Source: an uncultured Paraprevotella sp. (lineage in GTDB: Bacteria; Bacteroidota; Bacteroidia; Bacteroidales; Bacteroidaceae). Taken from it: a stretch of DNA of 41,997 bases. The notes below the pieces were generated by a model. That model saw only the letters and a list, made by a program, of their open reading frames with translations. It did not search any database and had not been told where the DNA came from. Position numbers and translations under genes: made by a program. Numbering within the stretch: the first letter of the stretch is position 1; each line of letters starts with the position of its first letter. Shown here one piece after another: positions 1 to 41,997 of the stretch. The stretch covers positions 1-41,997 of the forward strand of contig CALUKY010000021.1 of NCBI GenBank assembly GCA_944321345.1. The letters are read 5' to 3'.

Positions 1-167
1 GGATACATATAAAAGAGTCCGTCCACTGTTTCGGAATTGGAACGGCTATTATAAAACAAGTCAGTGCGGATCTGTCCGTAAAACTTATAATCGAAATGCT
101 TTTTCTGAGCACTGGCTGTGCCGGCTGCCAACAAAGCAAAAGCTAAAAATAAACCTGTCTTTTTCAT
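1..167 (-). CDS. N-terminus of secreted/outer-membrane protein (partial)
   Basis: Only the first 55 codons are inside the window; the gene runs off the left edge. The start ATG is at 167 on the minus strand. The product begins MKKTGLFLAFALLAAGTASA, a clear Sec signal peptide with signal peptidase I site after ASA, followed by QKKHFDYKFYGQIRTDLFYN. An aromatic, alternating FYGQIRTDLFYNSR stretch directly after the signal is typical of the first strand of Bacteroidales porin-like beta-barrels, so an outer-membrane barrel is likely, but this rests on 35 mature residues. A TAnnTTTG element (TAAATTTG, complement of 190-197) lies upstream. It is divergent from the gene at 342. Confidence 0.7.
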   Translation of the reverse strand, partial: MKKTGLFLAFALLAAGTASAQKKHFDYKFYGQIRTDLFYNSRSNSETVDGLFYMY

Positions 168-189
168 ATTCTCATTATTTAATATTGCG

Positions 190-197
190 CAAATTTA
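190..197 (-). promoter_or_regulatory. -7 promoter element for the partial gene at 1-167
   Basis: The complement reads TAAATTTG, matching the Bacteroides -7 consensus TAnnTTTG, 23 bp before the start codon. No clean -33 TTTG was found at the right spacing. Confidence 0.45.
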
Positions 198-277
198 AAG
201 AAAAGAATGGAATAATCGAAAAAGAGTCCTGTTTATCCAGCCCGAATAATGGCGGAAAAGAGAAAAAGAGAAGAAAA

Positions 278-309
278 TTTGCTTTTTCCGTGATTTTTAA
301 CTATTTTCG
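278..309 (+). promoter_or_regulatory. Putative promoter for the ExoX-C-like gene
   Basis: TTTG at 278-281 and TATTTTCG at 302-309 (one mismatch to TAnnTTTG) are separated by 20 bp, the usual Bacteroides -33/-7 spacing. The start codon follows at 342 with an AGGAGG-like stretch (ggaggac, about 331-337) in front. Confidence 0.5.
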
Positions 310-341
310 TTATCAACCCGAATAGAAGAAAGGAGGACGAT

Positions 342-1178
342 ATGGCTACCGTGAATCTATATGAAAGGATTTCACCCGAAACTATCCGGCAATTACAGGA
401 ACAGGTGGCGCGCTTCAACGAGAACAGGAATGCGCGCAACGGCTATTATGCCATCAGCATAGCCACTCCCTACCGCAAATACTACGGCTTGTGGCGCGTC
501 TTTCCCGAAGGGCATCCGCCCGTATTTCTCCGCACTCTGTCCAACCAGTTTACTGAAGCCGTGCAAAAAGCCATCGACCTGTTGGAATACAGCAAGGTGG
601 CCCTTACGTGGCTGGACAATTCTTTCTTCATGCCTTATTACGGCAACACATATGATATTCTCTCATTCGGCAAGTACCACGGAAAGCATCTTGCCGAAGT
701 GTATTATGTAGATCCCAACTATGTGCTCTGGCTGGCCAACAAGTTTGATCCCGAAAAGAAGCAGCTGAAACAACTGGTGGAACTGGCCAAGGACTTTGCC
801 CTGATTCACAGCGAACTCACTCCGCCCCGCAAACGGGTCTATTCGTCTTCCAGCCGCTTTGTGGCTAAAGTGGGAGAAAAATTAGAGCATCTCAGCGTAA
901 AGATAGTTACCGCCCGCCTTCAGGTCAATACCTACAAACCGGATTTCTATATCGATCAGTTCGTCACGGCCATAGACCAAGCCAACTGCCGATACAGCTT
1001 TGTGGTGAAAGCAACCCACCGGAGCCAGACTCCAAAAGCATTGAGCTGTTACAGTCTGAAGATGACTCCGGGTAAAACGGTTACTATCTTGTCTTGCAAA
1101 GTGCTGGAGCATTATGAAAGTCACGGCATCCAATACACCCGACTGGGATATCTGAAGTTTGATCCAAAGGAATTTTAA
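342..1178 (+). CDS. Hypothetical protein with ExoX-like C-terminal motif
   Basis: 278-residue soluble protein without signal or membrane segments. Around residues 105-135 it carries DILSFGKYHGKHLAEVY followed by DPNYVLWLANKF, which fits the small motif F-G-K-Y-x-G-x-x-L-x-E-V-x-x-x-D-P-x-Y-x-x-W-L known from the C-terminal domain of exodeoxyribonuclease X-like proteins. The exonuclease (DEDD) domain itself is absent, so a nuclease activity should not be assumed; the module may bind nucleic acid. The rest is not recognised. Start chosen because of a purine-rich ribosome-binding stretch ending 5 bases upstream. The stop codon overlaps that of the convergent MBL-fold gene. Confidence 0.75.
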   Translation: MATVNLYERISPETIRQLQEQVARFNENRNARNGYYAISIATPYRKYYGLWRVFPEGHPPVFLRTLSNQFTEAVQKAIDLLEYSKVALTWLDNSFFMPYYGNTYDILSFGKYHGKHLAEVYYVDPNYVLWLANKFDPEKKQLKQLVELAKDFALIHSELTPPRKRVYSSSSRFVAKVGEKLEHLSVKIVTARLQVNTYKPDFYIDQFVTAIDQANCRYSFVVKATHRSQTPKALSCYSLKMTPGKTVTILSCKVLEHYESHGIQYTRLGYLKFDPKEF

Positions 1179-1984
1179 TCCAAGGAAACAGTCTCCAAAT
1201 CATCGGGCACACAGACTTCTCCGTCGAAAACCTGTGCGGCCTCGCGGGTATAAACCTGTTTCCGCTCATCGAGCGTGTAGTCTTCGGTGTGATAAAGCAG
1301 CAGGTGCTTCACATTCAGTGTCTGCGCCAGACAACCGGCATCGCGCGCCGTGCTGTGGTGCTTTTCATAAGGAGAAAATTCTTCGCGGTCGCGATACAGA
1401 CAGAAGGCCTCGCAGAGCAACCAGTCTACTCCTTCTACCGAAGTGCGGTTCAGTTCGTTGAAAGGTTCGTCACCCAGGCAGGCCAATGTGGTTCCGTCTG
1501 CAAATGTTGCCCGGAAACCGAACTGTTTTTCCTTACGTGAATGAATGTCGAAGCTCTGGAAACGGATACCGCATTCGGTAAACCCGTCGCCATCGATCAG
1601 TTCGTGAAAGACAATGCCGCGGTCCAGCTGTGCCTGAATCTTAGGCGGAAGAGTCAGCGAACAGATGGTTCTCAGCGTATGGATCACTTTGTCGTGCGTA
1701 TAGATGCGCAGCGTTCCCGTGTAGCGCTTCTGATTAATCATCTGAGCAATGGTACGGATAATCCAAACCACGCCAAACAGATGGTCGGTATGAGTGTGCG
1801 TCACAAACAGGGCATGAATATCCTTACAACTCACGCCTACGGCATCCAGCTGGTTAAGTACCGTATTTCCGCCACCGCCGTCCACCAGAAAATATTCCGC
1901 TTCATTGCGGATCAGAAAACAGGTGTTATAGCAATGCCGGGCAGCGGCATTCCCCGTGCCCAGCATAATCAGTTCCTTACTCAT
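1175..1984 (-). CDS. MBL-fold metallo-hydrolase, ribonuclease Z-like
   Basis: 269-residue metallo-beta-lactamase-fold protein. The zinc motif H63-T-H65-T-D67-H68 (in FVTHTHTDHLFG), the preceding LVDGGGG strand, an Asp in CLGDEP, a downstream KHHST histidine and a late LLLYHTED histidine are all present, so the di-metal site looks intact. The layout resembles the ribonuclease Z/arylsulfatase-like branch, and a phosphodiesterase or RNase Z-type role is possible, but the substrate cannot be fixed. I start at MSKELIMLG (1984), not 11 codons earlier at 2017, because the earlier start would lie inside the dipeptidase gene and the family normally begins at this strand. The 11-bp gap to the dipeptidase suggests cotranscription. 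Confidence 0.85.
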   Translation of the reverse strand: MSKELIMLGTGNAAARHCYNTCFLIRNEAEYFLVDGGGGNTVLNQLDAVGVSCKDIHALFVTHTHTDHLFGVVWIIRTIAQMINQKRYTGTLRIYTHDKVIHTLRTICSLTLPPKIQAQLDRGIVFHELIDGDGFTECGIRFQSFDIHSRKEKQFGFRATFADGTTLACLGDEPFNELNRTSVEGVDWLLCEAFCLYRDREEFSPYEKHHSTARDAGCLAQTLNVKHLLLYHTEDYTLDERKQVYTREAAQVFDGEVCVPDDLETVSLD

Positions 1985-1995
1985 AGTCGTTCCGC

Positions 1996-3372
1996 TTATT
2001 TGTTTTCGTTGCGACATTCCTCAAAATGCAGATGGAAGCCCACCACAGCCTCGATACCCTTTCGGATCATATCCACCGACATGCTTTCATTTGGGGAATG
2101 GATGGCATTGGTTTCCAGTCCGAAGCCCATCAGCACGGTCTTGATACCCAGAATACGCTCAAAATCACTGATGATTGGAATACTTCCTCCACGGCGCACC
2201 GCCAGCGGTTTCTTGCCGAAAGCTTCCTCAAAACCAAGTGCTGCAGCTTTATAGGCCGGCAGACTTACCGGGCATACATAGCCTTCTCCTCCGTGCATCG
2301 GAGTTACCTTTACCTGTACGCATTCGGGAGCCAGACTCTCGAAATACTCTGCAAACAGGCGGCTGATCTCGTCATGCTGCTGATGGGGCACCAGACGGCA
2401 GGAAACCTTGGCATAGGCTTTCGACGGCAATACAGTTTTTGAACCCGTACCGGTATATCCGCCCCAGATACCGCATACATCGAACGACGGGCGACAGCTG
2501 TTGCGCTCCAGGGTGACATATCCTTCTTCACCGCGCAACGCCTTCACACCAATCGCGTTCTTATAGACTTCTTCATCAAACGGAATGTGCGAAATCATAT
2601 CCCGTTCTTCGGCAGAGAGTTCCTCCACCTTATCATAGAAATGAGGAATGGTGATGCGTCCGTGCTCATCGGTCATCTTGCTGATCATTTCACAAAGCAC
2701 ATTTATCGGATTGGCCACCGCACCGCCAAAGTGTCCGGAGTGCAGATCACGGTTGGGACCGGTAACTTCCACTTCCCAATAAGCGAGTCCACGAAGACCG
2801 GTAGTGAGCGAAGGCAAGTCCTCGCGCAACATACTGGTATCCGATACCAGAATCACATCGGCCTGAAGCAGTTCCTTATGTTCCTGCAAGAACTGGTTCA
2901 GACTGGGCGAGCCGATTTCCTCCTCACCCTCGAAAATGAATTTCATGTTGTGGCGCAACAGACCGTGGCGTACCAGATATTCAAAAGCCTTGACCTGAAT
3001 CATAGCCTGTCCCTTATCGTCGTCCGCTCCACGGGCCCAGATACGTCCGTCACGGATTTCGGGTTCAAAAGGATTGCTCTTCCACAGTTCCAGAGGCTCG
3101 GCAGGCATCACGTCGTAATGGGCATAGACCAAAACCGTGGGCAGTCCCTCGCCTACTTTCTTTTCGGCATACACCATCGGATTGCCGGCAGACGGCATCA
3201 CACGGGCCTCATCGACACCGGCCTCCAGCAACAGGGTTTTCCAACGCTCGGCACAAGCCCACATGCCGTCCTTGTGTTCGGGCAGGGCACTGATACTCGG
3301 TATACGGATCAGACTGAACAACTCCTCCAAAAAGCGGTTTTCATTCTCCTGGATATATTCTTTGATACTCAT
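1996..3372 (-). CDS. M20-family dipeptidase
   Basis: 458-residue cytoplasmic metallopeptidase of the M20 (CNDP/PepV-like) family. Metal-binding and catalytic features are in order: H85-Y-D87 in LVYAHYDVMP, the bridging Asp in GADDDKG (117-119), general base and ligand glutamates in FEGEEEIGS (148-155), an Asp in LVSDTS, and a C-terminal His in AIHSPNES. A lid/dimerisation domain with LHSGHFGGAVANP follows in the middle, as the family requires. It probably hydrolyses dipeptides in peptide catabolism. No signal peptide. It sits between the pab remnant and the MBL hydrolase on the same strand and is likely part of that transcript. Confidence 0.93.
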   Translation of the reverse strand: MSIKEYIQENENRFLEELFSLIRIPSISALPEHKDGMWACAERWKTLLLEAGVDEARVMPSAGNPMVYAEKKVGEGLPTVLVYAHYDVMPAEPLELWKSNPFEPEIRDGRIWARGADDDKGQAMIQVKAFEYLVRHGLLRHNMKFIFEGEEEIGSPSLNQFLQEHKELLQADVILVSDTSMLREDLPSLTTGLRGLAYWEVEVTGPNRDLHSGHFGGAVANPINVLCEMISKMTDEHGRITIPHFYDKVEELSAEERDMISHIPFDEEVYKNAIGVKALRGEEGYVTLERNSCRPSFDVCGIWGGYTGTGSKTVLPSKAYAKVSCRLVPHQQHDEISRLFAEYFESLAPECVQVKVTPMHGGEGYVCPVSLPAYKAAALGFEEAFGKKPLAVRRGGSIPIISDFERILGIKTVLMGFGLETNAIHSPNESMSVDMIRKGIEAVVGFHLHFEECRNENK

Positions 3373-3426
3373 AGCTAAAATATTTATGGGTTTATGTTTT
3401 CTTTTTCTGTCATGGGTTCCGGATGA

Positions 3427-3976
3427 TCATTTCACCGGTTCCGTATGAATGGCCGACACCGGCAATTGCACTTCGCCAAAATCGAGCATGGCATTAAACA
3501 GGGTGATGGACTGATAACCCGCCAAATCTTCCAGGCGGATGACGCGGGGCTTCAGCAAGCCGCTGCGCAACAAACGGTTGCGATGTGTCGGGATTTCGTC
3601 GATATAGGCATATCGTTCCACCGTTACCTGTTCGGCCACACGACTCAGATCGTTACGGATCAGGTCGGTAATCGTGGCATGCTCGGCCCGCTCTTTCGGG
3701 TCGTTGCGCAAAAGTTCCCGGGCATTCGGCAAACGAGCGTCGAGTGTTCCTTTCATCGGAAAAGAACGGATTTTTCCTCCGGCCACCTGCACGAAGATCT
3801 CCGGCGAGAACACCACAAAACGGTCTTTCAGCCACAGGCGATAAGGAGCACGTGCCGCACGGAAAATCTGTCGGAGCGACCAGTTTGTCCGCACTGGAGT
3901 GACCACGCTTTTTCTGTGCGCCCCACTCGTCCATCCGGCGCATGGCTTCCCGGCCGTCTATATATTGGTTGGTCAT
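3427..3976 (-). pseudogene. Fused remnant of pabB and pabC (aminodeoxychorismate synthase/lyase)
   Basis: Reading down the minus strand from 3976, a PabB-like N-terminus (MTNQYIDGREAMRRMDEWGAQKK) is followed, after a frame change near 3906, by the middle of the chorismate-binding domain (TPVRTNWSLRQIF, LWLKDRFVVFSPEIFVQV, FPMKGTLDA, ERAEHATITDLIRNDLSRVAEQV). After about residue YIDEIPTH the same frame runs into THRNRLLRSGLLKPRVIRLEDL and SITLFNAMLDFGEVQLPVSAI, which look like the C-terminal end of a class IV aminotransferase (PabC), ending at 3427. PabB parts before the TPV segment and after the DLIRNDL segment, and the N-terminal PabC domain with its PLP lysine, are missing. Neither enzyme can be functional. 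Two deletions in an ancestral pabB-pabC pair explain it. Family assignments are from memory of Bacteroides homologues. Confidence 0.8.
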
Positions 3977-3991
3977 AAAAATAATCTTTGG

Positions 3992-6121
3992 TTACAGACT
4001 GGTAATCACCCGGTCGCCACGTTCTTTGGCCAGCGTGCTTTCCACCTCTTTCACCTCCATATAATGTTTCATTACTTTCATATATGCCTCCTTGTCTTTC
4101 AGAATCAGCGGATCACGCAGACGGTTCAGAATACCTTTAAGTTCCTCGTCGATAACCGCTAACTTGAAATCAGTCATCAAGTGACGAATCAAGTCAAAAA
4201 GACGGTCTTCGTCGGTGGTCAGTTTCTGGTTCTTGGTGTGATATTTGCTCAACTGATACTTGTCACTCGTCAGCTGGAATGCCAATGTACTTACCGCCTG
4301 ATCGGGATGATTCAGGAAATAACGCTGCGCCGAGAAATCCGGTTCACGGAAATGTTCCAACGCCTCATCCAGAACGCGCTGATGCAAAGCCACCTGAAAA
4401 TTAAGTTTGTCTTCCTGAAGGGCATAGTAAATGAATTCTACCACAGTAAAAGGAACTTCCTGTCCCTGCTCGTCCTCCACATAGCAGACAATATGCTCTC
4501 CATAGCGGATCAGCACCTGAACCAGAAGCAGTTCTTTCTGATAGAAGGCCATGTTATGACCGTTCTGTCCCTTTTGGATATAAGAAAGGAACTGGGTACT
4601 TTCTTCAGCTGCTTGCTCCTCGGCTTTTGATTCGGTCTGTGTCTCGGCCGGAATATCGGATTGCGGGTTCTGAGGCATTGCCCCCTCAGCCGGTTCTACA
4701 GGTGTTCCCGCAGCAGATGCAGGCTCATCAGATGCAGTGGTATTCGAAACAGCAGATGCTGTCTGCTCACGCCGTTCTTCGCTCTGGCGACGTTTTTTCT
4801 GTTCGGTGCGGTACACGGACATCTGTTTGTTTATGGCCGAAACCAGCACTTTCTCCTCCATTCCCAGCATAGCCGCCGTTTCGCGGGTGTAGAGCGTACG
4901 CATAATCTCGTCGGGCACCACCGCAATGGTACAAACAATACTGTGCACCAGTCGGGAAAGTTTTATCGGGTCTCCCTGAGCCTCCTGCAAAAGCAAGTCG
5001 GTCTTGAACTTGATGAAGTCTACCTGATGCTCCTTCAGATAAGCCTGATATTCGGCAGCCGTACGATTACGTGCGAAGCTGTCCGGGTCGTCCCCATCAG
5101 GCAAAAGAAGCAGTTTCACATTCATACCCTCAGCCAGAAGCATATCAATACCACGCTCGGAAGCCTTGATACCGGCCGCGTCACCGTCGTAGAGCACCGT
5201 GATGTTCTCCGTAAAACGGTGAATCATCTGGATCTGCTGTTGCGTCAGAGCCGTACCGGAAGAGGAAACCACATGCTCCACACCCATCTGATGCATCGAA
5301 ATCACATCCGTATATCCCTCAACCAGAAAGCAAAGGTCGTTCTTCACAATGGCCTGCTTGGCCTGGAAAAGACCGTAAAGTTCCTTTTTCTTGGAATAGA
5401 TGGACGACTCGGGAGAGTTCTGATACTTCATGTTCACGCCCTTGGTAGCCTGATCAAGTACACGACCGCCAAAACCCACCACCTTACCGCTCACCGTATG
5501 AATCGGGAAGATGACGCGTCCCCAGAAACGGTCCTTCAGTCCGCCGTACTCTTGTTTTATACACAAACCCGTCTTGACCAGATATTCCTCCCGGAATCCC
5601 TTACCCAAAGCTTCGCGCGCCAACGCGTCTTTCTGCATCGGACTGAAGCCCAACTGAAAGCGTTTGATGATGTCGTCCCGGAAACCGCGCGAGCGGAAAT
5701 ATGCCATTCCGATGGCACGACCGTCCACCGTGTCATACAACTGTTGTTCAAAGTAGTCACGGGCCCACTCATTCACCACGAACATACTCTCGCGTTCGCT
5801 CTGGGCCAGTTTCTCCTGATCGGTCAGTTCGCGTTCCTGAATCTCGATGTGATATTTCCGGGCCAGATAGCGCAAGGCGTCGGGATAAGACAATTGCTCG
5901 TGCTCCATGATGAAGTGCACGGCATTACCTCCCTTTCCGCAAGCGAAACACTTGCAGAGACCTTTTGCCGGCGACACCACAAACGAAGGGGTACGGTCGT
6001 CGTGAAACGGACACAATCCCTTATAGTTCACTCCGGCACGCCGCAGCGTCACAAAGTCAGAAACCACATCAACGATTTGAGCCGCATCCATAATGCGCTC
6101 CACCGTAGCTCTATCAATCAT
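3992..6121 (-). CDS. dnaG: DNA primase DnaG
   Basis: 709-residue replicative primase that makes RNA primers at the replication fork. The N-terminal CHC2 zinc finger is complete (C37, H40, C58, C61 in LCPFHDDRTPSF and CKCFACGKGG). A RNA-polymerase core with Toprim fold follows (LVEGYTDVISMHQMG, then VLYDGDAAG and LPDGDDPDSF carrying the acidic metal ligands). After about residue 440 there is a low-complexity Ser/Ala/Glu/Pro/Thr linker and a C-terminal helical region expected to contact the DnaB helicase. Length is slightly above the usual 600-700, mostly from that linker. Start at 6121 gives MIDRATVERIMDAA, the standard family start. Flanked closely by yjbQ (22-bp gap) and the pab remnant (15-bp gap). 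Confidence 0.98.
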   Translation of the reverse strand: MIDRATVERIMDAAQIVDVVSDFVTLRRAGVNYKGLCPFHDDRTPSFVVSPAKGLCKCFACGKGGNAVHFIMEHEQLSYPDALRYLARKYHIEIQERELTDQEKLAQSERESMFVVNEWARDYFEQQLYDTVDGRAIGMAYFRSRGFRDDIIKRFQLGFSPMQKDALAREALGKGFREEYLVKTGLCIKQEYGGLKDRFWGRVIFPIHTVSGKVVGFGGRVLDQATKGVNMKYQNSPESSIYSKKKELYGLFQAKQAIVKNDLCFLVEGYTDVISMHQMGVEHVVSSSGTALTQQQIQMIHRFTENITVLYDGDAAGIKASERGIDMLLAEGMNVKLLLLPDGDDPDSFARNRTAAEYQAYLKEHQVDFIKFKTDLLLQEAQGDPIKLSRLVHSIVCTIAVVPDEIMRTLYTRETAAMLGMEEKVLVSAINKQMSVYRTEQKKRRQSEERREQTASAVSNTTASDEPASAAGTPVEPAEGAMPQNPQSDIPAETQTESKAEEQAAEESTQFLSYIQKGQNGHNMAFYQKELLLVQVLIRYGEHIVCYVEDEQGQEVPFTVVEFIYYALQEDKLNFQVALHQRVLDEALEHFREPDFSAQRYFLNHPDQAVSTLAFQLTSDKYQLSKYHTKNQKLTTDEDRLFDLIRHLMTDFKLAVIDEELKGILNRLRDPLILKDKEAYMKVMKHYMEVKEVESTLAKERGDRVITSL

Positions 6122-6143
6122 ATTTCTTTATCTTCGTTTGTTT

Positions 6144-6554
6144 TTAAGACCAGATCGTAGCCACAATCTTCCGTGCCCCGCCGTGATTGCGGAACTCACA
6201 CAGATAAATACCCTGCCAGGTGCCTAAATTCAGACGACCATTGGTGATGGGTATAGAAAGCGATACCCCTGTCAGGCTCGATTTTGCATGACTGGGCATA
6301 TCGTCCGGCCCTTCGTCCGTATGGATGTAATAAGGAGCATTCTCGGGCACCATCCGGTCGTAGATTCCGGCCAGATCGGTCCGCACGCTCGGATCAAAGT
6401 TTTCATTGATGGTCAGCGCGCAGCTAGTGTGTTTGACAAACAGGTGTAACACACCCTGCCCGGGCAGAGCTGGCAAATGACTGAGCACCTCCTCCGTAAC
6501 CAGATGAAAGCCACGCCGCTGAGGTCTTAAAGCAAATTCTATTTGTTCAATCAT
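6144..6554 (-). CDS. YjbQ/UPF0047 family protein
   Basis: 136-residue member of the YjbQ (UPF0047) family. The conserved core is visible: VLHLFVKHTSCALTINENFDPSVRTDL, the YIHTDEGPDDMPSHAKSSLTG loop with the family histidines, and LGTWQGIYLCEFRNHGG near the end. The E. coli member has been reported to have weak thiamine-phosphate synthase activity; the physiological role is unsettled. An upstream in-frame ATG at 6581 would add nine residues, but MIEQIEFAL at 6554 matches the normal family start. It precedes dnaG on the same strand and is probably the first gene of that cluster. Confidence 0.92.
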   Translation of the reverse strand: MIEQIEFALRPQRRGFHLVTEEVLSHLPALPGQGVLHLFVKHTSCALTINENFDPSVRTDLAGIYDRMVPENAPYYIHTDEGPDDMPSHAKSSLTGVSLSIPITNGRLNLGTWQGIYLCEFRNHGGARKIVATIWS

Positions 6555-6622
6555 ATTGAGTCTTGAAAATACCAGGTACAAACTTACGGAATTTCTGCGG
6601 AAATTCCTTGGAAAAATAGCGA

Positions 6623-6979
6623 TTAGAATCTGACTCCTTGAATTAAGTCGTCTTTTCTGTGACCAATTAGCACATGTTCAGAAAAGAAATCCTGATACTG
6701 TTCACCGATTTTCTCTATTAATTTTACCCTCATGATAGCCCGGGTAATGAGATTCCGGATGCCGGACAGAATTAGGTATAGACATAAATTACCGGTCCTA
6801 CGAGCAACTTCATAGATATTACGACCGATCATATAAAAATTCAGAAATCCTTTTGAACAATCCATTTTCAAAAGACAATCAGTAAAGGCAAGAGAACCCA
6901 AACATTCATTTTCTTCACCGCCTCCCAAAACAAATACTCTTTTCAGTTCACAATTAAATACTGAAGAAATAAAGGACAT
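6623..6979 (-). CDS. Unrecognised short ORF downstream of mscS
   Basis: Open frame of 118 codons from the first ATG at 6979. I do not recognise the product. It is rich in hydrophobic residues and cysteine, with a positively charged C-terminal third (AIMRVKLIEKIGEQYQDFF, HVLIGHRKDDLIQGV). The frame stays open upstream to 7058 without an ATG; a TTG at 7018 is possible. However, the mscS terminator occupies 6981-7028, so the ATG falls immediately after its T-run and no promoter or ribosome-binding site is evident. It may be a gene remnant or a chance frame. Confidence 0.3.
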   Translation of the reverse strand: MSFISSVFNCELKRVFVLGGGEENECLGSLAFTDCLLKMDCSKGFLNFYMIGRNIYEVARRTGNLCLYLILSGIRNLITRAIMRVKLIEKIGEQYQDFFSEHVLIGHRKDDLIQGVRF

Positions 6980-6980
6980 T

Positions 6981-7028
6981 AAAAAATCCGTCTCGGACAA
7001 CAGGAGTATCTGAGCCAAAGACGGATTT
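6981..7028 (-). terminator. Rho-independent terminator of mscS
   Basis: On the minus strand, AAATCCGTCT (7028-7019) and AGACGGATTT (6993-6984) form a perfect 10-bp stem around a 25-nt loop, followed by a run of T (6986-6981). It starts 29 bp past the mscS stop codon. Confidence 0.8.
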
Positions 7029-7057
7029 GTATTTCTGATTTTTCCAGTTCCAACAAA

Positions 7058-7936
7058 CTACGCCTTGTGTATCGTAACTTGCGGGAATGGGAAATTGATG
7101 TTCTGTTTGTTGAATTCGTTATAGATATTCTTTCTTACCTCAAAATTGACATCCCAGTAGTCGGCAGCGGCTACCCACACACGAATCGTCACATCCACAC
7201 TGCTGGATGACAAGGCATTCAAGGCTACCACCGGAGCCGGATCTTTCAGAATTCGGGTATCGGCATCCAACAGGCCACGTACCACACTTTCTACTTTTGC
7301 CAGATCTTCACCATAATCAACACCGACAACCCATTCTATTCTTCGGGTATCCTTACGGCTGTAGTTTATAACCACACCACTGCTCAAATTGCCATTTGGA
7401 ATATATACCACCTTATTATCGGCCATAGTCAGAATGGTATGGAATATCTGAATCTCAGAAACCGATCCCGATACCCCCTGAGCTTCGATCCAATCTCCCA
7501 CTTTATAGGGCTTGAACAACAAGACAATCAAACCGCCAGCAAAGTTCTGCAAATTCCCGGAGAGCGCCATACCGATAGCCACACCGGCAGATGCCAACAG
7601 AGCGGCAAACGAAGTGGTGTTTACTCCCAAAGCTCCCACAACCGATACAATCAGCAACAGGGTAAGCAGAATATTCACCAGACTCTTCAGGAAAGTCTTG
7701 ATCGTAACATCAATCTTACGTTTCTCCAAGACCTGGGCAAAGAGTTTGTTCAGCATCGAAATGAGGAAGCGTCCTACAATAAATACGATAATGGCTACCA
7801 GAATGTTTTTACCCGCTGATATGGACATTTCGATCAACTTGTCCAGAATCATGTCAAATCTTCCAGAAGAAACCATTTTCTCTGTTTCTTTCACTGCTTC
7901 GACAGCAGCCGTAGCTGTTTCCAATAAATTAATCAT
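7058..7936 (-). CDS. mscS: MscS-family mechanosensitive channel
   Basis: 292-residue inner-membrane channel that releases solutes upon hypo-osmotic shock. An N-terminal amphipathic stretch (residues 1-40) is followed by three membrane helices: about 42-65 (NILVAIIVFIVGRFLISML), 85-108 (SLVNILLTLLLIVSVVGALGV) and the Gly/Ala-rich pore helix 110-140 (FAALLASAGVAIGMALSGNLQNFAGG). The cytoplasmic beta domain begins with FKPYKVGDWIEAQGVSGSV and VYIPNGNLSSGVVINYSR, both family signatures, then an alpha/beta vestibule to the end. Length agrees with the short E. coli MscS type. Its promoter shares the divergent region with the symporter gene. Confidence 0.95.
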   Translation of the reverse strand: MINLLETATAAVEAVKETEKMVSSGRFDMILDKLIEMSISAGKNILVAIIVFIVGRFLISMLNKLFAQVLEKRKIDVTIKTFLKSLVNILLTLLLIVSVVGALGVNTTSFAALLASAGVAIGMALSGNLQNFAGGLIVLLFKPYKVGDWIEAQGVSGSVSEIQIFHTILTMADNKVVYIPNGNLSSGVVINYSRKDTRRIEWVVGVDYGEDLAKVESVVRGLLDADTRILKDPAPVVALNALSSSSVDVTIRVWVAAADYWDVNFEVRKNIYNEFNKQNINFPFPQVTIHKA

Positions 7937-7962
7937 AGTTGTTTTTGAATTAGTTTATAGTG

Positions 7963-7970
7963 CAAATATA
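7963..7970 (-). promoter_or_regulatory. -7 element of the mscS promoter
   Basis: Complement reads TATATTTG, matching TAnnTTTG, 26 bp upstream of the mscS start. A -33 element is not clear. Confidence 0.5.
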
Positions 7971-8048
7971 AAAAGAAAAATTGATAGAATTCCCAATATT
8001 TTAATAAAGCTATTCAGAATGTGAACCCTTTTATTAAAGGTTTATCGC

Positions 8049-8056
8049 TATCTTTG
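8049..8056 (+). promoter_or_regulatory. -7 element of the symporter promoter
   Basis: TATCTTTG matches TAnnTTTG exactly, 47 bp upstream of the start codon at 8104. No TTTG at the -33 position is seen. Confidence 0.55.
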
Positions 8057-8103
8057 CATCCCGAATTAAAAACAGGAATTATTTAAAAGGATAACAAAAA
8101 CAC

Positions 8104-9372
8104 ATGAGAAAAAGAAAATTTCCACTTTATTTGCAGATTCTGCTGGGAATGTTGTTAGGTATTCTGGCCGGTTTCATCGCCGTGAGAACCGGACACGGAC
8201 AATTCATCGAGCATTGGATAAAACCCTGGGGACAGATCTTCATCAAACTACTTCAGGTCATTGCCATCCCTCTGGTATTCTGCTCATTGGTAAAAGGAGT
8301 TATCAGTCTGAAAGACATAGCCCATCTGTCCCGTCTGGGCGGAAGAGTTTTACTCATCTATATCGCTACAACCGTTTTTGCCATTGTTTTCGGTCTGTTC
8401 ATGGCTCTGGTCGTCAGCCCGGGAAAATTGTGTGATGCCAGTCAGTTGTCTGGAATGGAGGGCTTTGTACAGACGGCTGTAGAATCAGCCCAGAAAGCTA
8501 CAGCGGATAAAGAGCGTGGTCCATTGGCATTCTTCGAAGATCTGGTTCCGGAGAACATCATATCGGCAGCATCCAACAACAGCAACATGTTGCAGATTAT
8601 CTTCTTTGCCATTCTTTTCGGAACAGCCCTATTGGCGGTTCCCGCCGAAAAGACACGCACGGTGCGCTCCTTTATCGACGGCTTGAACGAAGTGATGCTG
8701 AAGATGGTGGATTTTATTATTCTGGCAGCCCCCATCGGTGTATTTTCTCTGATGGGAGCCATGGTGGTCAGCAATGCCGGCAACGCTTCGGTATTCAGTG
8801 CTCTGGCGGTCTATACGCTCACAGTAGCGGTATCCCTGCTTTGCCTGATCTTTCTGTTTTATCCCACTCTGATCTTTTTCTTCAGCAAAATGTCGCCCAA
8901 GCGCTTTATCCGCGCCATGTATCCGGTACAATTATTGGGATTCACCACCAGTTCCAGTTCAGCAACACTTCCTTTCAATATGGAAACACTGGAAAAGAAA
9001 TTGGGCGTTTCTGAAAAGACCGTATCTTTTGTACTTCCCGTAGGAGCCACCATCAATATGGACGGAACGAGTTGCTATCAGGCCATCGCCGTGGTATTTA
9101 TCGCCCAGGTGATGGGTATCCATTTGGACTGGGCCGATTTGCTCTCCATCGTGGCTCTGACCACTATTTCTTCAATCGGTACGCCGGGAATTCCGGGCGG
9201 AAGCTATGTCATTCTCACCATGGTACTCAGTTCTGTAGGTATCCCATCCGAAGGACTGGCGCTGATTTTAGGAGTGGACCGCCCGCTGGATATGTTGCGC
9301 ACCTCGGTCAATGTAACCGGCGATGCCACCGTATCGGTTATAGTAGATACACCAGATAACGAAAAAGCCTGA
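8104..9372 (+). CDS. Dicarboxylate/amino acid:cation symporter (DAACS family)
   Basis: 422-residue multi-pass membrane transporter of the GltP/DctA family (PF00375), moving glutamate, aspartate or C4-dicarboxylates with Na+ or H+. Family signatures are intact: the serine-rich re-entrant loop TTSSSSATLP (S283-S286), the TM7 motif N318-M-D320-G-T322, the second loop ISSIGTPGIPGGSYVIL, and the TM8 LGVDRPLDMLRTSVNVTGD with the substrate-contacting Asp, Arg and Asn. A central insertion (residues about 110-150, after VVSPGKLCDAS) is longer than in GltP. Exact substrate cannot be read off. Single-gene unit: own promoter upstream, terminator at 9399 downstream. Confidence 0.93.
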   Translation: MRKRKFPLYLQILLGMLLGILAGFIAVRTGHGQFIEHWIKPWGQIFIKLLQVIAIPLVFCSLVKGVISLKDIAHLSRLGGRVLLIYIATTVFAIVFGLFMALVVSPGKLCDASQLSGMEGFVQTAVESAQKATADKERGPLAFFEDLVPENIISAASNNSNMLQIIFFAILFGTALLAVPAEKTRTVRSFIDGLNEVMLKMVDFIILAAPIGVFSLMGAMVVSNAGNASVFSALAVYTLTVAVSLLCLIFLFYPTLIFFFSKMSPKRFIRAMYPVQLLGFTTSSSSATLPFNMETLEKKLGVSEKTVSFVLPVGATINMDGTSCYQAIAVVFIAQVMGIHLDWADLLSIVALTTISSIGTPGIPGGSYVILTMVLSSVGIPSEGLALILGVDRPLDMLRTSVNVTGDATVSVIVDTPDNEKA

Positions 9373-9398
9373 AATATTTTTCCATATACCCTATAACA

Positions 9399-9432
9399 AA
9401 AAAGTGCATGTGCCGCGGCACATGCACTTTTT
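9399..9432. terminator. Bidirectional terminator, perfect 34-bp palindrome
   Basis: AAAAAGTGCATGTGCCG at 9399-9415 is followed directly by its exact reverse complement at 9416-9432, with no spacer (hairpin would open a small loop at CCGCGG). A-run before and T-run after make it work on both strands, ending the symporter gene (+) and umuC (-). Confidence 0.85.
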
Positions 9433-9501
9433 GTTTTCAGCGTTCCGATGAAAAACAGTTGCCGTGATCATAAAGAAGCACCAGTCCGTTTACCAAACAT
9501 C

Positions 9502-10773
9502 CTAAACACGCACTTCAATAATATCATCCAAGCGGGTGGTATAATTGCGCGAACGGTGCTGTGATTTCATAAAATGCCGGTAACCGTCACCTTGCACCGC
9601 TATCTTTATTTTATCCTCCCCGTTCTTTTTCTTGATTTCCTCAACAGCCCGAGCCAACGCAGCTTGTCGAACACGGTCTACCGGATCAAACAAAACAGGT
9701 TGAACCACTCCGTCATAACGCAGATCCCAAACTGTCATTCCGGCCTTTTTATAATAATACGTACGGTCATCTGCCCATCCGGAACGCAATAAATCCAAGG
9801 CAGCAGAAATTAATTCCTGCTGATCATTGGTCACCACGGTCAAATCCCGACTCTGACAAATAACATGAGTCATGCCCTCTGACTGAAAACGACTCGTGGC
9901 GGCAAAAACAGTCAGTCCGCCGCAACGCCCCCCAGCCTGACGCAGTTTCAGGCAACATTCCGCCGCAAAATTGGCAACTGCCTCCTCCAATTCTTCCAGA
10001 CGACACAATCCCCGGTCTGAAAAACTCCGGCTGGTGCAGATGCTTTTCTTGTGGTCCATACTCTTTTCTTCAATACAGGAAAAGCCTTGCAACTCTTTCC
10101 AAGTGCGCACTCCGGTAGCCGTCATGACATGCTGCACCCATGCTTCACTCTTTTGTGTCAGATCCCATGCCGTACGCACACCGGCCCGATGCAGCTTTTC
10201 CCGATGGCGGCGTCCTACTCCCCACACTTCCTCTACAGGAAGAAGATGCAAGGCACGCACCCTTTTCTCTTCGGTGTCTATCACACAGACATTATGATAA
10301 GCCGGATATTTCTTTCCGAAATGGCAAGCCACTTTTGCCAAAGTCTTGGTCGGAGCAACACCCACTGTCACCGGAATGCCGGTACCGCGAAAAATTGTCT
10401 GACGAATCAGACCGGCATACCCGGATATTTCCGATTCCGGAACAATCCCTTTCAAATCCAGAAAGGCCTCATCGATGGAATACACCAGTAAATCGGACGA
10501 AAAATCGGCAAGCAGAGTCATCACCCTCCGGCTCATATCCCCATACAATATGTAGTTACTGCTATAGACTGCCACCCGTTGTTGTTCCAGGAAGTTTTTT
10601 ATCTGAAACAAAGGTGTTCCCATCGCTATGCCCAGTTGTTTCGCCTCATTGCTACGGGCAATGACACAACCGTCATTATTGCTCAACACCACAACAGGTT
10701 TATCCTGCAAAGCCGGATTGAAGACCCGTTCACAGGAAACAAAGAAATTATTACAATCCACCAGTGCGAACAT
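9502..10773 (-). CDS. umuC: Translesion DNA polymerase V catalytic subunit UmuC
   Basis: 423-residue Y-family polymerase for error-prone bypass of DNA lesions. Catalytic carboxylates are present: D6 in FALVDCNNFFVSCERVF and D101-E102 in VYSIDEAFLDL. The VLSNNDGCVIARSNEAKQLGI finger segment, the helix-hairpin-helix region VEEVWGVGRRHREKL and the little-finger domain (CTSRSFSDRGL onward) are all in order, and length is normal for UmuC. The start at 10773 overlaps the end of umuD by 23 bp, so the two are translationally linked, as in other umuDC operons. Terminated at the 9399-9432 palindrome. Confidence 0.96.
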   Translation of the reverse strand: MFALVDCNNFFVSCERVFNPALQDKPVVVLSNNDGCVIARSNEAKQLGIAMGTPLFQIKNFLEQQRVAVYSSNYILYGDMSRRVMTLLADFSSDLLVYSIDEAFLDLKGIVPESEISGYAGLIRQTIFRGTGIPVTVGVAPTKTLAKVACHFGKKYPAYHNVCVIDTEEKRVRALHLLPVEEVWGVGRRHREKLHRAGVRTAWDLTQKSEAWVQHVMTATGVRTWKELQGFSCIEEKSMDHKKSICTSRSFSDRGLCRLEELEEAVANFAAECCLKLRQAGGRCGGLTVFAATSRFQSEGMTHVICQSRDLTVVTNDQQELISAALDLLRSGWADDRTYYYKKAGMTVWDLRYDGVVQPVLFDPVDRVRQAALARAVEEIKKKNGEDKIKIAVQGDGYRHFMKSQHRSRNYTTRLDDIIEVRV

Positions 10774-11221
10774 GAGAACCTCCCTTCCGGCGTAATTGGC
10801 ATTTTATATTATAACTCACAACTCCCCATATCATAAACGATGTGGACTCATCAACATGAATAGGCGGATATTTTTCATTCTCGGGCAGCAACCAGGCCCC
10901 CTGTCCCTGTTCATCTCTACGAAAACGCTTCAAGGTAAACTCACCGTCCACAAAAGCGACCACAATATCCCCGTCTGTCGCATCCAGACTTTTGTCAATC
11001 ACCAGCAGATCGCCATGGTCGATACCGGCATCACGCATGGAGTCGCCATGCACCCGGGCATAGAAAGTTGTGGCCGGATGCGGAACCAGCTCCTTATTTA
11101 AGTCTATCGATTCGGTAAAGGTGCCATGCACACTACTTGGAAAACCGGCATGCACCTGTTCACCGGCGCAGTCTACGGGTTGCTGCGTGGACACATCGGC
11201 CTGATATAACTTCAAAGACAT
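10751..11221 (-). CDS. umuD: UmuD/LexA-type S24 self-cleaving subunit
   Basis: 156-residue S24 peptidase-fold protein that, after RecA-stimulated self-cleavage, partners with UmuC. The cleavage site A25-G26 (VHAGFPS), nucleophile S61 (HGDSMRDAGIDHGD) and general base K98 (FTLKRFRRD) are in place, and no HTH domain precedes them, separating it from LexA. I choose M at 11221 (MSLKLYQADV); an earlier ATG at 11278 would lie upstream of the -7 promoter element (11256-11263) and cannot be translated from that transcript. A LexA box could not be recognised; SOS control is inferred from family only. Confidence 0.93.
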   Translation of the reverse strand: MSLKLYQADVSTQQPVDCAGEQVHAGFPSSVHGTFTESIDLNKELVPHPATTFYARVHGDSMRDAGIDHGDLLVIDKSLDATDGDIVVAFVDGEFTLKRFRRDEQGQGAWLLPENEKYPPIHVDESTSFMIWGVVSYNIKCQLRRKGGSHVRTGGL

Positions 11222-11255
11222 ATTTGCTTCTGGATTTATAAAGTTTCTTACAAGA

Positions 11256-11287
11256 CAAAGATAAAAGGATTCCATCATACCACAAAA
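11256..11287 (-). promoter_or_regulatory. umuDC promoter
   Basis: On the minus strand TTTTG (11287-11283) and TATCTTTG (11263-11256) are 19 bp apart, an exact Bacteroides -33/-7 pair. It settles the umuD start at 11221. Confidence 0.7.
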
Positions 11288-11341
11288 CCCGATAACACCT
11301 TTTAGCGTAGGTCACAGGATATTAAATCCTTCTTTTACCAC

Positions 11342-11370
11342 TTGTTTTTTCATAATCTTTCGTATTTTTG
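11342..11370 (+). promoter_or_regulatory. Promoter of the TPR/GH89-like gene pair
   Basis: TTG at 11342-11344 and TATTTTTG at 11363-11370 are 18 bp apart. Transcription would start near 11374, so the ATG at that place would be leaderless; this favours a later start for the TPR gene. Confidence 0.6.
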
Positions 11371-11391
11371 TAGATGCTAAAAATGAAGAAT

Positions 11392-12003
11392 ATGGAAAAA
11401 GACAATAAAACCGACAAGATGGCCGCTCCGGAAAGCGGACTGTCTCAAGAGTATAACGAAGAACTGATTCAGAAGGACCTGGAAATGGCCGACCGTTATT
11501 GCCAGCAACAGGATTTCATGGCAGCAATAGCTCTTCTGACCCAGTTGTTGAAACAGCATCCCACAGCAGACTCCCTGCTTCGTAAAAGAGCAGCGGTATT
11601 TCTTGGTCTGGGACTGACTAAAGAAGCCGCTCAGGATCTGGACAACCTGCAGGAAATGACATTGGATGACCTGATCGCCCGAATCAATCTTTACATTCAG
11701 AATCAGGAAACTTCCAAAGCCTTTGAAGTTCTGAAAAAGCGCAATGAGGAAAACCCGGCAAGCAAAGCAGAATATCTGCTTCTCAGTCAACTGCACGCCT
11801 CACAAAAGGATTATAATGCTGCAATGGATGTTTTGCAAAAAGGTATGGACCGGATTCATACCTTCCCGGAAGCCTACAAGGAAAGAGGACGTATCCGCAT
11901 GTTGCTCCATGATTCCAAGGGTGCCATGGACGATTTACGTAAAGCCTTGGAACAAGACCCCGATATGTTGAACAATCTGAATGGAACTCTGAGCAACCAA
12001 TAA
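11392..12003 (+). CDS. TPR-repeat protein
   Basis: 203-residue soluble protein built of tetratricopeptide repeats. Helical pairs with TPR spacing are visible: ADRYCQQQDFMAAIALLTQLLKQHP, LRKRAAVFLGLGLTKEAAQDLDNL, then LLSQLHASQKDYNAAMDVLQKGM and AYKERGRIRMLLHDSKGAMDDLRKALEQDP; the last two are the clearest. A charged N-terminus without signal peptide suggests a cytoplasmic scaffold. In-frame ATGs at 11374 and 11383 are alternatives; I prefer 11392 because the promoter -7 box ends at 11370. The next gene begins 38 bp downstream on the same strand, so the two are probably cotranscribed, but a shared role is unknown. Confidence 0.8.
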   Translation: MEKDNKTDKMAAPESGLSQEYNEELIQKDLEMADRYCQQQDFMAAIALLTQLLKQHPTADSLLRKRAAVFLGLGLTKEAAQDLDNLQEMTLDDLIARINLYIQNQETSKAFEVLKKRNEENPASKAEYLLLSQLHASQKDYNAAMDVLQKGMDRIHTFPEAYKERGRIRMLLHDSKGAMDDLRKALEQDPDMLNNLNGTLSNQ

Positions 12004-12041
12004 AACATCGCATTAGGAAAACAAACATAAATAAAACTCCC

Positions 12042-14039
12042 ATGAGAAAGCTACTGTCACTGATATTTTGGACAGCGGGACCGGGTATGTGCCTGGCCGG
12101 TCCGCTTGACCTTTTGGTAAAACGAATTGCCCCTGGAAACGAGAAACATTTCCAGTTTGTTCTGGAACCCGGAAAAAACAAACGGAACTATTTTGAAATT
12201 TCCAGCTACAAGGAACGTATCCGCATCAAAGGAAACTCCTACGTCAGTATGGCAAGCGGACTGGACTGGTATCTGAAAAATTACTGCGGCGTGTCCTATA
12301 TCCACAGCGACAGTACCCTCCAGTTACCAAAAGTGTTGCCCATCCCTCAGGAACGGACCTATAAGGAAACCCACCTGCAAATCGGCTACACGGGATATGA
12401 TGCCTGGCAAAGACTGTTCTGGAACTGGGAGGACTGGGAAAAGGAAATAGACCGCATGGCGCTCAGCGGTATCAATGTATGCCCGGTATGGACCGGCAGA
12501 GAGAGTGTGTGGAAAGAATTTCTTTCTGAATATAATATGAGCGAACAGGAAATAAACCGGTACCTCTTCGGTACGGAGCAAGCTCCCAAAAGCTGGATAA
12601 AAGGACAGGAAAACCTGCAGAAGAAAATCGTCAAAAGAATGCAGAATCTGGGAATGTACCCTGTTTATCCGGCATTTGCCGGCACTGTTCCCGAGAATCT
12701 GACAAAGAGAGAAAACCATATCATTACCATTCCGGCCCATACAGCCGAAAATATCAGCCGAAAAGAAACAATCATCAGTACCGAGGATCCTATATTTGCC
12801 AAAATGGCAAAAAAATGGTATGACAGCTATGAGAACATATACGGTACAACAGCCTTCTATCAGGGAAGTACAAACGGACAGGATTTTCCGTCCGACATTC
12901 AGGAATGTCTTTTGAAAAGTCTTCCGGACGCCAACTGGATCATATCCGCCAACACCGAAATCCCCCAAAAAACAAAAACAGAAGGAATAGACAAACAAAA
13001 AGCCGTTTTACTATACTCTGCCAACGATGGTAGCTGGAAAAACCAGGAGGAAACCAAAGTCATTCCCTGGATCTGGACCTGGCATGAAACTTCTGCCGAC
13101 AAGAATCTGACGATATCTTTACATGAGGCTCTGAATCAGCCGGAACAGGCCAGTAACCATCCGGAAACAGCCTCAAAGATCCAAGGTATCGGAACATGGA
13201 CTCCGTATATTCAAACCAACCCTTTGTCTTACAGTCTGATCAACAACAGGCGATGGCAACCGGAAATGATTTCCCTCCAGGAAGAAATCGAACAGATTCT
13301 GAAAATACGCTACGGCCATTGCAATACGAAAATACTTCAGGCCTGGATACGACTGACAGATCTGGATCAGGGATACGATCCGAATTGCAGTTTCCTTTGC
13401 CGGAAACCAGCCATGAACCTCCTGGACCAGACAGCAGACAGTATCTCAAAACAAGCGGCATACAGTCAGCAGATTTCTGAAATTCTGACAGACCTGCTAA
13501 GCATCAAGGATCACTGCTCCAAGAACAAGAACTACCGTAACGATCTGATCCGCATCACAGCCATGCTGCTCGAACAGAAAAGTTGCGCCCTTTATCTGAA
13601 AATCGAAAATGATTTCGCAGAGCGGAACATGTCCTCACTGACACAGCACCAAAAAGACTTCATGCACCTGATTCATCTTGCAGACAGCCTGCGTTCCTAT
13701 AATCCGGACTTGTGCTGGGGTCATTGGGTGAAACAGGCTGACGAGAATCAGAAAAGTAAAGAAACCGGTGGAGTCATCTGGTATAAATCCCTGCTCCGAC
13801 AACAGGAACAGATCAGTGGACAGGTACCGGCCCTAAGTGGAATTTTAGCAGAGTTCTGCGCACCGCGTTGGGAACTGTTTTTCAATTGGATGAACCGCAA
13901 AATAAGTCTCGGACAGATTGCTGCACCGCAATATCAAGGTCTGGATGATGCCTGGTACCAACAGTCGGAAAATGAAACGGCAATAGTAGAATCATCTTCT
14001 GACATTTATCAAATTATCACCGAATCCATGAATTTATAA
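12042..14039 (+). CDS. GH89 alpha-N-acetylglucosaminidase-like protein, catalytic residues apparently lost
   Basis: 665 residues with a signal peptide (cleavage near CLAG, residue 20), so exported. It follows the NAGLU/GH89 fold: N-terminal domain ending SGLDWYLKNYCGVSYI (72-87), the barrel start DAWQRLFWNWEDWEKEIDRMALSGINV (120-146) and VWTGRESVWKEFL (149-161), then MYPVYPAFAGTVPENL (205-220) and TEDPIFAKM (247-255), with an all-helical C-terminus to APRWELFFNWM. Where active GH89 enzymes have the acid/base in YGADTFNEM (human E316), this protein has YGTTAFYQG, giving Q274. Where they have the nucleophile in the M-x-PEGI/MEGI motif (human E446), it has GTWTPYIQT (P388). The conserved histidine/glycine-rich loop after the IW motif is also replaced (IWTWHETSADKN). 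It is probably a non-catalytic glycan-binding relative or a decaying enzyme. Human numbering is from memory. Confidence 0.75.
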   Translation: MRKLLSLIFWTAGPGMCLAGPLDLLVKRIAPGNEKHFQFVLEPGKNKRNYFEISSYKERIRIKGNSYVSMASGLDWYLKNYCGVSYIHSDSTLQLPKVLPIPQERTYKETHLQIGYTGYDAWQRLFWNWEDWEKEIDRMALSGINVCPVWTGRESVWKEFLSEYNMSEQEINRYLFGTEQAPKSWIKGQENLQKKIVKRMQNLGMYPVYPAFAGTVPENLTKRENHIITIPAHTAENISRKETIISTEDPIFAKMAKKWYDSYENIYGTTAFYQGSTNGQDFPSDIQECLLKSLPDANWIISANTEIPQKTKTEGIDKQKAVLLYSANDGSWKNQEETKVIPWIWTWHETSADKNLTISLHEALNQPEQASNHPETASKIQGIGTWTPYIQTNPLSYSLINNRRWQPEMISLQEEIEQILKIRYGHCNTKILQAWIRLTDLDQGYDPNCSFLCRKPAMNLLDQTADSISKQAAYSQQISEILTDLLSIKDHCSKNKNYRNDLIRITAMLLEQKSCALYLKIENDFAERNMSSLTQHQKDFMHLIHLADSLRSYNPDLCWGHWVKQADENQKSKETGGVIWYKSLLRQQEQISGQVPALSGILAEFCAPRWELFFNWMNRKISLGQIAAPQYQGLDDAWYQQSENETAIVESSSDIYQIITESMNL

Positions 14040-14118
14040 CTAAAATGTCATGGTTTCTATATAATAATGTAGTATCTGACAGAAAACTAAATTTTGCGCA
14101 AAAAAAAAGTTCATTTTA

Positions 14119-14149
14119 TTGGCGAAGAAAAAATTTTTATATACTTTTG
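14119..14149 (+). promoter_or_regulatory. Promoter of the aromatic amino-acid operon
   Basis: TTGG at 14119-14122 and TACTTTTG (TAnnTTTG) at 14142-14149, 20 bp between TTG and the -7 box. It precedes the leader peptide at 14175 by 25 bp. Confidence 0.7.
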
Positions 14150-14174
14150 CATCAAACAAGAAACGAACGACTAA

Positions 14175-14267
14175 ATGAAAGATTTATTTAATACATATTT
14201 TTATTTCTTCTTTTACTTTTACTTTAGCAATAAAGTGAAGCGGGAGTTCGTATGTATAAGTAAATAA
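14175..14267 (+). CDS. Phe/Tyr-rich leader peptide of the pheA operon
   Basis: A 30-codon ORF starting ATG at 14175 and ending TAA at 14265-14267. Residues 8-17 are YFYFFFYFYF, ten aromatic codons in a row; the whole peptide has eight Phe and four Tyr. It lies between the operon promoter and a hairpin terminator that precedes pheA, the arrangement of a ribosome-mediated attenuator. Phe and Tyr are the end products of the downstream genes (pheA, tyrA and the shared first step), so stalling at these codons when either charged tRNA is scarce would allow read-through. Frame, composition and position make chance occurrence very unlikely; expression has not been shown. Confidence 0.9.
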   Translation: MKDLFNTYFYFFFYFYFSNKVKREFVCISK

Positions 14268-14322
14268 AAGAACAACAGAATATAAACACATGAATCCCGC
14301 TTGCGTGCAAGCGGGATTTTTT
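14217..14322 (+). promoter_or_regulatory. Transcription attenuator (mutually exclusive hairpins)
   Basis: Four regions can be read. Region 1/2: ACTTTA (14221-14226), loop GCAA, TAAAGT (14231-14236), extendable to 14217-14240 with G.U pairs. Region 2: AAGCGGGA (14238-14245). Region 3: TCCCGCTT (14295-14302), complementary to both region 2 and region 4. Region 4: AAGCGGGA (14309-14316), identical to region 2. The 3:4 helix is the terminator; 2:3 is the antiterminator. Region 1 is the last part of the aromatic codon run, so a ribosome stalled there frees region 2. Confidence 0.88.
14293..14322 (+). terminator. Attenuator terminator upstream of pheA
   Basis: AATCCCGCTTG (14293-14303), loop CGTG, CAAGCGGGATT (14308-14318), an 11-bp perfect stem followed by TTTTTT (14317-14322). 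It is positioned 28 bp before the pheA start. Confidence 0.92.
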
Positions 14323-14349
14323 ATTAAAAAAAAACAGAAAACGAGAGAT

Positions 14350-15192
14350 ATGAAACGAATAGCAATACAAGGTATCAAAGGATCTTATCACGACATTGCA
14401 GCACACAAATTTTTCGAAGGCGAGGACATAGAACTGATCTGCTGTGCCACCTTTGAACAGGTATTCGAGGAACTGCGTAACGACAGCTCTGTAATCGGTA
14501 TGGCCGCTATTGAAAACACCATTGCTGGCAGCCTGTTGCACAACTACGAATTGCTGCGCGAAAGTGGTGCTACCATTGTTGGTGAGCACAAGCAGCGCAT
14601 CTCACACAGCATCATGTGTCTGCCGGAAGACAACTGGGAAGACATTCAGGAAGTGAACTCACATCCGGTCGCTCTGATGCAGTGCCGGGATTTTCTGAAT
14701 CACCATCCCAATATCAAGGTAGTCGAGGTGGAAGACACCGCCGGTGCCGCAGCCGCCATCAGCCAGCAACACAAACGTAGACATGCTGCCATCTGTTCCA
14801 AATTCGCCGCTCCTCTCTATGGAATGAAAATTCTGGAGGAAGGCATCGAAACCAACAAACACAATTTTACTCGTTTCCTTGTATTCTGCAATCCGCAGCG
14901 GGCCAATCTGCTCCGCGACATCCGCAAAACCAACAAAGCCAGCATCGTCTTTACCCTGGCACACGAGGAAGGTTCACTCTCACAGGTTTTGTCTATTTTC
15001 TCTTTCTACAAGCTGAACCTCACCAAAATTCAGTCTCTGCCCATTATCGGCAAGGAATGGCAATATATGTTTTATGTAGACCTGGCCTTTACCGACTACA
15101 CACGCTATTCACAAAGCATTGACGCCATAACCCCATTAACCCAGGAACTTAAAATATTAGGAGAATATATCGATGGAAAAGAATGTCTATAA
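14350..15192 (+). CDS. pheA: Prephenate dehydratase
   Basis: 280-residue monofunctional prephenate dehydratase, converting prephenate to phenylpyruvate for Phe synthesis. The catalytic domain has GIKGSYHDIAA (8-18), AAIENTIAGSLLHNYELL (52-69), and the T174-R175-F176 motif (NFTRFLVF). A C-terminal ACT domain (about 197-275, KASIVFTLAHEEGSLSQVLSIF) should mediate feedback by Phe. There is no chorismate mutase domain; that activity is fused to the DAHP synthase two genes later. An ATG at 14290 in the same frame lies inside the attenuator hairpin; MKRIAIQG at 14350, preceded by CGAGAGAT, is the true start. Its 3' end overlaps the aminotransferase gene by 20 bp. Confidence 0.96.
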   Translation: MKRIAIQGIKGSYHDIAAHKFFEGEDIELICCATFEQVFEELRNDSSVIGMAAIENTIAGSLLHNYELLRESGATIVGEHKQRISHSIMCLPEDNWEDIQEVNSHPVALMQCRDFLNHHPNIKVVEVEDTAGAAAAISQQHKRRHAAICSKFAAPLYGMKILEEGIETNKHNFTRFLVFCNPQRANLLRDIRKTNKASIVFTLAHEEGSLSQVLSIFSFYKLNLTKIQSLPIIGKEWQYMFYVDLAFTDYTRYSQSIDAITPLTQELKILGEYIDGKECL

Positions 15193-16360
15193 CACAAATA
15201 TAAAACCGGCCGACCGTCTGGCCTCTGTCAACGAATACTATTTCTCAAGAAAAGGAAAAGAAGTGGCCCGCATGAATGCCGAGGGCATGAACATCATCAG
15301 CCTGGCGATAGGAAGCCCCGATATGCCACCCTCACCACAAACTATCGAAACCCTGTGTGAACAGGCACGCCGTGACGACGTACACGGATATCAGCCCACA
15401 GTGGGCATTCCGGAACTGCGCCGTGCCATGGCCGGTTTCTATCAGAAATGGTATGGTGTGGATCTGGATCCGCAGACTGAAATCCAACCGCTCATCGGCT
15501 CTAAGGAAGGAATCCTGCATGTCACACTGGCTTTTGTCAATCCGGGCGATCAGGTACTGGTGCCCAATCCGGGTTATCCTACCTACACTTCTCTGAGCCG
15601 CATTCTGGGAGCGGAGATTGTCAACTACGATCTGACTCCGGAAAACGGATGGCAACCGGATTTCGAAGCCTTGGAGCGCATGGATCTGAGCCGCGTGAAA
15701 CTGATGTGGACCAACTATCCCAACATGCCGACCGGTGCCAACGCCCAGATGGAAACTTATCAGAAACTGGTGGACTTTGCCCAGCGCCACAGCATCATCG
15801 TGGTCAACGACAACCCGTACAGCTTCATCCTGAACCGCGAACACCGGAGCATTCTCCAGATACCGGGCGCCAAGAGCTGCTGCATCGAGTTCAACTCCAT
15901 GAGCAAGAGCCACAACATGCCGGGCTGGCGTGTGGGTATGCTCTCCACCAACGCTGAGTTCATCCGCTGGATTCTGAAGGTAAAGAGCAACATCGACTCC
16001 GGAACCTTCCGTCCGTTGCAGCTGGCTGCCGCAAAAGCGCTGGAGAATGATGCCGAATGGCACGACGAAGCCAATGTACAGGTATATGCCCGTCGCCGGG
16101 CTCTGGCCGAAGAGATTATGCGCACGCTGAACTGCTCTTTCGATCCGAATCAGGTGGGTATGTTCCTTTGGGGACGTATTCCGGACAGCTATCAGGATGT
16201 AGAAGAACTCACCGAAAAGGTACTTCACGAAGCCCGTGTATTCATCACGCCGGGGTTCATTTTCGGTTCAAACGGAAAGCGCTACATCCGCATTTCTCTC
16301 TGTGCCAAGGAAGACAAGATTGCCGAAGCACTGGAACGTATTAAAAAAGTATTCAAATAA
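15173..16360 (+). CDS. Class I/II PLP aminotransferase (aromatic/aspartate type)
   Basis: 395-residue fold type I aminotransferase. Seen: LAIGSPDMPPSP (44-55), HGYQPTVGIPELRRAM (71-86), VPNPGYPTYTS (130-140), WTNYPNMPTGA (179-189, the family NP-PTG site), NDNPYSF (212-218), the PLP lysine K245 in NSMSKSHNMPGWRVG with phosphate-contacting R253, and a C-terminal RISLC arginine for the substrate carboxylate. It resembles the LL-diaminopimelate/aspartate aminotransferase branch. In this operon the likely job is the final transamination of phenylpyruvate and 4-hydroxyphenylpyruvate to Phe and Tyr; this is from context, and specificity is untested. Start at 15173 lies inside the pheA end, suggesting translational coupling. 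Confidence 0.92.
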   Translation: MEKNVYNTNIKPADRLASVNEYYFSRKGKEVARMNAEGMNIISLAIGSPDMPPSPQTIETLCEQARRDDVHGYQPTVGIPELRRAMAGFYQKWYGVDLDPQTEIQPLIGSKEGILHVTLAFVNPGDQVLVPNPGYPTYTSLSRILGAEIVNYDLTPENGWQPDFEALERMDLSRVKLMWTNYPNMPTGANAQMETYQKLVDFAQRHSIIVVNDNPYSFILNREHRSILQIPGAKSCCIEFNSMSKSHNMPGWRVGMLSTNAEFIRWILKVKSNIDSGTFRPLQLAAAKALENDAEWHDEANVQVYARRRALAEEIMRTLNCSFDPNQVGMFLWGRIPDSYQDVEELTEKVLHEARVFITPGFIFGSNGKRYIRISLCAKEDKIAEALERIKKVFK

Positions 16361-16386
16361 TCACAACAACATAAATATAAAATAGT

Positions 16387-17454
16387 ATGGAACTGAATTT
16401 AAAACCATTGAATTTACCGGGTTCTGACAGCAGACCCTTAGTGATAGCCGGCCCTTGCAGCGCCGAAACCGAAGAGCAGGTTATGGAAACCGCCAAAGCA
16501 TTGGCCAACAAAGGTATCAAGATATTCCGCGCCGGTGTATGGAAACCGCGTACCAAACCGGGAGGTTTCGAAGGTATGGGCGAAGAAGCTCTGCCCTGGC
16601 TGCAGCGTGTCAAGCAGGAAACCGGTATGCTGATCGGTACCGAGGTGGCAACTCCAAAACACGTGGAAGCAGCCTTGAATGCCGGACTGGATATGCTTTG
16701 GGTAGGCGCACGTACCTCGGCCAATCCGTTTGCCGTACAGGAGCTGGCGGATTCTCTGAAAGGCGTGGACATTCCGGTGTTCGTAAAGAATCCGGTCAAT
16801 CCGGACATTGAATTGTGGGTAGGTGCTTTGGAACGCATCAACGGAGCAGGCATCACCCGTCTGGCAGCCATCCACCGAGGCTTCTCCAGCATTGACCAGA
16901 AGCTGTACCGCAACGCACCGATGTGGCATATTCCTATCGAATTGCACCGTCGCTATCCGAACCTGCCGATCGTCTGCGACCCGAGCCATATCGGCGGACG
17001 CCGCGACTTGATTGCTCCACTGGCACAGCAGGCCATGGATATGGGATTCGAGGGACTTATCGTAGAGAGCCACTGCAACCCGGACTGCGCATGGAGCGAC
17101 GCCAAACAGCAGGTAATGCCGGACGTGCTGAACTTCATCCTGGACCGTCTGGTAGTACGTAACACCAAGGAAAGCACCGAAAGCCTGAACATTCTGCGCC
17201 AGCAGATTGACGAAATGGACAACCGTCTGATGGAACTGCTCACCAAGCGCATGCGCATCAGCCGCGAGATTGCCGCCTACAAGAAAGAACATAATATGGC
17301 AGTAGTACAGACTGCCCGTTACAGCGAAATTCTGGACAAGCGTGCCGCTCAGGGTGTGCTCTGCGGTATGGATGCCGACTTCATCAAGAGCATCTACGAG
17401 CATATCCACGAAGAGAGTGTACGCCAGCAGATGGAATTTATGAACAAACAGTAA
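16387..17454 (+). CDS. Bifunctional DAHP synthase / chorismate mutase
   Basis: 355-residue fusion. Residues about 1-260 are the type I-beta (KDO8P-synthase-like) 3-deoxy-D-arabino-heptulosonate 7-phosphate synthase: LVIAGPCSAETEE (18-30), IFRAGVWKPRTKPGGFEGMG (46-65), FVKNPVNPDIELWVGALERI, DPSHIGGRRDLI and VESHCNPDCAWSDAKQQ carrying the metal ligands. Residues about 262-355 are an AroQ-type chorismate mutase (LRQQIDEMDNRLMELLTKR, then IAAYKKEHNM and the IYEHIHEESVRQQ helix). It opens the shikimate pathway and also makes prephenate, the substrate of PheA and TyrA encoded on either side. In related fusions the mutase domain serves as the sensor of prephenate feedback; that is family knowledge. 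Confidence 0.96.
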   Translation: MELNLKPLNLPGSDSRPLVIAGPCSAETEEQVMETAKALANKGIKIFRAGVWKPRTKPGGFEGMGEEALPWLQRVKQETGMLIGTEVATPKHVEAALNAGLDMLWVGARTSANPFAVQELADSLKGVDIPVFVKNPVNPDIELWVGALERINGAGITRLAAIHRGFSSIDQKLYRNAPMWHIPIELHRRYPNLPIVCDPSHIGGRRDLIAPLAQQAMDMGFEGLIVESHCNPDCAWSDAKQQVMPDVLNFILDRLVVRNTKESTESLNILRQQIDEMDNRLMELLTKRMRISREIAAYKKEHNMAVVQTARYSEILDKRAAQGVLCGMDADFIKSIYEHIHEESVRQQMEFMNKQ

Positions 17455-17480
17455 AACAACACAAATAACTTGATCATACG

Positions 17481-18254
17481 ATGAGAATTTTGGTTTTAGG
17501 TGCCGGTAAGATGGGCTCGTTTTTTGTAGATTTATTGAGCTTTGAACATGAAACAGCTGTATATGAAGTTGATCCGAAACGGTTGCGCTTCATGTATAAC
17601 ACCCAGCGTTTCACTTCACTCGATGAAATCGATGCCTTCGACCCGGAACTGGTCATCAATGCCGTGACATTGAAGTACACGCTCGACGTGTTCCGTCAGG
17701 TCATTCCCCATCTGTCCAAGGACTGCATCATCAGCGACATTTCGTCCGTAAAAACCGGATTCAAGGAATTTTACGAAGAAACCGGCATGCGCTATGTCAG
17801 CACCCACCCTATGTTTGGTCCTACATTCGCCAATCTGGGTGCGCTGAGTCAGGAGAATGCCATCATCATCAACGAAGGAGATTATATGGGACGCATCTTT
17901 TTCCGCGACCTGTATAGCCGCTTGGGACTGAATATCTGTGAATACTCATTCCAGGGACACGATGAAACCATGTCCTATTCCCTGAGTATTCCTTTCGTTT
18001 CCACCTTCGTCTTTGCTGCGGTCATGAAGCACCAGGACGCTCCGGGTACTACCTTCAAGCGCCACTTGCAGATTGCCCGTGGCGTTTTGGGTGAGGACGA
18101 CTGTCTGTTGCGTGAAATCCTGTACAATCCAAAGACCAAGGATCAGGTGGAGCAGATTCGTCAAGAACTCAAGGAACTGATCGACATCATCAGTTCTCAT
18201 GATGAAGAGGCCATGAAGCATTACCTCACCAAAATTCGGGAAAACATCAAATAA
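17481..18254 (+). CDS. tyrA: Prephenate dehydrogenase
   Basis: 257-residue NAD(P)-dependent prephenate dehydrogenase, yielding 4-hydroxyphenylpyruvate for Tyr. Rossmann fold at the N-terminus with GAGKMG (7-12), acidic strand end AVYEVDPKR, then SDISSVKTGF and the active-site STHPMFGPTF (His of the HPM motif) and a helical dimerisation domain (HDETMSYSLSIPFVSTFVFAAV). It lacks both a fused chorismate mutase and a C-terminal ACT domain, so Tyr feedback, if any, would act elsewhere. Last gene of the operon; gap of 26 bp from the DAHP synthase and a terminator 30 bp after the stop. Confidence 0.95.
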   Translation: MRILVLGAGKMGSFFVDLLSFEHETAVYEVDPKRLRFMYNTQRFTSLDEIDAFDPELVINAVTLKYTLDVFRQVIPHLSKDCIISDISSVKTGFKEFYEETGMRYVSTHPMFGPTFANLGALSQENAIIINEGDYMGRIFFRDLYSRLGLNICEYSFQGHDETMSYSLSIPFVSTFVFAAVMKHQDAPGTTFKRHLQIARGVLGEDDCLLREILYNPKTKDQVEQIRQELKELIDIISSHDEEAMKHYLTKIRENIK

Positions 18255-18284
18255 AGAGTGTTTCTTTATACATTATTTATCGGA

Positions 18285-18321
18285 GGGCTACGTCTGTTTC
18301 CAACAGATGCAGCCCTTTTTT
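18285..18321 (+). terminator. Terminator of the aromatic operon
   Basis: GGGCTaCgTCTGTT pairs with AACAGAtGcAGCCC (two mismatched positions) around a TCC loop, then a run of six T. It separates tyrA from the AlbA_2 remnant unit. Confidence 0.85.
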
Positions 18322-18431
18322 ATAATCTCAATAAGACATGCCCTTTGTCGTATGGAAAAGTTCTGAAAAAATCATAGGGAGGATTTTTCAAAATCAACAG
18401 GACCGTTTTTTCATTTTGTCGGGAGCATTTT

Positions 18432-18462
18432 TTTGACTTGTTTTAGTTTTTGGCTATTTTTG
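18432..18462 (+). promoter_or_regulatory. Promoter of the AlbA_2 remnant and probably the cob genes
   Basis: TTTG at 18432-18435 and TATTTTTG at 18455-18462 with 19 bp between them. No other promoter was found before cobU at 18941. The 18322-18431 stretch shows no gene and no cobalamin riboswitch signature. Confidence 0.65.
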
Positions 18463-18504
18463 TATGAAGTTATTTAAACGTCTTACCCGGCAATTTTATT
18501 GTGT

Positions 18505-18927
18505 ATGAAAACAGGAAAAGAATGCGATTATTATAAAATACAATTAGTTGTAGAAGAACTAATGGAACAAAAGGAATCTTCTGTAATTGAATTTAAATCA
18601 GCCGCCGGAGGTTTCCCTAAAAGTTTCTGGGAAACATATTCTTCATTTGCCAACACAGATGGAGGAACCATTGTATTAGGAGTAAAGGAAAAGGCAGGTA
18701 GTGGAGCTGATAAAATCATTTCCGGCTGGAAGGAGTCAAATTGGAAATCTCCTGTTATCGAAGAAAAGACAAGACCGGATAAAGTCATCCTGTCTATGCC
18801 CCTGACTTCTATTCTGGATGAAAAAGTCATAGCAAAACTTTCAGAAATGGTAGAACAGAACCTGATTGAACGAAAGTTTCCTACCATTCCAACACATCCC
18901 AACCAAAAATATAAAAAGAAAGAATAA
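18505..18927 (+). pseudogene. Internally deleted AlbA_2/Schlafen-type ATP-binding protein
   Basis: 140-codon ORF from ATG 18505. Residues about 16-62 match the start of the AlbA_2 (Schlafen AAA_4) domain: ESSVIEFKSAAGGFPKSFWETYSSFANTDGGTIVLGVKEK. Directly afterwards come GADKIISGWKESNWKSPVIEEK and KVILSMPLTSILDEKVIAKLSEM, which correspond to the far C-terminal part of the full-length proteins (a few hundred residues further on). The middle, with most of the ATP-binding fold, is missing, yet the frame is kept open. It is AT-richer than the flanking genes. It was probably a mobile-type regulator or defence-linked gene that decayed by deletion. Only 13 bp separate it from cobU. Correspondence to full-length homologues is from memory. 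Confidence 0.65.
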
Positions 18928-18940
18928 AAGATAACCCAAT

Positions 18941-19558
18941 ATGGCCAAAAGAATCATTCTGATTACCGGAGGCGAACGCTCCGGAAAAAGTTCCTATGCC
19001 GAAGAACGGGCACAACAGATGGATCCGAATCCGGTCTATCTGGCCACAGCACGCATTTGGGATGAGGAGTTTCGTTTGCGGGTACGGATGCATCAGGAAC
19101 GGAGAGGTGCGCATTGGATCAATATAGAAGAACCATGGCAACTGTCACGACACCGTCTTTCCGGACATACAGTACTGGTAGACTGTCTGACACTATGGGC
19201 CACCAATTTCTTCTTCCGGGCTTCGAGCGAAGAAATATCAGTAGAAACAACGGATAAAACTAAAGTAGAACAGAATTCGGCATCAGACATCAGGGAAATG
19301 GAGGATGCCGTAAAAGCCCGAATGGGTCAGGAAACCGTAAAGCAGGTTCTGCAGGAACTGAAAGAAGAGTTCGACCGCCTCATCCGGCAGGATGCCACCT
19401 TCCTGTTCGTTACCAATGAAATCGGCAGTGGAGGCATCTCCCCTAATCCGGTACAGCGCCGGTTTACCGACCTGTTGGGCTGGTTCAATCAATACGTGGC
19501 CCATAAAGCTGATGAGGTTGTTCTTATGGTCAGTGGCATCCCCGTTAAAATTAAATGA
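18941..19558 (+). CDS. cobU: Adenosylcobinamide kinase / adenosylcobinamide-phosphate guanylyltransferase
   Basis: 205-residue bifunctional enzyme that phosphorylates adenosylcobinamide and transfers GMP to give AdoCbi-GDP, in nucleotide-loop assembly of cobalamin. A P-loop GGERSGKSS is at residues 10-18, the guanylylated histidine is likely H51 (RVRMHQERRG), VDCLTLWATN gives the Walker B-like strand, and VTNEIGSGGISPNPVQRRFTDLLGW is the conserved C-terminal block. A linker with SSEEISVETTDKTKVEQNS (about 99-117) is longer than in Salmonella CobU. Its stop overlaps the cobT start in ATGA at 19555-19558. Confidence 0.95.
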   Translation: MAKRIILITGGERSGKSSYAEERAQQMDPNPVYLATARIWDEEFRLRVRMHQERRGAHWINIEEPWQLSRHRLSGHTVLVDCLTLWATNFFFRASSEEISVETTDKTKVEQNSASDIREMEDAVKARMGQETVKQVLQELKEEFDRLIRQDATFLFVTNEIGSGGISPNPVQRRFTDLLGWFNQYVAHKADEVVLMVSGIPVKIK

Positions 19559-20607
19559 ACATGAACACATATTCCATTACGTCGCCGGATTATCGTTTGA
19601 AAGAACAGATCCAACAAAGAATTGATAATCTGAACAAACCAATGGGCGCTTTAGGACGCCTGGAAGAGATCGCCTTGCAGATCGGCCTCATCCAGCAAAC
19701 CGACACTCCCACCCTGCAACACCCCTGCCACGTGCTGTTTGCCGCCGACCATGGTATTGAACGCGAAGGGGTAAGCGCCTCTCCCCGTGAAATCACCTGG
19801 CAACAGATGATCAACTTCACCCGGGGCGGAGGAGGAGTCAACATGTTCTGCCGGCAGCATGGTTTCGAACTGCTTTTGGTGGATGTAGGGGTGGATTACG
19901 ACCTGAACGACTATCCGCAGATCATCAATCGGAAAATAGCTCGGGGCACCCGCAATTTTCTGCACGAAGCGGCCATGAGTGAAGAAGAGATGAACCGTGC
20001 CCTGCAAACAGGCGCAGAAATGACAGACCGTTGCCGGAAAAAGGGTTGCAACGTGATCTGTTTCGGCGAAATGGGCATCGGCAACACTTCCCCCTCCGCT
20101 GTCTGGCTGCATCTTTTTGGAAACCATCCGCTGGAGGATTGTATCGGTTGTGGCTCCGGATTGAACGCAAACGGAGTGTCACATAAATATGAAGTACTGA
20201 AAGCGGCCACAGATCATTTTCGGGAAACACATCCGTCTCCCGCTCCCGAAGAAATCATCCGTTATTTCGGCGGCTTCGAGATGGTTGCCGCAGTAGGAGC
20301 CATGCTCCGGGCAGCCGAAAAGAAAATGATTGTCCTGGTAGACGGCTTCATCATGTCAGCCTGTATGCTGGTAGCCTGCCGCCTTTATCCGGCCACACGG
20401 GAATACGCTCTTTTCGGTCACGAAGGCGAAGAGCGCGGTCATCGGCTGCTGCTGGCCGACCTGCACGCCCACGGCCTGCTGCAACTGGGATTCCGTCTTG
20501 GCGAAGGCACGGGAGCACTCTGCGCTTATCCGATCATTGAGTCGGCCGTACGGATGATGAATGAAATGAATACTTTCGACGAATCCCACATAACCAAATA
20601 TTTTTAA
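19555..20607 (+). CDS. cobT: Nicotinate-nucleotide:dimethylbenzimidazole phosphoribosyltransferase
   Basis: 350-residue enzyme activating the lower ligand base to alpha-ribazole phosphate. Visible: LNKPMGALGRLEEIALQIG (27-45), FAADHGIEREGVSASPREITWQQM, GEMGIGNTSPSA, and near the end GEGTGA with the catalytic glutamate at E317, the same number as in the Salmonella enzyme. Length is normal. A second in-frame ATG lies two codons in (19561); both are compatible with the family, and I keep the one overlapping the cobU stop. Overlaps cobS by one base (TAATG). Confidence 0.96.
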   Translation: MNMNTYSITSPDYRLKEQIQQRIDNLNKPMGALGRLEEIALQIGLIQQTDTPTLQHPCHVLFAADHGIEREGVSASPREITWQQMINFTRGGGGVNMFCRQHGFELLLVDVGVDYDLNDYPQIINRKIARGTRNFLHEAAMSEEEMNRALQTGAEMTDRCRKKGCNVICFGEMGIGNTSPSAVWLHLFGNHPLEDCIGCGSGLNANGVSHKYEVLKAATDHFRETHPSPAPEEIIRYFGGFEMVAAVGAMLRAAEKKMIVLVDGFIMSACMLVACRLYPATREYALFGHEGEERGHRLLLADLHAHGLLQLGFRLGEGTGALCAYPIIESAVRMMNEMNTFDESHITKYF

Positions 20608-21416
20608 TGATGACACAGTCGCAATCTACCGTTTCCGACCGGATATGGGCCGCCCTGATGTTCTTCACCCGACTGCCGCTCTGGAAAATCCGGAAGGATG
20701 TACCTCAGGAAGCTTTCCGCCATGTAGTGGCCTATTGGACATTGGGCGGCTGGATCACCGGTGGCATACTGGCCGGATCCTTCTGGCTGGCATCCCAATT
20801 CTTTCCTACCGCCATAGCCCTGCTGATAGCTCTGTGTGCACGCCTGCTGCTCACGGGTGCGCTCCATGAAGACGGATTGGCAGATTTTATGGACGGATTC
20901 GGCGGAGGACACAACCGGGAACGCATTCTCGCCATTATGAAGGACTCCCATATCGGCACCTTCGGTGTGTTGGGACTGGTGCTTTATCTGGCTTTGCTTT
21001 ATACCACGTGGCTTCACCTTCCGGCAACACGGCTGGCCGCCTACTTGTTTTGGGGAGATCTTTATGCCAAAGCCTGCAGTTCTCTGATCATATACATTCT
21101 GCCCTATGCCCGTCCTGAGGCTGAAGCGAAAATTAAAATCACTTACCTGCGTCCACACGGAAAGGACACCGTCCGGCAACTGTCAGGAACACTCCTGCAA
21201 CTCACCCCCCTGTTTCTGTGGCTTGCTCTTGACAAACATCCGGCCCCTGCATGCTGGATATGGCTGATCCCTCCGGTTTGTGTAGCCGGCCTCATCCGCT
21301 ATCTCCAAAAACATATTCAAGGATACACGGGTGACTGTTGCGGTGCCGTATTCCTGCTTACCGAACTGTCATTCCATCTGGCACTATCGGCCTTTCACTA
21401 TTCTCTCATTTCCTAA
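20607..21416 (+). CDS. cobS: Adenosylcobinamide-GDP ribazoletransferase (cobalamin synthase)
   Basis: 269-residue polytopic inner-membrane enzyme joining AdoCbi-GDP with alpha-ribazole (phosphate) to form cobalamin. The metal motif D89-x3-D93-x2-D96 sits in ALHEDGLADFMDGFGGG, followed by RERILAIMKDSHIGTFG, both diagnostic. Several hydrophobic helices surround these. The C-terminus keeps YTGDCCGAVFLLTELSFHLAL, the conserved end block GDxxGA. Translation start overlaps the cobT stop. With cobU and cobT it suffices for the late steps from salvaged cobinamide, but the corrin-ring genes are not in this window. Confidence 0.95.
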   Translation: MMTQSQSTVSDRIWAALMFFTRLPLWKIRKDVPQEAFRHVVAYWTLGGWITGGILAGSFWLASQFFPTAIALLIALCARLLLTGALHEDGLADFMDGFGGGHNRERILAIMKDSHIGTFGVLGLVLYLALLYTTWLHLPATRLAAYLFWGDLYAKACSSLIIYILPYARPEAEAKIKITYLRPHGKDTVRQLSGTLLQLTPLFLWLALDKHPAPACWIWLIPPVCVAGLIRYLQKHIQGYTGDCCGAVFLLTELSFHLALSAFHYSLIS

Positions 21417-21425
21417 TCTCACATC

Positions 21426-22526
21426 ATGCATCATTCACTGATATTCCATAAAAAGACTCCGTTTTCTTTTCCGGCTTTTCTCGAAAGCCTCGGCATGGAA
21501 CTGAAACTGGTTTTCACCTCAGAATTCAATGACGACACCTATTACTATTTCATGCAACCAGATTCGGTCACGCTATTCTGCCTGACCGATTCCCCCAAAG
21601 GCACTTTGGAACTGTGTATGGACGCCATGGCTTCATACAGCGACTACAAGCTGTTTCCCTATCTGGCCGACACGCTTCACCACTTTCTCCACGGCAAACG
21701 GTTGCAAATCACAGCTGACGACGGAACTGCCCGATCAGTCTATGACTGCTACAACGAAGAATGGATTGAAGAAAGCATCGGCGAAGAAATCGCTCTTCTG
21801 AAATCGGTTCTTTCCATTGCCCCACGCTATTATCTTACGATGCCCTGTAAGGAATACGAATGCGTTACACCTTCCCTATTGCAATCGGTAGGTGTAACCC
21901 TCCACTCTTCCACCCCTCGTATTTATGGATATGTGCAATATCTGTTACAACACAACCGGCTTCCGCAGGCCACAGAAGAAGAGATTAGTCAGGATCAGAT
22001 TCTCAACGAACAGGAACTGGAAGCTGATGTGCCGCAACATAACTCCATAGGACGTGTAAAATCCTGGCAGACCGACGGCAGCGAAACGTGGGAAAGCTAT
22101 GGCCGGGAAGACGTTACCCTATTGCTGCAAATCGGAAAGGAATACCAAAACGGAAAAACTGCGGACGGAGTGATACTCAATGACTTGGGCACCCTTTATC
22201 AGGAAGGAATAGGCGTGGAAGCCGACGGTCCGACTGCCGCCTACTGGTTCCGCGAAGCGATCCGTCAGGGCGATCATCTCTATGCTCCGAGTAACTTGGG
22301 CGACCTCTACCGCAAGGGAGCGCCCAACCTGCCCCAGTCGCTTCCGCTGGCTCTTGAAGCCTATCGTCTTTCCACCGATCCTTATGCCTTTTTCCGTATC
22401 GGACAGTCCTACGAAGAAGGATGGACCGGAAGTCCGGACATGGCAAAGGCGATGGAATGGTATGAAAAAGCCGCTGCCCGGAAACACCATCTGGCATTGA
22501 AACGCCTGAAAAAAGACAAACTCTAA
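21426..22526 (+). CDS. Sel1-repeat protein downstream of cobS
   Basis: 366-residue protein without signal peptide. The N-terminal ~210 residues are not recognised (acidic and aromatic, with DDTYYYFMQPDSVTLFCLTDS). From about 235 there are Sel1-like repeats: LLLQIGKEYQNGKTADGVILNDLGTLYQEG followed by DGPTAAYWFREAIRQGDHLYAPSNLGDLYRKG, LPLALEAYRLSTDPYAFFRIGQSYEEG and DMAKAMEWYEKAAARKHHLALKRL. The gene follows cobS by 9 bp and so is very likely in the same transcript, in the place where an alpha-ribazole phosphatase (cobC) would often be expected. A protein-interaction role is inferred from the repeats; a cobalamin role is only contextual. Confidence 0.8.
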   Translation: MHHSLIFHKKTPFSFPAFLESLGMELKLVFTSEFNDDTYYYFMQPDSVTLFCLTDSPKGTLELCMDAMASYSDYKLFPYLADTLHHFLHGKRLQITADDGTARSVYDCYNEEWIEESIGEEIALLKSVLSIAPRYYLTMPCKEYECVTPSLLQSVGVTLHSSTPRIYGYVQYLLQHNRLPQATEEEISQDQILNEQELEADVPQHNSIGRVKSWQTDGSETWESYGREDVTLLLQIGKEYQNGKTADGVILNDLGTLYQEGIGVEADGPTAAYWFREAIRQGDHLYAPSNLGDLYRKGAPNLPQSLPLALEAYRLSTDPYAFFRIGQSYEEGWTGSPDMAKAMEWYEKAAARKHHLALKRLKKDKL

Positions 22527-22544
22527 ATACGCCTATCTTCATAC

Positions 22545-22594
22545 AAAAAAGAACCATATTCCGCCAATTCATTTCTAGCCGGAATATGGTTCTT
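22545..22594 (-). terminator. Terminator of the nitroreductase unit
   Basis: GAACCATATTCCG (22551-22563) pairs with CGGAATATGGTTC (22580-22592) in a perfect 13-bp stem with a 16-nt loop. The run of A at 22545-22550 gives a T-tract on the minus strand, so it mainly ends the nitroreductase transcript; it may also stop the cob transcript less strongly. Confidence 0.8.
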
Positions 22595-22644
22595 CACCAG
22601 ATTATTTATAAATCAAACCGAAATGTCACAGTTTGGTGTCATCA

Positions 22645-23187
22645 TCAATATTTGTTCCACGAGCTCATCTCATCAAGTCTCTTTCGCGCTTTCGGACGGG
22701 TCTCACCGGCCGGATATCCCAACAGAATGAGCAACGGAATTCTTCTTTTTCCCACCTGCAAAAGTCTGTTCACTTCCTTCTCGTTGAACCACCCCAGAAT
22801 ACAGGTACCCAATCCCATAGAAGCTGCTTGCAGACAAAAATGCTCGGTAGCAATACCCACGTCGAGCAAAGAATATTCCTTGTCTTTGATCACACTGCCT
22901 ATGCGGGCTGTAAAATTCATCTTTTCCATCACCACAGCCACAATAACGGGAGCCTCGTCGGCAAACTTGTTCATCCCCATACCGGCTGCCGCACGCGCTA
23001 TTTGTGTTTTCAGGTCCGGGTCGTTGACAACCACAAACTTCCACGGCTGCGAATTGCAGGCCGAAGGAGCCAGACGGGCTGCTTCCAGACATCCCATAAT
23101 CAACTCATTACTTACGGGTGTCGGTTCAAAGCGCCGGTCACTCTGTCTTCTTTTTACTAAATCCAAAAAATCCATAGTATTCATCAT
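22645..23187 (-). CDS. Nitroreductase family protein
   Basis: 180-residue FMN-dependent nitroreductase-fold oxidoreductase. Signatures: KRRQSDRRFEPTPVS (flavin phosphate contact near the N-terminus), LEAARLAPSACNSQPWKFVVV, the central DVGIATEHFCLQAASMGLGTCILGWF, and the late LLILLGYPAGETRPKARKRLDEM. Such proteins reduce quinones, nitro compounds or flavins; the physiological substrate cannot be inferred. The gene begins 7 bp after the DUF3843 gene ends on the same strand, so the pair forms an operon. Start could also be the second or third Met (MMNTMDF). Confidence 0.92.
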   Translation of the reverse strand: MMNTMDFLDLVKRRQSDRRFEPTPVSNELIMGCLEAARLAPSACNSQPWKFVVVNDPDLKTQIARAAAGMGMNKFADEAPVIVAVVMEKMNFTARIGSVIKDKEYSLLDVGIATEHFCLQAASMGLGTCILGWFNEKEVNRLLQVGKRRIPLLILLGYPAGETRPKARKRLDEMSSWNKY

Positions 23188-23194
23188 TAAATCT

Positions 23195-24685
23195 TTAGAA
23201 ATCCGGTCTGATTACACGCAACAGAAAGTCCAGATTGTCCTGCAGCAACTGTTTTCCACGCTCTTCACTGATTTCTGAAAACAATGCCGCATCAGGCAAC
23301 AGCTTTTCCCGCACCAGACAACGTACCATCTCAGAGGCTGAATAATGAGGATCAAACAGAACCTTTATCGCATAAGCTCCGGCTTCATCGGCCTGATAAT
23401 ACGGGTTATCCGGATGACAGACACAACAGGCTCCACCCGGCAGGACCAAAAATCCGGTTTCGGGCGAAACGAACGCTACAAGATTCTTTTCCTGCTCATG
23501 CGCTTCGGACAGTTCCGGAGTATCCGTATTCTGAAATTCATCTTTCAGATTCTCACCGATCCATTTTTTCATGGCAGAATAATCTTCAAAAAAGAGGAAA
23601 GGACTGTTCTGATTCAGTCGGAGCACTTTATCAGTAATCAGCTCCTTCTGTTTCTGAGCCGACTGCTTTTGTTCGCGATATTTCAGGAATCTGTCCTCCT
23701 GTTTCAGCCAGCTTACCCCTCCGTTCGGATACCAGCGGTCCTTATATTTCACTAATGAACCGAGCATCACCTTCCGCTTGGTTACCTTGTCGGCCTCACC
23801 CTGTAACAAATCAGAAGCCATCAGTTCAAAGTGCTGTCCCTGCCAGTCCTCCAACAAAATTCTCTGATGATCGTTTTCCACTACGAAATACGGTTGCAGT
23901 TCTCTGGTTTCCATCTGCTTCACGGCATTTGCCTCCTCATTCATATCCCAGTATTCCAGCATCCGGCCTATCCAGAACTGAGGTTTCATAGCCAAGGGAC
24001 CGGTTTTCTCATGAACTCCCAAAAACGATTCCGCCATATATTCAATGACAGACAGCGGCTGACCTTCGCCTACAATACGGTTCACCTGCTGTACCACCCG
24101 ATCCCGATGCTGTGCCGTAAAATAATAAAACAGATAAGACATACAGCACACCTGAATCATCAATGTTTTCAGGTTGTAGAAATCCTGATACAACACAGGA
24201 TTCTTCATAGCCTCCAGCAAGTCATTGTTTACGGGAACCATTTCAAAATCTTCGTCCAGCACTCCAAAGACCTCTTGTGCCAGCCTTTGCATATAAGAGT
24301 TTTCCGGATTCACGATCATTCCGGAGTTACGTTTCTGAAAGATCATCCAGATCAGGAAACGCACATCAGCCTCATTGATTTCATCTACATAATAATGCTC
24401 TTCATCCGTTTCATAAAAAGGCAGATAACGTCCATACATCCGCTTGTGCTCCATAATGAATGAGCGCCAAACTCCCAAACCACTCACTACATCTTCCAGA
24501 TAATAGGTCAGGGTAAGCGCTATCTCTGTCATATCCTCTAAAGCCAGTTTACGTTCAAAATCAGCTTTCTTGATTTTGTCGCGCAACTTTCTGGCATACT
24601 TCACATAAAACACATCCGTGGGACAAAGCAGCGGAAGCAAATGCGCTTCGCGCCAATATTCCATACTGATCAGGTCTTTTTTCAT
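23195..24685 (-). CDS. DUF3843-family protein
   Basis: 496-residue soluble protein that I assign to the Bacteroidetes family DUF3843 from its opening (WREAHLLPLLCPTDVFYVKYARKLRD), the DVVSGLGVWRSFI segment and the FLIWMIFQKRNSG block; this is memory, not a search. The C-terminal part has SPFLFFEDYSAMKKWIGENLKDEF and a FLVLPGGACCVCHPDNPYY segment resembling the tail of SWIM-adjacent or SEC-C-like readers, but I would not claim a domain. No membrane segment or signal. A TAnnTTTG element (complement of 24742-24749, TATCTTTG) lies 57 bp upstream. First gene of the unit with the nitroreductase. Confidence 0.75.
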   Translation of the reverse strand: MKKDLISMEYWREAHLLPLLCPTDVFYVKYARKLRDKIKKADFERKLALEDMTEIALTLTYYLEDVVSGLGVWRSFIMEHKRMYGRYLPFYETDEEHYYVDEINEADVRFLIWMIFQKRNSGMIVNPENSYMQRLAQEVFGVLDEDFEMVPVNNDLLEAMKNPVLYQDFYNLKTLMIQVCCMSYLFYYFTAQHRDRVVQQVNRIVGEGQPLSVIEYMAESFLGVHEKTGPLAMKPQFWIGRMLEYWDMNEEANAVKQMETRELQPYFVVENDHQRILLEDWQGQHFELMASDLLQGEADKVTKRKVMLGSLVKYKDRWYPNGGVSWLKQEDRFLKYREQKQSAQKQKELITDKVLRLNQNSPFLFFEDYSAMKKWIGENLKDEFQNTDTPELSEAHEQEKNLVAFVSPETGFLVLPGGACCVCHPDNPYYQADEAGAYAIKVLFDPHYSASEMVRCLVREKLLPDAALFSEISEERGKQLLQDNLDFLLRVIRPDF

Positions 24686-24741
24686 TTTATCTTATCCTAA
24701 TTCCCTAATTTCATTAATAACATAATAACGTTTTCCGTTTC

Positions 24742-24749
24742 CAAAGATA
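24742..24749 (-). promoter_or_regulatory. -7 element of the DUF3843-nitroreductase promoter
   Basis: Complement reads TATCTTTG, an exact match to TAnnTTTG. Divergent from the promoter at 24834. Confidence 0.55.
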
Positions 24750-24833
24750 CAAAAAGAAACAGAACTGCTCCTTCGGCAACACAAAAATAATCAAAATCAA
24801 TTCCCGTAAAAGAAGTAAATTAAAGAATTTTTC

Positions 24834-24841
24834 TAACTTTG
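24834..24841 (+). promoter_or_regulatory. -7 element of the DUF2721-DUF5686 promoter
   Basis: TAACTTTG matches TAnnTTTG, 29 bp before the start at 24871. No clear -33 TTTG. Confidence 0.5.
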
Positions 24842-24870
24842 CGTACAATACAACAGTAAGAATCATCCCC

Positions 24871-25266
24871 ATGAACGAATTGAATCTGGCCACACCGGCC
24901 CTTCTGTTTTCCGCCATATCGCTCATCATGCTGGCCTACACCAACCGCTTTTTGTCCTATGCCCAGCTGATCCGCACCCTGAAGGAACAATATATGAAGC
25001 AGCACTCCGAAGTGACTGCCGCCCAGATCGCCAACCTGCGCAAACGCCTGTATCTGACACGCAGCATGCAGATTACCGGCATCAGCAGTCTGCTTTTCTG
25101 TGTCGTTTCCATGTTCCTGATTTATGTCGGCATGCACCTTCTTTCGGTCTACGTCTTCGGTCTGGCCCTTTTGCTGCTCATCATTTCTTTGGGCCTGTCC
25201 GTGTGGGAAATCCAGATTTCCGTCAAGGCTCTGGACATTCACCTTAAGGATATGGAGAATTCATGA
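24871..25266 (+). CDS. DUF2721-family membrane protein
   Basis: 131-residue small inner-membrane protein. Hydrophobic segment at residues 6-24 (LATPALLFSAISLIMLAYTNRF), a conserved cytoplasmic helix rich in Gln/Arg/Leu (YAQLIRTLKEQYMKQHSEV, QIANLRKRLYLTRSMQI), and two further membrane segments between about 68 and 115, ending in a charged helix (EIQISVKALDIHLKDMEN). This layout, and the L-R-K-R-L-x-L motif, is that of DUF2721. Function unknown. It overlaps the next gene by 4 bp (ATGA), so the two products are probably made together. Confidence 0.85.
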   Translation: MNELNLATPALLFSAISLIMLAYTNRFLSYAQLIRTLKEQYMKQHSEVTAAQIANLRKRLYLTRSMQITGISSLLFCVVSMFLIYVGMHLLSVYVFGLALLLLIISLGLSVWEIQISVKALDIHLKDMENS

Positions 25267-27476
25267 AAATCTCCCGTTTCCATAGTATTCTGAGTCACGC
25301 GATCAGACATCTGCTTCCGCTTATTCTGATTGTGTTCCCCTTAGTGTGCCATGGACAAACTCCCATTACCTCGATCGATACCTTAATGAGCCGGCTATAT
25401 ACTGCGGCTCCCATATATAAAGATACCATTCAGGAATTCCGGGCCCACATGTATGTACGTGCCTTGCTGAATATCGACCAGAAAAATTTTCTGTTCCGTT
25501 ATCTCCCTCAGGTACTGCACAGCGATAAGGATGTCAACCAGTATCTTCTGGAAACGTATCGCGACATCCATTATACCTATCCGTCGATTTACGATCAGAA
25601 GCTCCGTTACATAAACGGAACTCTGCGCGATCACAAGCACATCCCGGGAGTCATCAACTATTTTAACGTAAACATTTACAAGTCCTATCTGGTAGGCGAT
25701 GCCCTGTTGTCTCCTCTGGCCCCCAAAAGCACCCGACACTACACCTACCGTCTGGACTCCATCACCACAGACAGCCTGAGCGGCTATCTGTATCACATCT
25801 CCTTTATCCCCAAGAACAAAAGTTACCAGCTGGTTCGTGGCCATATGGCTGTCAATGACCGGAGTTGGAGTATCCGATCCTTCTTTTTCGAAGGGCGTTC
25901 AGACCTGCTTCGTTTCAAATGCCACATAAAAATGGGAATCCCTGGATGCGCCACCGAATTTCTGCCCGAAGAATACGATATTGAAGCATCCTATGCCCTA
26001 GCCTGGAACAAATTGAGCGGCCGCTACCGTGCCCGTCTGGATTACACAGAGATCAAAACGGAAAAACAGAAAACAAAGGATTATAATCTCTCGGCCAGCT
26101 TCTCGCTCAAATGCGATCCTAGCGCTTATGAATATAATAAAAACCGCTTTGACAGCCTGCGCCCCATTCCCCTGGAATCCTACGAACAGGTCATTTTCAA
26201 GGACTATCAGGAGCGCCAGGAAAAGCAAGAGGAACAGGCAAAGGCAGACAGCTCCATTCATAAAAAGAAGAAAAGGAGTGACAAATTCTGGAAATACATG
26301 GGTAACATCTTTATTGAAGATTACAAATGGAATGTCAACAATCTGGGTACATTCCGCTGCACTCCTTTTGTCAATCCCCTGCTGCTCAGTTACAGCAAAA
26401 GCAACGGTCTGGCCTACCGGCAGGATCTGCGCTACAGCAAGAATTTCCGCAATGCCCAATCCATATATTTTCGCACCCGTTTGGGATACAACTTTACCCG
26501 TAAGGAATTCTACTGGCAAATCACCTCGAACTACAACTATGCTCCGATGCGAGGCGGCAATCTGGAATTCAGTGTGGGTAACGGAAACCGCATCTATAAC
26601 AGCGATGTACTCGAAGATATCCAATCCATGGCAGACACAGCCATCAACTTTGATTTTCTGAATCTGAAATATTTCACCGACTTGAATTTCCAGATCAAAA
26701 ACAGCATCGAACTGTTCAATGGCTTCAATCTGATCACCGGTGTTACCCTGCACCGCCGTACTCCCATAGATCCACCCGACTTCAGTTCCGCAGATTTCTA
26801 CAAGGTTCCGTCTTTAAGTCCGGGTAATGTTATTATGGGACTGATCCGCAAGGAATATATCAGCTTTGCTCCGAATATCCGCATAGAGTGGACTCCGGGA
26901 CTGTACTACTACATCAGTAACCGGAAAAAGATACGGCTGAACTCCCGTTATCCGACCTTTATTCTTGATTACGAGCGAGGGTTGAATCATGTCTTCGGCA
27001 GCACCGGAGTCTATGAACGTCTGGAAGCGGAAGTGCAGCAAACAGTACAACTGGGTGTACGAAGCAAACTCAGCTATCGTATTGGCGGAGGAGGATTTAC
27101 CAACCAGAACGAAACATATTTCGTAGATTTTGCCAATTTGCGAAACAATAACCTTCCCGAGGGATGGACCGACGACATCGGAGGACGTTTTCAGAATCTG
27201 GACAGCCGCTGGTACAATGCGTCCAACTATTATTTCCGGTTCAACACGATTCTGGAAGCCCCGTTTATGCTTTTAAGGCACATCGGTAAATACACCGGCC
27301 ACATCCGTAACGAACGTCTTTACCTGAATTTCCTGACCATGCATCACCTGCCGGCACACATAGAAGTAGGTTATGGCATCGGCACCTTCATCTTCGACAC
27401 AGGTTTGTTTCTCTCCTATAACCGGACCTCACGTTTTGGTGTGGGATATAAATTCACGTTCGAGCTCTTCAATTAG
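25263..27476 (+). CDS. DUF5686-like outer-membrane protein
   Basis: 737 residues with a signal peptide (residues 1-31, ending LVCHGQ). The N-terminal part (about 35-330) has the periplasmic pattern of DUF5686 proteins (DTIQEFRAHMYVRALLNIDQK, SYRLDSITTDSLSGYLYHISFIPKN, VNDRSWSIRSFFF). From about residue 365 to the end alternating aromatic strands follow (RTRLGYNFTRKEFYWQITSNYNYAP, SRFGVGYKFTFEL) and the protein ends in FELFN, which fits an outer-membrane barrel. Many family members carry an N-terminal carboxypeptidase-regulatory-like domain; this one does not. A short Lys/Glu-rich linker (EKQEEQAKADSSIHKKKKRSD) precedes the barrel. Role unknown. Confidence 0.8.
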   Translation: MKISRFHSILSHAIRHLLPLILIVFPLVCHGQTPITSIDTLMSRLYTAAPIYKDTIQEFRAHMYVRALLNIDQKNFLFRYLPQVLHSDKDVNQYLLETYRDIHYTYPSIYDQKLRYINGTLRDHKHIPGVINYFNVNIYKSYLVGDALLSPLAPKSTRHYTYRLDSITTDSLSGYLYHISFIPKNKSYQLVRGHMAVNDRSWSIRSFFFEGRSDLLRFKCHIKMGIPGCATEFLPEEYDIEASYALAWNKLSGRYRARLDYTEIKTEKQKTKDYNLSASFSLKCDPSAYEYNKNRFDSLRPIPLESYEQVIFKDYQERQEKQEEQAKADSSIHKKKKRSDKFWKYMGNIFIEDYKWNVNNLGTFRCTPFVNPLLLSYSKSNGLAYRQDLRYSKNFRNAQSIYFRTRLGYNFTRKEFYWQITSNYNYAPMRGGNLEFSVGNGNRIYNSDVLEDIQSMADTAINFDFLNLKYFTDLNFQIKNSIELFNGFNLITGVTLHRRTPIDPPDFSSADFYKVPSLSPGNVIMGLIRKEYISFAPNIRIEWTPGLYYYISNRKKIRLNSRYPTFILDYERGLNHVFGSTGVYERLEAEVQQTVQLGVRSKLSYRIGGGGFTNQNETYFVDFANLRNNNLPEGWTDDIGGRFQNLDSRWYNASNYYFRFNTILEAPFMLLRHIGKYTGHIRNERLYLNFLTMHHLPAHIEVGYGIGTFIFDTGLFLSYNRTSRFGVGYKFTFELFN

Positions 27477-27488
27477 GCAGTCCAACAT

Positions 27489-27524
27489 CAAGGGGGCGGT
27501 TCACCTCAGCGAACCGCCCCCTTG
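27489..27524. terminator. GC-rich hairpin between DUF5686 gene and cydB
   Basis: CAAGGGGGCGGTTC (27489-27502) and GAACCGCCCCCTTG (27511-27524) form a perfect 14-bp stem with an 8-nt loop between two convergent genes. There is no T-run, so it is a terminator of weaker confidence. Confidence 0.65.
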
Positions 27525-27545
27525 ACATCATTTACTATCCGGTTA

Positions 27546-28694
27546 TCAATAAGTATGTTCTCCGTCATTCATCTCTTTTGCATCAATCTTTTTCCGGTCT
27601 ATGCATCTCCAGGCATAGAAGATATAAGCCAAAACAAAAGGAATCAGCAAAGAAACTACCGACATGGTTTTCAGAGTAAATTCACTGGAACAGCTGTTTG
27701 CCAGCGTCAAAGAACTCTGCAGGTCGGCCGTTGAAGGATAATATGCCGTATGGTTATACCCGGCCAGCAACAGCAGTCCCAACACAGCCAGCACAGTTCC
27801 TGCACCGGTCCACCAGATACCTTTCTTGTATCCAGCACGGAAAACAGTTGCCACGATACCTCCCAACACTCCAGCCACTCCCAACAGGAATATAACAGCC
27901 ACAACCGGCAGTGCCAGCAGATTATGCCAATATTTGAAAGGCTCCATAAACACCCGTCCGCTGTCCGGATCTACGGCAAATCCTTCGGTCAGGAACAGAC
28001 GGATGACAAAAGCAAGAAACAAAAACAGAAATGGCACAGCATTGGCAAATACCGCACGACGTGCTTTTTGATAGATTCCCTCGTCCTGAATATTATTAAT
28101 AAGGTATAAGGCTCCCAAGGTTCTGGATAAAAAAACTACAGCCCATCCCAAAACCATATTCCAACTGTTAGCCAAGGCATCCAGTCCGTGCCAGTTGTTT
28201 CCCCAAGCACTGATCACCGGCATGGCTTCCGTGAGCAGTTGCTCTTTGCTCACGGTAAAATCAGCTCCCGTAAAGAAAGTTGCCACGGCACAGCCTAAAA
28301 AGAAAGGTCCCACGATGCCATTCAGCACCAAAAAGGCACGATAGGTATTCTTACCCAGCAGATTTCCTTTTTTGCTTTGATATTCATAACTCACGGCCTG
28401 CAATACAAAACTGAAAAGAATAACCATCCAGAGCCAGTATGCCCCACCGAAACTGGTACTGTAGAAAAGCGGGAAAGAAGCGAAAAAGGCTCCTCCGAAA
28501 GTTACCAGCGTCGTAAAGGTAAACTCCCATTTACGCCCCGTTGAATTCACGATCATTTTACGTTCGGTTTCATTCTGTCCCAAAGAAAAGATCAGTGCGT
28601 TTCCACCTTGTACAAAAAGCAGAAAAACCAGCAGACCTCCAAGTAAAGACACCAGAAACCACCAATACTCCTGATAAAATACGTAGTCCATCAT
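27546..28694 (-). CDS. cydB: Cytochrome bd ubiquinol oxidase subunit II
   Basis: 382-residue polytopic inner-membrane subunit of the bd-type terminal oxidase. Opening WWFLVSLLGGLLVFLLFVQGGNALIF and the RKWEFTFTTLVTFGGAFFASFPLFYSTSFGGAYWLW block are the conserved first helices; FLGCAVATFFTGADFTV follows. Eight or nine hydrophobic helices can be counted. The C-terminus ends SLLIPFVLAYIFYAWRCIDRK. The start may be the second Met (28691). It follows cydA by 10 bp on the minus strand. With CydA it reduces O2 to water with quinol as donor, at high affinity; in gut Bacteroides bd oxidase permits growth at nanomolar oxygen. Confidence 0.95.
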   Translation of the reverse strand: MMDYVFYQEYWWFLVSLLGGLLVFLLFVQGGNALIFSLGQNETERKMIVNSTGRKWEFTFTTLVTFGGAFFASFPLFYSTSFGGAYWLWMVILFSFVLQAVSYEYQSKKGNLLGKNTYRAFLVLNGIVGPFFLGCAVATFFTGADFTVSKEQLLTEAMPVISAWGNNWHGLDALANSWNMVLGWAVVFLSRTLGALYLINNIQDEGIYQKARRAVFANAVPFLFLFLAFVIRLFLTEGFAVDPDSGRVFMEPFKYWHNLLALPVVAVIFLLGVAGVLGGIVATVFRAGYKKGIWWTGAGTVLAVLGLLLLAGYNHTAYYPSTADLQSSLTLANSCSSEFTLKTMSVVSLLIPFVLAYIFYAWRCIDRKKIDAKEMNDGEHTY

Positions 28695-28704
28695 ATGCTC
28701 CTGT

Positions 28705-30267
28705 TTAAGCTGTTTCTACATCCTTTTCCGGTCCCGTCACAATAGCCTTCATCATAATTCTGATTTCGGCCACCAGAAGTACCGTAAATAAAAATAAAAA
28801 TATAAAGAAAGTAGTCTGCACCGAAGAGGTTTCCAGACTGGAAATGGCGGCATTTACCGGCATCAGATCCTGAATGGCCCAAGGCTGGCGTCCACACTCT
28901 GCTACAACCCATCCGGCTTGCGATGCCAGATAAGCCAAAGGTACGGTCAACATGGCAACCCACTGCATCCATCGCATTCCGGTCAGACGTTTGCGCCAAC
29001 TCAGGAACAGTACCCCTCCAAAGAACAGAATCAGGTAAGCTCCCAGTCCTACCATTACCCGGAAGGCATAGAAACTCAAAGCCACATTCGGAACCAGATC
29101 TCCCGGCTCACGGATATATCCATAACCGAAATAAGGCATATTCTCACGCAGTATCTTCAGCTCCGCAGCGGCCCGCGTCTCATCCTGATTCTTTTTGGCC
29201 TCCCGATAAGCGCCCAAAGCGGCAATAGCCTGCTTGCCACGCTCCATTTTCTCCTGAGCCGACAATGCCACACTACCGTCAGGAAGTGTAAACCCTCCTT
29301 GCAACAGATTATTGATTCCGGGCACATAGGAGTCCTTGTCCCGATAAGCCAGAACCGACAGCATGTTCGGAATCTCTATTTCGGCCATCAAAGGTTTCTC
29401 CGGATCAATCTCTCCGTTTTCCGTACGGTTCAGGATACCGATCGCTACCAGCGAGGCTCCCTTCTGTCCTTCATACAAAGCTTCCATGGCCGCCAGTTTC
29501 ATAGGCTGGTGCTGTGCCACATGATAACCGGACTGATCACCGGTCCAGGCAGTAATCACCGCAGCGAAAAGTCCTACGGCAGCCGCAATCTTCATACTTT
29601 CCAAAGCAAAGCGCTGCTCTCTGCGCTTCCACAGATACCAGGCACTCACCCCGATAACAAATGCGGCTCCCAGAACCCAACTGGAAATCACCGTATGAAA
29701 AAATTTATTCACCGCCACCGGCGAAGTGGCAACAGCCCAGAAATCCACCATTTCATTACGCACCGTATCGGGATTGAACTCCATACCTACAGGATATTGC
29801 ATCCAGGCATTGGCCACAAGGATCCACCAGGCCGAAATGGTCGCTCCCAATCCGGTAAGCCAGGTTGAAGCCAGATGAAATCCCCGGCTCACCTTATTCC
29901 AACCGAAAAACATCACCGCAATGAATGTCGCTTCCATAAAGAAAGCCAGAATACCTTCAATGGCCAGCGGAGCGCCAAAGATATCCCCGACAAACCAGGA
30001 GTAATTGCTCCAGTTCGTACCGAATTCAAATTCAAGGATCAATCCGGTTGCCACTCCTATGGCAAAGTTTATACCGAAGAGCTTCATCCAGAAACGTGCC
30101 GTACGTTTCCAGAACTCATCCTTGGATTTATAATAGAGAGTTTCCATTACTCCCATAATGACCGCCAGTCCTAATGTCAGCGGAACGAAGAGCCAGTGAT
30201 AGATAGCCGTCAGCGCAAACTGCGCTCTGGACCAGTCAATCAAGGCCAAGTCAATAGATTCTTTCAT
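28705..30267 (-). CDS. cydA: Cytochrome bd ubiquinol oxidase subunit I
   Basis: 520-residue haem-carrying subunit. H24 in LTAIYHWLFVPLTLGLA is the predicted haem b595 ligand; the NKFFHTVISSWVLGAAF histidine and the VALSFYAFRVMVGLG methionine correspond to the haem b558 ligands. The quinol-binding Q-loop lies between QPMKLAAMEALYEGQKGAS and PNMLSVLAYRDKDSYVPGINNL and belongs to the short-Q-loop type by length. Helices are in the expected order with a C-terminal single helix (FFIFLFLFTVLLVAEI). Encoded just downstream of the DUF4492 gene and upstream of cydB; together they form the oxidase operon. Confidence 0.97.
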   Translation of the reverse strand: MKESIDLALIDWSRAQFALTAIYHWLFVPLTLGLAVIMGVMETLYYKSKDEFWKRTARFWMKLFGINFAIGVATGLILEFEFGTNWSNYSWFVGDIFGAPLAIEGILAFFMEATFIAVMFFGWNKVSRGFHLASTWLTGLGATISAWWILVANAWMQYPVGMEFNPDTVRNEMVDFWAVATSPVAVNKFFHTVISSWVLGAAFVIGVSAWYLWKRREQRFALESMKIAAAVGLFAAVITAWTGDQSGYHVAQHQPMKLAAMEALYEGQKGASLVAIGILNRTENGEIDPEKPLMAEIEIPNMLSVLAYRDKDSYVPGINNLLQGGFTLPDGSVALSAQEKMERGKQAIAALGAYREAKKNQDETRAAAELKILRENMPYFGYGYIREPGDLVPNVALSFYAFRVMVGLGAYLILFFGGVLFLSWRKRLTGMRWMQWVAMLTVPLAYLASQAGWVVAECGRQPWAIQDLMPVNAAISSLETSSVQTTFFIFLFLFTVLLVAEIRIMMKAIVTGPEKDVETA

Positions 30268-30315
30268 ACGATTCCTTGTTTTGCAGTTAAAAAAATGAAT
30301 GATTCTCTCTATATT

Positions 30316-30534
30316 CTAAGGAGCAAGCCGGTTGATGAGCTGCTCTCCCACAAATTGCGCTTCCAGTCCTTCCTCGGCATGCGTATTCACAAAGTCCGGA
30401 AAGAAAAATATCCGGAGTACCACAAACATCAGGAACAGCTTCACCAGAATAATCAGCCAAAGCACCCGTCCGAGAGTCATCTCCCGAAAGCCCTCATAAT
30501 AAAATGCCCAGACTTTAAAGAAAAATTTTTTCAT
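30316..30534 (-). CDS. DUF4492-family small membrane protein, cyd operon
   Basis: 72-residue protein with one membrane helix (LGRVLWLIILVKLFLMFVVLRIFFFP), preceded by a basic, aromatic N-terminus (KKFFFKVWAFYYEGFREMT) and followed by an outside-acidic tail (DFVNTHAEEGLEAQFVGEQLINRL). This is the DUF4492 family, commonly encoded right before cydA in Bacteroidetes. By position and size it could be an accessory subunit of bd oxidase, as CydX is in E. coli, though the two share no obvious sequence; this is inference. The cyd promoter -7 element is just upstream. Confidence 0.88.
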   Translation of the reverse strand: MKKFFFKVWAFYYEGFREMTLGRVLWLIILVKLFLMFVVLRIFFFPDFVNTHAEEGLEAQFVGEQLINRLAP

Positions 30535-30563
30535 ATCTTGCTCCTTTATACTTCTTCCACCTG

Positions 30564-30571
30564 CAAAGATA
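30564..30571 (-). promoter_or_regulatory. -7 element of the cyd operon promoter
   Basis: Complement reads TATCTTTG (TAnnTTTG), 30 bp before the DUF4492 start. A T-rich stretch upstream, but no exact -33 TTTG. Confidence 0.5.
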
Positions 30572-30591
30572 TGTTTTTTTTTGAGAAAACC

Positions 30592-31776
30592 TTATTTTAT
30601 CAGATATAGACAAACCGGTTTTCCGTTGGCCTCATGGAAATTCAGTTTGAAATTATTTCCGGAAGGATTATAACGCAACAGACAGTTCACACTGCTCGTC
30701 GACGAGAATTTCACTTTCTCCGCCGTACTCAACTGTTCGGCCAGGTTATCGGTCCGGATCCGGAAATCCGCACAAAAGTTGGCATTCAGATCCTCGCTCA
30801 TCAATGTATATAGCGGAATCCAGGAAGCAGAAGAAGCATCTCCACGCACATCATAGGCCAGGTAACCTCCGGTCAGTTCGTCACGCAATCGGTAACGGCT
30901 ACCCTGTTGTTCCAGGACAAATACCGCCGGAGCCACTCCCAGCTCCGTTCTGAATCTGCCGTCGGTCATTACTGCCGGAAGCACCGTTCTATATTTTATC
31001 TCGGGACCATATTTCAGAGACGAAGCGACAAAGGCTGCTCCGGATGCTTCCGGCACCGTGCCCAGCATATATCGTCTGCCGTCACCGATGGCCGTTCCCT
31101 GCTCCACTTGCTGCAACAGAGTCTCATTCAGATAAATCAGAAAAGGCTCCTTCTCCGGAGTTTCATCCGGCAGGTCCGGTTCCTCCGGATCTTCCGGTTC
31201 ACCCGGTTGATCCGGTTCTTGGGGATCCAGAGGTTCCTCTGGTTCCTGAGGGTTTTCAGCCTCATCTTCATCCTGCAGCCATCGGAAACTCTCCATGCTC
31301 CGCACCCCGGTCACACTGAAATACGTTTTGACCAGTCCATGCACCGCAACTCGCTTCCCCAGATTCTCCGGCTGATGAGCCAGACTCAAGGCCGTTTTCC
31401 ACTTATCTGTTTTCAGTTCCACGGGCACACAGAAGTCCGGTTCCATTTCTCCCGGATCATCGGCCAGCAGGATATTACTCTGCACAGCGCCCTCTGCCAT
31501 AAAACTGGCATTTTTCATCGTCCGTTCGGTATATCCCACGATATATCCGGCCACCCAACAGGCTCTGCCCAGGAAGTCACCGGGGCGGAGCAACAGATCA
31601 TTCACCGTAGCGGGAGCCTGCAAGGAACCTTCTCCCGTATCTTCCAACACCAGAGTATCCTCAGGCTGTTCGGTATCCTGCCCTTCGGGGTCTGACTCCG
31701 GAAAGGTAACTTTCTCACAGGACAACCATCCGGCCAGTAAGGCAAATCCGCATAATATTTTCAGAAAGGTCTTCAT
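30592..31776 (-). CDS. DUF6359-like lipoprotein with Glu/Pro-rich linker
   Basis: 394 residues from ATG at 31776. The N-terminus (MKTFLKILCGFALLAGWLSC) is a lipoprotein signal with the lipidated cysteine probably at C20 in WLSCEK; the acidic DPEGQDTEQPED stretch after it fits a surface-exposed Bacteroidetes lipoprotein. Residues about 55-165 match a DUF6359-like OB-type domain (ATVNDLLLRPGDFLGRACWVAGYIVGYT, SNILLADDP, NLGKRVAVHGLVKTYF). Next comes a linker of about 40 residues, nearly all Glu, Pro, Asp and Gln. The C-terminal ~170 residues form a beta-rich domain of unknown type (DELTGGYLAYDVRG, FSSTSSVNCLLRYNPSGNNFKLNF). An ATG 34 codons upstream is not used because it would lie outside the signal. 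Function unknown. Confidence 0.75.
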   Translation of the reverse strand: MKTFLKILCGFALLAGWLSCEKVTFPESDPEGQDTEQPEDTLVLEDTGEGSLQAPATVNDLLLRPGDFLGRACWVAGYIVGYTERTMKNASFMAEGAVQSNILLADDPGEMEPDFCVPVELKTDKWKTALSLAHQPENLGKRVAVHGLVKTYFSVTGVRSMESFRWLQDEDEAENPQEPEEPLDPQEPDQPGEPEDPEEPDLPDETPEKEPFLIYLNETLLQQVEQGTAIGDGRRYMLGTVPEASGAAFVASSLKYGPEIKYRTVLPAVMTDGRFRTELGVAPAVFVLEQQGSRYRLRDELTGGYLAYDVRGDASSASWIPLYTLMSEDLNANFCADFRIRTDNLAEQLSTAEKVKFSSTSSVNCLLRYNPSGNNFKLNFHEANGKPVCLYLIK

Positions 31777-31804
31777 GGTATTCGTTTTTGGCAATCCGGG
31801 ATTT

Positions 31805-31948
31805 CTATTCTTCGGTAAAGGCCCGGTAAATCCTTCGCCAGCGGTCCGGCATATTGCTGTAATAGCGCTTGTATTCAAAAATCAGGTGTCCGTACACCCC
31901 GACAAGGAAAATTCCCCATCCGATCAGAAAATACTTCCAGGTTTCCAT
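31805..31948 (-). CDS. 47-residue putative single-helix membrane protein
   Basis: Small ORF from ATG 31948 to TAG at 31805-31807. It begins METWKYFLIGWGIFLVGVY, giving one membrane helix (about residues 5-25), then a basic, aromatic tail (FEYKRYYSNMPDRWRRIYRAFTEE). Codon choice resembles the flanking genes. It ends 28 bp before the lipoprotein start on the same strand, so the pair may be cotranscribed. A CAAAAATA (TATTTTTG on the minus strand, 31998-32005) 50 bp upstream could be a -7 element. No homologue recalled. Confidence 0.55.
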   Translation of the reverse strand: METWKYFLIGWGIFLVGVYGHLIFEYKRYYSNMPDRWRRIYRAFTEE

Positions 31949-31997
31949 ATTCTACTCATTTAAAGTCCAATAACAGTTCCGTCAAAAAATCCTCTTG

Positions 31998-32005
31998 CAA
32001 AAATA
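31998..32005 (-). promoter_or_regulatory. Possible -7 element for the small ORF/lipoprotein unit
   Basis: Complement reads TATTTTTG, matching TAnnTTTG. No -33 at proper spacing; weak. Confidence 0.35.
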
Positions 32006-32059
32006 CTTTTTTTCAGCAAAAATAATTCATAAAAACAGAAATTAATTTACCGAAAATTC

Positions 32060-32067
32060 TATCTTTG
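32060..32067 (+). promoter_or_regulatory. -7 element of the polysaccharide-locus promoter (upxY)
   Basis: TATCTTTG matches TAnnTTTG exactly; upxY starts at 32101. No inverted repeats flank it that would suggest the invertible promoters seen in B. fragilis capsule loci. Confidence 0.55.
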
Positions 32068-32100
32068 TAATTGATTAACTCAAATAAAAGAACCTGCGAC

Positions 32101-32628
32101 ATGAAAAAATGGTATGCTCTATATGTCAAAATGCACCACGAGAAGAAAATCGCCCAGCGTTTTTGTGAACAGGGCATTGAACATTTTCTTCCGCTTCAAA
32201 CCGTTGTGCGTCAATGGTCCGACCGTAAAAAAAAACTGGAACAAGTGGTCATCCCTATGATGATTTTTGTACATGTCGAAGAGAGTGAACGTATTACTCT
32301 CTTACAGGATCCTTCAGCTCTGAGTTACCTGACCCTGCGCGGCACACGCCACCCGGCCGTTATCCCGGAAAAGGAGATGCAACAGTTTATTTTCATGTTC
32401 GATTTTTCCGATTCGGCCATTCATTTTTGTCAGGATATCCTCACACCCGGTTGTAAGGTCCGTGTCATCAAAGGCCCGTTGCAAGGCCTCGAAGGCGAAC
32501 TGTTCCAGCAGTGCGGAAAGCACGAAGTGGGCATTCTCATCCCTCAGTTGGGCTATGCCACAGTAGAAGTTCCGGTGGGCTATCTGCAGAAGATAGAAGG
32601 ACAAAGCTCCTTTTTTAAGTCTTTTTAA
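32101..32628 (+). CDS. UpxY-family transcription antiterminator (NusG-like)
   Basis: 175-residue NusG-family protein. The NGN domain begins KKWYALYVKMHHEKKIAQRF and continues with EHFLPLQTVVRQWSDRKKKLEQVVIPMMIFVHV; a KOW-type segment follows (LTPGCKVRVIKGPLQGLEGELFQQ). Position at the head of a polysaccharide gene cluster and this layout identify the UpxY group, which prevents early transcription termination in its own capsule operon in B. fragilis. The start is at 32101 (MKKWYAL), not at 32071 (MINSNKR), which lies too close to the -7 box. No upxZ follows, unlike B. fragilis loci. Confidence 0.9.
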   Translation: MKKWYALYVKMHHEKKIAQRFCEQGIEHFLPLQTVVRQWSDRKKKLEQVVIPMMIFVHVEESERITLLQDPSALSYLTLRGTRHPAVIPEKEMQQFIFMFDFSDSAIHFCQDILTPGCKVRVIKGPLQGLEGELFQQCGKHEVGILIPQLGYATVEVPVGYLQKIEGQSSFFKSF

Positions 32629-32659
32629 TTGCCTTGTTTTCTTTTTTTACGTATCTTTG
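32629..32659 (+). promoter_or_regulatory. Internal promoter before rfbC
   Basis: TTG at 32629-32631 and TATCTTTG at 32652-32659 are 20 bp apart. It can drive rfbC and the export genes independently of the upxY transcript. Confidence 0.55.
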
Positions 32660-32685
32660 CCCTGTAATATAAAAACAAAAATGCA

Positions 32686-33258
32686 ATGCAAGTAATTCCA
32701 ACCGGTCTGGAAGGTGTTTTTATTCTTGAGCCTAAGATCTTTACCGACTCCAGAGGGTATTTTTTTGAATCCTTTTCCGAACGTATATTCTGCGAAAAAG
32801 TCAGAAAAATCTCTTTTGTGCAGGACAATGAGAGCAAAAGCAGTTTTGGAGTCGTGCGCGGACTGCATTTCCAGAAACCTCCCTTTACGCAAAGCAAACT
32901 GGTGCGTTGCATCCGGGGATGTGTACTCGATGTGGCTGTAGATATCCGCAAGGGGTCTCCCACTTTCGGCCGGCATATAGCTGTTGAATTGTCCGAAGAA
33001 AATCATCGCCAGCTATTCATTCCCCGTGGTTTTGCCCACGGCTTCAGCGTGTTGACCCCGGAGGTTGTTTTCCAGTATAAGTGTGACAATTATTATGCTC
33101 CGCAGAGCGAAGGTGCCATCGCCTGGAACGACCCGGCTTTGGGCATAGACTGGAAAATTGATCCTTCGGCCATCATTCTTTCCGAAAAGGACAAGCACCA
33201 TCCCACTTTGGCCGAAGCCGACTGGCTTTTCGACTATGAAGAAAATCTTTATCCATAA
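32686..33258 (+). CDS. rfbC: dTDP-4-dehydrorhamnose 3,5-epimerase
   Basis: 190-residue RmlC cupin epimerase acting on dTDP-4-keto-6-deoxyglucose in dTDP-L-rhamnose synthesis. Seen: FTDSRGYFFESFSE (19-32), VVRGLHFQ with the catalytic base H61, LVRCIRGCVLDVAVDIRKGSPTFGR (72-96), IPRGFAHGFSVL (112-123), then the tyrosine-bearing FQYKCDNYY, and the C-terminal SEKDKHHP. Length is normal. No rfbA, rfbB or rfbD is nearby; they must be encoded elsewhere if rhamnose is made. It is second in the locus after upxY. Confidence 0.95.
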   Translation: MQVIPTGLEGVFILEPKIFTDSRGYFFESFSERIFCEKVRKISFVQDNESKSSFGVVRGLHFQKPPFTQSKLVRCIRGCVLDVAVDIRKGSPTFGRHIAVELSEENHRQLFIPRGFAHGFSVLTPEVVFQYKCDNYYAPQSEGAIAWNDPALGIDWKIDPSAIILSEKDKHHPTLAEADWLFDYEENLYP

Positions 33259-33291
33259 ACAAAATTCATTCATTGATTTTAAGAGTAAAAT

Positions 33292-33720
33292 ATGATTATA
33301 GCAGTTGATTTTGACGGAACCATTGTAGAACATAAATATCCGGCCATTGGTCGCGAGATTCCGTTCGCCATCGAGACATTAAAGAAATTACGTGACGATC
33401 GCCATAAACTCATCCTCTGGAGCGTCCGCGAAGGCGAGTTGCTTCAGGAAGCGGTAGACTTCTGCAAGGAGCGCGGTTTGGAATTCTATGCCGTCAACAA
33501 GGACTATCCCGAAGAAGAGCAGGAACATAAGCACTATTCCCGTAAGCTCAAGGCCGATCTGTTTATCGACGACCGCAATTTGGGCGGTCTTCCGGATTGG
33601 GGTACCATCTACGAGATGATCACCAAGCGCCTGTCTTACGAAGATCTGATGGACCGTTATGAAGACGACGAACCTCAGGAAAAGAAAAAAGGCCTCTTTG
33701 GCCGCCTGTTCGGTAAATAA
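33292..33720 (+). CDS. HAD-superfamily hydrolase, BT0820-like
   Basis: 142-residue small HAD phosphatase. Motif I is AVDFDGTI (nucleophile D6, acid/base D8), a serine in ILWSVREG is motif II-like, and FIDDRNLGG near residue 104 supplies the motif IV acidic pair. No cap domain. It matches the small HAD proteins typified by B. thetaiotaomicron BT0820, substrate unknown. A basic, Gly/Phe tail (EKKKGLFGRLFGK) ends the protein. It stands between rfbC and the export genes, with gaps of 33 and 28 bp, so it is probably cotranscribed, although its role in polysaccharide synthesis is not established. Confidence 0.85.
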   Translation: MIIAVDFDGTIVEHKYPAIGREIPFAIETLKKLRDDRHKLILWSVREGELLQEAVDFCKERGLEFYAVNKDYPEEEQEHKHYSRKLKADLFIDDRNLGGLPDWGTIYEMITKRLSYEDLMDRYEDDEPQEKKKGLFGRLFGK

Positions 33721-33748
33721 AGATTAACCCATTAATCCATACGTTACA

Positions 33749-34549
33749 ATGAAAAAAATGAAGAGATTGCTCTATATGCTGCTGGGTGTTACCCTGCTGG
33801 CATCCTGCCACTCCTACAAGCAGGTGCCTTATTTCCAGAATGCCAACGAAATCAGCCAGGCAGCCCAGCATCTGCCGCTGTATGATGCCAAGATTATGCC
33901 CAAAGATTTGTTGGCCATTACGGTAAACACCACCGATCCGGAAGTTTCGGCCCCCTTTAATCTGGTCATGCAAAGTCCGGTCAATGTAGCTAATCGGAAT
34001 ACCTACAGCACCACCCAACCCACCATCCAGCAATATCTGGTCAGCAATACCGGCGAGATTGACTTCCCGATTCTGGGTCGTTTGAAAGTGGGCGGACTTA
34101 CCAAGGGCGAAGCTGAGGATATGATCCGTGAAAAACTGTCCACCTATCTGAAGGAAACTCCAATCGTCAATGTGCGCATGAGTAACTATAAGATTTCTGT
34201 ATTGGGCGAAGTGGCCCGTCCCGGAACCTTTACCGTCAGCAATGAGAAAGTTAATGTGCTCGAAGCTCTTGCCATGGCCGGAGATATGACCGTATATGGT
34301 GTGCGTAACAATGTCAAGCTGATCCGTGAAGATTCCATAGGTAAAAAGGAAATTGTAGAGTTAAATCTGAATGATGCCAATCTGATTCTTTCGCCTTACT
34401 ACTATCTGCGCCAGAATGACATTCTGTATGTCACCCCGAACAGTACCAAGGCCAAGAACTCGGAAATCGGAAACAGTACAACTATATGGATTTCTGTCAC
34501 TTCCACTATGGTATCCTTAGTCAGCTTGCTGTTCAATATCTTAAAATAA
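33749..34549 (+). CDS. Polysaccharide export lipoprotein (Wza/OPX family)
   Basis: 266-residue outer-membrane polysaccharide exporter. Signal MKKMKRLLYMLLGVTLLASC with lipobox LASC and lipidation at C20. The Poly_export domain runs through KIMPKDLLAITVNTTDP and VSNTGEIDFPILGRLKVGGLTKGEAEDMIREKL; an SLBB-type domain follows (NVRMSNYKISVLGEVARPGTFTV, NVLEALAMAGDM). The end has a hydrophobic helix (STTIWISVTSTMVSLVSLLFNIL), as in other Bacteroides members. It forms the export channel with the autokinase encoded 26 bp further on. Confidence 0.93.
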   Translation: MKKMKRLLYMLLGVTLLASCHSYKQVPYFQNANEISQAAQHLPLYDAKIMPKDLLAITVNTTDPEVSAPFNLVMQSPVNVANRNTYSTTQPTIQQYLVSNTGEIDFPILGRLKVGGLTKGEAEDMIREKLSTYLKETPIVNVRMSNYKISVLGEVARPGTFTVSNEKVNVLEALAMAGDMTVYGVRNNVKLIREDSIGKKEIVELNLNDANLILSPYYYLRQNDILYVTPNSTKAKNSEIGNSTTIWISVTSTMVSLVSLLFNILK

Positions 34550-34575
34550 CAACCCGCTAAAATCCATTATAAATT

Positions 34576-37047
34576 ATGGCAGACGATTTTTTGACCGATG
34601 ATTCGCAAAATAAGAAGGAAGAAAAGATCAACATTTATGCCCTGATCTTTAAATATCTCATTTACTGGCCCTGGTTTGCGGCCAGCATCATTCTTTTTCT
34701 GGCATTGGGTTATCTGTATATCCGTAAATCCACTCCGGTATATCAGGTAAATGCTTCCGTACTCATTAAGGAAGACAACAGCCGTGGTGGCTTTAGCAAT
34801 GCCAAAAATCCGCTAGGCTCTTTAAGCGGCATGGGACTGATTTCCGTAAGCAATAATTTTGATAATGAAATTGAGATTCTGAATTCCCGCACCCTGATGA
34901 AAAAGGTGGTGATCAATCAGAATCTTTATATCAATTATTTTGCCCCCCGATTGTTCTCCTTTACCCGGGAGCTATATAAAACCGCCCCTTTGAATGTCTA
35001 TATGACTCCGGAAGAAGCAGATCGTTTGGAAGGCACCTTGAAATTAAAATTCACACAAAAGGACACTCAAACATGGACGATAAAGATCACCTATTGGAAA
35101 GACGAAGAAGAACTGGAGCAAGAAGCTACCGTTAATCGCTTGCCACAAGTCATCAATACTCCGGTAGGAGTGCTTACAGTATCCGAAAATCCGAATCTAA
35201 AAAATGCACCGGCAGAAGTTTTAGAAGAAATGCCCACCAAATTTGTCTGCACGATTGCCCCTCCAACGGCTACCGCTATTGCCTATCGTAAAAACATTAC
35301 GATTGAGCCCAGTTCAAAAACCACAACGATTGCTCTGATCAGTATGCAAGCAAGCAGTCGTCAGCGTGCTATTGATTTTATCAATACCTTGGTGGCTTTA
35401 TATAATAAGGATGCCAATGACGAAAAAAATGAAATTGCTGAAAAGACCGGTGAATTTATTGACAAGCGCATACAGTTAATTGGAGAAGAACTGGGAAGTA
35501 CCGAAAATGAATTGGCAGACTTCAAACAACGCTCAGGTTTGACCAATTTATCAAAAGACGCTGAATTGGCCTTACAGGAAAACTCCGAATACAATAAGGC
35601 CCGGGTCAGCAACTCCACCCAGATCCGCTTGGTTGAATTCCTGCGTGACTACATTGATAATCCACAGTTTGGCGAGGATGTGATCCCCAGCAACGTAGGT
35701 TTGGAGGATAAGACCCTGACCAACGTAATCAACGCATACAATGCCAAAATTATTGAACGCAAGCGCTTGTTACGCACCTCATCCGAGGAGAACCCGGCTA
35801 TTGCCAATCTGGATGTCAGCATTGAAGCCACTCGCCGCAATGTCCGCACTACGGTAGCCAGTGTACTCGAAGGTTTGCTCATTACCAAGAAACAGTTGGA
35901 CCAGCAAGCTCAGAAGTTTGAAAACCGCATCAGCAACGCTCCCCAGCAGGAAAAGGAACTAGTCAGCATTTCCCGCCAGCGTGAAATCAAGGCCACCCTT
36001 TACACCATTCTGTTACAGAAACGTGAAGAGAATGCCATCACTTTGGCTTCTACCGCAAATAACAGTCGCATTGTAGAAGAAGCCTTGGCTTCCAGCAAAC
36101 CGGTATCTCCACGCAAGAAAGTCATTATGCTCATTGCTTTAGTTCTAGGAGTAGGTGTGCCTTTCGGATTGATTTACCTGATTGACTTGTTGAAATATAA
36201 GATCGAAAATTCAGAGGATATCCGCAAGATTACCGATGTACCAATTTTGGCAGAATTACCGATTGGGGAGAAACCGATCAATGGGGGCGCCATTGTGGTC
36301 CGCGAAAATGCCAACGGCATTATGGAAGAGGTTTTTCGCTCATTACGTACCAATTTATTGTTCCTACTCCAAAGCGACCAGAAAGTGGTGATGTTCTCCT
36401 CCACCCAGCCTGGCGAAGGAAAATCCTTTGTAGCCGGTAATACTGCGGTCAGCCTGGCGTTAATGGGCAAAAAGGTAATTATTATGGGTATGGATATCCG
36501 TAAGCCAGGTTTGAATAAGGTGTTCCACCTGTCCCGTCGTGCAGACGGTATCACTTCTTACCTGAGTGATCCGGAACATGTCAATCTGTTTGATATGGTA
36601 CAACAGTCTGATATCAGTCCGAATCTGGACATTATCCCGGGAGGCCCGATTCCACCGAACCCAACCGAATTGGTATCCGGACCGGCATTGTCAAAGGCCA
36701 TAGCCCAATTCAAAGAAAAATATGACTATATTATTATGGATACTGCTCCTATTGGTATGGTTACGGATAGCGCCTTGATTGCACGAAATGCAGACCTTTG
36801 TGTCTATGTCTGCCGTGCGGACGTAACACCTAAGGCTGGCTATGAATTCATCAACACCCTGCGTGATGACGAGCAGTTCCCAAAAGTAGCTACCGTACTC
36901 AACGGCATTGACCTAAACCAGCGTAAACATAGTTACTCTTACGGATATGGTAAGAAATACGGTTACGGTTATGGTAAAGCTGGCTATGGCTACGGTTATG
37001 GCTATGGCTATGAAGATGTAAATAACAAAAAGAAGAAAAAGAAGTAA
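34576..37047 (+). CDS. Wzc-type polysaccharide co-polymerase and tyrosine autokinase
   Basis: 823-residue inner-membrane protein fusing a Wzz/GNVR chain-length domain with a cytoplasmic BY-kinase. First membrane helix about 28-48 (WPWFAASIILFLALGYLYI), periplasmic coiled coils (about 270-490), second helix near 516-536 (KKVIMLIALVLGVGVPFGLIYLIDLL). Kinase motifs: Walker A G613-E-G-K616-S617, Walker A' around D640 (MGMDIRKPG), Walker B ending D722 (YIIMDTAPIG). The C-terminus has 11 tyrosines in a Gly/Tyr repeat (SYSYGYGKKYGYGYG and GYGYGYGYGYED), the autophosphorylation cluster, then six lysines. It sets polymer length and export together with the Wza-type lipoprotein. Confidence 0.95.
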   Translation: MADDFLTDDSQNKKEEKINIYALIFKYLIYWPWFAASIILFLALGYLYIRKSTPVYQVNASVLIKEDNSRGGFSNAKNPLGSLSGMGLISVSNNFDNEIEILNSRTLMKKVVINQNLYINYFAPRLFSFTRELYKTAPLNVYMTPEEADRLEGTLKLKFTQKDTQTWTIKITYWKDEEELEQEATVNRLPQVINTPVGVLTVSENPNLKNAPAEVLEEMPTKFVCTIAPPTATAIAYRKNITIEPSSKTTTIALISMQASSRQRAIDFINTLVALYNKDANDEKNEIAEKTGEFIDKRIQLIGEELGSTENELADFKQRSGLTNLSKDAELALQENSEYNKARVSNSTQIRLVEFLRDYIDNPQFGEDVIPSNVGLEDKTLTNVINAYNAKIIERKRLLRTSSEENPAIANLDVSIEATRRNVRTTVASVLEGLLITKKQLDQQAQKFENRISNAPQQEKELVSISRQREIKATLYTILLQKREENAITLASTANNSRIVEEALASSKPVSPRKKVIMLIALVLGVGVPFGLIYLIDLLKYKIENSEDIRKITDVPILAELPIGEKPINGGAIVVRENANGIMEEVFRSLRTNLLFLLQSDQKVVMFSSTQPGEGKSFVAGNTAVSLALMGKKVIIMGMDIRKPGLNKVFHLSRRADGITSYLSDPEHVNLFDMVQQSDISPNLDIIPGGPIPPNPTELVSGPALSKAIAQFKEKYDYIIMDTAPIGMVTDSALIARNADLCVYVCRADVTPKAGYEFINTLRDDEQFPKVATVLNGIDLNQRKHSYSYGYGKKYGYGYGKAGYGYGYGYGYEDVNNKKKKKK

Positions 37048-37074
37048 GAGCCTAACCTAAATAGTTCATTTAAC

Positions 37075-37110
37075 AATCAAGCCGATAGCATTACTGCTAC
37101 CGGCTTGATT
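37075..37110 (+). terminator. Hairpin after the autokinase gene
   Basis: AATCAAGCCG and CGGCTTGATT pair, with an inner TAGCA/TGCTA stem and TTAC loop and one A.C mismatch. It is followed by GTTATTT, a weak T-run. It could reduce read-through unless UpxY-type antitermination acts. Confidence 0.7.
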
Positions 37111-37509
37111 GTTATTTACGCTCCATAAACTCTCTAAAATGATTTTGCTTAAAATCCAACAAAATCAAAAAGAATGTTCAGATATACTCAAAACTTCTTC
37201 ATAAATTTTCAAATCAGACATTTTATAGCTACCTTTGTTTCATTAAAGGTAATAGCTATTTTTATCATGATTCCAATTCTATCTATCATAATTTTGTGAC
37301 AGATAGTAGCGAAGCTATAATCAATATCAATAAATGTTCAGAAATGCAAGTAACATTAGTTTGACTATTTTCATCATAAAAACTGTCACGAATATCTTGT
37401 AAATCTGAATACTAAAACAAAACTATTTTCTTACAAGCATTTTAATTTATCTCTTCTAGAAGAATCAATAAAGTAAAGTGATAGAAAATAGAAAAAAATA
37501 CTACATGAC
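37111..37509. other. AT-rich noncoding gap in the polysaccharide locus
   Basis: 400 bp without a convincing gene. It holds an imperfect inverted repeat at about 37225-37260 (TAGCTACCTTT against AAAGGTAATAGCTA, three-base bulge) followed by TTTTT, terminator-like; the left arm contains TACCTTTG (37230-37237), which also fits a -7 element. A 10-base direct repeat AATGTTCAGA occurs at 37173-37182 and 37333-37342, and GTGACAG/CTGTCAC at 37296-37302 and 37383-37389 are inverted. No clear promoter for the GT2 gene otherwise. It marks the border to the AT-rich block. Confidence 0.5.
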
Positions 37510-38475
37510 ATGAAAACTCCAACTATATCAATAGTTATACCCTTATATAACTCAGAAAAATACATCTACCAATGTCTCCAGTCAATACAAAAACAAAAAT
37601 TCAAAAATTTTGAAGTTCTAATTATTGATGATGGCAGTACTGATAATTCTGTAATCATTTGTAAGTCTTTTATCTCTTCAGACAATCGATTTAGATTATA
37701 TTGTAAAGAAAATGGCGGAGTCAGTACAGCCAGAAATTTGGGCATTAAAGAAGCCCTAGGTGTATGGATTTGTTTTATTGATTCAGACGATTGGCTAGAA
37801 GAGGAATATTTATCAAATTTACTTAGTAAACAAAAAAAAAATGTAGATCTTATTGCATGTTCTTTTAATGAAAATATTAATGGTACAAAACTAGAAAAAA
37901 AATATCCAGAAAAAGAAATATCGGCAAAAGAACTGCAATGGAAATTATTCTACAACCAAGAAAACCTCTATTATGGATATTTGTGGAATAAAATATTCAA
38001 AAGAGAAATAGTTTTAAAAAATAGGATAATGTTTCATGAAGATCTATTCTACAATGAAGACCGAATTTTTATATTTGAATACTCCTTGTTTTGTAAAAAT
38101 GTAGTACAAACAGATAAGTGTCATTATAACTACAGAATACATAACAACAACTCTATGGGAAAGCTTTTTTCTAATATCAACAAAAAAACAATCTCTGAAC
38201 TTGAAAGTTATTGTTACTTACTCAAAAATGAAAATATTTCAGAACAACTAAAAAAAACAATTTCAAAAAATGCTGAACATGTATTGAGCAAATTCTACAT
38301 AAAGGCTCAGAAGAAAGATTATCAACGACTACATCAGTACGGTTACCTATATTTAAAATATAATTTCAATTATATTATATGGCTATTCATTCACTGCTAC
38401 TTTCTAGGATACGCTCAATATACAATAAAATCAATACTAAGAGAAATAAAACATAGAATATATGAAACTTTATGA
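37510..38475 (+). CDS. Glycosyltransferase family 2
   Basis: 321-residue GT-A fold transferase. N-terminal TISIVIPLYNSEKYIYQCLQSI (4-25), nucleotide-sugar contacts in VLIIDDGSTDNS (36-47), NGGVSTARNLGIKEA and the metal motif FIDSDDW (about 95-101). A C-terminal amphipathic/hydrophobic segment (YNFNYIIWLFIHCYFLGYAQY) suggests membrane association. Sugar specificity cannot be read. Codon use is strongly AT-rich compared with the export genes: bases 37501-37560 contain 17 G+C of 60. Overlaps the mutase gene by 14 bp. Confidence 0.92.
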   Translation: MKTPTISIVIPLYNSEKYIYQCLQSIQKQKFKNFEVLIIDDGSTDNSVIICKSFISSDNRFRLYCKENGGVSTARNLGIKEALGVWICFIDSDDWLEEEYLSNLLSKQKKNVDLIACSFNENINGTKLEKKYPEKEISAKELQWKLFYNQENLYYGYLWNKIFKREIVLKNRIMFHEDLFYNEDRIFIFEYSLFCKNVVQTDKCHYNYRIHNNNSMGKLFSNINKKTISELESYCYLLKNENISEQLKKTISKNAEHVLSKFYIKAQKKDYQRLHQYGYLYLKYNFNYIIWLFIHCYFLGYAQYTIKSILREIKHRIYETL

Positions 38476-39598
38476 CTATATAATTGTCGGTTCGGGATTA
38501 TTTGGAGCCACTTTTGCCTTTCGCGCAAAACAAAGAGGAAAAAAATGCTTGGTTATCGAAAAGCGCCCTCATTTAGGAGGTAATGTATACTGCGAAAATA
38601 TTCAAGGTATAAATGTTCATAAATACGGAGCCCACATCTTTCATACCAACAATAAAGAAGTATGGAAGTTTGTAAATTCTATTGTTGAATTTAATCGTTA
38701 TACCAATTCACCAATTGCAAATTATCAAGGAAAATTATACAATTTACCCTTTAATTTAAATACGTTCTATCAAATGTGGGGAGTAAAAACTCCTGAAGAA
38801 GCAATTAGCAAAATTGAAGAACAAAAAAAGGAAGAACTTTATAAGTTAGAGAAATTAGGTATAAAAGAGCCACGTAACTTAGAAGAACAAGCTCTTATTC
38901 TCATAGGAAAAGATATTTTTGAAACACTCATTAAAGGGTATACAGAAAAACAATGGGGAAGAAAATGTTCAGAGTTACCAGCTTTTATTATAAAACGACT
39001 GCCTGTTAGAATGGTATTCGATAATAATTACTTTAACGACAAGTTTCAAGGAATTCCTATCGGAGGATATAATAAACTTATCGAGGGATTGTTAGATGGC
39101 ATAGAATGCATTACAAATGCAAACTTCTTTGAAAACAGAAATTATTGGACTTCTATAGCAGAAAAAATTGTCTACACTGGCCCGATAGACGAATACTTTG
39201 ATTATTGCTGCGGAAAACTAGACTATCGCACGATCTATTTTGAAGAAGAAATAAAAGACATATCTAATTTTCAGGGTAATGCAGTCGTAAACTACACAGA
39301 CCGCTCAATTCCTTATACTAGAATTATAGAACATAAGCATTTCGAATATTTTGGCTCTGAAATAGAAAAAATACCATCTACAATTATAAGTAAAGAATAT
39401 TCTTTAGAATGGGAAGCTGGTATGGAACCTTATTATCCTATCAATGATATCAAAAACAGTCAATTGATGGACAAGTACAAAGAACTAAGTCTCAAGGATA
39501 CTAATACAATATTTGGAGGCAGACTTGCAGAATATAAATATTACGATATGGCTCCTATTATAGAAAAAGTATTAACAATACCAAATGAACTTATATGA
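38462..39598 (+). CDS. glf: UDP-galactopyranose mutase
   Basis: 378-residue flavoenzyme converting UDP-galactopyranose to UDP-galactofuranose. FAD-binding GSGLFGA (10-16) with EKRPHLGGN (34-42), the family KYGAHIFHTNNKEVW segment (58-72), KGYTEKQWG, and the late YTGPIDEYFDYCCGKLDYRT and GGRLAEYKYYDMA with substrate-contacting Arg and Tyr. Length is standard. Presence of this gene implies a galactofuranose residue in the polysaccharide. Tight overlaps with both neighbouring glycosyltransferase genes. Confidence 0.96.
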   Translation: MKLYDYIIVGSGLFGATFAFRAKQRGKKCLVIEKRPHLGGNVYCENIQGINVHKYGAHIFHTNNKEVWKFVNSIVEFNRYTNSPIANYQGKLYNLPFNLNTFYQMWGVKTPEEAISKIEEQKKEELYKLEKLGIKEPRNLEEQALILIGKDIFETLIKGYTEKQWGRKCSELPAFIIKRLPVRMVFDNNYFNDKFQGIPIGGYNKLIEGLLDGIECITNANFFENRNYWTSIAEKIVYTGPIDEYFDYCCGKLDYRTIYFEEEIKDISNFQGNAVVNYTDRSIPYTRIIEHKHFEYFGSEIEKIPSTIISKEYSLEWEAGMEPYYPINDIKNSQLMDKYKELSLKDTNTIFGGRLAEYKYYDMAPIIEKVLTIPNELI

Positions 39599-40500
39599 AA
39601 ATAGCTGCTGTCGTTGTTACATATAATCGTATCAATCTTCTTCAAAAAACCATTCGTGCTTTAAAAGAACAAGAAACACCAGTAAATCGTATCATAGCTA
39701 TCAATAACGGAAGCACGGATGGGACGGAAAAATGGTTAGAAAAACAATCAGACATAACTGTTATAAATCAAGATAACGTCGGCGGTTCAGGAGGTTTCTA
39801 TACTGGAATAAAATACGCATTTGAAAACGGTTTTGATTGGATTTGGTGTATGGATGATGATGTTTATCCTCAAAAGGATTGTCTTAAGAAATTACTCTCA
39901 TATGATTCTGAAAATATAGGAATACTATGTCCTATGAGGATTCAAAATAAGAAGCCATATTTATCAGAAGTCAAAAAACTAAATCTAACAAACCCATTCA
40001 GGAAACTACATAAAGAAAAGATAACTAACAGAGATATTGAAAAATCAAAAACAAATGAAATTGTCGGTATGACGTTTGAGGGTCCACTCATAAAACGTAA
40101 AGTCGTAGAAAAAATCAAATATCCCAATAAAGAATATTTCTTATTTTACGATGACACCGACTATTCTTATAGAGCATATCTTGCAGGATTTAAAATACTT
40201 CATATCTCAGATGCCAATCTCATAAAAGAATCGTTTTTTGATAACGTTTCTGATATAGAAAAAGTAAGAAGAAATAAATGGAAACTTCAATATCATTTAA
40301 GAAACACCACATACTTCATAAAGATATACGGAAAAACAGCATTTTTCAAAAATTTCGGATCATTTCCTCTTTATATAAGAATGTTCTTTGCCATAACTAA
40401 GAATTTATTATTCAATAATAAATATTCGGTACAAGACTATTGTATGCTTGGAAAGATGTTTTATGCTGGTATAAATAAAAAATTGGGAAAAATACAATGA
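39595..40500 (+). CDS. GT2 glycosyltransferase, galactofuranosyltransferase-like
   Basis: 301-residue GT-A transferase. It begins KIAAVVVTYNRINLLQKTIRAL, then INNGSTDGT, followed by NVGGSGGFYTGI (61-72) and the metal-binding D87-D88-D89 in WCMDDDVYP, and LFYDDTDYSYRAYLAG. The NxGGSGGF plus DDD combination is that of the GlfT/rhamnosyl-type GT2 subgroup, which uses furanose donors in mycobacteria and others, and it follows glf by a 4-bp overlap, so UDP-galactofuranose is the likely donor; that is inference. AT-rich. Overlaps the polymerase gene by 4 bp. Confidence 0.88.
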   Translation: MKIAAVVVTYNRINLLQKTIRALKEQETPVNRIIAINNGSTDGTEKWLEKQSDITVINQDNVGGSGGFYTGIKYAFENGFDWIWCMDDDVYPQKDCLKKLLSYDSENIGILCPMRIQNKKPYLSEVKKLNLTNPFRKLHKEKITNRDIEKSKTNEIVGMTFEGPLIKRKVVEKIKYPNKEYFLFYDDTDYSYRAYLAGFKILHISDANLIKESFFDNVSDIEKVRRNKWKLQYHLRNTTYFIKIYGKTAFFKNFGSFPLYIRMFFAITKNLLFNNKYSVQDYCMLGKMFYAGINKKLGKIQ

Positions 40501-41801
40501 TATTCACAATATCCACTCTCTTATTAATTCTGGAGTTCTATTTCAGCTTCAAGAAGCCCATCAATTCCTTAATCATTTCTGCTGTAATTCTATTTTTTAT
40601 TCCCTTTGTTGTAAAGTTCAACTTTATGGGAATCAACTTAAATGTATTTAATTTAAGTACTTCCATAATTTTATTGTGTCTTTTAAAAAATAAAAAACTG
40701 CAAATTGACTCTCAATTCAAAAAATATTATATCCTTACTTTTCTATATTTTTTCTGCACGAGTTTTTTTTGCAGTTTAAATAGTTTCACCACTTCCACAT
40801 ACATAAAAAATATAGTTCTAAATTTTTTAGAACTATATTGTATTGGATACTGTATGATGTTTATATTTGTAGCTCCGCCTTCAATAAAAAAATTCAATAG
40901 GGTAATCATATATTCAAGTATTTTAATTGGATTATACGGATTTTTCAACTACATTAGTAAATCAAATCCATACATATTATATGTCTGCTCTGTTACAGAT
41001 AGTACTGATATGATCACGGGATTTTTAAATGAGCAACGCGGAGTCATTTTGTCACGTGTTTCCAGTACATTTGTACACCCATTGATATATGGTGAAGTAA
41101 TGCTTTTAACCATTTGTTATCTATCATACCAATTATATGAAAAAATAAAATTTAAATACTACATTACACTCATAATTTTTTTATTTGTTTCTGCAATTCT
41201 TTGTGGATCAAGATCAACAATTATTCCTCTTTTTTTAATACCTTTTATTTATTTAAGCTATGTAAAGAGGAAATATATTATTGGATATTTAATTTTATTT
41301 TTAAGCTTTATCCCCATATTATCAATCGTCATTCCTCAACAATACCAGGAAAGTTTTGAAAACCTCCTTTTCTTCTGGAATGAAAACAATCAAATTGGTG
41401 GATCTAGTAAAAGTTTAAGAATTGAGCAATTAAAAACCTCACTAAATATTATAGAAGATAGTCCTCTTTTTGGAAAAGGAATCGGATATATTAAAGAATT
41501 TGGTGATAAGCATCCAGATATGTATGGATATGAAAGTGTTGTTTTTCAAACACTTATAGAATATGGAATTATTGGTAGTTTTATATTTTTCCTTTTCTAC
41601 TACTTTTTGTTTAATTTTCTTTATAATAAAACAAGATCAGCTTTTGAAAAATCTCAAGTTATAACATTATGTGGATGTTATTTAATCTGCATTGTACTCA
41701 CAGGTATTTCATATAGCACATTTAGCTATTTCCTACTATTATATTTTATGACATATTATTCCTTTAAAGGTAAACACCTAAAAAAAATAAAAGTAAATTG
41801 A
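40497..41801 (+). CDS. Wzy-type O-antigen/capsule polymerase
   Basis: 434-residue very hydrophobic protein with about ten to twelve membrane helices. A periplasmic loop around residues 275-350 holds the SLRIEQLKTSLNIIEDSPLFGKGIGYIKEFG segment typical of O-antigen ligase/polymerase (PF04932) proteins, and FVSAILCGSRSTIIPLF carries the conserved Arg before the loop. Together with the exporter and chain-length kinase it makes this locus Wzx/Wzy-dependent; the Wzx flippase itself is not in the window and probably lies beyond the right edge. AT-rich, like the three genes before it. Confidence 0.88.
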   Translation: MIFTISTLLLILEFYFSFKKPINSLIISAVILFFIPFVVKFNFMGINLNVFNLSTSIILLCLLKNKKLQIDSQFKKYYILTFLYFFCTSFFCSLNSFTTSTYIKNIVLNFLELYCIGYCMMFIFVAPPSIKKFNRVIIYSSILIGLYGFFNYISKSNPYILYVCSVTDSTDMITGFLNEQRGVILSRVSSTFVHPLIYGEVMLLTICYLSYQLYEKIKFKYYITLIIFLFVSAILCGSRSTIIPLFLIPFIYLSYVKRKYIIGYLILFLSFIPILSIVIPQQYQESFENLLFFWNENNQIGGSSKSLRIEQLKTSLNIIEDSPLFGKGIGYIKEFGDKHPDMYGYESVVFQTLIEYGIIGSFIFFLFYYFLFNFLYNKTRSAFEKSQVITLCGCYLICIVLTGISYSTFSYFLLLYFMTYYSFKGKHLKKIKVN

Positions 41802-41997
41802 ATAGCTTAAGAATAAAAGGCCATTCCTCCCTTTTTCTTATCCTTTTCATCCTATAAGCTCCTAATCTTATGACAAAGGAAACTTGAACCATTTATTGTA
41901 GTAAATAGTTTACTAAAATATAGGTAACCATTCTATTTTCCGCCTTGACATACATCGCAACCTAACATATCTTTGTGCCGTAACCTTTAAGAACAAT
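41802..41997. other. Noncoding right end of the window
   Basis: No gene is seen. It contains the promoter at 41945-41975 that points to a gene beyond the window. There is no hairpin terminator after the polymerase gene. Confidence 0.5.
41945..41975 (+). promoter_or_regulatory. Promoter pointing out of the window
   Basis: TTG at 41945-41947 and TATCTTTG at 41968-41975 are 20 bp apart, matching the Bacteroides -33/-7 pair. Confidence 0.6.

Follow-up and report, generated by a model that had tools for sequence, protein, structure and literature searches.

A putative Phe/Tyr-sensing transcription attenuator conserved upstream of pheA in Bacteroidia

The pheA operon of an uncultured Paraprevotella sp. 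is preceded by a leader that very probably acts as a ribosome-mediated transcription attenuator sensing both phenylalanine and tyrosine, and strong comparative support suggests that its RNA represents a new, widely distributed family of this known kind of element. The analysis covered a 41,997-nucleotide stretch of DNA (hereafter the window), the closest named record to which is Candidatus Paraprevotella stercoravium (pheA 99% identical). A promoter, a leader ORF and a terminator lie between the end of the upstream gene at 14039 and the start of pheA at 14350 (Table 1). Downstream of pheA are genes for an aminotransferase, a DAHP synthase fused to chorismate mutase, and tyrA, and with these genes the operon is expected to produce Phe as well as Tyr.

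Table 1. Features of the pheA locus; positions count from the first nucleotide of the window.
Feature	Position	Strand	Basis
Bacteroidetes-type promoter: TTGG 14119-14122, TACTTTTG (TAnnTTTG) 14142-14149	14119-14149	+	Sequence
Leader peptide ORF MKDLFNTYFYFFFYFYFSNKVKREFVCISK, 30 codons; ten consecutive Phe/Tyr codons (YFYFFFYFYF) 14196-14225	14175-14267	+	ORF present; aromatic run conserved
Region 1, last Phe/Tyr codons; predicted partner 14231-14240	14217-14226	+	Predicted hairpin -7.0 kcal/mol; synonymous near-fixation
Region 2, antiterminator 5′ strand; core AAGCGGGA 14238-14245, predicted extension to 14255	14238-14255	+	Covariation, per-sequence pairing, folding
Region 3 with predicted extension; core TCCCGCTT 14295-14302	14286-14302	+	Antiterminator 3′ strand; core is terminator 5′ arm
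Intrinsic terminator 3:4 and T-run; stem 14292-14319, region 4 core AAGCGGGA 14309-14316	14292-14323	+	Sequence, covariation, terminator scan
pheA, prephenate dehydratase	14350-15192	+	PF00800, E 2.6e-56
Aminotransferase class I/II	15173-16360	+	PF00155
DAHP synthase fused to chorismate mutase	16387-17454	+	PF00793 and PF01817
tyrA, prephenate dehydrogenase	17481-18254	+	PF02153; best NCBIfam match prephenate dehydrogenase, under its cut-off

According to the model, RNA polymerase would start at the promoter and a ribosome would follow on the leader ORF. Were charged tRNA-Phe or tRNA-Tyr scarce, the ribosome would stall within the ten-codon aromatic run with its front edge just before region 2 and with region 1 covered, allowing region 2 to pair with region 3 as it emerges. 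Formation of this 2:3 antiterminator would prevent the 3:4 terminator from forming, and the Phe/Tyr operon would be transcribed. With both amino acids plentiful, the ribosome would pass over region 2 to the stop codon, and region 3 would be left free to pair with region 4, thereby ending transcription.

The ORF of the original prediction, 30 codons long with an unbroken series of ten aromatic codons, was confirmed. The best ATG-initiated ORF in 5000 dinucleotide shuffles of positions 14040-14349 contained at most seven aromatic residues per 12 codons, compared with ten in the real leader. DNA upstream of pheA was then gathered from 235 loci (some genomes occur twice), and an ORF with at least 8/12 aromatic residues (Phe, Tyr or Trp) was found in 195 of the 230 regions that have at least 250 nt upstream, compared with 2 of 2300 shuffles; 21 of the 230 contained fewer than 6/12. 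At a cut-off of 6/12 and at least 120 nt of upstream DNA a leader was detected at 212 of the 235 loci, and dropping 28 identical copies left 184 unique leaders. These comprise 138 from the family (80 named loci, taken by title and a pheA identity of at least 72%, together with family members from a genome search) and 46 from outside it. Phe and Tyr both occur in the best 12 residues of nearly every leader (137/138 family, 43/46 other), four leaders having Phe only and none having Tyr only by this measure, and Trp occurs there in 17/138 and 13/46, respectively.

Elsewhere in the same order a leader was present at 27 of 28 loci, the remaining locus being without upstream DNA (drawn from 33 genomes with a pheA match; 44 of 79 genomes of the order had none). 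Beyond the order but within the class the count was 17 of 18 loci (20 matched genomes), and in other classes of the same phylum it was 2 of 11 (67 matched genomes). The element is not peculiar to the window organism and precedes nearly all of the same-class and same-order pheA genes examined; Phe/Tyr leader attenuation would be placed before nearly all Bacteroidia pheA examined, gut genera included, at a site where every Rfam family scores below threshold.

A covariance model (R1) was built from the family leader alignment. Within the window's own genome it gave one strong match, at the pheA leader, and otherwise weak ones (best E 0.04), one of which, on contig C1, was rejected because no aromatic leader was seen by eye. 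Across 151 family genomes, R1 matched somewhere in all 122 with a close pheA (identity at least 61%) and in one (G099) of the remaining 29, where pheA is divergent (16) or absent (13); because the training set of R1 included leaders from many of the same genomes, the positives are partly built in, which does not apply to the absences, eight of which were deduced from the list of positives. A second R1 match in one genome (G402; E 0.006) adjoins the end of another gene and looks like chance. One genome of the same genus (G010, 99% complete) yielded no match to either pheA or R1, possibly through loss of the whole operon.

A promoter had also been proposed ahead of the leader ORF, and the one found there is of the Bacteroidetes type, combining TTGG with TAnnTTTG, which we take to be the Bacteroidetes promoter motif; a scan of the window gave no sigma-70 site at the pheA leader promoter. 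TAnnTTTG lies at most 110 nt from the leader ATG in 133/136 family and 31/45 other leaders (6% in simple shuffles), that is, 5′ of 164 of the 181 leaders with at least 60 nt of upstream DNA. A Shine-Dalgarno-like pattern 5′ of the leader ATG was found in none of the 138 family leaders. If the mechanism operates as proposed, transcription and translation would be tightly coupled in bacteria whose leader ORFs show no Shine-Dalgarno sequence.

The core of the proposed switch is the identity of regions 2 and 4 and their shared complementarity to region 3, which was confirmed as originally described. The terminator comprises 12 pairs and a loop of four, with a T-run after it, and three overlapping terminator-like matches were scored (both strands counted) compared with a shuffled mean of 0.1. 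The predicted antiterminator, formed by approximately 14238-14255 with 14286-14302, is longer than first described, and antiterminator and terminator are mutually exclusive in their predicted pairing. Their predicted strengths are alike (family medians -20.3 and -18.6 kcal/mol; window -20.7 and -18.2 kcal/mol). The stretch after region 2 (14246-14257; family consensus approximately GTTGTGTGT), which forms the predicted antiterminator extension, is conserved whether it is translated or not.

Covariation in helices 2:3 and 3:4, anticipated in the original prediction, was evident when 126 family leaders, none of them more than 95% alike, were aligned. Helix 2:3 was paired in 90.7% of cells (slid versions at most 53.0%) and contained 67 double-change cells compared with 29.6 in shuffles (0/500); the corresponding values for helix 3:4 were 93.2% (at most 59.4%) and 73 compared with 29.4 (0/500). 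Three measures were unexceptional: further pair types in 2:3 (67/500 shuffles) and, in 3:4, covarying pairs (36/500) and further pair types (57/500). The other measures can be inflated by relatedness of the alignment rows. RNAalifold applied to the same alignment gave 3:4 on the full RNA and 2:3 once the RNA was cut before region 4. Leader by leader, pairing of the spacer with region 3 exceeded that of dinucleotide-shuffled spacers at p≤0.05 in 132/135 family and 39/46 other leaders (109 and 29 at p≤0.01), three of the 138 family leaders having no terminator by the per-sequence method. Among the matches listed, the letters of regions 2, 3 and 4 differ in non-family leaders and are mostly still complementary. 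Both the aromatic codons and the alternative pairing are conserved among relatives.

The part assigned to region 1 fared less well. It does lie within the Phe/Tyr codons, but it had been paired with region 2, and because its predicted partner is 14231-14240 the overlap with region 2 is only 3 nt. The run ends in four codons that are near-fixed as TAC TTT TAC TTT in the 138 family leaders: counting back from the end, TTT accounts for 134/134 Phe, TAC for 132/132 Tyr, TTT for 124/128 Phe and TAC for 114/130 Tyr, and at codons 6-11 from the end the synonyms are mixed. This near-fixation fits a base-pairing duty of region 1. Helix 1:2 was paired in 92.0% of cells and contained three double-change cells compared with 2.1 in shuffles (171/500), meaning that covariation is absent, and since side 1 of the helix barely varies covariation is uninformative there. 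The predicted hairpin beat shuffled flanks (p≤0.05) in only 83/135 family and 12/46 other leaders. On average 23% of synonymous versions of the last five codons folded better than the real ones (126 and 34 leaders), a comparison that is weak evidence because ties were not separated. RNAalifold returned 1:2 in the 73 late-stop rows only, and it was absent from the alignment of all 126 and from that of the 53 early-stop rows. Helix 1:2 thus retains the fixed synonymous codons and, in part, folding in its favour, but not covariation.

The spacing of the leader is suited to a ribosome acting as the sensor. Region 2 begins approximately 12 nt downstream of the final aromatic codon, just beyond the expected front edge of a ribosome stalled there, which would not cover it; the median distance is 11-12 nt for family leaders and 10-11 nt for the others. 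An occlusion model was applied in which a stalled ribosome blocks 27 nt and a ribosome at the stop codon 30 nt, this footprint being assumed. When the ribosome was placed on the final aromatic codon, the pairing probability P(2:3) was at least 0.5 in 133/135 family leaders; outside the family this held for 13/17 early-stop and 26/29 later-stop leaders. Family leaders show two architectures, with the stop codon either 6-15 nt past the run (53 leaders) or 21-54 nt past it (82 leaders; one at 21, the rest at least 27). With the ribosome at the stop codon, P(2:3) was at least 0.5 in 0/53 family leaders of the first kind (stop at most 15 nt past the run) and in 35/82 of the second (more than 15 nt), and in 0/17 early-stop and 4/29 later-stop leaders outside the family. 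The window leader has the second architecture, with its stop 39 nt past the run, and as P(2:3) is 0.60 in the model with the ribosome there, termination at this leader would need transit timing, helix 1:2 or a larger footprint.

The state without a ribosome raises an alternative, which we consider possible but doubtful: that the system is on by default, helices 1:2 and 2:3 stacking in the absence of a ribosome and thereby making the antiterminator the ground state, with the terminator forming only when a ribosome sweeps over or covers region 2. When the ribosome-free window RNA was folded up to region 3, the short 1:2 hairpin and 2:3 were indeed predicted together (P 0.83), and 2:3 reached P≥0.5 in 58/82 later-stop family leaders. 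However, it did so in only 13/53 early-stop family leaders, and the full-length window RNA, including region 4, folds as the terminator with a large upstream structure; moreover, these calculations describe equilibrium rather than kinetics. Because 1:2 and 2:3 are predicted to coexist without a ribosome, the original statement that the full enterobacterial logic is present was too strong. Attenuation by a ribosome on one leader sensing both Phe and Tyr is supported, as far as comparison of sequences can take it, by conservation, covariation of 2:3 and 3:4, spacing, and the match between codons and products.

Two further explanations were weighed against attenuation. A functional role for the leader ORF product as a small hydrophobic protein, alongside an ordinary terminator, would account for the strong conservation of the peptide, but it is highly improbable given that Phe and Tyr swap at many positions, that N-termini and lengths differ between leaders, that the stop codon is placed either early or past region 2, and that region 2 is conserved also in leaders where it is untranslated. 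Control of the same terminator independently of the peptide, for example by a riboswitch, a T-box or a protein-bound antiterminator, could draw on the structured 5′ region (z -4.26), yet we regard it as very unlikely, as no Rfam family reached its gathering threshold in the window, no T-box was among the Rfam matches at the locus, RNAalifold found no helix in the family alignment besides 1:2, 2:3 and 3:4, and the aromatic codons would go unexplained.

Operons that have been split allow the codons to be compared with the product. In one related genus, R1 matched at E≤0.01 in 119 of 139 genomes, and comparing the places of the matches located a leader directly before the aminotransferase gene in 14 genomes. 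Among the 151 family genomes, the leader precedes the aminotransferase gene and not pheA in G055 and G146. In G146 MISQQNAYYYSYYYFTQKR occupies this second position and pheA is without a clear leader. G093 has MYNTSASFFSNFFFVFTWRR as its pheA leader and, past an inserted trp-like cluster, MQQLNAYVYSYYYFTLTR as another leader in front of the aminotransferase-DAHP synthase-tyrA genes. Such a trp-like gene cluster (names by eye) lies between pheA and aminotransferase-DAHP synthase-tyrA in two genomes (L253, L254). The Tyr share of Phe plus Tyr averages 71% in the 14 aminotransferase leaders compared with 54% in 27 pheA-first leaders (26 of the related genus and the window, with five loci excluded because no leader was detected in them; 0/20000 permutations), a shift that amounts to approximately one event because one supported group contains 12 of the 14, together with two pheA-first rows, and the remaining two resemble their pheA-first neighbours. 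The tree itself contains five changes of gene order, at least three of them forced by supported branches. Three genomes carry both leaders, and in their pheA leaders the run has Phe but lacks Tyr (L254), contains a single Tyr (L325) or contains two Tyr outnumbered by Phe (L327). Leaders of split operons match their codons to the product, being Tyr-rich before the aminotransferase gene and Phe-rich before pheA, mostly within one clade, and would allow Phe-leaning and Tyr-leaning sensors to be tested in pairs.

Phe-rich leaders (FFSFFFFYF) were also observed in two genomes before an operon with porin-like and phenylacetate-CoA ligase-like genes (L251, from 1450; L330, minus strand), the ligase-like gene of L251 scoring 553.6 bits against a PaaK cut-off of 646.3. 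Phenylacetate is a plausible route to Phe, and these leaders plausibly control Phe made from it. An all-Tyr tract, MKFNVTSYYYYYYRT (YYYYYY), precedes a phenylacetate-CoA ligase-like gene on the minus strand of G099 (L255), a genome without a pheA match, and does not fit a simple Phe rule for ligase operons. We lean slightly towards an ancestral, class-wide Bacteroidia aromatic attenuator whose codon tract has been rewritten for each operon: mixed Phe/Tyr before the joint operon, mostly Tyr before aminotransferase-DAHP synthase-tyrA alone, and mostly Phe before an isolated pheA or a phenylacetate-CoA ligase operon. If true, this would provide a natural mutational series for codon-specific sensing.

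In Flavobacterium psychrophilum, the available part of PMC9723704 describes a structured 5′ element upstream of pheA that is common to other Flavobacteriaceae genera and, as a separate point, strong hints of leader-peptide attenuation ahead of amino-acid operons; that part contains neither a Phe/Tyr leader sequence nor an analysis of pairing or of wider distribution. Long 5′ UTRs of B. thetaiotaomicron contain sORFs reminiscent of leader peptides, according to the accessible text of PMC7366714. No description of a Phe/Tyr leader in Bacteroidetes was found in the literature available in part, including PMC9723704, PMC2864571, PMC7366714 and PMC4833913; Lopatovskaya et al. (2010) and Lyubetsky et al. 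(2007) may hold predictions for this group.

Bacteroid-trp (RF01692), tabulated as cis-reg 'y' in the portion available of Weinberg et al. (2010; PMC2864571), did not match at the pheA leader. It did score above its cut-off elsewhere in the same genome (contig C14, 53356-53501), before a trpB-like gene (name by eye), where the leader MNMNKNTYWWWRYSELKRS contains Trp-Trp-Trp; the Bacteroid-trp element is apparently the Trp counterpart of the pheA leader in the same genome and phylum, and a separate family. Runs of five His codons occur at three places in this genome, none of them, by eye, in a his-operon leader.

The best sub-threshold Rfam match at the locus was Phe_leader (RF01859), with 30.9 bits against a gathering threshold of 55 (E 0.0015). 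It exceeded its cut-off in 0/41 relatives, and weak matches to it are widespread, occurring also in 12/14 control genomes; apart from Phe_leader and Trp_leader, the sub-threshold matches were attributed to chance. Phe_leader is presumably the enterobacterial type, with a Phe-codon leader peptide and competing antiterminator and terminator, features which the window leader shares. In contrast to Phe_leader, the window leader mixes Phe and Tyr codons, and its operon also makes Tyr. Leaders that sense several end products at once are known from the thr and ilv operons, and the pheA leader would resemble these in responding to more than one product, with other amino acids as the signal.
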